Origin: Xenorhabdus ishibashii
GTDB lineage: Bacteria; Pseudomonadota; Gammaproteobacteria; Enterobacterales; Enterobacteriaceae
Reading direction: 5' to 3'
DNA length: 64,000 bases
Assembly: GCF_002632755.1 (NCBI RefSeq)
Contig: NZ_NJAK01000001.1
Location: forward strand, 2,294,001-2,358,000
Below are positions 1-64,000 of this stretch, piece after piece. A program made the position numbers and the translations under genes. Below the pieces are notes generated by a model that saw nothing but the letters and a program-made list of their open reading frames with translations, was not told the origin of the DNA and made no database searches. Each line of letters opens with the position of its first letter. The stretch's first letter is position 1.

Positions 1-168
1 ACTGTGGTAGCGCAGGCAGTCGTAGAGCAAGGCTTCACGATCAGGCCAAAAATGTTTTATATGGTCGGTTTCAATATTAAAAGGAGTTAAAAGTGTCTCT
101 AGTGTCGCTGACAGGCCATGTTGCTCTAATAAATTCAGGACATGGCTAAGCATATGTTCACGTTGCAC
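1..168 (-). CDS. yjdC: YjdC-type TetR-like regulator, N-terminal part (runs off the window)
   Basis: The reverse strand from a GTG at 168 reads VQREHMLSHVLNLLEQHG and continues to FWPDREALLYDCLRYHS at the window edge. This matches, from memory, the N-terminal helix-turn-helix part of E. coli YjdC, a TetR-like protein encoded just downstream of dsbD. A good Shine-Dalgarno (GGAAGGAGA) precedes the GTG, and the gene starts 24 bases after the dsbD stop on the same strand, so the two are probably co-transcribed. Only about 56 codons are visible. The effector ligand and targets are unknown. Confidence 0.75.
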   Translation of the reverse strand, partial: MQREHMLSHVLNLLEQHGLSATLETLLTPFNIETDHIKHFWPDREALLYDCLRYHS

Positions 169-192
169 GGTGGTTCTCCTTCCAGATTATTT

Positions 193-1965
193 TTATTGTA
201 GATGTTGTAATTGTTGTACATGCTGGTTAAAACGCTGAGCGTCCATAAATCCATTGACTCGCGAACCAGTTAGCTCTTTTCCCTTATCGAAAAACAAGAT
301 CGTGGGGAGTCCCAAGACTTGCATTTTTTGCAACAATTCTTTTTGTTTTGGGGCGTTATCCGTGACATCTGCCTGTAATAAGAGAAATTGGCTTAATTGT
401 GCCTGTACTTGTGGATCACTGAAAGTATATTTTTCAAACTCTTTGCAGGCTACACACCAATCAGCATACAGATCCAACATAATCGGTCGATGATGATTTT
501 CAGTCAGAATTTGACTTAATTCTTGCCAATCAGAGACTTGTTGAAATTGCAAAGTGGTTTTTTGCTGTTCTGCCGCTGGGTTTCCCCATACCCAATCTTG
601 TAAAGGACGTGAAGCGATGAGTGCCAAAACTAGCAATAGGGCTTGTAAAGTCCGCACCCAGCCGTTTTTGCTGTTTAAGGTTAATGCGAACGCCCAACTG
701 AGGAAAGATACTGCCAATATGCTCCACAATCTTATGCCCCATGTGTCACCAAGTACGCGTTCTAGCAGGAAGGCTGGCAAGGCCAATATAATAAATCCGA
801 AAGCCTCTTTAACGTATTGCATCCACGGGCCGCTGCGTGGCAGGAGTTTGTGACCAAATAGTGTGACGGCGATAAGCGGTAAGCCCATTCCCAAGGCATA
901 GAGGTACAAGGTCAAGCCGCCGACCAATGTATTACCGCTTTGAGCGATATAAAGCAAAATAGCACTGAGCGGTGCGGTCGTGCAGGGAGAAGCGATTAAC
1001 CCAGCCAAGGCTCCCATCACAAATACACCAATATAAGAGCCGCTTTGCTGTTGGTTGCTCCAATCTACGAGGCGGGTTTGGAGCGAAGAAGGAAGTTGTA
1101 GTGTATATAGACCAAACATTGATAAGGCGAGCAAGATAAACAGCACTGACAGCCCTACGAGAATGTAAGGATTTTGCAAGGCAGCTTGAAACTGTAAGCC
1201 AGCCGCCGCGACGATTAAACCAAGTATTGTGTAAGTGAGCGCCATTCCCTGAACGTAACTCATGGCGAGCCAAAAGATCCTTTTTAGGCTTTCAGGACGT
1301 TTTTGACCCAAAATAATGCTGGAAATCAGCGGATACATGGGCAGTATGCAGGGAGTAAACGCAATGCCAATGCCAATTAATAACGCCCAGAGTGGCGAAA
1401 ATGGCACATCATGGGATTCGGATGATATATCTCCCTGTTGCAAAGGTGCTTGTGAGGATACGTCTTCTTTATTTGTAACTATGTTGGTTGGTATCGCGGT
1501 TCCATTACTTGATAGGGGGGAGGCAGTAACAGCTTGCAATGGTATGTTTAGGGTCTCAGGTGGATAACAATAACCCGCTTCTGCACATCCTTGATATGTG
1601 ACCTGGAGAGAGCTGTCGTTGGTGGCAGACAGAATGGGAATATCAATCTGTGCCGATTGAAAATAGACTTCTGTCTTGCCAAAAAACTCATCTTCATGAT
1701 CTACACCTTTAGCGTATGTAATTTTACCCAATGATGTTTCTTGGTTAGGAATGATGTTGAATTGTTTTCGATAAAGGTAATAACCGGATTTAATATCCCA
1801 GTTCAGCGTGAGTTTATTTCCTTGTTGCTGAAAATCAAACATGAATGCCTGCTCAGCAGGAAGGTAGAGACTTTTCCCTGATTGCTCAAACAGTGCGCTA
1901 GCTTTGTCAGGAGACAGAGCGATGCTACTGAACAATAGAAACAACATAAGAATACGTTTCATCAT
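193..1965 (-). CDS. dsbD: Thiol:disulfide interchange protein DsbD
   Basis: Inner-membrane protein that carries electrons from cytoplasmic thioredoxin to periplasmic DsbC/DsbG and CcmG. A signal peptide ([16 protein letters not shown]) is followed by the periplasmic alpha domain with its cysteine pair in [11 protein letters not shown], a central domain of about eight membrane segments with the CILPMYP and CTTAP cysteines, and a C-terminal thioredoxin-like gamma domain with DWCVACKEF. About 590 residues, the usual length. The ATGATG at 1965 is preferred because the signal peptide begins there; an upstream in-frame start at 2046 would add 27 non-conserved residues. In E. coli cutA lies between dcuA and dsbD; here it is missing. 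Confidence 0.95.
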
Positions 1966-2120
1966 AAGATAATCTTTAACCTGCCTGTATCGTGAGTTTG
2001 ATTTGGGAAATTTATTAGAATCTGCACTATAACTGATGACGGCCATAGCAGAAAGTTACTTGTTCAATATTAAGACAATACTGGGTTTTTGACAGGAAAA
2101 GATAGGCAAGGAAGGAAGTT

Positions 2121-2142
2121 TCAGGGGCTGGTATGCCCCTGA
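2121..2142 (-). terminator. Stem-loop downstream of dcuA
   Basis: Perfect 8-bp stem TCAGGGGC/GCCCCTGA with a 6-base loop, 33 bases after the dcuA stop. The reverse strand lacks a proper T-run after it, so termination strength is uncertain. Confidence 0.35.
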
Positions 2143-2174
2143 AGTAACGATGTCAACCAAGCGAAATTGTAAAG

Positions 2175-3476
2175 TTACAAGATAATACCGCCAAACAGGA
2201 AACCGAATGTGACTGCCAATACAACGGCAAGAGTTCCCGGAATAAAGAATGGATGATTGAAGACAAAACGCCCGATACGAGTGGTTCCGGTATCATCCAT
2301 CTGCACGGCTGCAACCAGTGTTGGATAAGTTGGCAGAATAAACAGACCAGACACCGCAGAGAACGAAGCAATCGCTGTTAATGGAGTAACACTCAGTGCC
2401 AGAGCCATTGGCATCAATGCCTTAGCAGTTGCTGCTTGTGAATAGAGCAAGGCTGAACAGAAGAAGAAAATAACTGCCAGCAGCCACGGTTTTGCGTGAA
2501 TCAAACTGCCTGCGGTTTCTTTGATCCAATCGAGATTGGCCTGAACAAAAGTATCCCCCAGCCATGCAACCCCTAAGATACAGATACATGCGCTCATGCC
2601 TGCTTTGAAAGTGCTTGAGTTCAGGATGGCATCGGTATCGACGGAGCAAATAATGGTGGTGAGAGTAGCGATACTGAGCATGATAATCAAAATCGCATTT
2701 GTGGTGTTCATCAGGGGTTTTTCAACCAGGCCGACACTTGGACTATTGATAATGGCATAAATGACAACACTCACGACACCTAACAGGAACAACAGAACAG
2801 AGCATTTTGCTTTGGGTTTGATTTGAATCTGGCTGGCACCGCGCATTTCTATCAAACCATCTTCAAGGCGTTTTTGGTAAACAGGATCATTCGCCAGTTT
2901 GGCATCAAAAAGCCATGAAATAATAAATGACATAAGGATGATGGCACAAAATGTTGAAGGCAGTAATACCATTAAGAGGTGGATATAGCTGATGCCTTGC
3001 CCTTCCATAATAGACGCCATATAAACCACGGCCGCAGAAATCGGCGAAGCAGTGATCCCTATCTGGGCAGCAACAACGGCAGTAGAGAGTGGACGGCATG
3101 GTTTTATGCCTTGCTCTTTGGCAACCTCTGTAATAACGGGCAATGTTGCCAGTGAAATGTTTCCCGTGCCTGCAAATAGCGTCAGAAAATAAGTGACGAT
3201 TGGTGCAAGGATTGTGATGTATTTGGGATTCTTACGCAGTAATTTTTCAGTTTGCTGAACGAGATAATCTAATCCCCCTGCCACTTGCATGGCCGATATC
3301 GCAGCAATGACGGCCATGATAATTGAAATAACATCAAATGGAATACTGCCTGGTTTAACACCGATGGCGGCGAGGATGAGGACACCAATTCCACCAGCAA
3401 AACCAATACCGATTCCCCCTAGTCGTGCTCCCAAAAAAATGGCCAGCAGAACGATGGCTAATTCTACGGCTAACAT
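2175..3476 (-). CDS. dcuA: Anaerobic C4-dicarboxylate transporter DcuA
   Basis: Inner-membrane antiporter exchanging aspartate or fumarate for succinate. The 433-residue product begins MLAVELAIVLLAIFLGARLGGIGIGFAGG, as DcuA does, and shows about ten to eleven hydrophobic segments, matching the usual length of the Dcu family. It lies 139 bases downstream of aspA on the same strand, the conserved aspA-dcuA arrangement in which aspartase turns imported aspartate into fumarate. The hairpin at 3545-3581 lies between them, so dcuA may be read partly by read-through and partly from its own promoter. Confidence 0.95.
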   Translation of the reverse strand: MLAVELAIVLLAIFLGARLGGIGIGFAGGIGVLILAAIGVKPGSIPFDVISIIMAVIAAISAMQVAGGLDYLVQQTEKLLRKNPKYITILAPIVTYFLTLFAGTGNISLATLPVITEVAKEQGIKPCRPLSTAVVAAQIGITASPISAAVVYMASIMEGQGISYIHLLMVLLPSTFCAIILMSFIISWLFDAKLANDPVYQKRLEDGLIEMRGASQIQIKPKAKCSVLLFLLGVVSVVIYAIINSPSVGLVEKPLMNTTNAILIIMLSIATLTTIICSVDTDAILNSSTFKAGMSACICILGVAWLGDTFVQANLDWIKETAGSLIHAKPWLLAVIFFFCSALLYSQAATAKALMPMALALSVTPLTAIASFSAVSGLFILPTYPTLVAAVQMDDTGTTRIGRFVFNHPFFIPGTLAVVLAVTFGFLFGGIIL

Positions 3477-3544
3477 GTTAAATACTCCTTCATTTATTTA
3501 GTATTATGAAAATCTATGGTTAATAGTTTGTGTTTGCGGAAAAT

Positions 3545-3581
3545 TAAAAAGGCACGCTTCCGGTTGGAATAGCGTGCCTTA
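3545..3581 (-). terminator. Rho-independent terminator after aspA
   Basis: Stem AAGGCACGCT/AGCGTGCCTT (3549-3558 with 3571-3580) followed on the reverse strand by TTTTTAATTT. It sits between aspA and dcuA and would attenuate read-through. Confidence 0.8.
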
Positions 3582-3615
3582 ATAATTAAGACGAACTTGT
3601 TATTATAATCATTAA

Positions 3616-5040
3616 TTAGTCATCAAAACGTTTTGCTTTATAAGTTGGATGTTTTAGGTTCTCAACGGAGAAAATATCATCTAATTCAGTTTCGGTCAGT
3701 AAGCCGCGCTCAAGCACGACTTCACGGACGCTTTTGCCCGTTTCAGCACAGATCTTGCCCACGATATCACCATTATGGTGACCAATAAATGGGTTCAGAT
3801 AAGTTACGATCCCGATGGAGTTGAAGACGAAACTTTCACAGACTTCTTTATTGGCAGTAATACCGTTGATACATTTTTCAACCAAATTACGGCAGGCATT
3901 GCTCAGGATAGCTATAGATTCAAACATAGCCTGACCAATCGCAGGTTCCATTACGTTAAGCTGTAACTGACCAGCTTCTGCTGCCATAGTGACGCAGGTA
4001 TCATTACCGATGACTTTGAAGCAAACCTGGTTAACAACTTCTGGCACAACGGGGTTAACTTTCGCTGGCATGATGGAGGAACCAGCCTGCAATTCTGGCA
4101 GGTTGATTTCATTCAGACCAGCACGAGGACCGGAAGAGAGCAGACGCAAGTCATTACAAATCTTGGACATCTTAACCGCCAGACGCTTCAATGCGCTGTG
4201 AACCATAACGTAAGCTCCACAGTCAGAAGTAGCTTCTATCAAATCTTCTGCTGGTTGGCAAGGCAATCCTGTGACTTCGGCCAATTTTTCAACGACCAGT
4301 TTTTGGTAACCTGGTGCAGTATTCAGGCCAGTACCGATAGCGGTTGCGCCAAGGTTCACTTCCAGCAGTAGCTCTGCCGTGCGATTGATGTTTTTGATCT
4401 CTTCTTTCAACAGCACGGAAAAAGCACGGAATTCTTGACCCAGTGTCATTGGAACTGCATCTTGCAACTGGGTACGACCCATTTTCAGGATGTCGTCGAA
4501 TTCAACCCCTTTTTTGTCGAAGCCTTCTTTCAGCAATTCGATGGAATCAATTAAGTGCATCAAGGAGTTATAAACAGCAATACGGAAGCCAGTAGGGTAA
4601 GCGTCATTGGTTGACTGACTTCTATTCAGGTGATCATTTGGGTTCAGGTACTCATATTCACCTTTTTGATGCCCCATCAATTCCAGGCCGATATTTGCCA
4701 ACACCTCATTAGTGTTCATGTTCAATGAAGTACCGGCACCACCCTGAAAGACATCAACAGGGAACTGATCCATACATTTGTTTTTAATGAGAACTTCATC
4801 ACAGGCTTTGACAATGATATCTGCCACTTTTCCAGGAATAGTATGGAGTTCTTTGTTTGCCAGTGCCGCGGCTTTTTTCACCATCACCATGCCACGGATG
4901 AATTCAGGCACATTGTTGATGGTACGGTCACTGATATAAAAGTTTTCAATCGCACGCAGAGTGTGAATACCGTAGTAGGCTTCAGCAGGAACTTCTCGTT
5001 TACCTAACAGGTCTTCTTCGATACGAATGTTGTTTGACAT
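3616..5040 (-). CDS. aspA: Aspartate ammonia-lyase (aspartase)
   Basis: Deaminates L-aspartate reversibly to fumarate and ammonia in the cytoplasm, feeding fumarate respiration. The 474-residue protein carries the fumarase/aspartase signature [11 protein letters not shown] near residue 320, the flexible loop with the catalytic serine, and the substrate-binding stretch around [13 protein letters not shown] [13 protein letters not shown]. Length is normal (E. coli AspA 478). A CRP-like site lies about 200 bases upstream (5237-5252), consistent with the known cAMP-CRP control of aspA. Downstream is dcuA on the same strand. Confidence 0.97.
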
Positions 5041-5236
5041 GAGAACCTTCTTAAAATTTGGATACGTTTTTTGACTGTTCTATTACGTGTTTGTTGAAAA
5101 AAATGTTGCCGACAACAATTTCCCTGATATTAGACACTTATCATGAAATTGCTGGCGCGATCATATGTGGATTTGTGAGAAATGCCTTGAACCTGGATCA
5201 CTTTATAGTGCTATTTTATTAATGAAATAGCATATG

Positions 5237-5252
5237 TGTGATTAAGGTCACG
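5237..5252. promoter_or_regulatory. CRP-like binding site between aspA and fxsA
   Basis: TGTGA-TTAAGG-TCACG matches the CRP consensus TGTGA-N6-TCACA in nine of ten positions. It lies in the 332-base divergent region between aspA (-) and fxsA (+), which also contains AT-rich segments typical of promoters. CRP control of aspA is known in E. coli; for this genome it is inferred. Confidence 0.65.
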
Positions 5253-5372
5253 ATTACGGAGAGAAAAAGTTAAGAGTTTGAAGTATTGAAAACGATCACG
5301 ATTATCCCCACATGTGTTATCTAACACCATATTATGTGATCTAACCCCCAATAATAATGAAAGGAGAACCAC

Positions 5373-5894
5373 GTGCGTTGGCTCCCGCTTATCCTTATAT
5401 GCCTTCTGGTTTACATCGAGTCTGTCCTGTTTGTTCGGATTGCCTCTGAAGTTGGGGTCTTGTTGACTCTGTTACTGGTTATTCTTACGTCTTGTCTTGG
5501 TGTATCCCTTGTGCGTAATCAGGGCATCAAGAATTTCATTTCTATGCAGCAAAAACTCGCGGCAGGTGAGAGTCCTGCGCAAGAAGCTGTTAAAAGTGTT
5601 TCTTTGGTCATAGCTGGGTTTTTACTGATATTGCCTGGTTTTTTCACCGATTTTCTCGGATTACTGTTGTTATTGTCTCCGGTACAGAAATTTCTGACAG
5701 CGAAGTTATTGCCTCATATTAAGTTTTACCGTCCAAATACTTTTTATGGTTCCGGTAATCATGGTCAGAACGGGCAGACTTTTGAGGGAGAATATGAACG
5801 CAGGAAAGATGATGCTTCTCATATATTGGATGACCAAAAATCCGCTGAGCAAAAGAATTCTGGTGAATCTGGCAGCGAACGCAATAAGAAATGA
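5373..5894 (+). CDS. fxsA: FxsA family membrane protein
   Basis: Small inner-membrane protein. E. coli FxsA (suppressor of F exclusion of phage T7) is similar at the N-terminus (MRWLP...YIES, SLVRNQG, LLLPGFFTDFLG). Here 173 residues with hydrophobic segments at about 4-48 and 76-105, and a polar C-terminal tail rich in charged residues. The start is GTG at 5373, behind AAAGGAGAACC. It is just upstream of groSL, as in E. coli. Overproduction in E. coli relieves F-plasmid exclusion; its normal role is unclear. Confidence 0.9.
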   Translation: MRWLPLILICLLVYIESVLFVRIASEVGVLLTLLLVILTSCLGVSLVRNQGIKNFISMQQKLAAGESPAQEAVKSVSLVIAGFLLILPGFFTDFLGLLLLLSPVQKFLTAKLLPHIKFYRPNTFYGSGNHGQNGQTFEGEYERRKDDASHILDDQKSAEQKNSGESGSERNKK

Positions 5895-5914
5895 AAATAT
5901 TTTTGCTACCCACC

Positions 5915-5943
5915 CTTGAAGTCATGATTTCAAGCCCCAATTT
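5915..5943 (+). promoter_or_regulatory. Heat-shock (sigma-32) promoter of groSL
   Basis: CTTGAA at 5915-5920 and CCCCAATTT at 5935-5943 with a 14-base spacer match the sigma-32 consensus (CTTGAA, then CCCCATNT). It lies about 80 bases upstream of groS and after the fxsA stop, the standard position. Confidence 0.85.
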
Positions 5944-6025
5944 GTAGCTTCGTGATACTGGTTCTGTTGGGTTCTGGTATCAATCCTCTTACCTGATATG
6001 GACTTTATTTATAGGAGATCTATCA

Positions 6026-6319
6026 ATGAAAATTCGTCCATTACATGACCGCGTTATCATTAAACGTACAGAAGTTGAATCAAAATCTGCTGGCGGTATT
6101 GTTTTGACAGGCTCCGCTGCGGGCAAATCTACCCGTGGAAAAGTTCTGGCAGTCGGCAATGGTCGCATTCTCGAAAACGGGGAAGTGAAGGCGCTGGACG
6201 TAAAAGTGGGTGATACCGTCATTTTTAATGAAGGTTACGGCGTTAAAACAGAAAAGATCGATAATGAAGAAGTATTGATCATGTCTGAGAGCGACATTCT
6301 GGCAATTGTTGAAGCGTAA
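6026..6319 (+). CDS. groS: Co-chaperonin GroES
   Basis: Forms the heptameric lid of the GroEL folding chamber. The 97-residue sequence starts [14 protein letters not shown] and contains the mobile loop region with [10 protein letters not shown] that binds GroEL. Shine-Dalgarno AGGAGATC precedes the ATG. It is the first gene of the groSL operon, 61 bases before groL, driven by the sigma-32 promoter upstream. Confidence 0.98.
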
Positions 6320-6368
6320 TAGAGAATCTTATTATTACGCTTAGATCTTCTTAATTGAATGAATTTAA

Positions 6369-8027
<1,659 letters not shown>

Positions 8028-8077
8028 TGCTGTTCATCCTGATGATGGAATTATTCATCCGTTAGGATAAGCCCTTA

Positions 8078-8116
8078 AAGGCGAGCAGGAGAAACTTGCT
8101 CGCCTTTTTGTTTTTT
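8078..8116 (+). terminator. groSL terminator
   Basis: Stem AGGCGAGCA/TTGCTCGCCT followed by TTTTGTTTTTT, 50 bases after groL. Confidence 0.9.
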
Positions 8117-8138
8117 CCTATAACCCATGAGGGAAGTT

Positions 8139-8480
8139 ATGCGAATTAAAATTTTGTTGGGTGCGTCAGTATTACTATTAGCGGGGTGCACAACAACTCA
8201 CCAATTAACCTCTGCTGGCGCTAATGTGCGTTTTGTGGATACACAACCAAATAGTGAATGCCAACGGTTAGGTGAAGTTACTGGTACTCAAAGCAACTGG
8301 CTCAATGGTGTTAGCAATGAAAGCAGTTCTATGCGCAGTGCAGCCAATGACTTACGTAATAAAGCGGCTGAAATGGGTGGCAATGTTATTTATGGCATAA
8401 ATAGTCCATCAGAGGGATTGTTGGCGAGTTTTGTTCCTCTTGATAGCAAAATGGTTGGTCAGGTCTATAAGTGCCCCTAG
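8139..8480 (+). CDS. yjeI: DUF4156 lipoprotein, YjeI-like
   Basis: Predicted lipoprotein of 113 residues. The signal peptide MRIKILLGASVLLLAGC ends in a lipobox (LAGC), so the mature protein starts at Cys17 and is probably outer-membrane attached. DUF4156 features visible are the mid-protein AANDLRNKAAEMGGNVIYG and a C-terminal cysteine. The ATG at 8139 is chosen over an in-frame ATG at 8127 because GAGGGAAG sits just before it. It lies between groEL and epmB, as yjeI does in E. coli. Function unknown. Confidence 0.85.
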   Translation: MRIKILLGASVLLLAGCTTTHQLTSAGANVRFVDTQPNSECQRLGEVTGTQSNWLNGVSNESSSMRSAANDLRNKAAEMGGNVIYGINSPSEGLLASFVPLDSKMVGQVYKCP

Positions 8481-8648
8481 ATATTAATCGATGGGGTTAG
8501 TAGAAAATGGTTCGGGCAATTCCCAGAAAGAATGTTTCGAAACCCAAGAGTTGCGTATACATTTAGTTTCTGTGCATTGCCCAGTTAGAAAAGCTTTAAT
8601 GATGATAGTATTGGCCTAATCAGTAATCGATTGGCACAGCAACTGTCA

Positions 8649-9677
8649 CTAGTTTTGAGCCAGCCCTAAATCCAGCGGTGTTTTGCTTGGTTCCCCACCA
8701 ATTTCTCTGGTCAGACTCGGAACCAGATAACCGGAAACTTTAGTTAATAATTCTCGCATGATGGCTTTTGCCTCTTCATCGTCCACGAGAAAATGTGCGG
8801 CACCTTGAACTTTATCCAGAACGTGGATGTAGTAAGGTAGTATGCCTGCGTCAAAGAGTGCATTACTTAAATCGGCCAAAGTATCCGCGTTATTATTGAC
8901 ATCACGTAACATTACACTTTGATTCAGCAGTGTTACCCCAGCTTGTTTTAGTCGCATCATACTTGTGCGGAACGCGTCATCAATTTCATTTGCATGGTTG
9001 ATATGGGTCACCATGATCACCTGCAAACGAGTTTGTGCTAGACGATCACACAGTGAAAGCGTGATTCGATCAGGGATCACAACCGGCAAACGCGTATGAA
9101 TACGTAACCGCTTAATGTGTGGAATGGACTCAAGGCGACTGATTAACCAGTCCAGTTCATGATCCTTAGCCATTAGCGGATCACCACCAGAGAAGATAAT
9201 TTCGTCAAGCTCTGGGTGTTGTTCAATATAATCCAGAGCGAGCAGCCAATTGCTTTTACTACCTTTATTATCTGAATAAGGAAAATGACGACGAAAACAA
9301 TAGCGACAATTAACCGCGCAGCCCCCTTTAACCAATAGCAAGGCTCGATTGCGATATTTATGCAATAGTCCCGGAACCACACTACGTTGTTCATCCAATG
9401 GGTCAGTAGAAAAACCAGAGGATATAACAAACTCTTCCCGTGAGGTCAGAACCTGTAATAGAAGAGGATCATGGGGATCGCCTTTTTTCATCCGTGTTAC
9501 AAATGCTTTTGGCACACGTAGAGGAAATAAGCGCTTTGCTTCATTGCCTTCTTGTAACTCCGTGTGTGTGTTTAAAGATAATAGTTGTAATAACTCATTG
9601 GGATCAGTAATAACATCCGCGAGTTGTTGTAGCCAGGCTTCTCTGACAGGGTGAATATGGGTTATAATGTGTGCCAT
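8649..9677 (-). CDS. epmB: EF-P beta-lysylation protein EpmB (lysine 2,3-aminomutase family)
   Basis: Radical-SAM enzyme that converts (S)-alpha-lysine to (R)-beta-lysine, which EpmA attaches to EF-P. The cluster motif CAVNCRYCFRRHFPY (CxxxCxxC) is near residue 120 and GGDPL follows. At 342 residues it equals the short EpmB form rather than catabolic KamA. It is divergent from efp with only 40 bases between the starts, so the enzyme and its substrate protein are encoded back to back. EpmA is not in the window. Confidence 0.95.
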   Translation of the reverse strand: MAHIITHIHPVREAWLQQLADVITDPNELLQLLSLNTHTELQEGNEAKRLFPLRVPKAFVTRMKKGDPHDPLLLQVLTSREEFVISSGFSTDPLDEQRSVVPGLLHKYRNRALLLVKGGCAVNCRYCFRRHFPYSDNKGSKSNWLLALDYIEQHPELDEIIFSGGDPLMAKDHELDWLISRLESIPHIKRLRIHTRLPVVIPDRITLSLCDRLAQTRLQVIMVTHINHANEIDDAFRTSMMRLKQAGVTLLNQSVMLRDVNNNADTLADLSNALFDAGILPYYIHVLDKVQGAAHFLVDDEEAKAIMRELLTKVSGYLVPSLTREIGGEPSKTPLDLGLAQN

Positions 9678-9717
9678 TTTTTGGCTAAGCCATTTTGTTA
9701 AAAATTAGAGGATCTCC

Positions 9718-10284
9718 ATGGCTACTTATAGTACCAATGAATTCCGTTCAGGTCTTAAAATCATGTTAGATGGCGAGCCGTGCGCTATTCTTGACAGTGA
9801 ATTTGTTAAACCAGGTAAAGGGCAAGCATTCGCCCGTGTTCGTATTCGTAAACTGATCTCTGGTAAACTGCTGGAAAAAACTTTTAAATCAACAGATTCT
9901 GTTGAAAGCGCAGATGTCATGGATGTCAACCTGACTTATTTGTACAACGATGGTGAATTCTGGCACTTCATGAACAACGAAACTTTCGAGCAGTTGGCTG
10001 CGGATGAGAAAGCCGTTGGTGACAGTGCAAAATGGCTGATCGATCAGGCAGAATGTATTCTGACTCTGTGGGATGGCCGTCCTATCGCTGTAACTCCACC
10101 AAATTTTGTTGAACTGGAAATCGTTGATACCGATCCAGGTCTGAAAGGTGATACTGCTGGTACCGGCGGTAAACCGGCAACCCTGAGCACTGGCGCCGTA
10201 GTTAAAGTACCTCTGTTTGTACAGCTCGGCGAAGTGATCAAAGTTGACACTCGTTCTGGCGAATACGTTTCTCGCGTGAAATAA
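9718..10284 (+). CDS. efp: Elongation factor P
   Basis: Translation factor that rescues ribosomes stalled at polyproline. 188 residues, full length. The modified residue Lys34 is present in KPGKGQAF, agreeing with the neighbouring EpmB, and the C-terminal OB domain ends in GEYVSRVK. Shine-Dalgarno AGAGGATC precedes ATG 9718. A strong terminator follows at 10305. Confidence 0.98.
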
Positions 10285-10304
10285 TCACGTTTGCTATTCT
10301 AAAA

Positions 10305-10343
10305 AAACCGCAGCCTCTTCGTCTAGAGGTTGCGGTTTTTTTG
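10305..10343 (+). terminator. efp terminator
   Basis: Stem AACCGCAGCCTCT/AGAGGTTGCGGTT (one G-T pair) followed by a run of seven or more T. Confidence 0.9.
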
Positions 10344-10389
10344 TTATAACTCGTTGGGTATTATCATTGTGGCTATCAGATCAGATGGC

Positions 10390-10461
10390 TATAATCCAAT
10401 TTCATTTCTTACCGTTATCCTGGACGACCTGGATAAACGTCATCTCACCGGGGACGACCCC
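10390..10461 (+). ncRNA. Guanidine-II (mini-ykkC) riboswitch with its promoter -10 box
   Basis: TATAAT at 10390-10395 is a consensus -10 box. Downstream are the two ACGA-loop hairpins that define the mini-ykkC class. P1 is TTATCC-T-GG/ACGA/CC-T-GGATAA (10415-10436) and P2 is GGGG/ACGA/CCCC (10450-10461). The second hairpin ends about 26 bases before the sugE start, close enough to occlude the ribosome-binding site. The class is known to bind guanidine and raise expression of SugE-type exporters. Confidence 0.9.
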
Positions 10462-10487
10462 ACTTGCCATTATATAAAGGGAACGAC

Positions 10488-10802
10488 ATGTCTTGGTTGA
10501 TCCTTCTGATTGCTGGTTTATTGGAAGTCGTGTGGGCGGTGGGCTTAAAATATACCCACGGTTTTTCACGCTGGGTGCCGAGTTTAATTACGATCAGCGC
10601 AATGATCGTTAGTATGGGATTGCTAGCCTATGCTATGAAAAATCTACCGGCAGGAACTGCCTACGCTGTATGGACAGGCATTGGAGTGGTAGGTACGGCA
10701 ATTTTCGGCATCATGGTGTTGGGAGAGTCTGCGAATTTCGCTCGGATATTGAGCCTAGGCCTGATTGTGACAGGTATTATTGGCTTAAAGCTGGCGAGCT
10801 GA
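10488..10802 (+). CDS. sugE: Guanidinium exporter SugE/Gdx (SMR family)
   Basis: Four-helix small multidrug resistance protein exchanging guanidinium for protons. 104 residues from [23 protein letters not shown], with the essential glutamate (E13 region) in [11 protein letters not shown] and the G-x-W-P-less SugE pattern [11 protein letters not shown]. The start at 10488 follows AAGGGAACGAC. An upstream in-frame start at 10464 would run through the riboswitch tail and is rejected. The guanidine-II riboswitch upstream supports the guanidinium role rather than general drug efflux. Confidence 0.93.
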
Positions 10803-10812
10803 TTGCTTATAA

Positions 10813-10839
10813 ATAAACCCAGCGTAGTGCTGGGTTTAT
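10813..10839. terminator. Bidirectional terminator between sugE and the Ner-like gene
   Basis: Perfect 11-bp stem ATAAACCCAGC/GCTGGGTTTAT with a 5-base loop between convergent genes, with AT-rich flanks on both sides. Confidence 0.8.
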
Positions 10840-10841
10840 AA

Positions 10842-11054
10842 TTATTTCTTTTCATAACGCGAAGGCCATATTTCTTCTGGTGTGCGTCCTAGCGCTGTTG
10901 CAATAAGACGTTCGCCTTTTGGCCAGTGACGTTGCAATGCATTGGCAAGAGTTGATGACGCCAGCCCTGCTGTTCGCGATACTTCTGACAGTGTTGTTCC
11001 GCGTTTTTTCAATTCAGCGATGATATCAGCAGAATGCCAGTCTTTTTTTTCCAT
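10842..11054 (-). CDS. Ner-like (Nlp/SfsB family) DNA-binding protein
   Basis: Small helix-turn-helix protein of 70 residues: MEKKDWHSADIIAELKKRG, then TLSEVSRTAGLASSTLANAL (recognition region) and EEIWPSRYEKK. This is the pattern of phage Mu Ner and the E. coli homologue Nlp (SfsB). The ATG at 11054 is preferred, with GGAGAGC nine bases upstream; a TTG at 11069 is possible. The two GACT-ATA-AGTC-type operator halves at 11107-11174 lie just upstream, so it may share control with the divergent controller gene at 11197. Target genes are unknown. Confidence 0.8.
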   Translation of the reverse strand: MEKKDWHSADIIAELKKRGTTLSEVSRTAGLASSTLANALQRHWPKGERLIATALGRTPEEIWPSRYEKK

Positions 11055-11106
11055 CCTTAAGCTCTCCAATTATCTTTTTAATTAAAAAGTAAATGAGTAT
11101 TCAGTA

Positions 11107-11174
11107 GACTATAAGTCACACATCATAGCATAACTCTAGCTGAAACGTGACTTATAGTCCGTGGTCGGATAAGT
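11107..11174. promoter_or_regulatory. Controller-protein type operator (C-boxes)
   Basis: GACTATAAGTCAC (11107-11119) and its exact reverse complement GTGACTTATAGTC (11147-11159) are separated by 27 bases, and the second copy continues CCGTGGTCGGATAAGT. GACTTATAGTCCGTG is the classic C-box layout of controller genes such as C.Esp1396I (recalled, not searched). The site ends 22 bases before the controller gene start and lacks a Shine-Dalgarno after it, also usual for these genes. Confidence 0.75.
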
Positions 11175-11196
11175 AACATGAATCGATACTTATCGG

Positions 11197-11436
11197 ATGA
11201 AAAAATCGAACAACATCAGATCCCTTTTTGGCCAAAGAATTAGGTATCTCAGGAGAGAAGCTGGGATGTCACAGGAGGCTTTTGCCGATAAGTGTGGACT
11301 GGATCGCACTTATGTCAGTGGCATTGAACGTGGTGTCAGGAATCCTACCTTGGAAATTATTAATGTGATAGCAAATGGATTACAGATTGAACTCAGTGAA
11401 TTATTTGACTTTGGGGTAATACACCCTCCCCATTAA
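11197..11436 (+). CDS. Solitary R-M controller-type XRE regulator
   Basis: 79-residue XRE-family helix-turn-helix protein. The order FGQRIRYLRREAGMSQEAFADKCGLDRTYVSGIERGVRNPTL... fits C proteins that time restriction endonuclease expression: the LDRTYVSGIERG stretch is their recognition helix. No ribosome-binding site is seen before ATG 11197, so it may be read from a leaderless mRNA as C genes often are. Upstream is a C-box-like operator, implying autoregulation. No methyltransferase or endonuclease gene lies nearby; downstream is AT-rich spacer, then a TauE transporter. It may be a relic of a lost R-M system or a recruited regulator. Confidence 0.8.
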   Translation: MKKSNNIRSLFGQRIRYLRREAGMSQEAFADKCGLDRTYVSGIERGVRNPTLEIINVIANGLQIELSELFDFGVIHPPH

Positions 11437-11711
11437 AACGCATTATTAAGAGAATAAATATAATAAATACAGGTTGTTAGAAAGATAATTTTCAGCAACC
11501 AACCCCCTATATTTTCATCTTCTTTACTTTCAGTTGCAAAGTTATAGCCAAATAAAGCGGTGGCTTGAAAGAGTCATATTCCCTTATCGTTTGGTCTTAG
11601 TACCAAACTGAGAGATATATTCTATTTTTGAATATGATATTTATTTTTGTCATATTATGGGCAGTCTTTGCTGAAATTTGGTAAGAAAATGATCTTTGAG
11701 CTGGGAACGAA

Positions 11712-12491
11712 ATGATGTTAGTTATCCCTGAACTTGCGATTGGGGCGATTGTTGGCTTGATTATCAGTATTACCGGTGTTGGTGGTGGAGTGATAGTTTT
11801 GCCAATCCTGACCTATTTTTTTGGATTAGATGCACTGGCTTCTGTCGCGACGGCTAATCTTCTTTCAATGCTGATGAAAATATCATCTTCTTATATGCAC
11901 TTCCGCATGGGCAATATTCCCTTACGCCAATCTTTGATTATTCTGCTGATTATGATACCCGGTACGGTGTTCGCCAGTTATGGAGTCACAATGCTGAGTT
12001 ATTTAAGCCATAATCGGGTACAACTTGAGTGGGGAATTAATTTACTGGTTTTATTGGCTATCTTATTTTCCCTTTATCTTTTTTACCGCCGAATACGTCA
12101 GCCGCAGTTGCATATGAACCAAACACAATTACAACCTGGGCTGATTAAGCCTTTCTTGCTGCCTGGTACAGGGGCTGGATTAGTGCTTGGGGCGACTGGG
12201 GTTGGTGGGGGCATAGTGGTATTGCCGCTATTGTTACGCTATGGGCAGATGAGTATTAAACAAGCGGTCGGAGTTTCCCTTTTTATCACGATGATATTAT
12301 CCGGCTCGTCTGCTTTTGCTTATGGAGATCATACGAATTGGGAACTGGCGTTGGTGCTGTTTTTAGGTTCTTTACTGGCTATCCCTTTTGCCAGATATTT
12401 GATAAAGCATTTGTCTGACAAGATATTGCAATATGCCACATTGTTCCTGATCTTATGTAGCGCTATGTTGATGGGCATCCGGTTAATTTGA
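11712..12491 (+). CDS. TauE/SafE family sulfite or organosulfur exporter
   Basis: Inner-membrane protein of 259 residues with seven to eight hydrophobic segments. The two related halves each begin with a glycine-rich motif: GLIISITGVGGGVIVLPIL near residue 15 and LGATGVGGGIVVLPLLLRYG near residue 160, the hallmark of TauE/SafE (DUF81). Proteins of this family export sulfite, sulfoacetate or related anions, but the substrate cannot be told from sequence. It is a single-gene unit, and a strong bidirectional hairpin follows. Confidence 0.85.
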   Translation: MMLVIPELAIGAIVGLIISITGVGGGVIVLPILTYFFGLDALASVATANLLSMLMKISSSYMHFRMGNIPLRQSLIILLIMIPGTVFASYGVTMLSYLSHNRVQLEWGINLLVLLAILFSLYLFYRRIRQPQLHMNQTQLQPGLIKPFLLPGTGAGLVLGATGVGGGIVVLPLLLRYGQMSIKQAVGVSLFITMILSGSSAFAYGDHTNWELALVLFLGSLLAIPFARYLIKHLSDKILQYATLFLILCSAMLMGIRLI

Positions 12492-12499
12492 CAGAAATG

Positions 12500-12540
12500 C
12501 TTTGGCTATTGAAGCTATCTCTCCGCCCCAATAGCCAAAG
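12500..12540. terminator. Bidirectional hairpin between tauE-like and nucleoside hydrolase genes
   Basis: Perfect 12-bp stem CTTTGGCTATTG/CAATAGCCAAAG between the ends of two convergent genes, with AT-rich sequence to the right. Confidence 0.7.
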
Positions 12541-12555
12541 AATAAATTAGTAATA

Positions 12556-13506
12556 TCAGTAAATTGTTTCACCAATGTTCTTCAGGGCATCAATCACTAA
12601 TTGCCAGAATTTGGCGTGATCCAATTTGACAGCAACTTGCGTATGGCAATCTTCAGGTGGTGGAAAGCGGAAATCTGCAACTGTCATTCCAGTTGTTAGG
12701 GTTCCCATTAGTTCGATATTAACAGGGACTTTTTGGGTCGTCATGACATCTGGGTCGATCACATAGGCCACAGCACAGGGATCATGCACAGGAGCGTAGC
12801 TAAATCCCTGATGTTCACGATACCTGTCACCATAAAATTTCAGTGCATCCAAAACGAACTGGGCGGAATGAGTCTTAATCCGGGCGATTGCCTCAATAAT
12901 TTCAGGTGTTGCTTGCGCTTGGTGAGTGAGATCTAAACCAACCATCGTCAGCGGCCATTTTTCATTAAAAACAATGTGTGCGGCTTCTGGATCAATGACG
13001 ATATTGAATTCTGCAACTGCACTTCTGTTTCCTTTATGATAACCACCTCCCATTAATACCACTTCCTTCACACGCTCAACGATTTGCGGTGCTTTGCGTG
13101 CAGCCATGGCAATATTTGTCAAACCCGCCGTTGGAACCAAAGTCACACTTTTGGGCGGATTTTCCATAATCACATCGATAATGAGATCAACTGCATGGCG
13201 CTCATCCAGTTTCATATTAGGTTCAGGAAGGACAGGGCCATCCAGACCAGTTTCACCGTGGATATCTGGGGCGGTATTGATCTCCCGAACAAGTGGACGG
13301 TGACAACCTGCTGCGAAGGGAACGTTATGAATGTTGGCGATGCGTGCAACGCAAAGAGCATTGCGGGTGACTTTATTCAGGGTTTGATTACCAACAACTG
13401 TTGTTACAGCTAACAGTTCAATATTGGGGTTCCCGTGGGCAAGCAGGAGAGCAATGGCATCATCATGCCCTGGATCGCAATCAAGGATGATTTTCTTCGG
13501 TAGCAT
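12556..13506 (-). CDS. Ribonucleoside hydrolase (Rih-like)
   Basis: Cleaves ribonucleosides to base and ribose. The 316-residue protein starts MLPKKIILDCDPGHDDAIALLLA; DCDPGHDD holds the calcium-binding aspartates of the inosine-uridine nucleoside hydrolase family. VLMGGGY, AEFNIVIDPEAA and the C-terminal APVHDPCAVAY (base-side histidine) are also present. Start 13506 is chosen because GGAAAGGAATAAAT lies before it. It resembles RihA/B/C, but which paralogue, and so which base preference, is not clear. It is divergent from the amine oxidation operon across a 13-bp inverted repeat. Confidence 0.88.
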   Translation of the reverse strand: MLPKKIILDCDPGHDDAIALLLAHGNPNIELLAVTTVVGNQTLNKVTRNALCVARIANIHNVPFAAGCHRPLVREINTAPDIHGETGLDGPVLPEPNMKLDERHAVDLIIDVIMENPPKSVTLVPTAGLTNIAMAARKAPQIVERVKEVVLMGGGYHKGNRSAVAEFNIVIDPEAAHIVFNEKWPLTMVGLDLTHQAQATPEIIEAIARIKTHSAQFVLDALKFYGDRYREHQGFSYAPVHDPCAVAYVIDPDVMTTQKVPVNIELMGTLTTGMTVADFRFPPPEDCHTQVAVKLDHAKFWQLVIDALKNIGETIY

Positions 13507-13580
13507 ATTTATTCCTTTCCAGTGATTATACCCTTCATTTTTCAAGTTGCTGTTTTATCGACCATAACTCGAAACCTATT

Positions 13581-13755
13581 AGGTACATATGTAAATATTT
13601 ACTTTTAGGATAATTTACTAACAGAAAAAATTCTTTCCGACTCCATCACAAAATAGAAACGTAATAAAGTCACAATTCATTAATAAATATGCCAATAAAC
13701 TGTGACTTTATTAACATGAAAGAAACAAATGGTTTGAGCATTTCAGGTACATATG
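13581..13755. promoter_or_regulatory. Intergenic control region with a 13-bp perfect inverted repeat and a direct repeat
   Basis: This 427-base divergent gap contains TAATAAAGTCACA (13662-13674) and its exact complement TGTGACTTTATTA (13701-13713), 26 bases apart, and AGGTACATATG twice in the same orientation (13581-13591, 13745-13755). Just to the left is the element TACCCTTCATTTTTCAAGTTGC, which recurs in part near 48735. The arrangement suggests a shared operator for the hydrolase and the FAD-oxidoreductase operon. The regulator is not identified. Confidence 0.5.
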
Positions 13756-13933
13756 CTTCATATATATCAGGCATGAAATACACGAATGTCTACTTTTGTT
13801 AATTTATTAATATTTTGCTCTTTATTGTTTTGTTAATACACCTGAACAACTAATGTTCAAAAAATGTGATAAACACTCCCTGAAAAAGGAGTAGCAAGGT
13901 AACTGCCTGCCTACATCATCAGGGGATAAGCAG

Positions 13934-15253
13934 ATGCTCATGGGGTATAACATGAATAATAAACTTGACTCATTAACATATTACACGGCGACGAAAAAAT
14001 ATGATCTTCGTTTTCCAATGCTGACAGAAGATTTGGATGTTGATGTCGTTATCATTGGCGGAGGTTTTTCCGGTATCAATACAGCATTAGAGCTGGCAGA
14101 AAAAGGCATCACCAATATTGCTATTCTGGAGGGTCGCACTTTGGGATATGGTGGTACAGGCCGTAATGGTGGGCAGGTGATGACAGGCATTGGCCATGAT
14201 TTGGATAAGATCAAGCGCCACGTGGGTAAAAATGGTCTAGAAACTATATTTAAAATCAGTAATTTGGGCGCTGGAATTATTCGTGATCGAATAGCCAAAT
14301 ATGATATTCAGGCTGACTTTTGCCAGGGGTATGCCTATCTTGGCTGGAATTCTCGACATGATAAGACCCTGCATAGTTGGTTACAGGAATTTCGTTCGGC
14401 TTCCCCTGACACAGAAATTGAGCTTTATACCGGTGCAGATGTTAAAAAAATCATTGGTTCAGACCGTTATACCAGCGCGTTAAAACATATGGGAGGCGGG
14501 CATGTTCACTCGCTCAACTTACTACTTGGAGAAGCCAAGGCTGCCACTGAATATGGTGTTAAAATTTTCGAAAACAGTCAGGTTGTGAGCGTAGAATATG
14601 GTTCCAGAGTAACAGTACGCACAGTAACAGGATCGGTTCGTGCCAGTAAAATGCTGTGGGCATGTAATGGCTTTTTGGATGGACTCGAACCGACTATTTA
14701 TAGAAAAACGATCAACACCTATGCCTTTCAACTGATGACAGAAGAGCTGTCGGATGATTTAATTGACAGGATCAGCCCAATTCGAGGGGCATACAGTGAT
14801 ATTAGCCCAGTTATCGATTACTACCGTGTTACCAAAGAAAATCGCCTGTTATATGGCAGTGCGACACATTTTATGGAGTATATTCCTGCCGATTTAAAAG
14901 CATGGAATCGCAATCTCATGCTTAAAACTTTCCCTTACTTGAAAGATGTGAAGGTAGAACTGGCATGGGGCGGGCCATTATGTTGCAGCGCTAATCTGTT
15001 CCCGCAAATTGGTTCTCTGCCTCAGCATAAAAATGTGTTCTATGTTCAAGGCTATTCAGGCTTTGGTGTAACACCGAGCCACATCATCTGCAAAATTTTG
15101 GCTGAGGGAATGAGCGAAGGCTCGGAACGTTATTCGCTACTCAGTTCAATTCCACACATCAATATTATCGGGAAAGACAAGCTGAGGAATGTACTGCTCT
15201 CTGTCGGTAAGACCTGGCACCAAACTTCAGGTTATTGGAAAGGGCGTCGTTAG
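13934..15253 (+). CDS. FAD-dependent amine oxidoreductase, PuuB/DAO type
   Basis: Flavoprotein of the DAO family, similar in layout to gamma-glutamylputrescine oxidase PuuB. The FAD-binding GGGFSGINTALELAEKG begins at about residue 42, GYGGTGRNGGQ follows near residue 72, and the C-terminal FAD/substrate loop VQGYSGFGVTPSH is near 375. 439 residues if ATG 13934 is used; ATG 13952 (MNNKLDS) is a plausible alternative. It is followed by a cupin and an aldehyde dehydrogenase on the same strand, so the operon should oxidise an amine to aldehyde plus ammonia and then to the acid. The amine is not determined. Confidence 0.85.
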   Translation: MLMGYNMNNKLDSLTYYTATKKYDLRFPMLTEDLDVDVVIIGGGFSGINTALELAEKGITNIAILEGRTLGYGGTGRNGGQVMTGIGHDLDKIKRHVGKNGLETIFKISNLGAGIIRDRIAKYDIQADFCQGYAYLGWNSRHDKTLHSWLQEFRSASPDTEIELYTGADVKKIIGSDRYTSALKHMGGGHVHSLNLLLGEAKAATEYGVKIFENSQVVSVEYGSRVTVRTVTGSVRASKMLWACNGFLDGLEPTIYRKTINTYAFQLMTEELSDDLIDRISPIRGAYSDISPVIDYYRVTKENRLLYGSATHFMEYIPADLKAWNRNLMLKTFPYLKDVKVELAWGGPLCCSANLFPQIGSLPQHKNVFYVQGYSGFGVTPSHIICKILAEGMSEGSERYSLLSSIPHINIIGKDKLRNVLLSVGKTWHQTSGYWKGRR

Positions 15254-15299
15254 TTTTTCTTCTTACATTTTTGGAACGTAACAATTAAAGGTAAAAATC

Positions 15300-15680
15300 A
15301 TGATAAAGCCATTATTGTTAGATAAAGCACTTCCTGAATTAATGTCAATTGGCAGTGTCACTAATCTTGGGTCTGTTGTGGTAGAAGGGGAGCCGCAGGC
15401 GAGTGTAGCTATGATCCACGGAGAACCATCGGATAATCTGACATGTGGGATTTTTGTCTGCACTAAGGGCAAATTTAAAATGACCTATCCCTTTGATGAG
15501 ATGGCAACGGTGTATGAAGGTTCAGTGAAACTGACTGATGTCAAAACTGGGGTGATGGTTGAATATCATAAAGGCGATTCGTGGTTTGCGGCAAAAGGGA
15601 GTGAAGTATTGTGGGAAATCACCAGTGAACGTTTCGTCAAACATTATATGGCTTGTATAAATGGGCAATTGTCTGACTAG
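15300..15680 (+). CDS. Cupin protein, DUF861/EutQ-like
   Basis: 126-residue single-domain cupin with the family's MTYPFDEMATVYEGSVKLTD and GDSWFAAKGSEVLWEI segments. Such small cupins accompany PuuB-like oxidoreductases and aldehyde dehydrogenases in amine-utilisation operons; a catalytic role is unproven. Shine-Dalgarno-like AAAGGTAAAA precedes ATG 15300. The final 38 bases of the gene lie inside the segment copied to 29155. Confidence 0.75.
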   Translation: MIKPLLLDKALPELMSIGSVTNLGSVVVEGEPQASVAMIHGEPSDNLTCGIFVCTKGKFKMTYPFDEMATVYEGSVKLTDVKTGVMVEYHKGDSWFAAKGSEVLWEITSERFVKHYMACINGQLSD

Positions 15681-15691
15681 ACAGGGGAAAG

Positions 15692-17187
15692 ATGATGAGT
15701 GAAATTAATTTGCTGGAGTCTGTTACCACTTTTTTGCAGCGCTCTCACGGCCATTATATTAATGGAGTCTCTGTTCTTGGTCAGGAAAATGAAATTTTCT
15801 CCATTGTTAACCCGGCTTCTGGTGAAGTAATAGCCACGGTTAATCAAGGTGGAGATACCGAAGTTAATCAGGCAATGCAGGCAGCATCAGCCGCTTTTCA
15901 CGGCGTGTGGGCTCAAACTTCTCCTTTGGAGCGAGGAAATTGTTTGAATCGGCTGGCTGATCTATTACAAAAAAATAGTGAGGAGTTAGCACAACTGGAA
16001 AGTGTCTGCTCCGGTAAACCGATTCAATTATCCCGTATGCTGGATGTGGGGGCATCCGCCGATTATTTACGCTATTTTGCCGGATGGTCGACCAAAATCA
16101 CGGGCGAAACACTGAGTGTTTCATTGCCATCGTTTAACGGGGAAAAATATTCTGCCTTCACTCTCCGTGAGCCTATTGGTGTCGTAGTTGGCATTATTCC
16201 GTGGAATTTTTCCATCATGATTGCGATCTGGAAATTGGGGGCGGCATTAGCCTGTGGTTGCACGATTGTGCTTAAACCCAGTGAATATACCCCATTAACG
16301 ATGCTCCGTGTAGCGGAGCTGGCAAAAGAAGCGGGGATCCCAGATGGTGTGATCAATATCGTCAATGGTTCAGGTGCTCGTGTTGGATCTTCACTAATTA
16401 ATCATCCTCAATGCGCTAAAGTCACTTTTACAGGCTCTGTTCCAACCGGAATGAGCGTGGGGAAATTGGCTTTGGAGCAGGGTTTAAAGCGCACAACGCT
16501 GGAACTTGGTGGCAAGAACGCAGCGGCTTTTCTGTCTGATATGACAGTTGAAAAGATCGTTGATGGCATACTGGAGGCGGGATATGTGTATCAAGGGCAA
16601 ATTTGTGCGGCTGCGGAGCGCTTTTATATTCCATCCGCTCACATGGATGCGGTTTTGACATTACTTTCTGAACGTTTATCTGCAATGAAAATTGGCTCTC
16701 CCTTTGATGAATCGACGGAAATTGGGCCTTTGGCAAACAAAAAACATTACGAAAAAATTCTGTCTATGTTTGAGACGGCGCGTCAGGAAGGCAATGAAAT
16801 TGTCTACGGAGGCTATGCTTTGGAGGGGCAGGGATTTTTTGTCGCACCCACAGTGATTAAAGCCAATCGTGTTGAAGACACATTAATGAACGAGGAGACA
16901 TTTGGGCCGATTGGCACTTTCCTCAGTTATGATGATGAGGACGAGCTAATTACGATGATGAATGCAACGCCATTTGGCCTGTCTGCCAGCTTATGGACGA
17001 ATGATATGAGCAAGGCGATGCGTATAATTCCTCGCATTGAAGCGGGGATGTTATGGATCAACATGCATACGTTCGTCGATCCTGCGGTTCCGTTCGGGGA
17101 ATGAAGTCTTCAGGAATGGGGCGTGAGTTTGGCAGTGCATTTATTGAACATTACACAGAGCTGAAATCAGTCATGGTGCGTTATTGA
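15692..17187 (+). pseudogene. Phenylacetaldehyde/aminoaldehyde dehydrogenase (FeaB/PuuC-like), frameshifted near the 3' end
   Basis: NAD-dependent aldehyde dehydrogenase; from memory the sequence follows E. coli FeaB closely (N-terminal HGHYINGV, IIPWNF, TLELGGKN with the general base, and the catalytic cysteine in GQICAA). The gene reads openly to a stop at 17102-17104 (PFGE*). The G-run at 17096-17099 has four G where the duplicate at 29733-29737 has five. Restoring one G gives the normal ending PFGGMKSSGMGREFG...MVRY* at 17187, about 498 residues. Either a real one-base deletion that removes the last 27 residues, or a homopolymer error. It terminates the amine-oxidation operon. Confidence 0.85.
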
Positions 17188-17320
17188 TGGATGCGTTAAC
17201 TCACCAATGGAATAAGGAATCATAGCAAAATCAACATAACTTGACATATTCAATATGCTCCGTAAACAACTCATCAACTGAACCTCTTTTTTGGGTCATG
17301 ACTCGAATAGTTAGATCACC

Positions 17321-17432
17321 CTATAAAGAATAGTATTCACGTTCGATGAAACTCCCTATCACCTTATCGTGTATTTCCTTTGATTTGGAATAGCCAATCG
17401 TCCTTCGATTTGTGGGGAGGTGATCAATTCTG
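17321..17432 (-). mobile_element. IS1-family transposase remnant (C-terminal end)
   Basis: The reverse strand reads HLPTNRRTIGYSKSKEIHDK followed by VIGSFIEREYYSL and a stop, the C-terminal signature of IS1 InsB-type transposases. Nothing further upstream is preserved. It lies in the 609-base gap between the amine operon and the biosynthetic island. The rest of that gap holds an IS-end-like sequence (17475-17500, TGTAGCGGTTAAGAAC...) and AT-rich DNA that may contain the island promoter (possible TTGATC/TACAAT at 17664-17690 with a short 15-base spacer). Confidence 0.6.
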
Positions 17433-17474
17433 CACTAAATAAAAAGATAGGGATTTGGCCGAAAAGCCTTGATA

Positions 17475-17500
17475 TGTAGCGGTTAAGAACTTCCGGACAC
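17475..17500. repeat. IS-end-like repeat, third diverged copy
   Basis: TGTAGCGGTTAAGAAC followed by TTCCGGACACC resembles the two longer direct repeats at 48299 and 49462 (TGTAGCGGTCAAGAAATACC). It probably marks the end of a lost insertion element at the left border of the biosynthetic island. Confidence 0.5.
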
Positions 17501-17796
17501 CACTCTACCCGAACATGACCTAATGTGACAAAATCTCTTGTAATCTGGCAAAGGTTCTACTTATTCAAAAAAATTTTATTGAAATAAAATCAATGTATTA
17601 AATTAAAATTTTTCTTATTTAAATGCATAATAAAACCAGTTATTCGCTACATTAGAGTAACAATTGATCAACTTTGCACAAACATACAATACACATAAAA
17701 AAAAGAGGCTTAGCATTATAAAAAATGAACTACCTCCACTGTAAATGTTTGTCAAAAACAGTGATTATTTGAGTTTTTTAAAGGATATCCTATTCG

Positions 17797-18687
17797 ATGA
17801 ATAAAGAAACGAAAAAACCAAGGATAGCAATAGTCGGTCCTGGTAGTATTGGACTAGACTTAATGTATAAAATAAAAAAAAATAACAAATTTGAAATTGC
17901 ATTCGTTGTTGGAAGGAATAAGAATAGCGAAGGGATAAAAATAGCTCGAAACGAAGGTGTTGAGGTTTCATATGACGGAATTGAATTTATAAAAGAACAT
18001 ATTGATTACTTTGATTTAGTATTTGATGCAACATCAGCTATTTCTCATAGCTATCACAACAAAACATTTTCAGAGCACAATAAATTTGCAATAGATTTAA
18101 CCCCAGCAAAAATAGGTAAATTATGCGTCCCGGCAATTAATTTAGATGAAACTAAAAATGCACAAAACGTAAATTTAATCACTTGTGGAGGACAGTCCAG
18201 TTTACCTATAGCTTGGGCAATATCAAAATTTTCTCAATATATTGATTATATAGAAGTCGTATCTACGATTGCTGCCAAAAGTGCAGGTCTCGCTACAAGA
18301 CAGAATATTGATGAATATATAACAACAACAGAGTGTGCATTAAAAAAATTCTCAGGTGCTCAAACAGTTAAAGCTATATTGAATATTAATCCGGCAAAAC
18401 CAGAAATATACATGCAAACGACTTTATACGTAAAAGCAAAGTATGATTGTTTTTCAAAAATAAGTGAAGAAATAAAAAAAATAATAAAGTCTGTCCAATC
18501 TTATATACCAGGCTATCAGTTGGAGTACGAACCAATAATTCGTAATGATGAAATTATAATTAATGTTAGTGTCAGAGGTAGTGGTGATTACTTACCGTCT
18601 TATGCAGGTAATTTAGACATTATCAATTGTGCAGCTATTTCTGTTGCAGAATATAAGCTCAACCTAAAAAATGAGATCTGCTTATGA
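17797..18687 (+). CDS. Acylating acetaldehyde dehydrogenase-like enzyme (MhpF/DmpF family)
   Basis: This family interconverts acyl-CoA and aldehyde with NAD and CoA. 296 residues: Rossmann motif VGPGSIGLDLM at about 14, the catalytic cysteine in NLITCGGQSSLPIA near 125, STIAAKSAGLATRQNIDEY near 155, and the C-terminal DYLPSYAGNLDIINCAA. All core residues seem intact; it is slightly shorter than MhpF (316). It overlaps the aldolase gene by four bases (ATGA), typical of the channelled dehydrogenase-aldolase pair. No ring-cleavage, hydratase or other meta-pathway gene is present, and NRPS-type genes follow, so an anabolic role (making an aldehyde for aldol addition) is inferred. The gene is visibly AT-rich compared with its neighbours to the left. 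Confidence 0.88.
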   Translation: MNKETKKPRIAIVGPGSIGLDLMYKIKKNNKFEIAFVVGRNKNSEGIKIARNEGVEVSYDGIEFIKEHIDYFDLVFDATSAISHSYHNKTFSEHNKFAIDLTPAKIGKLCVPAINLDETKNAQNVNLITCGGQSSLPIAWAISKFSQYIDYIEVVSTIAAKSAGLATRQNIDEYITTTECALKKFSGAQTVKAILNINPAKPEIYMQTTLYVKAKYDCFSKISEEIKKIIKSVQSYIPGYQLEYEPIIRNDEIIINVSVRGSGDYLPSYAGNLDIINCAAISVAEYKLNLKNEICL

Positions 18688-19685
18688 AGATATTAATTAG
18701 TGACTCCACTTTACGCGATGGCAACCATGCTGTACGTCATCAGTTGACAACCGAGCAGATAAAAGCATATGCAAGGAAAGCTGAAGAATCTCATTTAGAT
18801 ATAGTGGAAGTTGGTCATGGCAATGGTTTAGGGGCCTCATCAAGTTTACTTGGTCATTCCGCAGAATGCGATATTGATATGTTAGCTGCAGCACGTAGTC
18901 AGCTAAAAAAAACACTTTTAGGAATTCATTTTATCCCTGGTTTTGGCAAATCATCTGACATAGATGATGCTGTATCGGTTGGAGTAGATGTTCTAAGAAT
19001 TGCCAGTCATTGTACTGAAGCAAATACCACATTACGATATATAGAACAGGGTAAGAGTAATAACAAACTAGTTTTTGGCGTCTTAATGATGTCCCACATG
19101 GCTACCACCGAAATTCTTATCGAACAAGCTTCTTTAATGGAAAAATACGGAGCTGATGGGATTATTTTGATGGACAGTGCTGGGTATTATATTCCTACAA
19201 TGGTCAGGGAAAGAATTAAGGCATTAGTTAACCATTTAAACGTACAGGTTGGTTTTCATGCTCATAATAATTTAGGCTTGGCTGTAGCAAATTCTTTAGC
19301 GGCAGCTGAAGAGGGAGCATCTATTATCGATGCTTGTATTATGGGATTTGGCGCAGGGGCTGGTAATACTCAGCTTGAAAATTTAATTGCTGTTTTGGAA
19401 CGTTATCACTTTGATATAAACACTTCATTTGAAATAATTACTAAAACATTACCTGATGCAATTAAAATTATATCTCACGAAACTCCTCACATTAAATTTT
19501 CTAATATTGCAAGTGGATTATATGGGTTATTCTCAGGTTATGTACCCCATGTTCAACGTGCAGCAAAAGAATTTAACGTAAACGAATTTGATTTATATCG
19601 TTCTTTATCAGGGCGAAATTTAATTGCAGGTCAGGAAGATATAATCATAGAAGAGGCAATAAAACTCTCGAATAATAAATCTTAG
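18684..19685 (+). CDS. 4-hydroxy-2-oxovalerate aldolase-like enzyme (MhpE/DmpG family)
   Basis: Metal-dependent class II aldolase of the HMG-like fold; cleaves or forms 4-hydroxy-2-oxo acids from pyruvate and an aldehyde. 333 residues. STLRDGNHAVRHQ holds the conserved Arg-Asp pair and the catalytic histidine near residue 12-20; GFHAHNNLGLAVANS holds the metal histidines near 195; DACIMGFGAGAGNTQLE follows. The C-terminal communication domain that docks the dehydrogenase is present. It is translationally coupled to the preceding gene. In this context it could build a 4-hydroxy-2-oxo acid that a housekeeping transaminase turns into a 4-hydroxy-amino acid (inference). Confidence 0.88.
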   Translation: MKILISDSTLRDGNHAVRHQLTTEQIKAYARKAEESHLDIVEVGHGNGLGASSSLLGHSAECDIDMLAAARSQLKKTLLGIHFIPGFGKSSDIDDAVSVGVDVLRIASHCTEANTTLRYIEQGKSNNKLVFGVLMMSHMATTEILIEQASLMEKYGADGIILMDSAGYYIPTMVRERIKALVNHLNVQVGFHAHNNLGLAVANSLAAAEEGASIIDACIMGFGAGAGNTQLENLIAVLERYHFDINTSFEIITKTLPDAIKIISHETPHIKFSNIASGLYGLFSGYVPHVQRAAKEFNVNEFDLYRSLSGRNLIAGQEDIIIEEAIKLSNNKS

Positions 19686-19718
19686 TATCTATCTGAAAAC
19701 TGAGTGAGGAGTATAATA

Positions 19719-21266
19719 ATGACTATAGATTTTTTCCAACCAAAGTTAGTTCACTTAATGTTTGAGGAGCAAGCTCTTAAGACGCCACATAGAAACGCAG
19801 TCATACAGGGTAGTGGGTCTGTCTCTTATAGAGAATTAAATGAATTATCCAATAAATTGTCTCATCATCTACTAGCCTTAGGTGTTGAAAAAGGTGATAG
19901 TATTGGAATTTGTTTTTATCCTTGTATAAATACGTTGGTATGCATCCTTGCTATATTAAAAATCGGTGCGGCATATGTTCCTTTCGACCCCATGAATCCA
20001 TCTGAAAGATTAATTCTTATTAGCAACCAACTAGATAACTTAAGGTATATTATTACTAATTCCGAAACGCATGATTACTTTAGGTCAGATAAAAAACAAA
20101 TAATATTGACAGATGATTTATTTAGCCATATTAAAAACTGTTCTAATGAAAATCCGGCTATCGATATGGATGAGGATAACATCTGTTATATTGTATTTAC
20201 TTCAGGAACAACTGGCACACCTAAAGCTGTTGCTGTAAAACATAGTGGTTGGGCGAATCTTTTAAATTGGTTTGAGAAAAAATACAAATTAGATAGCGAA
20301 TCTGTGAATGTACTAGTCAGTTCATTTGGCTTTGATATTTCTCAACGAAGCATGTTATCTTCACTTTATGTAGGTTCAACTCTTATTATTAGTGAAAGTA
20401 AGCACTTTGATCCTATATTAATAGGTGAGTTGATTAATAAGTACCATGCCAAAACATTACATCTTGCACCAAGCTCTCTTTATTCTATTATTGAAGCTTG
20501 GGAAGACATTAATAGTTTGCCATCCCTACGCCATCTATTTATTGGAGGCGAGGCTCTCTCTGTTCCTCGAATTTCAAATTGGACTGCAAATGAAAACCGA
20601 CTCTGCAATTTTATTCACCAATATGGTGTTGCAGAATGTACCGATGTAGCAACGTCATATACTATGAATAACTTTAATTCCTATTTGAATAACGGAATAC
20701 CTTTAGGTGAAGCGGTATCTAACTGTAATATATATGTTTTAGACGAAGAACTAAATTCAGTTAATATTGGAGATATTGGCGAGTTAGTGATTACTGGAGA
20801 TGGTATTGGTGCTGGTTACGTAAATAATAGTGAGTTAAATTCAGAAAGATTTATAAAAATTAAAATTGACTCAAAATTAGTCAATGCATATCGCACTGGT
20901 GATTTCGCAAGAATAAGGAACGATGGAGAAATTATTTGCATTGGTAGAAAGGATAATCAGATAAAGATAAGAGGTATCCTTACAAATTTATCAGATATTG
21001 AAAGTGTCGTGAAATCATGTAACAGTGAAATTAAAGAGGCCATAGTTGTCCCATATCATGAAAATGAATCGGACATAAGGTTGTGCATTTTTCTTTATAC
21101 AGATATGGATGAAGCTTTAAGGCCAGAAATAAAGAAAATAAAAAGTGGCATCATTAATAAGTTACCAAAGCACATGCTGCCAAATAAATTTCAATGGCTT
21201 GATTCATTTCCTTTGACTACAAATGGGAAAGTGAATAGAAACGCATTATCGAATTTAATAATTTGA
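19719..21266 (+). CDS. Stand-alone NRPS adenylation enzyme
   Basis: Activates an amino acid as its adenylate and loads it on a carrier protein. 515 residues from ATG 19719 (Shine-Dalgarno GAGGAG). Core motifs: A3 VFTSGTTGTPKAV, A4 with FDIS (the aspartate that binds the alpha-amino group), A5 as YGVAEC instead of the usual YGPTE, A7 YRTGDFARI, A8 GRKDNQIKIRG, and A10 lysine in NGKVNRNAL. No condensation or carrier domain is fused. Hand alignment to GrsA gives the pocket code D-I-R-H-F-G-Q-D-V-K, which I cannot assign. The gene is 33 bases upstream of the SyrB2-like gene, and the free carrier protein is two genes downstream. Confidence 0.9.
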   Translation: MTIDFFQPKLVHLMFEEQALKTPHRNAVIQGSGSVSYRELNELSNKLSHHLLALGVEKGDSIGICFYPCINTLVCILAILKIGAAYVPFDPMNPSERLILISNQLDNLRYIITNSETHDYFRSDKKQIILTDDLFSHIKNCSNENPAIDMDEDNICYIVFTSGTTGTPKAVAVKHSGWANLLNWFEKKYKLDSESVNVLVSSFGFDISQRSMLSSLYVGSTLIISESKHFDPILIGELINKYHAKTLHLAPSSLYSIIEAWEDINSLPSLRHLFIGGEALSVPRISNWTANENRLCNFIHQYGVAECTDVATSYTMNNFNSYLNNGIPLGEAVSNCNIYVLDEELNSVNIGDIGELVITGDGIGAGYVNNSELNSERFIKIKIDSKLVNAYRTGDFARIRNDGEIICIGRKDNQIKIRGILTNLSDIESVVKSCNSEIKEAIVVPYHENESDIRLCIFLYTDMDEALRPEIKKIKSGIINKLPKHMLPNKFQWLDSFPLTTNGKVNRNALSNLII

Positions 21267-21299
21267 ACTTAAGACAAATCTAAGAAATGGGAAAATATA

Positions 21300-22232
21300 A
21301 TGAATAGTAATAATTTTGCCTCAACAACTGGTCTAGCGAAAAATGCAGAAATTCCAGAGGATATTAAAGAAGATATTGTTAAATTTGAAAAATATGGTTT
21401 TATTGGGCCAATAAAACTTTATGAGCCAGAAGAGGCAGGAGAAATTCTACGAGCACTCAGATTGGCTAATCATGACCGTTCTCATATTTTGTACGACAAC
21501 AATATGAATTATGATAGGCATTTTGATATTCCTGAGTTATCAAAACATATCATGCACCCAACAATTGTTAAATACTTAAAGGCTATTCTTGGTCCAGATC
21601 TTCTTTGCTGGCGTTCTGAATGGTTTGCAAAGTTCCCAGGTGCAACTGGAACTGAGTGGCACCAGGTTCGTGACTATAGCTATACTGATGGTAATCCGTT
21701 AATTGTACCTACAGAAACTAGTTGGAACGCATTTATTGATTTAACGGTTTGGACTGCATTTACTCCAGCAAAAATCGAAACTGCTTGCATGCGATTTTTG
21801 CCAGGTTCTCATTATAAATATTATTATGATGAGAAAAAGAATGTAAAAACTGGCCGCTCAGGTGACTATAGCCATATGGAAACAGATACAGGTTTCTTTG
21901 GTTATGATTTCTCCGAATTTAAGGTTGATCCCTCTTGGGATCCAGAAGGTGCTAACCCCGTCGATATGGAACTTAATGCAGGTGAATGCGTTATTTTTAC
22001 AGCATCATGTGCTCATGCCTCTCATCCTAATATTACTGACAGAGAAACTCGTTTGGCAATTTCTGGTCGATATGTGCCTACACATGTCAGAGTTTATCCA
22101 AACCTAGATTCTTATAATGCTCACGGTGAAACATTTAATCTTGAAAACTATGCAACAGTTTTAGTCAGTGGTGAGGATCGATACGAACACAATAAAATCA
22201 GAACTACTAATAATCGTGGTGTTAAATTTTAG
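21300..22232 (+). CDS. SyrB2-like non-heme Fe/2-oxoglutarate oxygenase or halogenase with an HQV motif
   Basis: PhyH-fold enzyme of 310 residues that resembles the carrier-protein-dependent chlorinase SyrB2 along its length (for example LLCWRSEWFAKFPG, TVWTAFT, GFFGYDF and SRYVP-like GRYVP). SyrB2 numbering is from memory. Iron ligands are H121 in EWHQVRD and H239 in CAHASHPN; the 2-oxoglutarate arginine is R257. Hydroxylases have Asp at the third ligand position and halogenases Ala or Gly; here it is Val123. A carboxylate is therefore absent, as in halogenases, but the side chain is larger than expected. The likely substrate is the aminoacyl group on the carrier protein encoded 19 bases downstream. 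Whether it chlorinates, hydroxylates or does another reaction is open. Confidence 0.87.
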   Translation: MNSNNFASTTGLAKNAEIPEDIKEDIVKFEKYGFIGPIKLYEPEEAGEILRALRLANHDRSHILYDNNMNYDRHFDIPELSKHIMHPTIVKYLKAILGPDLLCWRSEWFAKFPGATGTEWHQVRDYSYTDGNPLIVPTETSWNAFIDLTVWTAFTPAKIETACMRFLPGSHYKYYYDEKKNVKTGRSGDYSHMETDTGFFGYDFSEFKVDPSWDPEGANPVDMELNAGECVIFTASCAHASHPNITDRETRLAISGRYVPTHVRVYPNLDSYNAHGETFNLENYATVLVSGEDRYEHNKIRTTNNRGVKF

Positions 22233-22251
22233 TTTAATAAAAGGTTAAATT

Positions 22252-22458
22252 ATGAAAGATAAAATTAAAAAAATATATTCGGAAGAGCTCAATTATCCAG
22301 CGTTATCAGAGCAAGACGATTTTTATGATGTCGGAGGTCATTCTTTAATTATGACTAAAATAAGAAAAAGATTTATATCAGAATTGAACTTAAATGTTCC
22401 GATAGATAGTTTGTTCAGATATTTGACAGTGGAAAGTTTATATAACCATATAAAATAA
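22252..22458 (+). CDS. Free-standing peptidyl carrier protein
   Basis: 68-residue acidic carrier protein with the phosphopantetheine site DVGGHSL (Ser at about residue 32). It would hold the amino acid as a thioester for the oxygenase. It needs a phosphopantetheinyl transferase that is not in this window. It is the last gene before the terminator at 22465. SyrB1 has A and T domains fused; here they are separate, as with CmaD in coronamic acid synthesis. Confidence 0.9.
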   Translation: MKDKIKKIYSEELNYPALSEQDDFYDVGGHSLIMTKIRKRFISELNLNVPIDSLFRYLTVESLYNHIK

Positions 22459-22464
22459 TGTATG

Positions 22465-22512
22465 AAAATTGCAGCTTGTCATGCTCAATATACATGAAAG
22501 TTGCAATTTTTA
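22465..22512 (+). terminator. Terminator after the carrier protein gene
   Basis: Outer stem AAAATTGCA/TGCAATTTT with inner pairing CTTGTCATG/CATGAAAG and a T-run at the 3' side, six bases after the stop. It separates the first five genes of the island from the export/release genes. The rest of the 309-base gap is very AT-rich and may hold a promoter. Confidence 0.7.
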
Positions 22513-22767
22513 CTAAATAGCATTTCATAATAGTGAGAGTCTCATTTTTTTATGTTTGTTTTAATATGTTATGTGATTAGTGTTTTAAGAGAATTTTCAC
22601 ATATATGATAAGTGACTATGTATACTATAGTTTGTGATATAAAATATTTACAAAAATAGGACTGAGTTTCAGATGGTTGTTATTATTTTGGGAATATATT
22701 TTTGTGATATTTAATTTGTAAATTAAATGATTTTTATTGATTTAATCTATTAACTTAGAGAGGTTTT

Positions 22768-23379
22768 ATGGAAATATTTCTTTATACGCTTGGTGTAATG
22801 TATAGCCCTGGTCCTGTTAACTTTATGGGTATGAATGCAGGTCTAACAGGTCAATTTAAAAAAACAATTGGTTTTTTTATTGGCGTAGGCTGTGCAATGT
22901 TAACGTTATTTATATTGTTGGGGTATGCAGGGGAAGCTATTATCTCTCATAAGTATCTTCCTTATATTTCATTGCTTGGGGCTTTGTATACATTTTATCT
23001 TTCATTTAAAATGGTGACATCTAATATACAATTGAATAAAGGAGATGGAAGCATTGGATCTGATAAAACCCTGACGTTTTGGAATGGTTTTTTGATTCAA
23101 GTGTTAAATCCCAAAGGCGTGCTTGTAGTCTTACCTGTCACTACGATTATGTATCCTGCTGCTCATATTACAGGGCCAATGATATTTTTGGTATCGGTAT
23201 TGATTTCAATTGGTGGAGCAGGCGCACCTGGACTTTATTCATTCTTTGGTGTAGTTATTGGTAAACAGATAAAAAATGATTCCTGGCTTAATATTATAAA
23301 TAAAGTAATGGGAGTGCTGCTGGCTATTGTTGCCATTTTTATGGCATATGATTTTTTTGTCGGTGTTAACTTAATATAA
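22768..23379 (+). CDS. LysE/RhtB family exporter, first of two
   Basis: Inner-membrane amino-acid exporter of 203 residues with about six hydrophobic segments. The N-terminal SPGPVNFMGMNAGLTG and NPKGVLVVLPV are the family signatures. GAGAGG precedes ATG 22768. LysE-type proteins export free amino acids or their analogues, and AmbA in the P. aeruginosa AMB cluster is of this type. Its presence within this cluster suggests the product is a small amino acid-like compound. Confidence 0.88.
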   Translation: MEIFLYTLGVMYSPGPVNFMGMNAGLTGQFKKTIGFFIGVGCAMLTLFILLGYAGEAIISHKYLPYISLLGALYTFYLSFKMVTSNIQLNKGDGSIGSDKTLTFWNGFLIQVLNPKGVLVVLPVTTIMYPAAHITGPMIFLVSVLISIGGAGAPGLYSFFGVVIGKQIKNDSWLNIINKVMGVLLAIVAIFMAYDFFVGVNLI

Positions 23380-23391
23380 GGTGTGTGTATC

Positions 23392-23787
23392 ATGTCTTCT
23401 ATATTTAAAAGTTTCTTAGTTAATTGGGATGATATACCAAGAGAGAATGTTTCAGAATCTATAGGAAGACAAGTTATTCATGGTGACGAATTAACTATTG
23501 TTAAACTTTATATGAAATCTGGTGCTTGTGTTCAAACACACTCACATCCAAATGAACAATTTACTTGGATATTAACCGGTCATATTCGGTTTCAGTATGG
23601 TGAAGATTTAGAGCATGTTGTTGATTTAAAGTCGGGTGATGTTTTACATTTACCTGCTAATATTCCACATAATGCAACATGTATTGAAGACACAATTGAC
23701 TTCGATATTTTTACTCCTACACGTGAAGATTGGAAACTTCCAACAGGGAATTGTTATTTTTCATCAACAAAGAATGGTTCAAAATAA
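23392..23787 (+). CDS. Single-domain cupin protein of the biosynthetic island
   Basis: 131 residues starting MSSIFKSFLVNWDDIP. The metal-binding pattern is HSHPNEQFTWILTG for the first cupin motif, and PANIPHNATC supplies the last histidine. A gene product acting on the released or carrier-bound modified amino acid is plausible, by analogy with the metal enzyme CmaC that cyclises a chlorinated amino acid in coronamate synthesis, but that comparison is by position only. ATG 23392 is preferred over GTG 23383. The stop overlaps the start of the thioesterase gene (TAATG). Confidence 0.8.
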   Translation: MSSIFKSFLVNWDDIPRENVSESIGRQVIHGDELTIVKLYMKSGACVQTHSHPNEQFTWILTGHIRFQYGEDLEHVVDLKSGDVLHLPANIPHNATCIEDTIDFDIFTPTREDWKLPTGNCYFSSTKNGSK

Positions 23788-24551
23788 TGATGCAGAAAAA
23801 TAAATGGATTTCACATTTCGATGATGTTAAAAAAAATCGACTTAGAATTATTTGTTTTCCATTTGGAGGTGGAGGTGCTTCATCATATCGTTTGTGGCAC
23901 GAACTTTTTGATTCCGATGTTGAAATTTGCCCAGTTCACTTACCTGGTCGAGAAAGTCGATATGGTGAAGAACCATGCTTAGATGCAGATGTTTTAATCA
24001 ATGATCTATTACCAGAATTGTTACCATTACTTAATTGCCCTTCCATCTTTTTTGGATATAGTTTAGGTGCAGCATTAGCATATAAAACTATAGTAGAATG
24101 TTCAAAAATTGTCAGGAATAATAAAATATTGTCTCTAATATGCTGTGCTAGAATTCCTCCTAGCAAAAAAATTGATAATGAATCTCTTACCCAGTTATCT
24201 GAGAAAGAATTCATTGAATATATTCTTTCTTTAGGGGGAATTTCACGTACTATCTTTAATGATCCAGAACTTCGTACAATGGCTTTAAAACTACTGCGTA
24301 GCGATTTTATTTTATCTTCAAGCATTATTGAGCCCGAAGATAAAATGGTAAATATCCCTATCTATGCTATTGGTGGGGATGCTGATCCTTCTGTTTCAAT
24401 TGAGAGTTTGCAAGGATGGAAGAGATGTACAAGTGGTGAGTTTAAGTTTTTCACCTTGCCAGGAGGGCATTTCTTCATGAATGAAAATCCTATTAAATTT
24501 TATGGATTATTGAATGATATTATTTCATTTGAAAAGGCAAAGCTAAGTTAG
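23787..24551 (+). CDS. Type II thioesterase (GrsT-like)
   Basis: Alpha/beta hydrolase of 254 residues that releases acyl or aminoacyl groups from carrier proteins. The N-terminal ICFPFGGGGASSYRLW and LPGRESRYGEE are typical of type II thioesterases; the nucleophile is in GYSLGA and the histidine in PGGHFFMNE. The start at 23787 overlaps the cupin stop codon, giving translational coupling. In a pathway with one A, one T and no condensation domain, this enzyme is the probable release step that frees the finished amino acid. Confidence 0.9.
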   Translation: MMQKNKWISHFDDVKKNRLRIICFPFGGGGASSYRLWHELFDSDVEICPVHLPGRESRYGEEPCLDADVLINDLLPELLPLLNCPSIFFGYSLGAALAYKTIVECSKIVRNNKILSLICCARIPPSKKIDNESLTQLSEKEFIEYILSLGGISRTIFNDPELRTMALKLLRSDFILSSSIIEPEDKMVNIPIYAIGGDADPSVSIESLQGWKRCTSGEFKFFTLPGGHFFMNENPIKFYGLLNDIISFEKAKLS

Positions 24552-24565
24552 ATGTGGAGTTGAAT

Positions 24566-25156
24566 ATGATTTTGGTAAATTCTACTTTAACAATGATAAC
24601 AGGAATTGGTTTTGTTCTTTTAATTCCTGGGCCAACTAATACATTGCTATTGGTTTCAGGATTGAAAAATGGTGTTTTTAAGGCGTCACCTTTAATTATT
24701 GCTGAGGTTTTTGGTTATATTATGGCAATCGGAGTTTGGGGAGTATCTCTATCTACTATACTTAAAGGTGTGTATTGGTTTCCAGAAATAATTAAGGCTT
24801 TATGTTCATTTTACATATTTTACTTGGCAACTAAGGTGTGGTCATATGGTCGGACTTCATATTATGAACATAAAATCTCATTCCCACAGATGGTCTTAGC
24901 TTCAGCGCTAAATCCAAAAGCTATTTTATTTGTTAGTTTATTTATACCTAAGTATTCATTTAATAGTATAAATGAATTCGCTTTTTTAATTTTTTTATTT
25001 ATCATGATTGTGATTCCTATCGGTTTCTTATGGGTTTCATTAGGTGGAATAATAAGGAAACAATCTTCTCAGAACTTATTGTTTATAATATATAAAGTCG
25101 CTTCTGTTATTCTTATGGCGTTCAGTTGTATTTTGTTTTTATCTTTATTGGCGTAA
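24566..25156 (+). CDS. LysE family exporter, second
   Basis: 196-residue membrane protein with the LysE pattern FVLLIPGPTNTLLLVSGLKNG at about 15 and SALNPKAILFVSLF near 120, and six hydrophobic segments. The ATG at 24566 has GGAG five bases upstream; an in-frame GTG at 24554 is less likely. It is clearly different in sequence from the first LysE protein, so the cluster encodes two non-redundant carriers, perhaps for product and precursor or as a self-resistance pair. Confidence 0.85.
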   Translation: MILVNSTLTMITGIGFVLLIPGPTNTLLLVSGLKNGVFKASPLIIAEVFGYIMAIGVWGVSLSTILKGVYWFPEIIKALCSFYIFYLATKVWSYGRTSYYEHKISFPQMVLASALNPKAILFVSLFIPKYSFNSINEFAFLIFLFIMIVIPIGFLWVSLGGIIRKQSSQNLLFIIYKVASVILMAFSCILFLSLLA

Positions 25157-25166
25157 TAAATCTAAA

Positions 25167-25188
25167 GCGCCCTGTCAAAAAAGGGCGC
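25167..25188. terminator. Bidirectional terminator closing the biosynthetic island
   Basis: Stem GCGCCCT/AGGGCGC between two convergent genes, with AT-rich sequence on both sides. Confidence 0.75.
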
Positions 25189-25200
25189 AAATTAATTTAT

Positions 25201-26022
25201 TTAAATATACTTTGCTTTATTTACATTTTTCCAATGTGCTGGTGTTATTCCAAATGTTTTTGTGAAATGTCTTGCCATATGACTTTGATCGAAGAAGCCT
25301 GCGATCAATGAAGCATCAGTAATGGATTCTCCAACAATTAGACAGGATTTTACTACATCTAACCTTCGCATTGTCATATATCGATGAGGACTGGTTCCGA
25401 ATAGTAACCTGAAATCTCTCGAAAGACTCCAGCGATCACGATTTGTGTTGCGTTCAAGTTCATCTAGTGTTACATTTTTATCTAAATTTGAATGAATATA
25501 CTCTCTTGCTCTTTCCGCAGCGAAATAATCAAAATTTCTCTTTCTGTTTAAAGGCGCTCCACTTGCTTCAACTAATGAGATAACCAAATCATAAAGAGCA
25601 TCATCTTCTTCCATAGGATCTATTCTGCAATCCATATTTTGTAATAATGCGTGTGTGGCCCTAAAAATATTAGGATCTTTGGTTATCCCATTTTTTATAA
25701 ATGGTAATGGCTTTCCCTTTATTATTTCTTGTATCATTGATGGTTCAATATATATCATTTGATAATGGAAACCAGCACTAGTTCCAGCCTCGCCATCATG
25801 AATTTCGTCAGGATGCAATATAATAGTGTTACCAGGAAGGCTGTGTTGCATGCGGCCACGATAGTGAAAACTTTGAACTCCAAATAAGGTTTTTCCAATT
25901 GCATAGGTGTCGTGTCTGTGAGGGGAATAGGCATGATTTAAAAAATAAGCTTCTATTCTTTCGACTTTCCTAGTATCGGGTGCCCTGTATACCCAATCTC
26001 GTGATGTAGCCAATCCATACAT
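25201..26022 (-). CDS. AraC family transcriptional regulator
   Basis: 273 residues. The N-terminal cupin-type sensor (AYSPHRHDTYAIGKTLFGVQSF at about 32) is followed by two helix-turn-helix motifs at the C-terminal end (VTLDELERNTNRDRWSLSRDF and ITDASLIAGFFDQSHMARHF). Such AraC proteins often sit next to LysE-type exporter genes. It is convergent with the second LysE gene at the right border of the island. It may respond to the exported amino acid and control the cluster, but it may also belong to the background. GGAG precedes ATG 26022. Confidence 0.88.
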   Translation of the reverse strand: MYGLATSRDWVYRAPDTRKVERIEAYFLNHAYSPHRHDTYAIGKTLFGVQSFHYRGRMQHSLPGNTIILHPDEIHDGEAGTSAGFHYQMIYIEPSMIQEIIKGKPLPFIKNGITKDPNIFRATHALLQNMDCRIDPMEEDDALYDLVISLVEASGAPLNRKRNFDYFAAERAREYIHSNLDKNVTLDELERNTNRDRWSLSRDFRLLFGTSPHRYMTMRRLDVVKSCLIVGESITDASLIAGFFDQSHMARHFTKTFGITPAHWKNVNKAKYI

Positions 26023-26385
26023 ATTAACTCCATATGACAGTTATATTGTAAAATAATTAAAAAATCACTATTTTTTAATAAATTCCTATTCTAATTACAA
26101 TACCTTACATGGAGTAATGATCGGGTAGTTAAGAAGTGAATTGGTTACGGGAACGTCACGCTCAGTGGCACACGTTATGCAGCATAGCGGTTGTAGATTT
26201 TGGCATGAAAAGCAAGCAAAATTATATAGTTATGAAATAAGATATTATATTACCGGCGATTGTGATAAATCGGCTGAATTATCGCTTATACCATACGCGG
26301 TCATTAGGATGTGTAGTGAGATGACTTCTCCCACCCTATAGCAGTAAATTGACAGTGTGTTTTTCTTTTAGAAGAGGCCATCATC

Positions 26386-26484
26386 ATGAACAGTACAGCA
26401 CTTATCGGTATTGATCTAGGTAAACAACTTTCCACCTGCACTGTTAGGATAAAAATGGAAACGCGCTTTATCGTAAGAAAAGGA
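26386..26484 (+). mobile_element. IS110-family transposase remnant (N-terminal start)
   Basis: MNSTALIGIDLGKQ from ATG 26386 is the N-terminal of IS110-type transposases (DEDD first Asp in GIDLG); a +1 shift continues as FHLHC*DKNGNALYRKK. It is cut off at about 26484, where the IS982 remnant begins on the other strand. About 260 bases before it (26141-26385) I see only AT-rich non-coding sequence, probably the 5' end of that element. Confidence 0.6.
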
Positions 26485-26774
26485 ATCAGTGCCCTTTTCT
26501 CCAGAGTGAGCATTCGAGTATAACTGATTAATTCGGGGGGGATGTCGGTAAGGTATTGTTTTACATGTTTATTGTAAAAAGTTTTAAAATCACGATAATG
26601 TCTCATATGGAATAGAATGAGGATCATCATGACTTCGCTGATAGAGCTGAGAGAAAGGGACGCTTCGCGGTGCCGTTTACGTAATTCGTTTTCAATGAGC
26701 AGTTGATGCCAGAGAGGCATAAATTTTTGGCAAAAGTCATCGATGCAACAGTAAAGTTCTTCTAAATTAGACAT
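26485..26774 (-). mobile_element. IS982-family transposase remnant (N-terminal part)
   Basis: From ATG 26774 the reverse strand reads MSNLEELYCCIDDFCQKFMP, then MMILILFHMRHYRDFKTFY and LISYTRMLTLEKRALIPF, the N-terminal third of IS982 transposases. It stops matching at the junction with the IS110 remnant, so the catalytic part is missing and the element is dead. Confidence 0.7.
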
Positions 26775-26855
26775 GCCTGAGGGTCTCCACGATTTTGTTT
26801 TCTTTAGCACGTGCCTCAGGCACTTTAGTTCCCTTCTTAAGCGAAGCTCAGGTTA

Positions 26856-27839
26856 TTAAGGAATAAGCAGGCTGGAACCATGAGTAACGCGACTTTCCAG
26901 CATGCAGTGTGCCTTGATTACCTCACTGAGCGGGAATTTCTGGTTTTCAGGCACGTCAACATTGATTTTTCCGCTGGCAATCAGCTCAAATAACGTTTTA
27001 CTCGCTTCATCTAGCTCTTCACGGGTAGTGACGTAGCCGTTTAACGCTGGGCGGGTTACAAACAGCGAGCCTTTCTGGTTAAGTATTCCCAAATCAACAC
27101 CAGTCACTGGGCCGGAAGTATTGCCAAAACTGACCATTAAGCCTTGTCGTTTCAGGCAATCCAATGAATCCAGCCATGTAGTCTTGCCAACAGAATCATA
27201 AACGACGCTGACTTTTTCCCCTGCCGTGATTTCCGATACGCGTTCAACAATATTTTCGCGCTTATAATTGATGGTCTGCCATGCTCCCGCGGCTTTGGCG
27301 AGAGCTGCTTTCTCATCCGAACTAACTGTACCAATCAATTTAGCACCCAATACTTTTGCCCACTGGCAGGCAATCAGCCCCACTCCTCCCGCTGCGGCAT
27401 GGAACAGAAACGTTTCCCCTGCCTGAATTTTATGGGTTTGTCTGAAAAGATAATAAACAGTCAGTCCCTTCAAAAATGATGCAGCAGCTTGCTCAAACGA
27501 GATGGCGTCCGGCAGCCGTGCTAATTTGCTTTCTGCCACATTATGAACTTCACTGTAAGCACCAAGCCCTGATTGTGCATAAACCACCCGATCGCCAACT
27601 TTAAAAGAGGTTACCTCGGTTCCAATCTTGGTGACAATCCCTGCCGCTTCGGTTCCGATACCGCTGGGCAGATTAGCTGTTGGGTATAACCCGCTGCGCA
27701 TATAGGTATCAATATAGTTAATACCAATGGCTTTATTTTCAACCTGCACTTCGTCAGTAGCTGGGTTAGCAGGGGTAAATTCGCAATATTGGAGTACTTC
27801 AGGGCCTCCGTTAACGGAGAACACGATATGTTTTGCCAT
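26856..27839 (-). CDS. Quinone oxidoreductase (QOR) paralogue, second copy
   Basis: Medium-chain dehydrogenase/reductase of the zeta-crystallin type, 327 residues from ATG 27839 (MAKHIVFSVNGGPEVL), with the NADPH-binding AAAGGVGLIACQWAK near residue 150. It is full length with no visible defect. It aligns along its whole length with the qorA-position gene at 47080-48063 and differs at scattered residues, so it is a diverged duplicate that moved among IS remnants. Both flanks are transposase debris (IS982 side and IS6 side). Confidence 0.9.
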   Translation of the reverse strand: MAKHIVFSVNGGPEVLQYCEFTPANPATDEVQVENKAIGINYIDTYMRSGLYPTANLPSGIGTEAAGIVTKIGTEVTSFKVGDRVVYAQSGLGAYSEVHNVAESKLARLPDAISFEQAAASFLKGLTVYYLFRQTHKIQAGETFLFHAAAGGVGLIACQWAKVLGAKLIGTVSSDEKAALAKAAGAWQTINYKRENIVERVSEITAGEKVSVVYDSVGKTTWLDSLDCLKRQGLMVSFGNTSGPVTGVDLGILNQKGSLFVTRPALNGYVTTREELDEASKTLFELIASGKINVDVPENQKFPLSEVIKAHCMLESRVTHGSSLLIP

Positions 27840-27894
27840 GAATAAGTCTCTAATTATATTATACTTATTGTTTTTCAGGTTACGGTACGTTGTT

Positions 27895-28190
27895 GGTGGC
27901 TGCGCTAGCTCCACTGTTCTTTGATTTTGATATCCGTTTGATCCATTCGCCACCGATGCCCAACCTCAGGCTTGCTCCGCTGATAGCGTTTAACAATCAA
28001 CGGAACCAAACGGTGAACTTAACGAGAGAACGTGGAATGATAAATGGCAATCTCCCACTTAGACATCGTTGCTTCCAGATTACGTCTCAAGATGTAGGTC
28101 AGATCCCCTCGAACGCACTGGATCCTGATATCAACAGGCTAATGCAGGAGCTTGAACGCATTTTGAGTCAGGGCCATCTCCAGTTTCCCT
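27895..28190 (-). mobile_element. IS6-family transposase remnant
   Basis: The reverse strand holds broken but recognisable IS6 sequence: MALTQNAFKLLH*PVDIRIQ, VRGDLTYILRRNLEATMSKW, and RYQRSKPEVGHRWRMDQTDI (the RWRxDxT block with the first catalytic Asp). There are several stops and frame changes. The left end touches the upstream region of the QOR paralogue. Confidence 0.65.
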
Positions 28191-28245
28191 AATAAAAAAA
28201 TACCATATTATCCAGACAGAGATTAATGCGCCAGAACCATAATAG

Positions 28246-28662
28246 TTACTTATGAAGAGATAGTCCTTTTATTGCTTTATCTACAAATTTTTTTGAACCA
28301 TACACAGCAAGGCCAACTAAATTCATATTATCAGCATCTTCTGCTAAAAAAACCTCACGGTTCGCTTCATCATGACCTGTTGAAAACATTGTGTAGACGT
28401 AAGGAACTAAAAGTAGATCTCTCTCCAAGCCTTTCCTATGAACACTTTGAAGTGCCTTAAGATCAGCACCAAAAATAAGCATAGGTTGTCCAGACATACT
28501 CCCATACTTATGACCAGAAGAATCGATATATGGGGTACCTATAATCTCAGATGCCGATGAGGCAACACCCGTTGCGAGGAATGCAACTACATTCAGTTTT
28601 TGCCACGTTTGTAAGTCATCCCGCACTATAAAGGCAATTTTCGTATCAAACATCTTAAACAT
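28246..28662 (-). CDS. DUF2000 family protein
   Basis: 138 residues: KIAFIVRDDLQTWQKLNVVAFLATG at the N-terminus, then SGQPMLIFGADLKALQ and LAVYGSKKFVDKAIKGL at the C-terminus. This is the DUF2000 pattern (peptidyl-tRNA hydrolase II-like fold); no role is established. The start may be 28662 or ATG 28653. It is a solitary gene between an IS6 remnant and another transposase fragment, suggesting it came as cargo. Confidence 0.7.
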   Translation of the reverse strand: MFKMFDTKIAFIVRDDLQTWQKLNVVAFLATGVASSASEIIGTPYIDSSGHKYGSMSGQPMLIFGADLKALQSVHRKGLERDLLLVPYVYTMFSTGHDEANREVFLAEDADNMNLVGLAVYGSKKFVDKAIKGLSLHK

Positions 28663-28890
28663 CTCTCTACGTGTTGTTATGTGACAGTATATTTAATTAA
28701 CGATAGGATATTTGTCTTGTACGTTTGTGCATCGGTGCAGGTCATAGTGAAATGGACAGTGCGCTGGGCAAAGCTATTGTGCTTTAATAAATTCACGCGA
28801 TGCTCGACTTTTAGGGTGAGTTGAAATGACATAGCCGCTCCTTTATAACTTTAAGTCGTCAAAAATAGAGAAATAAAGGAACAAAAGGCT

Positions 28891-29154
28891 ATGTCACAGC
28901 AAGATTTTATCATTTGGGTGTTTTGTTGGGTAGATGACAATTTAACGCAGTTACAGCAAGGTAGGCGATTCAGAAACCATCACGATGGAAGTGGTGGGTG
29001 AATTTTTAGGATTTTCAACAGATAAAGGCATTTGGACATACTTTAATCATCACTGGCGCGAATGGTTTCCGGGACTGGGCTCACGGGCCAATTTTGCTAA
29101 ACAGGCTTCAAACCTTTGGGTTGTTAAACAAAAACTGCAAGAAAAACTGGCGCG
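28891..29154 (+). mobile_element. DDE transposase fragment with internal deletion, family not assigned
   Basis: MSQQDFIIWVFCWVDDNL begins at ATG 28891. After about 24 codons the frame jumps, and DSETITMEVVGEFLGFSTDK continues at about 28968, ending in QASNLWVVKQKLQEKLA where the aldehyde dehydrogenase copy starts. The missing middle shows an internal deletion. In front of it, CATAGCC/CCTTTAT and ATAAAGG/GGCTATG form an inverted repeat that may be an element-specific feature. The 28663-28890 stretch otherwise shows nothing recognisable. Confidence 0.5.
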
Positions 29155-29830
29155 ATTATATGGCTTGTATAAATGGGCAATTGTCTGACTAGACAGGGGA
29201 AAGATGATGAGTGAAATTAATTTGCTGGAGTCTGTTACCACTTTTTTGCAGCGCTCTCACGGCCATTATATTAATGGAGTCTCTGTTCTTGGTCAGGAAA
29301 ATGAAATTTTCTCCATTGTTAACCCGGCTTCTGGTGAAGTAATAGCCACGGTTAATCAAGGTGGAGATACCGAAGTTAATCAGGCAATGCAGGCAGCTTC
29401 AGCCGCTTTTCACGGCGTGTGGGCTCAAACTTCTCCTTTGGAGCGAGGAAATTGTTTGAATCGGCTGGCTGATCTATTACAAAAAAACAGTGATTAAAGC
29501 CAATCGTGTTGAAGACACATTAATGAACGAGGAGACATTTGGGCCGATTGGTACTTTCCTCAGTTATGATGATGAGGAAGAGCTAATTACGATGATGAAT
29601 GCAACGCCATTTGGCCTGTCTGCCAGCTTATGGACGAATGATATGAGCAAGGCGATGCGTATAATTCCTCGCATTGAAGCGGGGATGTTATGGATCAACA
29701 TGCATACGTTCGTCGATCCTGCGGTTCCGTTCGGGGGAATGAAGTCTTCAGGAATGGGGCGTGAGTTTGGCAGTGCATTTATTGAACATTACACAGAGCT
29801 GAAATCAGTCATGGTGCGTTATTGATGGAT
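29155..29830 (+). repeat. Duplicated segment of 15643-17192 with an internal deletion
   Basis: From ATTATATGGCTTG (29155) to ATTGATGGAT (29830) the sequence matches 15643-17192 almost base for base, with about three substitutions noted by eye, except that roughly 870 bases are missing from the middle. The join lies at AGTGA, present at both original breakpoints (near 15977 and near 16853). The left edge joins the transposase fragment. Confidence 0.9.
29204..29825 (+). pseudogene. Internally deleted copy of the FeaB/PuuC-like aldehyde dehydrogenase
   Basis: The copy keeps the first 97 codons and the last about 110 codons of the gene at 15692. The deletion removed the NAD-binding core and the catalytic cysteine, and the two parts are in different frames, so no active enzyme can be made. 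Its 3' end is the intact version (five G at 29733-29737, ending ...GSAFIEHYTELKSVMVRY), which shows what the gene at 15692 lost. Confidence 0.92.
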
Positions 29831-29942
29831 ACATAATAATGTCACCATAGGTTCAAATAATTGTCATGTGACATATCTATTATCTGAGCAACTCAACATG
29901 ATGATTTTTTTATCCTATTCATCTGATTGCAAGGAAAACCCT

Positions 29943-31376
29943 ATGTCACGTAATCATCAAAAAAATCTGCTTGCTACAGTGGTTGTATTGATGTCAGGAA
30001 TTACAGTGCCTGTATGGGCTGTTGGCGATTCAAATCACATTATGGCGCAACAGCGTGCAGCCCAAGGCAATATGACCGAATTTGGCGGTGCCCGCCGTCT
30101 CACCCAAGATCAAACTGAAGCGCTTAAGGCTGCATTAAGCAATAACAGAGCTAAAAATGTGATCCTGTTTATCGGCGACGGTATGGGGGATTCTGAAATT
30201 ACCATTGCCCGTAATTATGCCGAAGGTGCCGGTGGTTCCTTTAAAGGGATAGATGCCTTGCCATTCACGGGGCAATATACCCACTACTCATTAAACAAGG
30301 AGACGAAGAAACCCAACTATGTTACAGATTCAGCGGCTTCTGCCACGGCCTGGGCAACAGGAGTAAAAACCTATAATGGGGCATTGGGAATTGATGTCTT
30401 TGGCAACCCTCATCAATCTCTTTTGGCGCTGGCTAAAAAGAACGGCAAGGCAACGGGAAATATCACCACGGCCGAAATTCAGGATGCAACACCAGCAGCT
30501 TTATACGCCCATATTACGCATCGTAACTGCTACGGCCCTAAAGAAACTTCAAAGTATTGCACCTCAGATGCTCTGGAAAATGGAGGTAAAGGATCTATCA
30601 CTGAACAATTGCTGACCGCACGTGCAGATGTCACCTTGGGAGGTGGTGCAAAATCGTTTACCCAGCAATCGAGAGCTGACGCCAATAAAGGGAAGACATT
30701 GCAGCAACAAGCATTGGAGCAGGGATACCAATGGGTAACAGATGAGAAGTCATTAGCCGCCGTCAAAGATGCTAATCAACAACAACCCTTGTTGGGCTTA
30801 TTCCATGATGGAAATATGGATGTCACCTGGGAAGGGCCAAAAGCGGTTTATCACGGTAATATCAATGAAAAGCCAGTGAAATGTGCAGTGAATGTTAAAT
30901 TAGATCCTAACGCACCTACATTGGAGCAAATGACAGAAAAGGCGATTGATTTACTGAAAAAGAATGAAAATGGCTTTTTTCTGCAAGTGGAAAGCGCTTC
31001 GATTGATAAACAGGATCATAATGCCAACCCTTGTGCACAAATTGGTGAAACAGTAGCCTTGGATAAGGCTGTACAAGTTGGCCTTAAGTTTGCCAAAGAG
31101 CAGGGCAATACTTTGGTGATTGTGACTGCTGATCATGCACATGCTAGCCAAATCATTGAGCCTGATGTCAAATCACCCGGCTTGACTCGATCGCTGATTA
31201 CAAAAGATGGCGCAATCATGACCGTAAACTATGGTAATTCGGAAGGAGATAGACAGGAACATACCGGTACACAGCTACGTGTTGCCGCTTATGGTCCACA
31301 CGCAGCCAATGTTGTTGGTTTGACTGATCAGACCGATCTGTTCTTTACCATACGTGATGCAATGGCGCTAAAATAA
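29943..31376 (+). CDS. phoA: Alkaline phosphatase PhoA
   Basis: Periplasmic phosphomonoesterase. 477 residues from ATG 29943, which has AAGGAAAACC before it and a signal peptide ([19 protein letters not shown]...VWA). Metal and active-site features are visible: [11 protein letters not shown] (metal Asp), [12 protein letters not shown] with the nucleophilic serine, [16 protein letters not shown], and [10 protein letters not shown]. Four cysteines can form two disulfides as in E. coli. A start at 29868 would only extend the signal region. A Pho box was not found in the short upstream sequence, which derives from the duplicated segment's right edge. Confidence 0.95.
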
Positions 31377-31537
31377 TCATATCTTGCTTATAATCCCTGT
31401 CATTGACTTTCAACTTGTGATTAATTCGCTACCATATAGGGTATTGAGAATCATTATTGTTATAGTGGGTGGCTGACTATGTTTAGCGCAAAGTGGAAGT
31501 TAAAACTGTTTTTTGCCAAAACATGATGGGATAAGGT

Positions 31538-31771
31538 ATGACGGGATTTTGGGGATTACTGTTATCCAGCCTGATCGCATCGGTAGTGATTGTATCAGTG
31601 TTGGAAATAGTCGGTGCAAGAATAGAACAATTTAAGTTTGTCATTCAAGCCGCCATGCTGCTGACACTTGTTCTGTTACTGCATCGTAATGCGCGTCATT
31701 TTCTACTAATACCTGCCGGTATTGCCGTTATATGCAGTCTGTTCGCCTGCTTGCGCTATCTGGGACATTAA
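31538..31771 (+). CDS. yjjZ: DUF1435 small membrane protein, YjjZ-like
   Basis: 77 residues, with two or three hydrophobic segments (8-27, 36-48, 52-72). Similar small proteins (YjjZ) stand next to the leuQPV tRNA genes in E. coli, which fits this position 45 bases before tRNA-Leu. The function is unknown. Shine-Dalgarno-like GGGATAAGGT precedes the ATG. Confidence 0.6.
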   Translation: MTGFWGLLLSSLIASVVIVSVLEIVGARIEQFKFVIQAAMLLTLVLLLHRNARHFLLIPAGIAVICSLFACLRYLGH

Positions 31772-31815
31772 GGAAGATTGGGGATACAACGAGAAAGAGA
31801 AGAAAAATGTAACAG

Positions 31816-31902
31816 TGGTGCGAAGGGGGGGACTTGAACCCCCACGTCCGTAAGGACACTAACACCTGAAGCTAGCGCGTCTACCAATTCCGCCACCCTC
31901 GC
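31816..31902 (-). tRNA. tRNA-Leu(CAG)
   Basis: 87 bases with encoded CCA. The reverse strand starts GCGAGGGTGGCGGAATTGG, has the anticodon loop around CTTCAGG (CAG), a long class II variable arm (GTCC-TTAC-GGAC), and TTCAAGTCC in the T arm. It matches E. coli leuV-type tRNA. Confidence 0.97.
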
Positions 31903-31948
31903 AGGTACTGCCATTTATCTAATTTGTTTAATTGATAACTATCTGATT

Positions 31949-32035
31949 TGGTGCGAAGGGGGGGACTTGAACCCCCACGTCCGTAAGAACACTAACACCT
32001 GAAGCTAGCGCGTCTACCAATTCCGCCACCCTCGC
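31949..32035 (-). tRNA. tRNA-Leu(CAG), second copy
   Basis: Same as the copy at 31816 except for one base in the variable-arm stem (GTTC-TTAC-GGAC), which turns a C-G pair into a U-G pair. The two genes are 46 bases apart and probably processed from one transcript. Confidence 0.97.
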
Positions 32036-32196
32036 GTATTCAGATACTATCGCTTAAACGAATAGCATGGGGGCGCATTCTAGAGATTTTATGGCTGGCG
32101 TCAATCATTATTTAGGGAGAAAACGCGTGATTGGTGTAAAAATCGGCATGTCGATGTATTTGGCAAAGGTAAAAATAAAATGTTCGAAAATAGCGA

Positions 32197-32225
32197 TTGC
32201 CCGCCCGTTAAATTTGGGCAGGCAA
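32197..32225 (-). terminator. rsmC terminator
   Basis: On the reverse strand TTGCCTGCCC/GGGCGGGCAA (one G-U pair) with a 9-base loop, 27 bases after the rsmC stop; a weak T stretch follows (TATTTT). Confidence 0.65.
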
Positions 32226-32251
32226 CACAGGAATTGCGTTTTCTACCCCAG

Positions 32252-33265
32252 TTATTTCTTAGTCGCTTGATATACTTTGAATTTACCTGTTTGCGCAATG
32301 ACTTTATGGCTGCCAAAAGCATTATCCAGTAGATTAGGGTAAGGTAAGAAAGCGTTTGCAACGATCCGCAATTTACCACCGGATTTCAGATAATTTGGTG
32401 CCATGCGGATCATATCTTCAGCCGCTACCAGGTTGGTTTTCAGGCCATCATGGAAGGGAGGATTAGAAATGATCCAGTCGAATTTTTCCTCAATGGCAGA
32501 ATACACATTACTTGTGACTACATTGCCTGTCAGCTTATTGGCTTGCAGGGTCGCTTTACTTGATATGATGGCGGCAGCATTGACATCACTTAATGTCAGG
32601 GACAAATCGGGGTTCTTTTTACCCAAGACGGTAGCCAGTACTCCGGCACCACAAGCCAAATCCAACAGACTGCCAGAGATAGGGGCATCGAAAGTAGAAA
32701 GCAGCAGACGGCTGCCGATATCTAAATCATCCTGACTAAATACGCCGGGCAGCGTATTGACGGTGACATCTTCCACCTGATAACTGTTCCACCAATTGTT
32801 TTGGTCAAACTGAACCTGGTTTTTCAATTGACCGTAAAACAGGCTGCAACGGCGTGCTGTATCCATTTTGCGGAAAGTAGCGATGCCTTCCATTAACTTA
32901 TCAATACTGCGTACACCACTACGGTTTTCACCCACAATAAAGATATCAGTACCGGATGGCAGGATAGAAAATAGGTTGCGTAGTTGGAAACGCGCTTCTT
33001 GTTTGCTTTTTGGCCAATAATAAATCAGCGTATCACATCCACTGATAAATGTGCTGTCCGCTATAAGGCCAAACCAGGCATTGTCACCAAGCTGACGGAT
33101 CAGCGATTGCCAGTGGTGATATTGGTTAGTATGCACACGCACACTTGCAGCTTCGATTTCCGTTGCCAGGTTATCCTGAAGATCACCGGCAAAGAGCAGA
33201 TGACGAGAGCGAAATTGTTCATGATGGCGCAGGATAACTTCGCTGGCCGGGGTTAATACTGACAT
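32252..33265 (-). CDS. rsmC: 16S rRNA m2G1207 methyltransferase RsmC
   Basis: SAM-dependent methylase that modifies G1207 in the small subunit. 337 residues: N-terminal pseudo-methyltransferase domain, then the catalytic domain with the SAM motif [20 protein letters not shown] near residue 200 and the NPPFHDG catalytic loop near 268. Divergent from holD, as in E. coli. Confidence 0.95.
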
Positions 33266-33395
33266 CTATGTATAGCTCCTTATAAATCTTTATTTGAATA
33301 TCAGCGGGCAGTATTGGCAAGCTGGTTGGCGCAGGAATAAGCCCTCTGATAATATATTACCTGTTATTTTTTTATGGCAGATGGAATAAAACACG

Positions 33396-33806
33396 ATGAC
33401 AAAGCGTGACAGATTACTTTCCCGCCTGGGGATTACCCAATGGGTTTTGCGTAGCCCGATGGCTTTGCAAGGCGAATTATCTGTCCTCATCCCTGATTCA
33501 ACCCGTCTATTGATCATTAGTCATGATCACATTGACTTAAGTCATTCATTGTTTGCTGATGTTTTTACAGCCATGGGGATCGATGCCTCATCGGTATATT
33601 GCATCACGACCAAAGATGTTGAGCTACTTTCGGGATCAATCTACTGCCCAAGCTGGCTGTTGGGGGTTGATATTACCTTACCAGTACAAGGGATTTCTTT
33701 GAGAAGCCCAGCATTAAATGACTTATCTCTTGATGGGAATGCAAAACGCGCTCTTTGGCAACAAATTTACCATTATGAAGAATATTTCTCTATTAACTCC
33801 CGTTGA
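33396..33806 (+). CDS. holD: DNA polymerase III psi subunit
   Basis: 136-residue psi subunit of the clamp loader, linking it to chi and SSB. Starts MTKRDRLLSRLGITQWVLRSP, the conserved HolD N-terminus. It overlaps rimI by 32 bases, the enteric arrangement. Confidence 0.93.
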   Translation: MTKRDRLLSRLGITQWVLRSPMALQGELSVLIPDSTRLLIISHDHIDLSHSLFADVFTAMGIDASSVYCITTKDVELLSGSIYCPSWLLGVDITLPVQGISLRSPALNDLSLDGNAKRALWQQIYHYEEYFSINSR

Positions 33807-34218
33807 TCTTCCCGCTGCATTTCAAATAGAGCAGGCCAGTCATACATTTGCGTGGAGTGAAAAAACCTTTTACTCCAATCAGGGAGAACGTTATCTCAAC
33901 TATAAGATAACGCAGAATGACCAGATTATCGGTTTTGCGATAACACAGTATGTCATGGATGAAGCAACACTATTTAATATCGCTATTCATCCTGAATATC
34001 AATCACGGGGCTATGGCAGGGCATTGTTGGCGTATCTCATCAACATATTACCTGAAAAACAGATCAATACATTGTGGCTTGAGGTGCGACGTTCTAACCA
34101 GACTGCTATTCGTTTATACGAAGATATGGGCTTCAATGAAGTTTCCATCCGCAAGAATTATTATCCGACTGCGGCAGGTAAGGAAGATGCCATTATTATG
34201 GCATTGCCGTTGTTTTAA
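33775..34218 (+). CDS. rimI: Ribosomal protein bS18-alanine N-acetyltransferase
   Basis: GNAT enzyme that acetylates the N-terminal alanine of S18. 147 residues from ATG 33775 (MKNISLLTPVDLPAAF), aligning with E. coli RimI; the acetyl-CoA loop is YQSRGYGRALL near residue 75 and the C-terminal YYPTAAGKEDAIIMALPL is typical. An in-frame start at 33718 lies deep in holD and is unlikely. yjjG and prfC, its usual downstream neighbours, are displaced by the prophage region. Confidence 0.93.
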   Translation: MKNISLLTPVDLPAAFQIEQASHTFAWSEKTFYSNQGERYLNYKITQNDQIIGFAITQYVMDEATLFNIAIHPEYQSRGYGRALLAYLINILPEKQINTLWLEVRRSNQTAIRLYEDMGFNEVSIRKNYYPTAAGKEDAIIMALPLF

Positions 34219-34596
34219 GTTGATTTGGATAATAAGCCCAAAAATCACTGATTGTTTATAAATCCAAGTTCAGCGAAAATAAACGCCAATCACGATTAAC
34301 ACGACGGATTTGCAAGTAGAGCGCCATCAGGAGGCGCTTTCCAAGTGATATCAATCCGCCTACGAACCAGAAGATTCTAATTGATGTCAAATTCCTCATT
34401 TCAGCAGGAAGTCGCGAAACGGCGCACTTTTGCAATAATTTCTCACCCCAATCATTGATCTGGTTTTATCTGTTTTTAATTGTTTGCACCTGTTTTCATA
34501 TTTTCTTACTTTTCCGTTTTCAATTCAGTAAAAGTGGTCAGCTTGGTGTTATTTTTGTTCTGACTATTTTCAAATGAATCTAACTCGCTTCGAGTG

Positions 34597-34670
34597 TTGT
34601 ACATAATTTTATGTACAGAGTTTTGTACATAATGCTATAACAAGCCATTGACGCATAAAATTATGTACAA
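34597..34670. repeat. Palindromic TGTACATAA repeats upstream of the left integrase
   Basis: TGTACATAATTTTATGTACA (34598-34617) is a perfect palindrome, TTGTACATAAT recurs at 34623, and the inverted ATTATGTACAA is at 34660-34670, 8 bases before the integrase start. They look like operator or integrase arm-binding sites. The rest of the 460-base gap after rimI has a GCGCCATCAGGAGGCGC hairpin near 34321 and otherwise nothing I can name; an attachment site could not be located. Confidence 0.6.
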
Positions 34671-34678
34671 GGTGGGTT

Positions 34679-35914
34679 ATGGCGCTATCAGATACGTGGC
34701 TTAGGTCTGTTGTTGGGAAAGAAAGGGATAAACAGATAGTTAAATCGGATAGAGACGGTTTATCTGTCAGGATCACCCCAAAAGGAAAGGTGATTTTCCA
34801 ATTTCGATTTCAGTGGAGTGGTAAAGGCGAAAGAGTCGATATTGGCACGTACCCGGCAACAACTCTGAAAGATGCCAGAGATGAGGTGGTTAGGCTCAAG
34901 GGGGAAATTGAATCCAATCGTAACCCTAGATTTGTAAAAAAGCAGCAAAAAATAACTGCTTTCACCGAAGAAACAAATGAGGGGATTATCAGGAAATGGC
35001 ATGAGGCATATTGCGTAAAAAACAAAAAAGATGCTGTGGGGATAATCCGCTCTTTTGAGCTGCATGTCTTTCCAAAAATAGGTAATAGGCCGCACAGTTT
35101 AACCACATTACATGATTGGTTAGAGTTATTGGAAGGGCTAGCCGTACACTCTGAATCAATAGCTGACAGAATACTCATAAATACAAAGCAAGCCCACAAG
35201 TGGGGAGTAAAGAGGCAATTGATACTCGGTGAGCCTCTGATGCAGATGACGGGGAAGGATCTAGGGGTTAGTAAGCGAGAAGGAACTAGAGTGCTGGAAG
35301 ATGGAGAAATAAAAATTCTGTTCCATGCATTAGAAAAATCAAGAGCATCATTAAAATATGAACTACTTGTTAAATTACTGCTGCTTTTTGCTTGTAGGCT
35401 TGGTGAATTGATTAATGCTGAAATAAGTCATTTTGATCTTGATAACAAGTTATGGACCATTCCGCCAGAAAGCCATAAAACTGGCTCTTCTACGGGAAGG
35501 CCGCTAATTCGCCCAATCATCCCTCAAGCAGAAGAGATGATTAGGCAATTAATGGGTATGAGTAAAGGGTCAAAATATTTAATAACAAAAGATAAAAGTA
35601 ATGAAAAGATAAGAGGAAGCTCATTAAGTTCTTTGCCATACAATTTAATGAGATTTGCATGGAAAAAGTTAGGCTACCAATTCCCACATTGGTCTCTCCA
35701 TGACTTAAGAAGAACCGCCAGAACGAACTTTTCTGATTTTACCGACCCCCATGTTGCTGAAATTATGTTAGGTCACAAATTACCGGGTGTTTGGCAGGTG
35801 TATGATAAAAGTTACTATATAGCTGAACAAAGGAAAGCCTATGGCTTATGGTGGGCGAAAGTTGAAACTATCGTATATGGTGATGATAAGGTATCTTTAT
35901 TAATCGCCGGATAG
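34679..35914 (+). CDS. P4-type (DUF4102) tyrosine integrase
   Basis: 411-residue site-specific recombinase. The N-terminal DUF4102 arm-binding domain is seen in VRITPKGKVIFQFRFQWSGKG and IGTYPATTLKDAR. Catalytic residues: Arg in CRLGEL near 237, His and Arg in SLHDLRRTARTNF near 341, GHKLPG, and the nucleophilic Tyr near 382 (VYDKSYY). It is the leftmost gene of the phage region and points into it. Its stop lies 15 bases inside the convergent excisionase-like gene. Confidence 0.92.
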   Translation: MALSDTWLRSVVGKERDKQIVKSDRDGLSVRITPKGKVIFQFRFQWSGKGERVDIGTYPATTLKDARDEVVRLKGEIESNRNPRFVKKQQKITAFTEETNEGIIRKWHEAYCVKNKKDAVGIIRSFELHVFPKIGNRPHSLTTLHDWLELLEGLAVHSESIADRILINTKQAHKWGVKRQLILGEPLMQMTGKDLGVSKREGTRVLEDGEIKILFHALEKSRASLKYELLVKLLLLFACRLGELINAEISHFDLDNKLWTIPPESHKTGSSTGRPLIRPIIPQAEEMIRQLMGMSKGSKYLITKDKSNEKIRGSSLSSLPYNLMRFAWKKLGYQFPHWSLHDLRRTARTNFSDFTDPHVAEIMLGHKLPGVWQVYDKSYYIAEQRKAYGLWWAKVETIVYGDDKVSLLIAG

Positions 35915-36097
35915 TCCTGCAAACTTCATGATCTTGTCTTTAGCCCAGAGGTTGGGACAAGATTTTACATCTGGGTCTGGGAAGTCTGGCTTATATTTTT
36001 TACCAGTCTTACCATTGATGCTGTTCCACCGTTGGATAGTAGATTTAGATCTCCTGAATAAGTTTGCGATTTCTTCTGTATCCATAAAATTACTCAT
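35900..36097 (-). CDS. Small helix-turn-helix protein, excisionase/AlpA-like
   Basis: 65 residues: MDTEEIANLFRRSKSTIQRW is a winged-helix type DNA-binding start, and KYKPDFPDPDVKSCPNLWAK follows, resembling the AlpA/excisionase pattern. Its 3' end overlaps that of the integrase, the usual arrangement for an Xis. It is the last gene of the overlapping early operon. Confidence 0.6.
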   Translation of the reverse strand: MSNFMDTEEIANLFRRSKSTIQRWNSINGKTGKKYKPDFPDPDVKSCPNLWAKDKIMKFAGLSGD

Positions 36098-36302
36098 CCT
36101 TCATCTCCTTCTGAATAACTCGCACATAATACGCCAGCACTGATTTAGCGCTGAACTTCATGTGGTTGAGTGGTTTAAATTTGGGTGTGTACTTATCGAG
36201 AATTGCGGTTACTGCGGTATCGTCGTATTTGGGCAGGGCGGTTAATTCTTTCAGGCAATCCCTCGCCACCTTCCTCCTTGCGTTCTCGAACTCACTAGTC
36301 AT
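36090..36302 (-). CDS. Prophage hypothetical protein
   Basis: 70 residues (MTSEFENARRKVARDCLKEL...), charged, no membrane segment. It overlaps both neighbours by eight bases, so it is translated as part of the early operon. Family not recognised. Confidence 0.55.
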   Translation of the reverse strand: MTSEFENARRKVARDCLKELTALPKYDDTAVTAILDKYTPKFKPLNHMKFSAKSVLAYYVRVIQKEMKDE

Positions 36303-36480
36303 AGATACGACACGTGATATTGCCTTTATGTGATTCTCTGATACGACCTGAGCGACCCGTATTTGTATAAAAAGGGATGGTTATATTTATTTCCCGATCT
36401 TGTGATTTTAAATGGTCCTGAACTGCGCCGATAGCTAACGGAATGTCTTTGCTATCTGGTACATCAATTGTTACTTTCAT
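36295..36480 (-). CDS. Prophage hypothetical protein
   Basis: 61 residues beginning MKVTIDVPDSKDIPLAIGAVQDH. No family recognised. The start overlaps the stop of the HNH gene (ATGA), consistent with coupling. Confidence 0.5.
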   Translation of the reverse strand: MKVTIDVPDSKDIPLAIGAVQDHLKSQDREINITIPFYTNTGRSGRIRESHKGNITCRIYD

Positions 36481-37055
36481 ATCACTCTCTCTTTATTATT
36501 AATCGCTATCATTATACGTGCTAAATACGTAGTGGTTTGTTTATACTCAGCAGGTGTGTTGGGGTAAAATTTATTTAAAATCACATTTTCCCGACGGGTA
36601 ACCATAAGTAAATTATCGATATGACAATTTTTCTTATCCCCATCTTTGAAAATAACAATGCTTCCTGCTGGTAATTCACCGTGATGCTCTTCCCATATTA
36701 TTTGATGTTTCGGTCTCCATATTTTAGGACTATCCACCTTTATATAGATATAACCATCCTTGTTAATTCGTTCAGACCCTATTGGACGGGTATTATGAGG
36801 CGAACTACCTGATTTGAATGAACCTGAATTACGTTTCATTAATCCTTTGGTTCCCGCATTATGAGGTATATTACCTTTTGTATATTGTCCCGTTCGTCCG
36901 GTGCGTAACCCTAATCGTTTTCTGAAATTGTGAATTGATTTATTGGAGTAATTAACAGAGAAGTGTTCATTGAATTTAGCAGTCAGCTCTGGCACTGGCA
37001 AGCCGTAATAAATCCTCATCCAATTTTTCATTTTATCAGTGTATTTATGAGCCAT
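36477..37055 (-). CDS. HNH endonuclease, phage type
   Basis: 192 residues. The N-terminal part resembles a DNA-binding HTH (MKNWMRIYYGLPVPELTAKF ... SIHNFRKRLGL). The HNH core is WRPKHQIIWEEHHGELPAGS, then FKDGDKKNCHIDNLLMV (H, N, H-like residues). Such proteins act as free-standing homing endonucleases or phage nicking enzymes; its activity here is unknown. Confidence 0.8.
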   Translation of the reverse strand: MAHKYTDKMKNWMRIYYGLPVPELTAKFNEHFSVNYSNKSIHNFRKRLGLRTGRTGQYTKGNIPHNAGTKGLMKRNSGSFKSGSSPHNTRPIGSERINKDGYIYIKVDSPKIWRPKHQIIWEEHHGELPAGSIVIFKDGDKKNCHIDNLLMVTRRENVILNKFYPNTPAEYKQTTTYLARIMIAINNKERVI

Positions 37056-37057
37056 TT

Positions 37058-37282
37058 TTACCCACCTAGAAATTTAGGTAGAGAATCTACATCTTGATTA
37101 CCGATGGCTTTTTTAACATCAAGCGCCAGTTTACCATTATTGACTATCTGAGTAGCGATGTCTGAAATAGATTTTGCACGGCGAAATTCTATTTCCAATT
37201 GTTCATTCAGGATATCTTCGTCAGATAGCCGCTCTAATTGAGCGAACAAATGGTTATTCAAATCTTCCAATTTGTTTTTCAT
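37058..37282 (-). CDS. Prophage hypothetical protein
   Basis: 74 residues (MKNKLEDLNNHLFAQLERLS...), predicted mostly helical and acidic. It overlaps the methyltransferase stop by four bases. Not recognised. Confidence 0.5.
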   Translation of the reverse strand: MKNKLEDLNNHLFAQLERLSDEDILNEQLEIEFRRAKSISDIATQIVNNGKLALDVKKAIGNQDVDSLPKFLGG

Positions 37283-37815
37283 GCCATTTTCCTTATTTCG
37301 TTATTACCTATATTGAATAGGTGTTCTTTATCTACAGTAGTTATTAACTTGCGCGGAGTAATAAATGGTCGCCATATTAAAAACATGGAACCTTTTGTAT
37401 TCCTGCTGACTTTTATTTTTAAGTTCGCTGGAATAAATGAAATCCTGCCACCTGTTATTAATCTGACCTCATCCGCTGTTTCTCTTGCTAATTTAAACCA
37501 ACCCACAGAAGTACCAGAAGGGACTAACATAACGATTGGTTGTAATTGCTTCTGGCATTCAATCGCCGCTTTTTCTACCCACGGCGTAATATTAGAATAG
37601 GGTGGATTACAGAATATAGAACCGTAGCTCACCCAATCACATTCCAGTGCATTATCTCGTTCCGTGAGATAATGGGCGCACAGGGTGTTTTGAGCATCGG
37701 CGGCGGCATCTAAATAAAATCTGAATTCTAAATCGAGAGCTAAAAATAACGGAAGTGGGGTTTGCCAGAGGTCGCGAAGTTCTTTGGGTGTATTACTGCC
37801 TCCGAAATCACTCAT
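37279..37815 (-). CDS. Phage N6-adenine methyltransferase (Dam type)
   Basis: 178 residues. The catalytic NPPY motif is in SIFCNPPYSNITPWVEKA near residue 70; WQTPLPLFLALDLEF at the N-terminus and LITGGRISFIPA near 139 are typical of phage-borne Dam-like (DNA N-6-adenine) methylases. It may protect phage DNA or alter GATC methylation. Confidence 0.85.
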   Translation of the reverse strand: MSDFGGSNTPKELRDLWQTPLPLFLALDLEFRFYLDAAADAQNTLCAHYLTERDNALECDWVSYGSIFCNPPYSNITPWVEKAAIECQKQLQPIVMLVPSGTSVGWFKLARETADEVRLITGGRISFIPANLKIKVSRNTKGSMFLIWRPFITPRKLITTVDKEHLFNIGNNEIRKMA

Positions 37816-38026
37816 CGTTTATTTCCCATCCTAATATTTTCTTGGATTCATTTAACGGCTTCATATATAATTCCAATTCCAGATTCCATCTGGAACCTGT
37901 AATATCTACATAACCTTTGTATGTTTCTTTATACTGCCTGACCATTGAGTCATATTCGGCAACCAATTCATGCAATAGATATCTGGGTATTTGTAGAATT
38001 TCGTCGTCATTGTTTGTATTTGTCAT
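37808..38026 (-). CDS. Prophage hypothetical protein
   Basis: 72 residues from ATG 38026 (MTNTNNDDEILQIPRYLL), chosen because GGCGGAAGA precedes it; a longer in-frame reading to 38128 lies within the next gene and is disfavoured. Overlaps the methyltransferase start by eight bases. Not recognised. Confidence 0.5.
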   Translation of the reverse strand: MTNTNNDDEILQIPRYLLHELVAEYDSMVRQYKETYKGYVDITGSRWNLELELYMKPLNESKKILGWEINDE

Positions 38027-38210
38027 TCTTCCGCCTATCCCGCCCATAATCCTCTCCGCACTCTCTGCTACAGAATGCCCCATGTGTTGCTTCCTCTGTC
38101 TCACACCATCTGCACATACCGTTGACACTGGTTAATGCTGGTGGTCTGTTCTGGAGGGCATGAGATATATTCAGCTCATTTAATTCATTCGCTGCGTCGA
38201 TGATATCCAT
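38007..38210 (-). CDS. Small zinc-finger protein (TraR/DksA-like)
   Basis: 67 residues with a four-cysteine finger: MCRWCETEEATHGAFCSREC. The preceding NRPPALTSVNG resembles phage TraR/DksA-like C4 proteins. It may bind RNA polymerase or a nucleic acid; role unproven. It overlaps the next gene by 20 bases. Confidence 0.65.
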   Translation of the reverse strand: MDIIDAANELNELNISHALQNRPPALTSVNGMCRWCETEEATHGAFCSRECGEDYGRDRRKNDKYKQ

Positions 38211-38221
38211 ATTATTTCTCG

Positions 38222-38407
38222 CTATTTGTTGGGGTGGGTAATATCATTACATGCTTCCCATCCAGCCTTAAATGCTTCCCAATAAATCTGGGCTGGCATG
38301 TTAAAATAATCCCCATTACTATCTTTTTCTAATGCATTTTCAGAATAACGAAACTCAGTTAAAAGAAATTTCTCAAACGCTTCTCTGCATAAATCTGAAT
38401 TAGTCAT
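38222..38407 (-). CDS. Prophage hypothetical protein
   Basis: 61 residues, MTNSDLCREAFEKFLLTEFR ... YWEAFKAGWEACN; this short pattern (AF..GW.A) is common in phage proteins of unknown role. Overlaps the upstream gene by eight bases. Confidence 0.55.
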   Translation of the reverse strand: MTNSDLCREAFEKFLLTEFRYSENALEKDSNGDYFNMPAQIYWEAFKAGWEACNDITHPNK

Positions 38408-38813
38408 CCCATTTCTCCGTAATTATAGTTTTTGGTAGTAATATGAAATGTTTACCCCAAAATACATCGCAACGCTCACCAGATTCATAACATATAACCC
38501 TATAGTCAGTTTCTGGTTTTATTTTCAATGACCCATTACAGATAGACTCGTATATTTCTTGATGAACTAATTCATACGTATCACTATCAATTGCTGAACC
38601 ATTTAATGGTTTGATATAAATTGAAAACTCACCATTCTTTGGATCACAGTCTAATTCTGTCCAAACAGTAGCTTCTATAATTTGCTTGTCACCTGCAATT
38701 TCTGGCATTTTAATTTCAGAAATAGGAATTCCGCTCCATGTAATACCTGCTTTTTCTTTAAGGATTTCAATCTCTTTTTGGCTTGCTTCATATAGTGATT
38801 TGTAATCTGTCAT
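38400..38813 (-). CDS. Prophage hypothetical protein with N-terminal coiled coil
   Basis: 137 residues beginning MTDYKSLYEASQKEIEILKEK, a short coiled-coil-like start, then beta-rich sequence. Not recognised. The start overlaps the end of the DUF3268-type gene (ATGA). Confidence 0.5.
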   Translation of the reverse strand: MTDYKSLYEASQKEIEILKEKAGITWSGIPISEIKMPEIAGDKQIIEATVWTELDCDPKNGEFSIYIKPLNGSAIDSDTYELVHQEIYESICNGSLKIKPETDYRVICYESGERCDVFWGKHFILLPKTIITEKWDD

Positions 38814-39210
38814 TGCCTAAACCTCCTGCATATACTCTCTGCTTTCTTACACATATCAGTATCAAACCAGCCGAAGTGACAGGTGTTGAAACTGATGTCC
38901 AATTGACTTGCTAACCATTGATACGCTTCCGTGCGCTCTAAATTACGACTCCTCACGACATCATCGAAATACCGATGTGCCGATGCTCTGGCCTGTCGGG
39001 TTTTCTTATCCGCCAGTGACCCCATTGGGATATCGGTTTCCGGATGAATACTGACACGCGCACCACATGTCCAGCAGTGATATAACCAAGGCCAGCGGTT
39101 ATCGTGGATGCGCTTAAAAACATTCAGGTGATGTTCAATCATCACATGCCTGCCACAATATCGGCAGTGTGTCGGAATGGGATATTGTACGACCTGATGA
39201 TCAATGATCG
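38810..39210 (-). pseudogene. DUF3268-type zinc-finger protein, 5' end cut at a deletion junction
   Basis: The reverse strand encodes THCRYCGRHVMIE and LYHCWTCGARVSIHPETD (two CxxC pairs), then MGSLADKKTRQARASAHRYF, the phage DUF3268-type zinc-finger pattern. No acceptable start lies between about 39210 and the first finger. An extended reading to 39334 would run antisense through tail gene J, so the natural start was probably lost when the two pieces joined. The right limit given is my estimate of the junction. Confidence 0.6.
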
Positions 39211-39214
39211 GTTC

Positions 39215-40695
39215 AGCATCGGTACACGGGTTAAGACTGAAAACCTGAGTCTGGCAAAATGGGATTTGTACCGCGTTGCGCAATACTGTGATCAGCTCGT
39301 GCCTGATGGTAAAGGAGGACAAGAGCCGCGCCACACCTGCAATGTCTATATCCAGTCACAAGAGGATGGGTGTACCCGCCAAAGTGAGGCACAACGGCGT
39401 GGTAAATGGGTATTGCTCACCAACGAATATGACCGGATGGTCACGTTTACGGTGGGACTGGATGGCAAAATCCCGTTGCCTGGTTACATCATCGGGGTAG
39501 CCGATGAAATGTTTTCCGGCCGTGTATTGGGTGGGCGCGTGAGTTCGGTGAATGGACGCAATATCACGCTGGACAGGGTAAGCGCTTGCAAGATCAACTG
39601 GACTATCAGGCCGAAGCTGCCCTGATTAACGGGGTGGCCAATCAAGAGAATGCCTATCAAATTATGGTGAAGGATGGGGAGAACAAAGCCGAAATCAAAC
39701 GTCTGGATCGGGTATTTGCTGACTCACAAACTGCGTGGGCGCAACAAATTACTGAGGTGAAAGCGGAAATACAGAACGACATTAAGGCGAGTGTACTAGA
39801 AAACAAAAAGGCCATTACGAAAGTGGATTCGGCTCTGGCTGAGAGTGAGCAGCGTACACAGGCTCAGTTTAAAGATCAGTCAGCGGTAATTAGTAGCAAA
39901 ATGCAGGCGGAGTTTAGTCAGAATGCCGGTTACGCCATCCACAGCGTCAACATCACCATTAACCGCAACGGCACAAAATATAACGCAGGTGGCATGGTGA
40001 TTAGCGGTGAATTCAAGAATGGCAATCTGGAATCGTATATCGGGTTTTCTGCCAACAACTTTGCGTTTTTTAACCCAGCTAACGGCAAATTAGAACCGTT
40101 TATGACGGTGAAGAACGGTCAGGTGTTTATCAGGGACGGGTTTATCGAAAATGGCAGCATTACTAACGCCAAAATCGGCAATTACATCCAATCCAGAGAT
40201 TATACTGCGGGTCGGGCGGGGTGGAAAATTGATAAATCCGGTTTTGCTGAGTTTGGTAATATCAAGGCGAGGGGCGAGATTAACGCGACATCAGGTTCAC
40301 TAAGGAATGTCACCATCGAAGAGGACTGCAAAATCAAAGGAACATTGTCAGTTAATAATATCGTTGGCGACATTGTGAAAGTTTATACAATGTATGAAGG
40401 GAGTCTGACTATACCACCGTCACCGTTCGATCGTGTTGTTGTCATTCCCGCATTGCAAATTTCAGCAAAATCAAGCAAACAGGCGTGGGTGGCGTTAAAT
40501 GGGAACACAATATGTCGGGCGAGGACATATGCGACTAGCATGGGCGGGTATTCTAATGGCTATATTTCTGTGAGTGGTTATGTTCCGTCAGTTATTACAG
40601 GCTATGGAGTATTACCGAAAAACGTACCCGGGGCAATTCAATATTACCAAGAAGGGGATGCATTTATGATAACTATTCTGGCATTCAAAGCATAA
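39215..40695 (+). pseudogene. Tail-tip host-specificity protein J (lambda type), broken
   Basis: Two parts of a lambda gpJ-like protein. The first (to 39625) has TENLSLAKWDLYRVAQYCDQ and LVPDGKGGQEPRHTCNVYIQ, then loses sequence and continues as RRGKWVLLTNEYDRMVTFTV. The second, in another frame from about 39586, begins LDYQAEAALINGVANQENAY and continues through the DUF1983 C-terminal domain to 40695. Both the large N-terminal portion and internal pieces are missing, so the protein is not functional as a tail tip. The start at 39215 is the approximate deletion boundary. Confidence 0.8.
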
Positions 40696-40721
40696 CCAAT
40701 TCATTCTCAGGAACCACAACC

Positions 40722-42104
40722 ATGTACTATGCAGGCACTATTAGCACCGTGTCCGGCTCGGCTATTGTCCGCGGCACGGGCACGCAATTTATAGCGAATA
40801 TCAACGGCGTTGCCTCTGGACAGATTATATTAATCCGGTCAGGCAACAACAATTTAATCCACATGATTCAAGCGGTGAACTCCGATACCGAGCTGGTATT
40901 GGTCGATACCATTCCCGTCACCCTGAATAACGTAAAATACCAGATTCAGACCACCGTTCCGAATTCCATTTCGGATGGGGTCAGGCACATGGTGGCGATT
41001 AACAGCTATATCATCCAGTTCCTCCAGAACATGGACAAATGGATGTCACAGAATGGGACAATCAACGTGACCTTGCCGAATGGCCAAACAGTATCGTTGC
41101 AGTCGATACGGGCATTGCAGGCGGCGATGCTGGATAAGAACAAGAACGGAGCGGATATTCCAAATAAATCGGCGTTTGTGGGCAACCTTGGCTTGACGGA
41201 CACGCAGGATTTAGTGAAAAAAGTTATCCATTCGTCCGGGAACTGGATAATGGTGGGGGATGAGAGTAAGCAGGGTTGGTTGGGAAAAAGCGATAATGAT
41301 ATTTATGTCGGGAACTCCAAATCCAATAAGTATCTGGAACTCAAGGATGATGGGCAGTTGAAGTATGGCGGTACTCAGATTATCAAGCAGGGTGATTTTG
41401 GTGTGGGTTCCCATGATTTATTTGGTAACAATGATGCAGGTTATCTTTGGAATATTGCCGGGGATCAACCCACGGGATTTTACAGTTACACGCCTAAGTC
41501 ACATCAGGATGAACAATGGGGTTCATTCATCAAACTGCGCTGGAATGAAGGAAACCAGCAGTATCTGATATTCCCTAACTTTGGTGCGGATGCGATGCGG
41601 ATTGTCAGGTATATTAGTGGCGATACCTGGTCAGATCATACTGTCTGGACAACAGGCAATACCACCGTTGATGGTAGCGGTTACCTCAAAAAAGGTTCCC
41701 CTATTATCCAAATCCACCCGACCGGTAAATTCACCACTAACGACGAATCCGAAGGCGCGACGGTTGAACGTCTGTCCGAGGGCGTCTATCTCATCAAAAA
41801 CGTGCTGGGGTTTAATGCTGATGCGGCATGGGGCGGTGTTGATGGTGGGGTTGAGATACCGCTGTGCAAAAATAAATTGCCGTTGATTTGGGTGGATTAC
41901 AAAGTTCTGCCCGATGGCGCCATCAAATTAATGACTTACCATCGTGAGCACATCGGCGCACCCACATTCGCCAGAAATATACAAGAGGGTTACGTTGACG
42001 GTGACCCGATTGATATCCCCATCGGTCGGTCTATATCTGTCCGTGTCCAGATGCCAGAGAATTCTATCTGGAATCAGCAACAAAGATTATCTGAGTCAAA
42101 ATAA
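40722..42104 (+). CDS. Phage tail fibre protein
   Basis: 460 residues. N-terminal MYYAGTISTVSGSAIVRGTG with TVPNSISDGVRHMVAINSYI is a virion-attachment region; the middle is repetitive beta structure with glycine-rich pieces (GNWIMVGDESKQGWLGKSDN), and the C-terminus (WVDYKVLPDGAIKLMTYHRE) is a typical fibre tip. Full length and open. It directly follows J on the same strand, as in lambdoid phages. Confidence 0.8.
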   Translation: MYYAGTISTVSGSAIVRGTGTQFIANINGVASGQIILIRSGNNNLIHMIQAVNSDTELVLVDTIPVTLNNVKYQIQTTVPNSISDGVRHMVAINSYIIQFLQNMDKWMSQNGTINVTLPNGQTVSLQSIRALQAAMLDKNKNGADIPNKSAFVGNLGLTDTQDLVKKVIHSSGNWIMVGDESKQGWLGKSDNDIYVGNSKSNKYLELKDDGQLKYGGTQIIKQGDFGVGSHDLFGNNDAGYLWNIAGDQPTGFYSYTPKSHQDEQWGSFIKLRWNEGNQQYLIFPNFGADAMRIVRYISGDTWSDHTVWTTGNTTVDGSGYLKKGSPIIQIHPTGKFTTNDESEGATVERLSEGVYLIKNVLGFNADAAWGGVDGGVEIPLCKNKLPLIWVDYKVLPDGAIKLMTYHREHIGAPTFARNIQEGYVDGDPIDIPIGRSISVRVQMPENSIWNQQQRLSESK

Positions 42105-42174
42105 TACAGGGGCACTATGCCCCTTATGCCAGCAGATTCGGTGTGGAATGTGAGGGGGGGGGTGGGACGTGATG

Positions 42175-42200
42175 GGAAAAAGCCCTCGAAGGGAGGGCTA
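42175..42200 (-). terminator. Terminator of the unknown membrane protein gene
   Basis: AGCCCTC/GGAGGGCT stem at 42181-42199, followed on the reverse strand by TTTTTCCC, 9 bases after the stop of the gene at 42209. Confidence 0.85.
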
Positions 42201-42208
42201 AAGTAAGG

Positions 42209-43240
42209 TTAGCTTTTAGGAACTATTGATATAAGCTGTCCTACAGAAATATGATTATTTTCTCTGATTTCAACATAGTTTATTGTAAGTAACGTCTCTT
42301 GAGCTACTGCATCTGTGAATTCTTTCAATTCATTTGTAGTGGTGACATCACTGGTTGTTTTAATTACAAAGGTATCATCTGTATTTGCGTTAGTAACAGT
42401 GATGCTAATGTCTTGGTTGAGAGGACCGATTCTACTTACTCCTTTTATGTAAAATTCGTCAGTTTTTGTGATCTTCACTCTATCAATCGATTGCCTTTGA
42501 TTATACGTATTTAATTGCTCGCGATTGATAATTCTGTTTCCTATAGAAACACTTTCAACAGTAACATCCTGTGATAGTTGCTTTAAGAATTTAGCCTGCC
42601 CATCACTTCCGTGTGCTAATATTTCTCTGCTGGTTGATGTCTGGCCAGTTTTCAATAATTCCAAAGCATTTTTTTGGGACTCAACAACAGCTCCAGTTGA
42701 CGCTTTCACTAGCTCAGCCTGAATTGTGGCGCTAGCTCTTTGTGTTTTCCAGTATTCATCGATTAATTTCCATCCAACCGTACTGCAAGCAATGATGGTG
42801 ACAACAACAGCACATAATGCCTGTCTTCCTGTCATTCTGCCTATCGCTGCTCTAAACACGCTGGACGCTCCGTTAATTAAGTGTTCTGTGGTTCCGTTAG
42901 CTTGGCTGGAACCTTCGCTAATATGATAAACTATATCAAGTAGTTGTTTATCTGCATTCGTTAATCTTTGTAGGTTCTGCGAGCCATATCTAACTACAGC
43001 ATACGCCCTTTGGATTTCTTCTGTTAATGAAGCGATGCCAAATAGCATAGATGCGGTAATGGATGATTTGTATCGGCTGGGGTCCCCTTTTACATTAATA
43101 TTAATAGTTGGCCAGCCAATGAATTTTATATCAGGAAAATCAAATTGATCTGAGTCAAGGTTTTCTTTACTCATCATCGTATTGATAAATGAATAAAAAT
43201 CATCCTCTGATTTTATGGTAAAGGCCTGCTGAGATCCCAT
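42209..43240 (-). CDS. Unknown single-pass membrane protein, prophage cargo
   Basis: 343 residues, family not recognised. An N-terminal soluble part of about 140 residues (FPDIKFIGWPTININVKGDP, then SSITASMLFGIASLTEEIQR and AYAVVRYGSQNLQRLTNADK) is followed by one membrane segment (ALCAVVVTIIACSTVGWKLI) and a C-terminal part of about 180 residues with beta-strand character. It has its own terminator and sits between two tail fibre genes, the usual place for lysogenic-conversion genes. The layout (sensor-like domain, one helix, effector-like domain) would fit a superinfection or defence protein, but that is a guess. Confidence 0.8.
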   Translation of the reverse strand: MGSQQAFTIKSEDDFYSFINTMMSKENLDSDQFDFPDIKFIGWPTININVKGDPSRYKSSITASMLFGIASLTEEIQRAYAVVRYGSQNLQRLTNADKQLLDIVYHISEGSSQANGTTEHLINGASSVFRAAIGRMTGRQALCAVVVTIIACSTVGWKLIDEYWKTQRASATIQAELVKASTGAVVESQKNALELLKTGQTSTSREILAHGSDGQAKFLKQLSQDVTVESVSIGNRIINREQLNTYNQRQSIDRVKITKTDEFYIKGVSRIGPLNQDISITVTNANTDDTFVIKTTSDVTTTNELKEFTDAVAQETLLTINYVEIRENNHISVGQLISIVPKS

Positions 43241-43448
43241 TGATTACCCCTTCAATTAGTTCTATTTCTTGTCTTTTATTATTCATTGGTGAAGTGGCTC
43301 ATGATATTAAATCACTTCCCCTAATATGTGATCGGAATATTCCTAATCTGTGAAGTGAAAAGAAAGCTAATTTATCGAAATGTGATAAAAAATATATTTC
43401 AAATTAAAACTGTATCTTGTGGTTATTATTGATGAGGTTGACATAATA

Positions 43449-43471
43449 AACCCGCAGGAAGTTGCGGGTTA
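43449..43471 (-). terminator. Terminator after the collar-type tail fibre
   Basis: AACCCGCA/TGCGGGTT stem with a 6-base loop, 16 bases past the stop at 43487, followed on the reverse strand by TATTATG. Confidence 0.75.
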
Positions 43472-43486
43472 GACTATTGCTCGGAA

Positions 43487-44227
43487 TTAAGCGGCTCTGA
43501 CTATGTAATTGAAGGCTATATTGCGGGGGCGGGTTTCTGATGCGGTTCTAGCAACCCTAGATGCATCAAAACTCCAATCACCGTTTGCAGCGAATGATCC
43601 TACGTTATGCCCTGCCCAGTCAATCGTATTAAATCTCGCCTGAAAAGCTCCATTCGCGCGCGGAGCCTCAACCCCTTTTACCATTCCGAGTGATCCTGTA
43701 ATATTTTGCAACGCATCAGTCTGTTCCGATAAAATCTGGCGCCCGTTATCTATTCCACGCCTCTCATCCCAGCCACGAATAAACTCGCCGCGTAAGTCAG
43801 GAAGCACACCAGATGGATAAGCAATAGCAAGTTTTGGATATCTTGCTATATCAAATGAGTCACCGTTGCACATCAACCAACCTTCTGGTGGTGTTTCTGT
43901 CGGCCAAGGAACGGGAACTCCAACAGGCAAGGCTAAGTTAGCATTATCATTTGCATTATTGGCATTTTGATTGGCTGTATTAGCTAAATCATACACTTCT
44001 TTCACCGCTTTGGATGTTGCCACGGTCATTTCATTGTCGCTGCTAACATCATTACTTAACGTAACGAATCCCGGTTCTGTCTGAGTTGCATATGGGTGAT
44101 CGCGGCCTTGGGCGTGTTCTTCAATAGCTTCTTTGATTGAATCTTTGACATATTCCGGTGTTGCAACGACAACAAGGCCATCATCGTCTAAGGCTATTAC
44201 GTCAGGCTTTTTATCTTGCATATTCAT
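43487..44227 (-). CDS. Tail fibre protein with collar domain (P2/Mu type)
   Basis: 246 residues. Tail-fibre N-terminus with ATPEYVKDSIKEAIEEHAQG, trimerisation-type NANNANDNANLALPVGVPVP, then the phage collar domain PPEGWLMCNGDSFDIARYPK ... LPDLRGEFIRGWDERRGIDNGR, and the C-terminal RPRNIAFNYIVRAA. It looks complete, but lacks its usual assembly chaperone. Its orientation is opposite to J and the first fibre, so it belongs to a second phage type. Confidence 0.85.
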   Translation of the reverse strand: MNMQDKKPDVIALDDDGLVVVATPEYVKDSIKEAIEEHAQGRDHPYATQTEPGFVTLSNDVSSDNEMTVATSKAVKEVYDLANTANQNANNANDNANLALPVGVPVPWPTETPPEGWLMCNGDSFDIARYPKLAIAYPSGVLPDLRGEFIRGWDERRGIDNGRQILSEQTDALQNITGSLGMVKGVEAPRANGAFQARFNTIDWAGHNVGSFAANGDWSFDASRVARTASETRPRNIAFNYIVRAA

Positions 44228-44839
44228 TCCCTCATTTCATCAACAATACAATTGCTAAGTAACATGAAGGCGGTGGGATACTACTCCGCCCGTGAACATC
44301 AATAAAATCGGTTCATCAATACTGGATAGGACTTCTTGGGTTAGAATGGCACAGAATGGCAGATAGCATATTAACAAAATCTATTTGCCTATGGCTGACT
44401 GATAAAACCTAGCATTTAAAAAGGATAATTACCCCCTTTAACTTAACCCCTTGATATCTCTTATTTCTGTCAGAGAACCAGAATTCTTGCCCTGAGCGAG
44501 AAATGAGCAAAATCAACATGTTAGCTAAGGGTGGGATTTCCCGTCTTTTTGGCTTCTTCCGTTTCAAACGGAGCGATTAAATACCGCTCACAGCCGTCAT
44601 TTGAAATCGCAGCAGTGCACTTGTTTAACTTTATTCTGGGGAAATTAACTACAGGGATCTCTTTAGTTTAAGGAGCCACCAGCTTCGGAGGTTCCTTCTT
44701 CTTCACTGAACATAATGACTACGAGACTTATTTGGAAAATTCCAAAAAAGGTCGTCTGTGAGCCGAGAATCCTAATCAACATTGTTAATTGGGATTTAAA
44801 AGCCCATTTATGTTAAAGGGCGGATTGCTGTCCTTGGGA
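44228..44839. other. Non-coding spacer between the collar-type fibre and the right integrase
   Basis: No open frame of note. A hairpin AAGGAGCC/GGTTCCTT followed by CTTCTTCTT (about 44670-44701, + strand) may be a terminator of a lost gene. Otherwise I see only unrecognised sequence, probably eroded phage DNA. Confidence 0.4.
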
Positions 44840-45931
44840 TTACTCTTCTTTCTGCTGCATTAGTTTATTGAATTTTTCATGCAACGATTGTGGGTACAGT
44901 TCCGTATACACCTGCCATAATACATTCAGTGAACGATGTCCGGTGACCTGCGCCACTTCTTCAATGGAAAAGCCAGCTTCAAATAAGCGGCTTGCTCCTT
45001 CTCTGCGTAGATCGTGGTAACGGAGGTCTTCGATGCCTAGGGCGTTGCGGACCCTCTGAAATCCTGCTGTTACGCTTTTGGCGTTGTAAGGAAATATTAG
45101 TTCACTTGTTTTTGGTTGACGTTGAATTATTTCCCATGCCTCCCCCAATAACGGAACAGACATGTGATTTCCCGTTTTCTTTCTTGGGTCTTTTCTATCC
45201 CTTACAACAACAGATCTCTGTTTTTCGTCTACATCATCCCATCTGATTTTGCAGACCTCGCCTATGCGCATGCAGCTTAAAATTGAGAAATTTAAGATAT
45301 CTTCATAGGGTATTTTACCTTCTCTATGATTACTGCGTTTACGTAATCCAATAATAAGCTTATCGATCTCATCTTGCGCAGGCCTTCGACTACGACGTTG
45401 AGACTTTCCAATTAACCCCATTTGAGTTAGTAAAGGACGTGCTTCATATGCAGGATTTGATACATAGTCTATGTTATAGATTGGCTTGGCTGATTTTAAT
45501 ACTGATGTTAAATAACTAACATCATGATTAATGGTTGACGGAGTAACACCAGTAGAATGTCTTTGTTTGCAATACTCAATGACATGACTAACTGATAGCT
45601 CTGAAAGTGCTAGTTTCGCTAATTCACTATCTAAGAGCATATCTAATACATATTTTTTAGTTCTTCCTGCTTTCCCACCCAAAGCTGGATCATTGATGTA
45701 TTTGTACAGCAAATCACCGACTGTTAAATTCTCGGCATCGTTCTGCGTGGGAATTCCGTTTTGTTCTAGTTCAGCCACTCGCTGAGCACCCCATGTTTTA
45801 GCGTGAGACTGCTTTCCGAATGTGCGATTCTCTCTATAGATGTATTTACCACCAGATTTAACACCAACAGTGCAACGATAGCGAACAGTGCCATCTGCGC
45901 GTGGGCGCTTTTCTATGCTATAGTAGGCCAT
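44840..45931 (-). CDS. Tyrosine-type phage integrase, dusA-associated
   Basis: 363 residues. An N-terminal domain (MAYYSIEKRPRADGTVRYRC) is followed by the core-binding region and the catalytic domain: Arg in CMRIGEVCKIRW near 217, His and Arg in YHDLRREGASRLFEAG near 306, GHRSLNVLWQVY with the nucleophile Tyr. Integrases that sit directly upstream of dusA and use its 5' end as attB are well known; this one starts 88 bases before dusA and points away from it, matching that group. Confidence 0.9.
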   Translation of the reverse strand: MAYYSIEKRPRADGTVRYRCTVGVKSGGKYIYRENRTFGKQSHAKTWGAQRVAELEQNGIPTQNDAENLTVGDLLYKYINDPALGGKAGRTKKYVLDMLLDSELAKLALSELSVSHVIEYCKQRHSTGVTPSTINHDVSYLTSVLKSAKPIYNIDYVSNPAYEARPLLTQMGLIGKSQRRSRRPAQDEIDKLIIGLRKRSNHREGKIPYEDILNFSILSCMRIGEVCKIRWDDVDEKQRSVVVRDRKDPRKKTGNHMSVPLLGEAWEIIQRQPKTSELIFPYNAKSVTAGFQRVRNALGIEDLRYHDLRREGASRLFEAGFSIEEVAQVTGHRSLNVLWQVYTELYPQSLHEKFNKLMQQKEE

Positions 45932-46018
45932 CTTTAATACTCTCCTATTCAGGTCCCCAAATTAATGGGGTTCTGTTTGGGGTGCTAATAATTCAAAAAT
46001 AGCCCAAAATAGCCTGAA

Positions 46019-47055
46019 ATGCACGAAAATATACAGATACAAAAATATAATGAATTCACTGTAATATCAACGAACGCGAGAATATTTAAGTCTTCCCGCT
46101 TCTCCGTTGCCCCCATGTTGGACTGGACAGATCGCCACTGTCGTTACTTCCATCGCTTATTAAGCAAAGAGGCGCTGCTTTACACGGAAATGGTCACAAC
46201 AGGCGCGATTATTCATGGCAAAGGGGATTATCTGGCCTATAACGAGCAAGAACATCCATTGGCACTGCAATTGGGGGCAGTGATCCTCAAGCATTGGCGC
46301 AGTGTGCCAAGATCGCGCAGGAAAGGGGTTACGATGAAATCAATCTGAATGTGGGTTGTCCTTCTGATCGTGTGCAGAATGGTCGTTTTGGTGCTTGTCT
46401 GATGGGAGAAGCGGCGCTGGTAGCTGATTGTATTAAGGCAATGCAGGATGTAGTGGATATCCCTGTTACGGTTAAAACCCGCATCGGAATTGATGAACAG
46501 GATAGCTACGAGTTTCTGTGTGATTTCATTGATACTGTCGTGAAAAACAGCAATTGTGATAATTTTATTATCCATGCGCGTAAAGCGTGGCTGTCTGGTT
46601 TAAGTCCGAAAGAAAACCGCGAAATTCCACCCTTGGATTACCCGCGTGTTTATCAATTGAAACAAGATTTTCCACAACTGACGCTATCAATTAATGGCGG
46701 TATTAAATCGTTGGAAGAGGCCAAACAGCATTTGCAGTATATGGATGGTGTGATGGTTGGGCGAGAAGCCTACCAAAATCCCTCCATTCTGGCACATGTG
46801 GATTGTGAATTATTTGACCAAACAATTCCAGTGACCAATACGGTTGATGCGGTTAAGGCGCTTTATCCTTATATTGAACAAGAATTATCAAAAGGCACTT
46901 ATTTAGGACATATCACCCGCCATATTTTAGGGATTTTCCAAGGAATTCCTGGGGCACGCCAGTGGCGTCGTCATTTAAGTGAAAACGCCCATAAGCCGGG
47001 CGCTGATATTATGATTGTAGAGAAAGCATTGGAAATGGTAACAGAGCGGATGTAA
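46019..47055 (+). pseudogene. dusA: tRNA-dihydrouridine synthase DusA, single-base frameshift
   Basis: Flavin enzyme that reduces U20/U20a in tRNA. The first frame reads through [20 protein letters not shown] to HPLALQLG near 46274 and then goes wrong. The correct continuation ([37 protein letters not shown] with the catalytic cysteine, ... MVTERM) is in another frame to 47055. The DusA consensus LQLGGSDP needs six G at 46273; only five are present. Either an inactivating deletion or a homopolymer error. The 5' end abuts the prophage: the first codons before SRFSVAPM may be supplied by the attachment site. Confidence 0.9.
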
Positions 47056-47062
47056 TCCGCTC
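47044..47062 (+). terminator. dusA/qorA stem-loop
   Basis: GAGCGGA/TCCGCTC stem overlapping the dusA stop codon, followed by AGGTGTTTT; the genes converge here. Confidence 0.6.
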
Positions 47063-47079
47063 AGGTGTTTTGTCTGATA

Positions 47080-48063
47080 TTATGGGATCAATAAGCTGGA
47101 ACCGTGGGTTGCACGGCTTTCCAGTGTCTGATGAGCTTTTACCGCTTCACTCAGTGGAAATTTCTGGTTTTCTGGGACGTCCACATTGATTTTGTCGCTG
47201 GCAATTAAATCAAACAGTGTCTTGCTGGCTTTTGCCAACTCCTCGCGGGTAGTGATATAGCCATTAAGAGAAGGGCGGGTGAGAAATAGTGAACCTTTCT
47301 GATTGAGGATACCCAAATTTACTCCAGTTACCGGCCCTGAAGCGTTACCAAAACTGACCATCAAACCTTGTCGTTTCAGGCAATCCAGTGAATCCAGCCA
47401 TGTCTCTTTGCCAACAGAATCGTATACGACACTAACTTTTTCTCCGCCAGTAATAGCCAAAACACGTTCAACAATATTCTCGCGACGATAGTTGATGGTT
47501 TGCCATGCACCTGCTGCTTTGGCGAGCATCGCTTTTTCGTCTGAACCTACTGTTCCAATCAACTTCGCACCCAGTGCTTCTGCCCACTGGCAAGCAATCA
47601 AGCCAACACCACCGGCGGCGGCATGAAATAAAATGGTTTCTCCTGCCCGGAGCTTATGTGTTAAATTGAACAGATAGTAAACAGTCAAGCCTTTTAAAAA
47701 TGATGCAGCAGCCTGCTCGAACGAGATCTCATCCGGCAACAGTGCTAACTTACTTTCAGAAACATTGTGTATTTCACTGTAAGCACCTAAGGCTGACTGA
47801 GCATAAACCACTCGATCACCGACTTTAATTGATGTCACACTGGAGCCAATTTGAGTGACAATACCAGCGGCTTCTGTTCCCAAGCCACAGGGCAGGCTGG
47901 CTGGTGGGTATAAGCCACTGCGTATGTAGGTATCAATATAATTAATGCCAATGGCTTTGTTTTCGACTTGTACTTCATCAGGAGCAAGGTCAGTAGGTGT
48001 AAATTCACAATATCGGAGTACTTCTGGGCCGCCAATGGCGGATAATTCGATGTGTTTTGCCAT
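47080..48063 (-). CDS. qorA: NADPH:quinone oxidoreductase QorA
   Basis: Zeta-crystallin type reductase of 327 residues, MAKHIELSAIGGPEVLRYCE at the start and the nucleotide-binding AAAGGVGLIACQWAEALGAK near residue 150. Convergent next to dusA, its conserved position, so this is the original copy and the gene at 26856 the duplicate. pspG, which lies between dusA and qorA in E. coli, is missing. Confidence 0.94.
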   Translation of the reverse strand: MAKHIELSAIGGPEVLRYCEFTPTDLAPDEVQVENKAIGINYIDTYIRSGLYPPASLPCGLGTEAAGIVTQIGSSVTSIKVGDRVVYAQSALGAYSEIHNVSESKLALLPDEISFEQAAASFLKGLTVYYLFNLTHKLRAGETILFHAAAGGVGLIACQWAEALGAKLIGTVGSDEKAMLAKAAGAWQTINYRRENIVERVLAITGGEKVSVVYDSVGKETWLDSLDCLKRQGLMVSFGNASGPVTGVNLGILNQKGSLFLTRPSLNGYITTREELAKASKTLFDLIASDKINVDVPENQKFPLSEAVKAHQTLESRATHGSSLLIP

Positions 48064-48298
48064 AGTAACTCTCTCATTATGTTAGAAATATTGGGAGCAG
48101 CCTTGTGCGTTTGCAATGAAAGAACCGCAAATCGCGTTAATATATTTGAAGCCCTTACAGGCTATATATATTTACTTTGTGTTTTGAAGTTTGTCCATGA
48201 TTATTATTTTTATATAAATATTAAATAATTAATCATTAGACTGTATGTCGTTACAGTATTTATTGACGTTTTTCCCCTCTTGCAGCACACTGCGTATT

Positions 48299-48340
48299 GT
48301 AGCGGTCAAGAAATACCGAACACATTTTTAGCCTCTTTCC
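48299..48340 (+). repeat. IS-end-like direct repeat, left copy
   Basis: TGTAGCGGTCAAGAAATACC, then GAACACATTTTTAGCCTCTTT. It matches the sequence at 49462 in the same orientation with about two differences. It sits in the 787-base gap between qorA and the secreted protein. The rest of that gap is AT-rich and, near 48720-48760, carries TTTTTCAAGTTGC, a short element also found at 13543. Confidence 0.75.
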
Positions 48341-48850
48341 TAGCTTGAAGTTAAAAAGGTCAAAGTGCATGGTTTTCTCTCTCAAAAAGAGAGTATAAGA
48401 TCACAGCTATTCTTTCGAATCAATAGATTTGTTTTTGATTAAAGAATGTTCATTATCTTACCTTGAGTTAAAAGTTTCTTGAATGCCGCTTCAGCAAATT
48501 AATGGAAATGAACAGGAAATATGAATTTTTCATCATTATGATAATTTATATATTTTTTATAATATACTTCTAAAGTCATTTCTCTTTAAATAAAGAATTA
48601 TTCCTGACAAAAAACAAATAAACTTTATCAAACAAAGAAAATATCATATCTGCCAATTAAAAAAGCAAACTCAAACTTTATTTTCATTTATCCCTGCTAT
48701 ACTTAAAAGTATCGGAGATGAATATCCCCGTAGTTTTTCAAGTTGCATCGAAATGGTCTGCGATTAATTTTGAAATCCATAAGATATATAACTATTTTTA
48801 AACTTTCAGCCTTGCTGCCCATTTTATTATTAATATGGAGGAAAAATAAA

Positions 48851-49339
48851 ATGAAATCACTTAAAAAACACACAGCATATAGTTTATGTTTGATCAGTAT
48901 GTTTTTTGCAAACAACGCTGTTTCTTCTGCGTATTATAATATGCATTTCATAAACAATAGTAACACTGCCGAAGTGACTATTACACGTACAAACTACGAC
49001 TGCATGTATGATACTGGACCATCTCCCATTAAATTAAAACCTCAAAAAGATATCTCCTTTGATGTAGAAGATAGTAATAATCTATTTGGCGGTTGCTATG
49101 ATCACACAAAAGATATTGTCTGGTCTGTTGATTATTCTCAAGGTTCTAATACAATCCACTGCGGTGTAATATTTGACCATAGTAACGATGATATAGATAA
49201 CGTCTGGCGAACCTTTTTTTTAAAAACATATCCAATATGTCAGCTTCCAATTAAGTTTACCTGTGACGGTAGTGAACAGGCTTGTAAGGATGGACTAGCC
49301 GCTAAGCACAAGCAACAGCTAACCATGACAATTAACTGA
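48851..49339 (+). CDS. Secreted protein of unknown function
   Basis: 162 residues from ATG 48851 (Shine-Dalgarno GGAGG; a longer reading from 48743 lacks any ribosome site). An N-terminal signal peptide MKSLKKHTAYSLCLISMFFA...VSSA directs export. The mature part is about 135 residues with six cysteines, likely disulfides, and a beta-rich pattern (YYNMHFINNSNTAEVTITRT, DYSQGSNTIHCGVIF). It looks like a small exported beta-sandwich protein; family not recognised. IS-end-like direct repeats flank it at 48299 and 49462, so it may have moved as cargo. Confidence 0.8.
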   Translation: MKSLKKHTAYSLCLISMFFANNAVSSAYYNMHFINNSNTAEVTITRTNYDCMYDTGPSPIKLKPQKDISFDVEDSNNLFGGCYDHTKDIVWSVDYSQGSNTIHCGVIFDHSNDDIDNVWRTFFLKTYPICQLPIKFTCDGSEQACKDGLAAKHKQQLTMTIN

Positions 49340-49416
49340 GGAAAGTTTAGCCAATCGGCATTGTGTTGGAATATTGCAAAACATCTGATGCAAATGTGAC
49401 AACCCATGATAATATT

Positions 49417-49455
49417 CCGCGGTGGTGAACCACTGTTGTATCCCTGCCACCGCGG
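49417..49455. terminator. Strong hairpin after the secreted protein gene
   Basis: CCGCGGTGG/CCACCGCGG stem with a 21-base loop, 78 bases past the gene end; TTGTT follows. It lies directly left of the right-hand IS-end-like repeat. Confidence 0.6.
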
Positions 49456-49461
49456 TTGTTA

Positions 49462-49504
49462 TGTAGCGGTCAAGAAATACCGGACACATTTTTAACCTCT
49501 TTTG
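49462..49504 (+). repeat. IS-end-like direct repeat, right copy
   Basis: TGTAGCGGTCAAGAAATACC, then GGACACATTTTTAACCTCTTTT, the same orientation as the copy at 48299. Confidence 0.75.
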
Positions 49505-49639
49505 CTAAAGATGAAATTATTTTAATCTCAATGTTTTTATCACGATTTATGTATTTTATTTAATTATAATTAAATAATTTTGGTGTACTCTTGCATAAGA
49601 AGATATGAAATAAAACCTTATAAAAATAAAAAACAGCGC

Positions 49640-49857
49640 TGCATTCTAAAAAGGCGGCAGTAACACCTATTATTATAAGTTTGTGCCAAATCTCAGTGCC
49701 AGCAAAATCACAGGGTATGATCTGTCCTATGGTTCATTAAAGAATATGCTTTTTGCTCAATGGATAGCCAAAACCAATAACTTAAAAAATATGACTATTT
49801 CCCCGGTATCAGCTTTGATTGGCGAAAGATACATCTGGCTTTCTCATGAGTCAATTT
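49640..49857 (+). other. Intergenic stretch with a possible gene-end fragment
   Basis: In one forward frame 49671-49857 reads KFVPNLSASKITGYDLSYGS, then LKNMLFAQWIAKTNNLKNMT and LIGERYIWLSHES before a stop, without a start codon. It could be the tail of a lost outer-membrane or enzyme gene, but I cannot assign it. The remaining part of the 49505-49947 gap is AT-rich with no gene. Confidence 0.2.
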
Positions 49858-49947
49858 AGCTATAGTGTGTTTATTCGATACAGCTTTTTCTAATAAACAC
49901 ATAAAATAGAGCCGCTTTTAATCGTTTATATCCTTGATGGGGTCACA

Positions 49948-51225
49948 ATGTCCATTCAACACGACAAATTCGGGCGTACTTATCAGTGGTTTTTGCTGAT
50001 ACTTTTAGGCATAGTCTATTTTTTATCCACAGCAACAACCTTTACGTCATTGGGTGTTGTCCTGCCGAGTATGATTAATGAACTAGGTTGGAGTTGGACA
50101 AATGCAGGGCTAGGATTCACATTGCTTGGCCTGACTTGCGGGCTATCCAGTTTTCTGCCAACAATATTTATCCGCAGAGTTGGCGTTCGCTTTACCCTGT
50201 TTATCGGCTTGCTGATTTTTTTAGCGGGTTTCTACAATCTTTATCACACATACGCTATTTCATCGTATTTTCTTGGTACGGCTTTAATTGGTGTCGGTTT
50301 TACTTTTCTGGCGACAGTACCAGGCACCTATGTGATTTCACGACTATATGAGAAACAATCCCTGGCTTTTGGTTTCTACTTCACGATAGGTGGACTAGGT
50401 GGGGTAATTGGCCCGTGGATCTACTTTCTGGCAAGCCGCATTTGGGGAACATGGCGAATGCATTGGATGATTTCCGCCATTATCCTCTCCATCTTCGTTA
50501 TCCTGACGATTATCATTCTTCGGGAAGGTAAACGGGAAGTTGCTCACGCCAAGGCCGTAAACCAGAAACATAGCAATCAGGATACTCCCAGTATTTATCG
50601 CACTAGGCAACGTTGGACCGCACGTCAGGCACTACGGACATGGCAATTTTATGTGATTGCAGCAACTTACACCGCATTTTTATGGTGTGGCATTACCGTC
50701 AACAGTTTTGCGGTTGCCCATATTATCGAAAATGGTTTCAGCGAAGCCATCGCCGCAGGATTACTCAGTACAATGGCCTTTATCAATGCCTTTTCCAGAT
50801 TGATCGGGGGCGCAGTCGGGGAATGGATAGATCCGAAGAAATTACTGATAGGTAGTCTGGCTATCATTATTCTTGGCTTAATTGCTTTGAGTATTGCCTC
50901 GTCATGGCTATTCTTGATTGCGTTCACGGTGTGCGTCGGGATGGGATATGGCATGACCTTCCTTGCCTCCAGTGTCTTACTCGCTAACTACTTTGGCCGC
51001 AAGCCTTATCTGGAACTGTTTTCTATCATGAACCTGATATCCACTCTGGCTTGTCTGGCGCCTTTTTTTGCGGGTGCTATCAAAGATTATTCAGGCAGTT
51101 TTACCTCTGCATTCCTGATTATTGCCCTCCCCGTATTTGTTGTTCTTGCCGTAACATTAATGATGAAACCACCGGCTCATAAAATGAGAAAACGCGTGGT
51201 TGAAAATACCCGATCTACTGAATAA
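49948..51225 (+). CDS. MFS transporter (oxalate/formate antiporter-like)
   Basis: 425 residues and twelve predicted membrane segments. An MFS-type loop is seen at IRRVGVRFTLFIGLLIFLAG near 77; the two halves are joined by a polar loop at about 195-225. The proportions resemble the monocarboxylate/oxalate-formate group of the major facilitator superfamily. The substrate is unknown. A single-gene unit with no obvious partner. Confidence 0.8.
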   Translation: MSIQHDKFGRTYQWFLLILLGIVYFLSTATTFTSLGVVLPSMINELGWSWTNAGLGFTLLGLTCGLSSFLPTIFIRRVGVRFTLFIGLLIFLAGFYNLYHTYAISSYFLGTALIGVGFTFLATVPGTYVISRLYEKQSLAFGFYFTIGGLGGVIGPWIYFLASRIWGTWRMHWMISAIILSIFVILTIIILREGKREVAHAKAVNQKHSNQDTPSIYRTRQRWTARQALRTWQFYVIAATYTAFLWCGITVNSFAVAHIIENGFSEAIAAGLLSTMAFINAFSRLIGGAVGEWIDPKKLLIGSLAIIILGLIALSIASSWLFLIAFTVCVGMGYGMTFLASSVLLANYFGRKPYLELFSIMNLISTLACLAPFFAGAIKDYSGSFTSAFLIIALPVFVVLAVTLMMKPPAHKMRKRVVENTRSTE

Positions 51226-51379
51226 GGTAAAAATGAACTGCAATAACGGACAAACAAGGTTGAATCCATCACAATGATGGCTGAGATTGCCGAAACCAAG
51301 TTAAGAGAAGAATTTGCCTGATAATATCTGGTCAAATAGATCGCTGATAAACCAAAGAGGTTTATCAGCGGAGTGAAAA

Positions 51380-53812
51380 TTACGCAGGTAAGCGCTGATA
51401 TTGCCCTTGCCTGCGTAATAGCCTGATTCCTAACCAACCACCACATAATGACAGCAGTAAGCTACTGACGATGGGAAGCTGGAACCACATCTGCCATTGT
51501 GGCTGCCACGGAAAACCAAAGACCTGAGTCTGTAACAACCAAAGTGCGATTTCTGCACCAAATGCCGCCGCCAAACCGGCCATAAACCCAAGCAGGGCAA
51601 ATTCACTCCATAATGTACGCCGCAAAAGTTTTTTGCTCGCGCCCAATGTACGGTATACCACCAATTCAAGTTGTCGTTGGCTCATACCGACCTGAATTTG
51701 TGCCAATAACAACAATCCGCCACAAATCATCACCAAAACAACCATGATTTCCAGTGCCTTGCTAACTTGCTGCAAGATGCCTTGTACTTGTTTGAGTATC
51801 GAACCGATATCCAGCATACTAACGGTCGGAAAATGGCGGTTAATTTCCGTTAACAGCCTTCCATTTCCTTCATAATGAAAGCTGGTTAACCACATTCTGG
51901 GCTGATTTTCCAACGTCTCTTTGGCGAAAATAAAAATGAAATTTGGATTTATGCTCTCCCAATCCACCTTGCGAATACTGCTTACTGTGGCATGAAACGT
52001 TCGGGTATCTCCGGTGAATGTGAGCTTATCCCCCAAGTTAATTTGCAACCGTTCAGCAACGCCTTGCTCTATAGAAACTTCGTTTGGTTTTGGCGGCCAT
52101 GTTCCCGCAATCAAGGTATTAAAAGGCGGCAGTTCTGCCTTCCATGTTAAGTTCAGTTCGCGACGCACGGTAGTACTATTAGGGTGTTTTTCATTCGCCC
52201 ATTCCAGCGCAGATTGTCCGTTCACTTCCGTCAAACGTGCCAATACCACAGGGTAAAAATCGGTCGGTTTTACCTGATATTTAGCTAATAAGTCATTAAC
52301 TTGAGCCGTTTGTGGCTGGGTCATGTTAATCAGGAAATAATTAGGGCTATCCGGTGGTAATTGTTGTTGCCATTGGTTCAATAAATCCCCCCTTGCCATA
52401 ATTAGCAAAGCCAACAACATAAATGACAGGGAAAACGCCGCCAATTGGGTCATGGTCTGAAAGGGACGACACAGTAACCGGTTGACCGCCAGACGCAGGC
52501 TTAACTGACGAAACGTTACGCGACGCAGTAGCCATAATCCTCCCCACCCCAGTAACGCCAAAAACAACGCGACAATCGGTACTCCTGCTAACAGTGACCA
52601 TAACAAAGGCTTAGTGCCTGCCAGTAATACCAGTCCTCCTGTTATTATTAATGCCAGTACAGGCAAATAGTAACGCAATGGCCAGATGGATGCCGTTACA
52701 TCACTTCTCAATACCCGTGAAGGCTGAGTAGCCATAAGTTGGCGATAAGGACGAGCACCCACTAGTACAGCAATGCCAAACAAGGCCGTTATTGCCCATA
52801 CCCACGGCCACATTCCTGCTGGCGGTAATATCTTAGGTAGCATTCCTGCCAAAATTCGAATCAATGCAGATTCAAAAGCCACTCCTAAAATGGAACCTAC
52901 CACTATGGCGGCAAGCAATATCACTAACCATTGTCCAATGATCCATTGACGCAAGGCCCAACGCCCTGCTCCTAATGTTTTCAGGATAGCAATCAGGTTA
53001 TGTCGGCTACGGCAGTAATGTGCCATGGAAACTGCCATTGCCGCTACAGCAAGCAGTAGTGTCAACAAAGCTGACAGCAGTAAAAATTGCTGGGCGCGCT
53101 CAATAGATTGTGCCATGACACCATTATCTTGTTTCAATGTCAGCCAGCGTTGATCCGCTTTTAGTTGCGGTTCAACGAATTGCTGAAATGATTGGATAGC
53201 GGCAGGAGAACCCGCAAACATATAACGGTAAGTCAAACGGCTGCCAGGTTGAATCGCTCCGGTTGCCTGAGCATCATCAATATTGACTAAAATTCGGGGA
53301 GAAATCTGGAAGGGATTGAAACCGCTGTCAGGCTCTTGCAATAATTCCCCACGAATATGCAGCGTGGTATCTCCCACATCAATATTATCCCCAACCTTGA
53401 CGCCCAATAGTGTCAACAATCGTGGCGCTACCAACACAGAACCTTTTTCTGGCTTTAACCCACGCGGATTGGTTTCCAGTTCGCCATATAGTGGATAATG
53501 CTCATCTGCGGCTTTCACCTGAGCCAGTTGCGGAATATCTCCCGCATATGTCATGGTCGAAAATGAGATTTGGCGACTTAATGTCAATCCCTGTTCTTGT
53601 GCCCTTTGCAACCAAGTTTCATCAACGGGATATGAAGCCCTTAAGACAAGATCACCTGCCAGAAAATCACGGCTTTGATAATGCACACTTTGATCAATGC
53701 GATCACTGATACGCCCTAATGCCAACACACAGGCCACCGCTAAAGTCAGGGATAACCATACGATCAGGAGAGAGGGGGTACGCCATTCACGCCAAAACCA
53801 GCGCCAGATCAT
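51380..53812 (-). CDS. ybbP: ABC transporter permease YbbP (FtsX/MacB-like)
   Basis: About 810 residues with FtsX-type membrane domains: one N-terminal segment (RTPSLLIVWLSLTLAVACVL), a large periplasmic domain, and several further segments near 255-345, 390-480 and 690-790. The start at 53812 overlaps the ybbA stop (ATGA). With YbbA it forms a MacB-type mechanotransmission complex; the substrate is unknown, perhaps linked to the adjacent lipase TesA. Confidence 0.9.
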   Translation of the reverse strand: MIWRWFWREWRTPSLLIVWLSLTLAVACVLALGRISDRIDQSVHYQSRDFLAGDLVLRASYPVDETWLQRAQEQGLTLSRQISFSTMTYAGDIPQLAQVKAADEHYPLYGELETNPRGLKPEKGSVLVAPRLLTLLGVKVGDNIDVGDTTLHIRGELLQEPDSGFNPFQISPRILVNIDDAQATGAIQPGSRLTYRYMFAGSPAAIQSFQQFVEPQLKADQRWLTLKQDNGVMAQSIERAQQFLLLSALLTLLLAVAAMAVSMAHYCRSRHNLIAILKTLGAGRWALRQWIIGQWLVILLAAIVVGSILGVAFESALIRILAGMLPKILPPAGMWPWVWAITALFGIAVLVGARPYRQLMATQPSRVLRSDVTASIWPLRYYLPVLALIITGGLVLLAGTKPLLWSLLAGVPIVALFLALLGWGGLWLLRRVTFRQLSLRLAVNRLLCRPFQTMTQLAAFSLSFMLLALLIMARGDLLNQWQQQLPPDSPNYFLINMTQPQTAQVNDLLAKYQVKPTDFYPVVLARLTEVNGQSALEWANEKHPNSTTVRRELNLTWKAELPPFNTLIAGTWPPKPNEVSIEQGVAERLQINLGDKLTFTGDTRTFHATVSSIRKVDWESINPNFIFIFAKETLENQPRMWLTSFHYEGNGRLLTEINRHFPTVSMLDIGSILKQVQGILQQVSKALEIMVVLVMICGGLLLLAQIQVGMSQRQLELVVYRTLGASKKLLRRTLWSEFALLGFMAGLAAAFGAEIALWLLQTQVFGFPWQPQWQMWFQLPIVSSLLLSLCGGWLGIRLLRRQGQYQRLPA

Positions 53813-54495
53813 GCTTCCTCCCGCAATTTTCCATCTACCAGACGTAAACGACGCTGGCAACGCGCTGCAAGTTGACTATCGTGTGTTACCAAAATCAACG
53901 TGGTGGCATAATCATGATTGAGGGAAAACAGCAAATCGGCGATGCGATCCCCTGTCTGGCGATCAAGATTACCCGTTGGTTCATCGGCAAACAGAATCTT
54001 GGGGCGGGTACAGAACGCGCGAGCCAAAGCCACCCGCTGCTGTTCTCCCCCCGAAAGTTGGGACGGCATGTGTTTCAGGCGTTTTCCTAACCCCAACAGT
54101 TCGAGCAGCTCAATGGATTTTTCGCGACTTTGGTTTTCCGATTCACCACGCAATAGTGCCGGAAGCTGGACATTTTCTAATGCATTCAAAGTAGGGATCA
54201 ACATAAATGACTGAAAAACAAAACCTACATTTTCTGCCCTTAATTGCGCGCGCTGCTCTTCATTCATACTACTGATATTTTGCCCCAACAGGTGAACCTC
54301 TCCTTCGCTGCCATCATCCAATCCGGCAATAATGCCCAAAAGCGTTGATTTGCCGGAACCTGATTCACCAATTAAGGCAATTGTCTGTGCTGGCTCGACA
54401 ACTAACTCAATACCTTGCAATATATTAATTACCTGTTCCCCTTGACCTACATGTTTAGTGAGATGATGAACTTCAAGAATACTTTCTACAGCCAT
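53809..54495 (-). CDS. ybbA: ABC transporter ATP-binding protein YbbA
   Basis: 228 residues of the LolD/MacB-type ATPase class: Walker [10 protein letters not shown] near 44, signature [15 protein letters not shown] near 145, Walker [13 protein letters not shown]. It partners YbbP. Its 5' end overlaps tesA, on the opposite strand, by 33 bases, as in E. coli. Confidence 0.95.
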
Positions 54496-55098
54496 GTATT
54501 TTTCCTTTTATTGTTGGTGCTATGCAGTGCCAGAGCAGTGGCGGCAGATACCCTGCTAATATTAGGTGATAGCCTCAGTGCCGGATATGGTTTGCCAGTT
54601 GAGCAATCATGGCCTGCACTGATGGCAAAACAGTGGCAACAAGTCGGCAAAAAAACGGTCATTGTTAACGGCAGTATTAGTGGTAATACCGCAGCACAAG
54701 GGCTTGAACGTTTGCCTGAATTATTGAAACAGCACAATCCAAAATGGGTTTTGATAGAGCTTGGTGCGAATGATGGATTGCGTGGTTTTCCCATTCAAAA
54801 CATAGAACAAGATTTGCAGCAGGGCATTACTTTAATTAAACAAGCCGGCGCACAACCGTTGTTAATGCAAATCCGAATTTCACCTAATTACGGAAAACGA
54901 TATACCGAATCCTTTGCCAAAATTTATCCTGAGCTTGCTGAACGCAACCAGATTCCTCTGCTGCCATTTTTCATGGAGCGCGTTGCTATCAAACCAGAAT
55001 GGATGCAAGATGACGGGCTACATCCTAATCAAGCCGCACAGACTTTTATTGCTGATTGGATGTCCAACAAATTGTCGGCATACATCAACTCTCCTTAA
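54463..55098 (+). CDS. tesA: Thioesterase I / lysophospholipase L1 TesA
   Basis: Periplasmic SGNH hydrolase. From ATG 54463 it has a signal peptide ([20 protein letters not shown]...VAA), then the GDSLS block with the nucleophile (ILGDSLSAGYG), the Asn block GANDGLRG, and DGLHPN with the catalytic Asp-His. 211 residues. The start is chosen by comparison with E. coli MMNFNNVF. Confidence 0.95.
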   Translation: MMNFKNTFYSHVFFLLLLVLCSARAVAADTLLILGDSLSAGYGLPVEQSWPALMAKQWQQVGKKTVIVNGSISGNTAAQGLERLPELLKQHNPKWVLIELGANDGLRGFPIQNIEQDLQQGITLIKQAGAQPLLMQIRISPNYGKRYTESFAKIYPELAERNQIPLLPFFMERVAIKPEWMQDDGLHPNQAAQTFIADWMSNKLSAYINSP

Positions 55099-55165
55099 GT
55101 AAAGAATGTTTCTTAACAGTAAATCATTTATTTCCATAAATTGATGCAGGTGAACAGGTAAAGTT

Positions 55166-55945
55166 ATGCAAAAAACCATTTTTATTACTGGATGTTCTAG
55201 TGGGATCGGGTTAGCCGCGGCCAAAACCCTCCACCAGCGTGGTTACCGTGTACTCGCAGCCTGCCGCAAACCCTCTGATTTGGCACATATGCGTGAATTG
55301 GGGTTCGAACCCATCGAATTGGATTTAGATGATAAAGAAAGCGTAGAGTGTGCCGCCAGGAAAGTCATCGAATTAACCAACGGTCGTTTGTTTGGGCTAT
55401 TCAATAATGGGGGATTTGGTGTATACGGCCCATTGGAAAGCATCTCTCGCGAACAGATGGAAAAACAGTTCTCCACCAATTTCTTTGGCACCCACCAACT
55501 AACATGCCTGCTACTGCCCGCTATACGCGCTTATGGCGCAGGGAGGATTGTCCAGACCAGTTCTGTTATGGGATTAATCTCAACGCCAGGCCGTGGAGCA
55601 TATGCCGCCAGTAAATATGCTCTTGAAGCATGGTCAGATGCCTTACGTGGGGAATTGGCAAAAACAGATATTAAGATCAGCCTGATAGAGCCTGGTCCAA
55701 TCCATACCCGCTTTACTCACAATGTTAATCAAACACAACAGGATCAACCGGTTGAGAATCCAGGCCTTGCCCGTCGTTTCACGCTGATGCCGGAGGATGT
55801 CGTCTCTAAACTCATTCATGCGTTGGAAAGCCCCAACCCGAAATTACGCTATTCCGTTACGTTATTGACTCATGTAGTAAAAATGATGCGCCGTCTACTC
55901 CCTGAGAGATGGCTCGACAGGATCTTGCGCTGGCAAAGTAAATAG
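55166..55945 (+). CDS. ybbO: SDR family oxidoreductase YbbO
   Basis: 259-residue short-chain dehydrogenase: cofactor motif TGCSSGIGLAAAKTL at 8, NNGGFG, catalytic Ser near 137 and YAASK near 150. E. coli YbbO is an NADP-dependent aldehyde reductase. Same block and strand as tesA. Confidence 0.92.
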   Translation: MQKTIFITGCSSGIGLAAAKTLHQRGYRVLAACRKPSDLAHMRELGFEPIELDLDDKESVECAARKVIELTNGRLFGLFNNGGFGVYGPLESISREQMEKQFSTNFFGTHQLTCLLLPAIRAYGAGRIVQTSSVMGLISTPGRGAYAASKYALEAWSDALRGELAKTDIKISLIEPGPIHTRFTHNVNQTQQDQPVENPGLARRFTLMPEDVVSKLIHALESPNPKLRYSVTLLTHVVKMMRRLLPERWLDRILRWQSK

Positions 55946-56016
55946 ACATTGAAAAACGGACAAACAAGTCTTATTTATTCATGTAATCACCTTACAACGA
56001 CTCAGAGAAAAATCCC

Positions 56017-56895
56017 ATGGAACCAACCGTGAACACAAACAACAATACTGACCACATCATTGATATTGATGAATTGAATATTGCCCAAGTTGTCCAGCAC
56101 TCACTTAACCAGCTTGTCGTATTCTACTTCTGGTCTCCACAGGATCTACATTGCCATGAATTAGAAACCACGCTTGATAAAATAGCCCATGAATATGCAG
56201 GGCAATTCGCTCTGGCTAAAGTCAATTGTGACCAATTTCCCCATCTCGCGGCACAGTTTGGGGTGCGTGGCTTGCCTACCGTGCTGTTTGTACAAGAAGC
56301 TCGCCCTGTTCAGGGTTTTGAAGGCATTCAGACAGATGAAGCTATCAGGAAAATTTTTGCCACTCTTCTTCCTCAAATGGAAAAATCACCATTAGAGCAA
56401 GTTAACGAGCTACTTGTAGAAGGTAAGGATCAGGAGGCATTGCCTTTACTGAAAGCAATCCATCAAGAAAATCCGCAAGATACCGAAATTACCCTATTGC
56501 TGGCCCAAGTGAACCTTTCACTCAATCATCTTGAAGAGGCCCAAAAAATAATGGATATCATTCCATTAGAAGCACAAGATGAACGCTATCATGAGTTACT
56601 TGAAGATCTTAAATCCCAGAAAGAGGCTGCTGATTCACCTGAGATTCGACAATTGCAACAAGAGTTGGCAACTCAGCCAGAAAATGCAGAATTAGCCGTA
56701 CAACTGGCTTCGAAATTACACGAAGTTGGTCGTAATGAAGAAGCCCTGGAATTGTTATTTAGTTTTCTGAAGAAGGATCTCTCTGCTGCCGATGGTGCAG
56801 TGAAAAAAACGATGATGGATATTCTCTCTGCACTAGGTACTGGAGATGTTCTGGCATCTAAATACCGTCGTCATGTATACTCTTTACTCTATTAA
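56017..56895 (+). CDS. cnoX: Chaperedoxin CnoX (YbbN)
   Basis: 292 residues. N-terminal thioredoxin-like domain with [20 protein letters not shown], where the usual CGPC is replaced by DLHC, so it lacks disulfide reductase activity, like E. coli YbbN (SQHC). The C-terminal half has TPR-like helices ([20 protein letters not shown]). CnoX holds oxidation-damaged proteins for GroEL, also encoded in this window. Confidence 0.93.
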
Positions 56896-56944
56896 GTAAA
56901 TAAAACTTATATATCCCATAATTAACGTTAATAAGGAAATTGTG

Positions 56945-57874
56945 ATGGATTTACTCTCTTTTGGTGCTGTACCTATTTTAATCGTTATTGCGGTTGCTAT
57001 CGTTTTTACTTGCGTCAAAACCGTTCCACAAGGTTATCAATGGACTGTTGAGCGCTTTGGACGCTATACCCGTACATTAACGCCTGGCCTGCATATTATC
57101 ATGCCATTCGTTGATCGTATCGGTCGTAAAATCAATATGATGGAACAGGTTCTGGATATCCCATCGCAGGAAGTTATTTCTCGCGATAATGCCAATGTCA
57201 CCATTGATGCCGTCTGCTTTATTCAGGTTGTTGATCCCGTGCGTGCTGCCTATGAAGTCAGTAATCTGGAACTGTCTATCATCAACCTGACCATGACCAA
57301 CTTCCGTACTGTGTTGGGTTCAATGGAACTCGATGAAATGCTGTCTCAACGCGATTCCATCAATAGCCGATTGTTAACAATCGTTGATGAAGCCACTAAC
57401 CCGTGGGGTGTGAAGATCACGCGTATTGAGATCCGCGATGTACGTCCACCTAAAGAGTTGATCTCGGCAATGAACGCGCAAATGAAAGCAGAGCGTACCA
57501 AGCGTGCCGATATTCTTGAGGCAGAAGGTATTCGTCAGGCAGCCATTTTGAAAGCGGAAGGGGAAAAACAGTCGCAAATCCTGAAAGCAGAGGGTGAGCG
57601 CCAGTCAGCCTTCCTTCAGGCAGAAGCCCGTGAACGTGCCGCAGAAGCAGAAGCGCGTGCAACCAAAATGGTTTCTGACGCGATTGCGAATGGGGATATG
57701 CAGGCAATTAACTACTTCGTTGCCCAAAAATATACTGACGCTCTTACCAATATTGGTGCCTCAAATAACAGCAAAGTTATTATGATGCCACTGGAAGCCA
57801 GCAATTTGATGGGCGCTATTGGTGGTATTGCTGAATTAATTACCGAAAGCAAGAAGAGCAAACAGGATAAATAA
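56945..57874 (+). CDS. qmcA: SPFH domain membrane protein QmcA
   Basis: 309 residues. One N-terminal membrane segment ([19 protein letters not shown]), the SPFH/band-7 domain ([20 protein letters not shown]), and a coiled-coil tail rich in Ala-Glu repeats (near [20 protein letters not shown]). It pairs with the following nfeD gene, as in flotillin/NfeD systems. The ATG at 56945 replaces a GTG three bases upstream. Confidence 0.95.
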
Positions 57875-57892
57875 CCATACAGGATAATAACC

Positions 57893-58354
57893 ATGATTGA
57901 ACAGATTGCTACTCAGCCAGCCTGGTTTTGGCTCTGTTTTGGTGGCCTGCTTCTGATTGCGGAATTACTGGGAACAGGGGGATATCTATTGTGGACAGGA
58001 AGTGCAGCCGTCGTTGTTGCCCTGATCACATGGGTTTTCCCTAATATGGGTTGGGAACTGCAAGGCACGCTGTTCGCTGTCTTGACCTTGCTTTCTGTTA
58101 TTGCATGGCGTAGCTGGCTACGCCATCGCCCACGCCAATCTAGTGATAAATCACTCAATCAGAAAAACTACCAGTTGATTGGATTACGTACCCGTTTAAT
58201 CACAGATACCGAAAACGGCTTTGGGCGAGTCAAACTGGCTGATGGCAGTTGGCGCGTTCACTGTGACCAAGAGCTTCCAGCCAATACCGAAGTTGAAGTC
58301 ATCGCCGTTGACGGAATCACATTAAAGGTGAGACCAGTTCCCCATCACCCGTGA
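57893..58354 (+). CDS. ybbJ: NfeD-family membrane protein YbbJ
   Basis: 153 residues with membrane segments at about 11-50 and 57-72, then a C-terminal OB-fold (NfeD type: [20 protein letters not shown]). It is 18 bases downstream of qmcA. Its end overlaps that of cueR, convergent, by ten bases. Confidence 0.9.
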
Positions 58355-58749
58355 TGTTTACAGCAGCCAGATAAATGCTCAATGATGGGACAATCAGCCC
58401 CATCATCTCCCGGACATTCAGCCACCAATGCCAGTAATTTTTCCTTTATCTTTTGCAATTCCAACATCGTTTTTTCTATTTCTGCCACCTTTTGCAACGT
58501 CGCCATTTTTACATCTGCACTGTGACGGTCAGGATTGTGAAATAGTCTCAGCAATTCGCGACACTCCTCCAACGTAAACCCGACTTCTTTCGCCTGACGC
58601 AAAAGCATCAGTTCGTCGATGTGCCTTTGCTGATAGTAACGATAGCCATTATCTCCTCGTTTGGGCACAGTAATAAGATCTTTTTCTTCATAAAACCGGA
58701 TCGCTTTGCTGGTTAAACCGGTCTTACGGGCAATTTCACTGATATTCAT
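58345..58749 (-). CDS. cueR: Copper efflux regulator CueR
   Basis: MerR-family Cu(I) sensor of 134 residues. N-terminal [20 protein letters not shown], dimer helix, and the metal-binding loop CPGDDGADC with the two cysteines. It is divergent from copA, and its operator lies between them. Confidence 0.97.
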
Positions 58750-58758
58750 AATTTCCCC

Positions 58759-58790
58759 TTGACCTTCCCCTTGCAGGAAGGTTTAGCCTT
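58759..58790 (+). promoter_or_regulatory. CueR-controlled copA promoter
   Basis: The palindrome ACCTTCC-CCTTGCA-GGAAGGT (58762-58782) lies between -35 TTGACC (58759-58764) and -10 TAGCCT (58784-58789). The 19-base spacer is the long one required by MerR-type activators. Confidence 0.93.
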
Positions 58791-58828
58791 AATGATAAGT
58801 ATATCACTCTGTATCAGGAGATATTTTT

Positions 58829-61582
58829 ATGTCCACAACCACCATTCTCGCCCTTCAAGGCCTGACTTGTATGCATTGTGTCGGCAGGGTCAAAAAAGCT
58901 CTGGAAAAAATACCCGGCGTTGAACTGGCAGATGTGAGCCTCAATTATGCCAAAATTATCAGTAATGTTTCATCTGATGAATTGATTGCCGCTATTGTTG
59001 CGGAAGATTATCAAGCGAAGATTGCCATCCAACCTGATGTTGTATTACGTTTGTCAGGTTTAAATTGCATGAAATGTGCCGGTAAGACACAAAAAGCATT
59101 AGAAACTGTGGAAGGTGTGATCGCCACAGAAGTTGATACCCAAACAGCAAAAATCTATGGTACAGCAGATAGCAGTGCTTTAATTCATGTTGTTGAACAA
59201 ACCGGATATCACGCTAAATTAGCAACGGAAGCCGATTTCCCAAAAACTGAGCCGCTGGCAATACATGTTCCACAGACTCCGGAGTCTTTGGCAGCGGCAA
59301 CATCTCCGACTCCGGTAGAAATAACCTCCGTTGATCACAACAACAAAAATGATGCGAGTGATAATAATAGTGACAGTATCCAACTTCTGCTGGATGGCAT
59401 GAGCTGTGCCAGTTGTGTCAGCAAAGTACAAAACGCCCTGCAATCCGTTGATGGTGTGGAACATGCCAGAGTCAATCTTGCAGAAAGAAGCGCATTGGTC
59501 ACAGGTCATGCATCACCAAACGCCTTAGTTGAAGCTGTGCTCAAGGCGGGTTATGGCGCTGAGGTTATTCAGGATGAAACAGAGCGTCGTGAACGCCAAC
59601 AACAAGTGGCACAAGCGAATATGCGCCGTTTTCGCTGGCAATCAGCCCTTGCGCTAGTGGTTGGAGTGCCTGTCATGGTGTGGGGAATGATAGGCGACAA
59701 TATGATACTTACACCAGCAAACCATGCCATTTGGCTAACGATTGGTTTGATAACACTGGTTGTCATGGTATTTGCAGGCGGACATTTTTATCGCAATGCG
59801 TGGCAAAGCCTAAAAAATGGCAGTGCAACAATGGATACCCTTGTCGCTCTGGGTACTGGTGTAGCGTGGCTTTATTCAATTAGCGTCAATTTATGGCCAG
59901 ACATTTTTCCTCCCCAAGCTCGTCATCTTTATTATGAAGCCAGTGCCATGATCATCGGTTTGATCAATCTTGGCCATGCCTTGGAACAACGCGCTCGCCA
60001 ACGCTCTTCCAAAGCCCTTGAGCGATTATTGGATCTAACACCACCAACAGCGCGGATAGTTACTACTGAAGGTGAAAAAACAGTGCCACTGACCGATGTG
60101 ATGCCCAATATGATATTGCGCCTGACAACAGGAGAACGTGTGCCGGTCGATGGTGAAATTATTCAAGGTACAGTTTGGTTGGATGAAGCCATGCTGACAG
60201 GTGAACCCATTCCTCAGCAGAAAACAACCGGCGATACCGTCCATGCCGGCACCGTAGTTCAGGATGGTAAGGTATTGTTTAAAGCTAATGCAGTTGGCAG
60301 CCAAACAACCTTGGCACGTATTATCAAACTAGTTCGTCAGGCACAAAGTAGTAAACCTGAAATCGGCCAATTGGCCGATAAAATATCATCAATATTCGTG
60401 CCTATTGTCGTTGCAATCGCCCTGATCGCTGGTGCAATTTGGTATTTTGTCGGCCCCGCCCCACAAGTCATGTATGCACTGGTTATCATGACCACGGTTT
60501 TGATTATCGCCTGTCCTTGTGCTCTTGGGCTGGCAACCCCCATGTCCATCATTTCTGGGGTGGGAAGGGCTGCCGAATTCGGGGTATTGGTGCGTGATGC
60601 TGATGCCCTGCAACATGCCAGCCAATTGGATACGATTGTTTTCGACAAAACCGGCACTTTAACGGAAGGTATGCCACAGGTGACAGCGATCCATACCTTT
60701 AATGGTTTCACCGAAGAGCAAGTATTGCTATGGGCTGGTGCCTTGGAAAATGGTTCAAATCACCCTCTGGCAAAGGCCATTTTGCTGAAAGTAGCAGGAC
60801 AAAAATTACCCGACTTGCAAACATTCCGTACCCTCGCAGGATTGGGTGTTAAAGGAGAAATTGGAGACGTCACGCTACTATTGGGGAATCAACAATTACT
60901 TGAACAATATCAAATTGAAACAGCAGAATTAAAGCCACTTGTTGCGACACAGGCAGAAAAAGGCATCACTCCCGTTATCCTGTCAGCTAATGGGCAAATC
61001 GCTGCCCTGTTTTCCATCCACGATCCCTTGCGCCAAGACACGGTTTCTGCCCTGCAACGCTTACATCACCAAGGTTACCGTTTGGTTATGTTAACAGGGG
61101 ACAACTCGACTACGGCGAATGCTATCGCACAAGAAGCAGGTATTGACCAAGTTATTGCCGGTGTTCTACCTGATGGCAAAGCAGCAGCTATTCAGGCACT
61201 TCAATCAGAAGGCAAAAAAGTGGCGATGGTTGGTGATGGCATTAATGATGCTCCTGCATTGGCGCAAGCGGATGTCGGCATTGCGATGGGAGGCGGCAGT
61301 GATATCGCTATAGAAACTGCAACAATTACCCTGATGCGCCAAAGTTTGCATGGGGTTGCTGATGCAGTTGAATTATCTCGCGGCACATTGCGTAATATGA
61401 AGCAAAACCTATTTGGGGCATTTGTCTACAATACCTTGGGCATTCCAATTGCAGCCGGCATTTTATACCCTTTCACGGGCACTTTATTAAACCCTGTCGT
61501 TGCAGGAGCCGCCATGGCGCTGTCTTCTATTACTGTCGTCAGTAATGCCAATCGCTTATTGCGCTTCAAGCCTAAATCCTGA
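58829..61582 (+). CDS. copA: Copper-exporting P1B-type ATPase CopA with three N-terminal metal-binding domains
   Basis: 917 residues, about 80 longer than E. coli CopA. Three HMA domains are visible: [14 protein letters not shown] (about 10), [14 protein letters not shown] (about 79) and [14 protein letters not shown] (about 190). The Cys-Pro-Cys membrane motif is in [11 protein letters not shown], the phosphorylation site is DKTGTLTEG, and the C-terminal [10 protein letters not shown] follows. The first two HMAs have CMHC/CMKC rather than the usual CxxC with Gly-Met-Thr-Cys. It is under CueR control. Confidence 0.97.
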
Positions 61583-61612
61583 CTGAATATCAGAAAATTT
61601 TATTTTCCCCAT

Positions 61613-61643
61613 GAAAAGCTAAACATGTTCCGTTTAGCTTTTC
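61613..61643 (+). terminator. copA terminator
   Basis: Stem GAAAAGCTAAAC/GTTTAGCTTTTC with a 7-base loop, 30 bases after copA. Confidence 0.8.
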
Positions 61644-61722
61644 ATCCTGCACTTTTCCCTCTTTCTTGTTGGCTATGAACAGGTTAGCATACTGCCTAAT
61701 GTCAGCTATTGGAGTATGCAAT

Positions 61723-62535
61723 ATGGGAAAATTAATGACATATTTCAGTAATATATTGGGATTCAATTCCCAACGGCATTATCCCTATCCTGCTTTTGAC
61801 ATCAATTTAAATAAAAACAAACAGCTACATATTGTTGGCAGCATTCATATGGGTACTAAAAATATGTGCCCACTTTCTGAGGTATTGCTGGAGCAATTAG
61901 CGCAAGCAGATGCGCTGATTGTCGAAGCAGATATCACTCAGGCTAATAGTCCTTTCAAGGAAACGTTTCCTGAGCAGATCCCGTTGTCACAACGTTTATC
62001 GCCCGAAAATTTTGATTGTTTACAACGTTATTGCCAAGAAATTCAACATGCTGTCACACTGCTGGATCCGTTATCATCATGGCAGATTGCATTAATATTA
62101 CAGACTGCTCAAGCCCAATATTTAGGGCTACACTCTCAATATGGTATCGATTATCAATTATTGAACAGCGCAAAAGCGATCAATAAACCCATTATCGAGT
62201 TGGAAGGAACTGATGCACAAGTTAACCTTCTCACCAATTTGCCAAACGGGGGGATCTCTTTATTAGAAGATACCATTGTCCATTGGCATACCAATGCCCG
62301 TGCTTTACAAACTATGATTAGTTGGTGGATGAATTACAAATCTGAGAAACAAAATCAGGTAATACCAATGACATTCTGCGAAGAGATTTATCAAACCCTA
62401 ATGTCTGAACGCAACCGTCAATGGAGTGAGCAATTACATCGTTTACCGGCAGGAAAATATTTGGTTGCAGTAGGCGCCTTACACCTTCACGGCGAGAATA
62501 ACTTACGGCAGATGTTGGTAAAACCACAAACATAG
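61723..62535 (+). CDS. ybaP: TraB/GumN family protein YbaP
   Basis: 270 residues. TraB-type motif HIVGSIHMGTKNMCPLSEVL near residue 35, GYDIDYQLL-like YGIDYQLLN, and the C-terminal VAVGALHLHGENNLRQ, with the conserved His residues of this putative metalloprotease-like fold. ATG 61723 is chosen because GGAG precedes it. Function is not established. In E. coli ybaP is adjacent to copA and ybaK, as here. Confidence 0.88.
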   Translation: MGKLMTYFSNILGFNSQRHYPYPAFDINLNKNKQLHIVGSIHMGTKNMCPLSEVLLEQLAQADALIVEADITQANSPFKETFPEQIPLSQRLSPENFDCLQRYCQEIQHAVTLLDPLSSWQIALILQTAQAQYLGLHSQYGIDYQLLNSAKAINKPIIELEGTDAQVNLLTNLPNGGISLLEDTIVHWHTNARALQTMISWWMNYKSEKQNQVIPMTFCEEIYQTLMSERNRQWSEQLHRLPAGKYLVAVGALHLHGENNLRQMLVKPQT

Positions 62536-62616
62536 TAGCTTCATTTGCCTGTTTCATTCGAAAATCCCCATTTATTACAGATAAGCAGTTATAAATTGAT
62601 CGTTATAGGAAAAAAT

Positions 62617-63093
62617 ATGACTCCCGCTGTTATCTTGCTAGAAAAACAAAAAATTAATTTCAAACTTCACTCTTATGTCCACGATGTTAATGAACATAAT
62701 TTTGGTGATGAAGTGGTGAAAAAACTCGGTTTAGATGCCAATCAGGTTTTTAAGACATTGTTGGTTTCTTTAAATGGCGATCCCAAAAATCTTGCTGTCG
62801 CTGTGACCCCTGTCTCAGGGCAACTCGATTTGAAAAAGGTGGCTAAAGTTTTCAAGGCCAAGAAAGCAGATATGGCTGAACCCCAACTGGCACAAAAGGT
62901 AACGGGTTATTTAGTGGGTGGCATTAGCCCATTAGGGCAAAAAAAACGTCTACCTACTGTGATTGACAGTCAGGCACAAACCTTGCCAACTCTATTTATT
63001 TCTGGTGGAAAACGTGGTTTAGATATTGAATTGTCCCCCACAGATTTATGCCGATTACTTAACTGTTCATTTGCTGAAATTGCTAAATTTTGA
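62617..63093 (+). CDS. ybaK: Cys-tRNA(Pro) deacylase YbaK
   Basis: 158-residue YbaK/ProX-type editing enzyme that hydrolyses Cys-tRNA(Pro). It begins [20 protein letters not shown]; the conserved lysine is in VFKTLLV, and [17 protein letters not shown] holds the substrate loop. ATG 62617 with GGAAAAAAT is preferred to an upstream start at 62545. Confidence 0.93.
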
Positions 63094-63254
63094 AAATTGA
63101 TTGCAACTCCCGTTGAATTTTTTCGAGCTGGCTCTGTTTTCTTTAAAACAGGGCCTTGTGATAAGTAATAATGCCGATATACTTTCCTCACAGCGCAAAA
63201 ATCATTAATTACCATTTCAATTAACTTAGTTTATTTAAATAGAAGAGGAATAAA

Positions 63255-63422
63255 ATGGCCACCTCATCATTTTTTAGACAAATGGTTATCACTGATCCAA
63301 AAGCAATTAAAATGCTTAGAAGGGCTAATAGAAGAAAACCAAAGGATGATTTTGAAAAAATAGATTTTGAAGCAGAGCAAAAGGAGGCAATAGAGATATT
63401 AAAACGAAAATTCTTACTCTAA
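63255..63422 (+). CDS. Small antitoxin-like protein
   Basis: 55 residues, MATSSFFRQMVITDPKAIKM, then LRRANRRKPKDDFEKIDFEA and a basic end. AAGAGGAATAAA precedes the ATG. It overlaps the following GNAT reading frame by 25 bases, the coupling expected of a toxin-antitoxin pair. No DNA-binding fold is evident; the assignment rests on position and size. The 160-base gap before it contains a stem (GGCTCTGTTTT/AAAACAGGGCC) near 63131 without a T-run. Confidence 0.6.
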   Translation: MATSSFFRQMVITDPKAIKMLRRANRRKPKDDFEKIDFEAEQKEAIEILKRKFLL

Positions 63423-63946
63423 GAAAGATATTATCAGATTTTGGTAATGACCGGACAGAAAAATATTTACTCTCCTTTTCCTGTCCCAAAAATCGCGATG
63501 TAGAGTCATTTTTGCATTTGAAATCAATTAGATTCGAACAAGCTGATGTAACCAGGACTTATCTTATCCTGGATGATAATGGTTTGATTCTTGCTTATTT
63601 CTCATTAACCTTTAAGGAGTTATTAGTAAACAATTTTGCTATTTCAAAAACCAAAATAAAAAAACTTAATGGTATCAGTAAAAATGCTAACACAATAAAA
63701 GTTTACTTGATTGGCCAAGTAGCTAAAAATTTTTCATTAAATGAAAATCCAATAGGATTTAAAGATATTTTTCTTTACGCAAAGAATATCATTAACATTT
63801 CAAAAACATTAATTTGAGGAAGGATTATTGCATTAGAGTGTGAAAATACCCCTCAACTCATAGCGTTATATATGAAACATGGACTTGAAAAACTACCAAC
63901 CAAAGGAGAAAATAATTCATTAATTACTATGCTATTTAATAATTAG
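63398..63946 (+). pseudogene. GNAT acetyltransferase toxin-like protein interrupted by a stop
   Basis: Reading frame of about 180 residues: FSCPKNRDVESFLHLKSIRF, TRTYLILDDNGLILAYFSLT, TIKVYLIGQVAKNFSLNENP, then ...SKTLI and a TGA at 63815-63817. After it the same frame continues GRIIALECENTPQLIALYMK to the stop at 63944-63946. TGA stands where a glycine codon (GGA) is expected, so a single base change truncated the protein before its last strand and helix. The strong AAGGAGG (63381-63387) points to a start near 63398, where only ATT is in frame; no ATG, GTG or TTG is available there. The remaining 54 bases of the window hold no gene. Confidence 0.65.
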
Positions 63947-64000
63947 ATTATTATTAATCTTTAACCGTTCCTATTATAGATTATGCATAACATTTCTTAT

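What the first reader, a model, noticed from the sequence alone, without database searches (positions are those of the whole stretch)
17797..26022. Compact, AT-rich island that should make and export a modified amino acid: aldehyde/aldolase pair, stand-alone A and T domains, SyrB2-like enzyme, thioesterase, two LysE exporters
Seen: ten genes in order (acylating aldehyde dehydrogenase, 4-hydroxy-2-oxoacid aldolase, adenylation enzyme, SyrB2-like oxygenase, carrier protein / terminator / LysE, cupin, type II thioesterase, LysE, AraC), with overlaps and small gaps. Known: A/T/halogenase/thioesterase sets make tailored amino acids (coronamate, syringomycin chlorothreonine), and AmbA-type LysE proteins export them. 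Inference: the aldolase pair supplies a 4-hydroxy-2-oxo acid which, after transamination elsewhere, is loaded, functionalised on the carrier, released as a free amino acid and exported, perhaps as an antimetabolite. I know of no described cluster joining an MhpEF-type pair to this set. A transaminase is missing.
Basis: partly seen in the sequence, partly recalled or inferred. Interest (0 to 1): 0.9.

Follow-up and report, generated by a model that had tools for sequence, protein, structure and literature searches.

The report
Conserved leucine-mimic biosynthesis and export island
A small mobile gene island in a Xenorhabdus bacterium looks built to make and pump out a doctored amino acid that passes for leucine; sister clusters in Pseudomonas and Streptomyces support this, some of them carrying a gutted leucyl-tRNA synthetase that probably protects the producer.

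Summary
The ten genes are real and ordered as stated, in an AT-rich island absent from the same site in three Xenorhabdus relatives examined. All 11 Gram-negative loci found with an A gene of this family also have the aldehyde dehydrogenase/aldolase pair, the SyrB2-like enzyme and a carrier. Actinomycete clusters keep A, SyrB2-like enzyme and carrier but mostly replace the pair by a second 2-isopropylmalate synthase and an aminotransferase. Near-identical A-domain codes point to one substrate type, probably norvaline-like. Nine Pseudomonas loci and three actinomycete clusters also encode a LeuRS paralog without synthetase motifs that keeps the editing domain and its catalytic Asp: probable self-protection of tRNA-Leu. 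The product is therefore probably a leucine antimetabolite; gamma-chloronorvaline, a known Streptomyces leucine analogue, fits the actinomycete version. Main caution: the "halogenase" clade has Val where halogenases have Ala/Gly (120 of 120 nearest homologues listed), so chlorination is unproven. The window genome lacks the editing paralog; its island carries a DUF2000 gene, whose relevance a control weakens. Closest known: CytC1-CytC4.

The parts
17797..18687 (+). acylating acetaldehyde dehydrogenase (DmpF/MhpF/BphJ family); makes a short aldehyde from acyl-CoA
   Evidence: TIGR03215 366 bits; PDB 7z3s, 1nvm_B; TCGG Cys motif
18684..19685 (+). 4-hydroxy-2-oxoacid aldolase (DmpG/MhpE/BphI family) with HFIPG where 1nvm and 8ih7 have LLLPG (near the aldehyde pocket by recall)
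   Evidence: TIGR03217 317 bits; alignment to 1nvm_A and 8ih7; HFIPG in 11 of 11 Gram-negative cluster aldolases, window included
19719..21266 (+). stand-alone adenylation enzyme, code DIRLFGQDVK, A5 motif YGVAECTD (ATG start chosen by eye; ORF list gives GTG 19704)
21300..22232 (+). SyrB2/CytC3-like Fe(II)/2-oxoglutarate enzyme of the HxV clade
   Evidence: TIGR01762 304 bits; CytC3 8.6e-71; model matches SyrB2, TM 0.84; WHQV
22252..22458 (+). stand-alone carrier (T) protein, GGHS phosphopantetheine site
   Evidence: PF00550
22463..22512 (+). terminator-like hairpin after the carrier gene
   Evidence: RNA fold -20.3 kcal/mol, z -4.80, 0 of 200 shuffles as good
22768..23379 (+). LysE-type amino acid exporter 1
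   Evidence: PF01810; present in Pseudomonas clusters
23383..23787 (+). small cupin protein, role unknown
   Evidence: PF07883; present in Pseudomonas clusters
23787..24551 (+). type II thioesterase; releases the tailored amino acid or edits the carrier (ORF list start is TTG 23730)
   Evidence: PF00975; GYSLG
24554..25156 (+). LysE-type amino acid exporter 2 (31% identical to exporter 1)
   Evidence: PF01810
25167..25188 (.). bidirectional terminator-like hairpin between exporter 2 and AraC
25201..26022 (-). AraC-type regulator
   Evidence: PF02311, PF12833; 53-57% identical gene in 7 Pseudomonas loci
26304..26810 (-). probable transposase fragment (no Pfam hit at E 0.001; IS982-like by recall)
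26856..27953 (-). second qor/MDR-type reductase, 84% identical to the copy at 47080-48063; 6 Pseudomonas loci hold an MDR gene of 39-50% identity between LysE2 and AraC
28246..28662 (-). DUF2000 (Atu0240-like) protein; of 21 Xenorhabdus genomes searched, only in the two that have the cluster
   Evidence: PF09391; 2gax 1.4e-39; 2 of 21

Best explanation
The island encodes a carrier-bound amino-acid tailoring and export pathway for a free leucine antimetabolite. (a) Inferred from family chemistry: AldDH turns acetyl-CoA (or another short acyl-CoA) into an aldehyde, and the aldolase condenses it with pyruvate to a 4-hydroxy-2-oxo acid, most simply 4-hydroxy-2-oxovalerate. (b) Inferred: a housekeeping aminotransferase makes the C5 amino acid 4-hydroxynorvaline. 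(c) Inferred from family and conserved code: the stand-alone A enzyme loads it on the T protein. (d) Inferred: the HxV SyrB2-like enzyme functionalises an unactivated carbon of the tethered side chain, by chlorination or another oxidation. (e) Inferred: TE releases the free amino acid; LysE proteins export it; AraC regulates. Shown by comparison: these genes form a conserved unit; actinomycete clusters mostly swap the aldolase pair for LeuA-type chain elongation plus an aminotransferase; many sister clusters carry a LeuRS-derived paralog without synthetase motifs but with the editing domain, best read as deacylating tRNA-Leu charged with the product (inferred). In actinomycetes the likely end product is gamma-chloronorvaline (inferred).
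Against: No editing paralog in the window's genome: only LeuS, ValS and IleS-like hits. HxV instead of HxA/G: chlorination is not supported by motif. The aldolase route (4-hydroxy) and the LeuA route (plain chain) should give different amino acids, yet the A codes are nearly the same, so the exact substrate is unsettled. 12 other Gram-negative HxV loci (L018-L028, L030) and Nostoc L073 lack the pair and the window-type A gene, so the enzyme clade as a whole is not tied to this pathway. L007 and L082 have another A-domain gene a few kb away. The editing paralog's threonine-rich motif is changed (TTRPDT to TDWS-type), so deacylase activity is not assured. DUF2000 is common in Streptomyces without the cluster. 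No metabolite or enzyme data.
Confidence: 0.64

Rival explanations
1. The cluster makes a building block or a small peptide/acyl conjugate handed to an NRPS elsewhere in the genome, not a free exported amino acid; LysE genes export side products or a signal.
For: Several HxV relatives lie beside large ORFs with A domains (L021, L023; Nostoc L073 with 4 A-domain hits). L007 and L082 have another A-domain gene a few kb from the cluster. A-family members fused to a C or T domain exist (P0333, P0348).
Against: No condensation domain among the ten window proteins; exporters and TE recur in the Pseudomonas loci that are not cut by contig ends; a LeuRS-type editing paralog makes sense for a free amino acid, not for a peptide.
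Confidence: 0.17
2. The HxV enzyme is not a halogenase but a hydroxylase, desaturase or other oxidase; the product is an oxidised norvaline, still a leucine mimic. (A branch within the best explanation, not exclusive of it.)
For: Val at the position that is Ala in SyrB2/CytC3, in 120 of 120 listed nearest homologues of 603 and in 32 of 32 compared sequences at 44% identity or more, window included (that set is enriched for WHQV by its search pattern). Two residues before the second His there is Cys in 32 of 32 and Leu in the 8 WHQA sequences, so the pocket is remodelled.
Against: Nearest solved structures are SyrB2 and CytC3; the facial-triad carboxylate is absent, as in halogenases; a known chlorinated leucine analogue fits the actinomycete version.
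Confidence: 0.45
3. The first two genes are a catabolic MhpEF-type pair that lies upstream by chance.
For: Both are clear DmpFG family members; actinomycete clusters and 12 other Gram-negative HxV loci lack them.
Against: Pair linked in 11 of 11 Gram-negative loci with this A family; HFIPG in 11 of 11 of these aldolases; no other aromatic-degradation gene seen beside it in the window or in L004.
Confidence: 0.03

Closest known systems
CytC1-CytC4 cassette (cytotrienin producer; recalled) making gamma,gamma-dichloroaminobutyrate
   Same: Stand-alone A, T, SyrB2-type enzyme and TE that act on a short aliphatic amino acid; CytC3 is the best PDB sequence match
   Different: No aldolase pair, no LysE pair, no editing paralog (recalled); CytC3 has WHQA, this clade WHQV
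CmaA-CmaT coronamic acid and SyrB1/SyrB2/SyrC (recalled; CmaB context seen)
   Same: Carrier-tethered gamma-functionalisation logic
   Different: No CmaC cyclase; no NRPS gene among the ten; the CmaB-context enzyme has WHQA (L077)
Gamma-chloronorvaline of Streptomyces griseosporeus, a leucine analogue (PMC8659048, passages, and the title of its reference 82)
   Same: Predicted structure class and biological role of the actinomycete version
   Different: No gene cluster for it was met in the searches made; the Gram-negative version should carry a 4-hydroxyl
CtdA canavanyl-tRNA deacylase (PMC10018355, abstract and section list read)
   Same: Stand-alone editing protein that protects against an antimetabolite
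   Different: CtdA is B3/4-like and acts on tRNA-Arg; the paralog here is LeuRS-derived and sits inside a putative producer's biosynthetic cluster
AgnB2 LeuRS of agrocin 84 producers (role recalled; PDB 5ah5 seen)
   Same: LeuRS paralog as self-protection in a producer
   Different: AgnB2 is a complete synthetase (recalled); this paralog family lacks KMSKS in 113 of 113 and HxGH in 112 of 113
AmbA-type LysE exporter and AMB cluster (recalled)
   Same: LysE exporter of a non-proteinogenic amino acid
   Different: Different assembly logic; not compared by sequence here

Membership tests
SyrB2-type Fe/2OG halogenase | Sequence family TIGR01762 above cutoff | tested here: met
   304 against 226 bits
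SyrB2-type Fe/2OG halogenase | SyrB2 fold | tested here: met
   TM 0.84 to 2fct_B, model pLDDT 83
SyrB2-type Fe/2OG halogenase | His-x-Ala/Gly in place of His-x-Asp/Glu | tested here: not met
   His-x-Val; 120 of 120 listed nearest homologues, 32 of 32
SyrB2-type Fe/2OG halogenase | Chlorination activity | not testable with these tools
   -
CytC-type A/T/oxygenase/TE cassette | Separate A, T, SyrB2-like and TE genes in one unit, no condensation domain | tested here: met
   ten window proteins scanned with Pfam; the sister loci were not scanned for condensation domains
DmpFG/MhpEF aldolase-dehydrogenase pair | Adjacent equivalogs TIGR03215 and TIGR03217 | tested here: met
DmpFG/MhpEF aldolase-dehydrogenase pair | Location in an aromatic meta-cleavage operon | tested here: not met
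   no such genes beside it in the window or L004; other loci not scanned for them
LysE exporters | PF01810 above cutoff | tested here: met
   both genes, 42.9 and 33.1 against 25.6 bits
LeuRS editing domain (sister clusters only) | PF13603 and editing-domain fold with catalytic Asp | tested here: met
LeuRS editing domain (sister clusters only) | Threonine-rich TTRPDT motif | tested here: not met
   TDWS/TDWT-type in 109 of 113, unmatched by the pattern in 4
LeuRS editing domain (sister clusters only) | Deacylation of tRNA-Leu | not testable with these tools
   -

The most novel reading that the evidence does not exclude
The HxV enzymes are a functionally new class of two-histidine Fe/2OG enzymes that tailor carrier-bound norvaline-type amino acids. 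Producers of the resulting leucine mimics survive through two interchangeable tRNA-Leu deacylases: a gutted LeuRS paralog in most clusters and the DUF2000 protein (recalled to have a Pth2-like fold) in Xenorhabdus and some actinomycetes. In 20 cluster-bearing genomes, 11 have the paralog, 6 have DUF2000, none has both and 3 have neither. A control weakens the DUF2000 half: a DUF2000 gene is in 275 of 392 sampled Streptomyces genomes, while only 4 of the same 392 have the HxV enzyme.
Probability: 0.15. Interest if true: 0.9.

Novelty: new variant of a known kind. Interest (0 to 1): 0.74.

Why it matters
It links part of a large unassigned clade of SyrB2-like enzymes to one kind of substrate. 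It offers a concrete candidate for the genes behind a leucine analogue reported in 1980. It proposes that a synthetase stripped to its editing function serves as self-resistance inside an antimetabolite cluster. It also warns that the automatic label 'chlorinating enzyme' may be wrong for this clade. Each point can be tested with purified proteins.

Tried and rejected
Furanomycin was considered first (listing only) and dropped: its seven-carbon skeleton (recalled) does not fit a C5 supply. Solanimycin was looked at because the A enzyme matched its NRPS model; the passages found in PMC9765074 hold no halogenase. LeuRS editing paralog sought in the window genome: not there. Leucine itself as substrate of the actinomycete clusters, with LeuABCD merely giving leucine or a resistant LeuA, is not excluded; it is less likely because the same A code occurs where an aldolase supplies the acid, and because B and C genes are present as well in L072 and L084/L085. 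The DUF2000 link looked strong in Xenorhabdus (2 of 21, the same two genomes as the cluster) and by exclusivity (chance 0.002 for 20 genomes, but 0.17 within the 10 actinomycetes alone; lineages are not independent). The control (275 of 392 Streptomyces; one of them, G750, has a 90% identical copy and no HxV hit) shows that it is common in that genus, so I keep it as speculation. A profile of DUF2000 against PDB sequences found only 2gax, so the Pth2 relation stays recalled. Qor2 looked like the Pseudomonas MDR gene but is 84% identical to the other Xenorhabdus qor and 48% to the Pseudomonas one: a local duplicate in a similar position. E. coli genomes gave no match. Whole-LeuRS alignments of the editing paralog have high Z (18.8-21.1) but rmsd 10-12.5, so only the editing-domain match is firm. 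Paper searches: (HXV; editing/self-resistance; chlorinating enzyme plus aldolase; norvaline/halogenase; chloronorvaline, 1 paper; 4-hydroxynorvaline; DUF2000; 0 papers in 88; canavanyl-tRNA) listed no paper that I recognised as describing a cluster of this make-up; that is a statement about this library, these terms and the listings only. The editing-paralog search over Streptomyces did not complete. After the required check against the calls I lowered the best explanation from 0.66 to 0.64 and raised the NRPS rival from 0.15 to 0.17, for the 12 other Gram-negative HxV loci without the pair and the extra A-domain genes near L007 and L082.
Full report
1. What is there. The window lies in a Xenorhabdus genome (G000, C1:2294001-2358000; genus inferred from the named relatives: X. 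thailandensis, 97% in the A enzyme, and Xenorhabdus sp. IM139775). The ten ORFs of the finding are real and in the stated order and fall into the stated families. Signatures are intact. GC is 29-35% from 17 to 26 kb, against mostly 38-50% elsewhere, with other dips at 48-50 and 63-64 kb. Two hairpins look like terminators, after the carrier gene and between exporter 2 and AraC.

2. It is an inserted island. In three relatives looked at (G009, G016, G020; loci L090, L091, L088) puuB-cupin-puuC-phoA are contiguous, with 0.2-0.3 kb between the aligned parts of puuC and phoA; in the window 12.8 kb lie there. In G020 the cluster exists too (L089, the same stretch as L001) but on another contig, so it sits at different places in the two genomes. 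Of 30 genomes of the genus searched, only G000 and G020 have the HxV enzyme at 95% or more; weaker hits (39-55%, some partial) occur in G001, G003, G005, G019 and once more in G000. The island also holds a probable transposase fragment, a second qor gene and a DUF2000 gene up to 28662.

3. It is a conserved unit. One genome-contig scan gave 30 loci (one of its two search patterns is TEWHQV-based, so this set is enriched for HxV members). By tblastn of the window proteins, AldDH-aldolase-A-HxV-T recur in the same order in L001 and in seven Pseudomonas loci, L002-L008 (L008 has broken frames; L003's contig ends after the carrier and part of the editing paralog), followed by LysE1-cupin-TE-LysE2-[MDR]-AraC where the contig reaches. 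Two more genomes of that genus, found through the editing paralog, have the full set (L081, L082). So 11 of 11 Gram-negative loci with an A gene of this family, window included, have the pair. Against a wider claim: 12 other Gram-negative HxV loci (L018-L028, L030) and Nostoc L073 have neither the pair nor an A gene of this family. The HxV enzyme is the best conserved part (about 80-85% between window and Pseudomonas, against 43-47% for intact A genes and 52-61% for the pair).

4. The actinomycete version. L009-L012, L014-L016, L029 and L072 have the HxV enzyme, T and an aminotransferase, A where the held DNA reaches it (for L016 in L085), a thioesterase or thioesterase-like hit, and mostly a DMT-family transporter and a cation antiporter. 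Seven of ten actinomycete genomes examined (G106-G109, G112, G113, G126) hold a cluster-type LeuA (63-100% identical to that of L009) beside other copies at 51-55%; it is on the HxV contig in six, and on a separate contig in G108. The plasmid of Streptomyces sp. NBC_00069 is annotated with LeuA, LeuB, LeuC and a phosphopantetheinyl transferase around the same genes; the gap between LeuB and LeuC holds an ORF that reads like LeuD (by eye). L084/L085 (G113) also have LeuA, LeuB and LeuC. Chain elongation of 2-oxobutyrate by such a set gives 2-oxovalerate, that is norvaline after transamination (established chemistry). L013 and L017 lack these parts wholly or in part.

5. One substrate type. In one search the A rows of the window and 16 loci share an unusual code: DIRLFGQDVK in window, Xenorhabdus and Pseudomonas, DIRCFG(Q/V)D(V/I)K in actinomycetes; the other 8 of 25 rows (L020-L023, L025, L026, L030 and a second A gene of L007) have different codes. 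Among 121 sequences (window plus the 120 listed of 312 hits) all codes are of the type D-I/L-R-C/L-x-G-x-D, and the A5 motif is YGVAE in 116 and YGVSE in 5. P0344 is one chain with both an A and an SyrB2-like domain. The code positions were placed by motifs recalled from GrsA.

6. The HxV enzyme. Nearest solved relatives are CytC3 and SyrB2; the model (pLDDT 83) matches SyrB2 with TM 0.84. All 120 listed nearest homologues (of 603) have WHQV. In 40 sequences, window included, 32 of 32 at 44% identity or more have WHQV and 8 of 8 at or below 43% have WHQA; two residues before the second His there is Cys in the 32 and Leu in the 8 (one short match, L035, was dropped). In SyrB2 the Ala leaves room for chloride (recalled). 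Val may block that site or shift the chemistry, so 'chlorinating enzyme' is an unproven label here.

8. Reading. A free leucine analogue that slips onto tRNA-Leu is the simplest product that explains a norvaline-type supply, A/T/oxygenase/TE without condensation domain, amino-acid exporters and a LeuRS-derived editing protein. Norvaline is the classic editing substrate of LeuRS (recalled). [quoted passage not shown] L-cyclopropylalanine, another leucine analogue, inhibits 2-isopropylmalate synthase (PMC6149818, abstract), so a spare LeuA might also protect the producer. A precedent for a stand-alone editing protein against an antimetabolite is CtdA (PMC10018355, abstract). In the Gram-negative version the aldolase should leave a 4-hydroxyl, so that product is more likely a further oxidised or chlorinated 4-hydroxynorvaline; this step is inference.

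9. The DUF2000 question. DUF2000 is in 2 of 21 Xenorhabdus genomes, the two with the cluster (in G020 on a different, short contig), and near clusters L009, L010, L012, L029 and L072. Whole-genome search of 19 cluster genomes finds it in 5, none of which has the editing paralog (G020 was tested for the paralog as G099, the genome of L001); with G000, 6 of 20, against 11 with the paralog and 3 with neither. But 275 of 392 sampled Streptomyces genomes have a DUF2000 gene, while only 4 of the 392 have the HxV enzyme. Its role as a second protection gene is therefore a guess.

10. Verdict. A new variant of the CytC-type tailoring cassette, with a conserved and swappable supply module and, in sister clusters, a probable new kind of self-protection.

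Noticed in passing
G000 C1:2101459-2102358 (-), locus L037: A second SyrB2-type gene in the same genome, of the ordinary WHQA kind (41-43% identical), beside an A domain; relatives in G001 and G005.
   Followed up: partly
window 26856-27953 and 47080-48063: Two qor-type reductase genes 84% identical; the first lies in the island, and its counterpart in G020 (L087) also lies near the DUF2000 gene.
   Followed up: partly
window about 17100: puuC has a shorter open frame (475) than in the 19 relatives with a match (500-519, most 502): its 3' end appears out of frame just before the island.
   Followed up: no
L074 (Salmonella enterica IncI1 plasmid NZ_CP030220): A conjugative plasmid carries an A-T-SyrB2-type (WHQA)-DMT transporter-hydrolase-PPTase cassette, a parallel amino-acid tailoring set.
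   Followed up: no
P0243, P0244, P0002: Relatives of A at 66-67% in a Salmonella serovar and Klebsiella aerogenes, and of the HxV enzyme at 91% in Klebsiella aerogenes: the cluster may have moved among enterobacteria. Context not fetched.
   Followed up: no
L021, L023, L025, L026, L030, L073: HxV enzymes also sit beside A domains with different codes, some in very large ORFs (Pseudoduganella, Pectobacterium, Burkholderia, Pandoraea; in Nostoc L073 four A-domain hits, codes not read).
   Followed up: partly
L002 and L008 (Pseudomonas sp. FEN): Two copies of the cluster in one genome, one with broken frames.
   Followed up: no
NZ_FO818638 (Xenorhabdus bovienii, 177 kb, plasmid collection), hit H39: A leuS gene lies on a plasmid record.
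   Followed up: no
window 31816-32035: Two tRNA-Leu (CAG) genes close to the island, on the far side of phoA.
   Followed up: no
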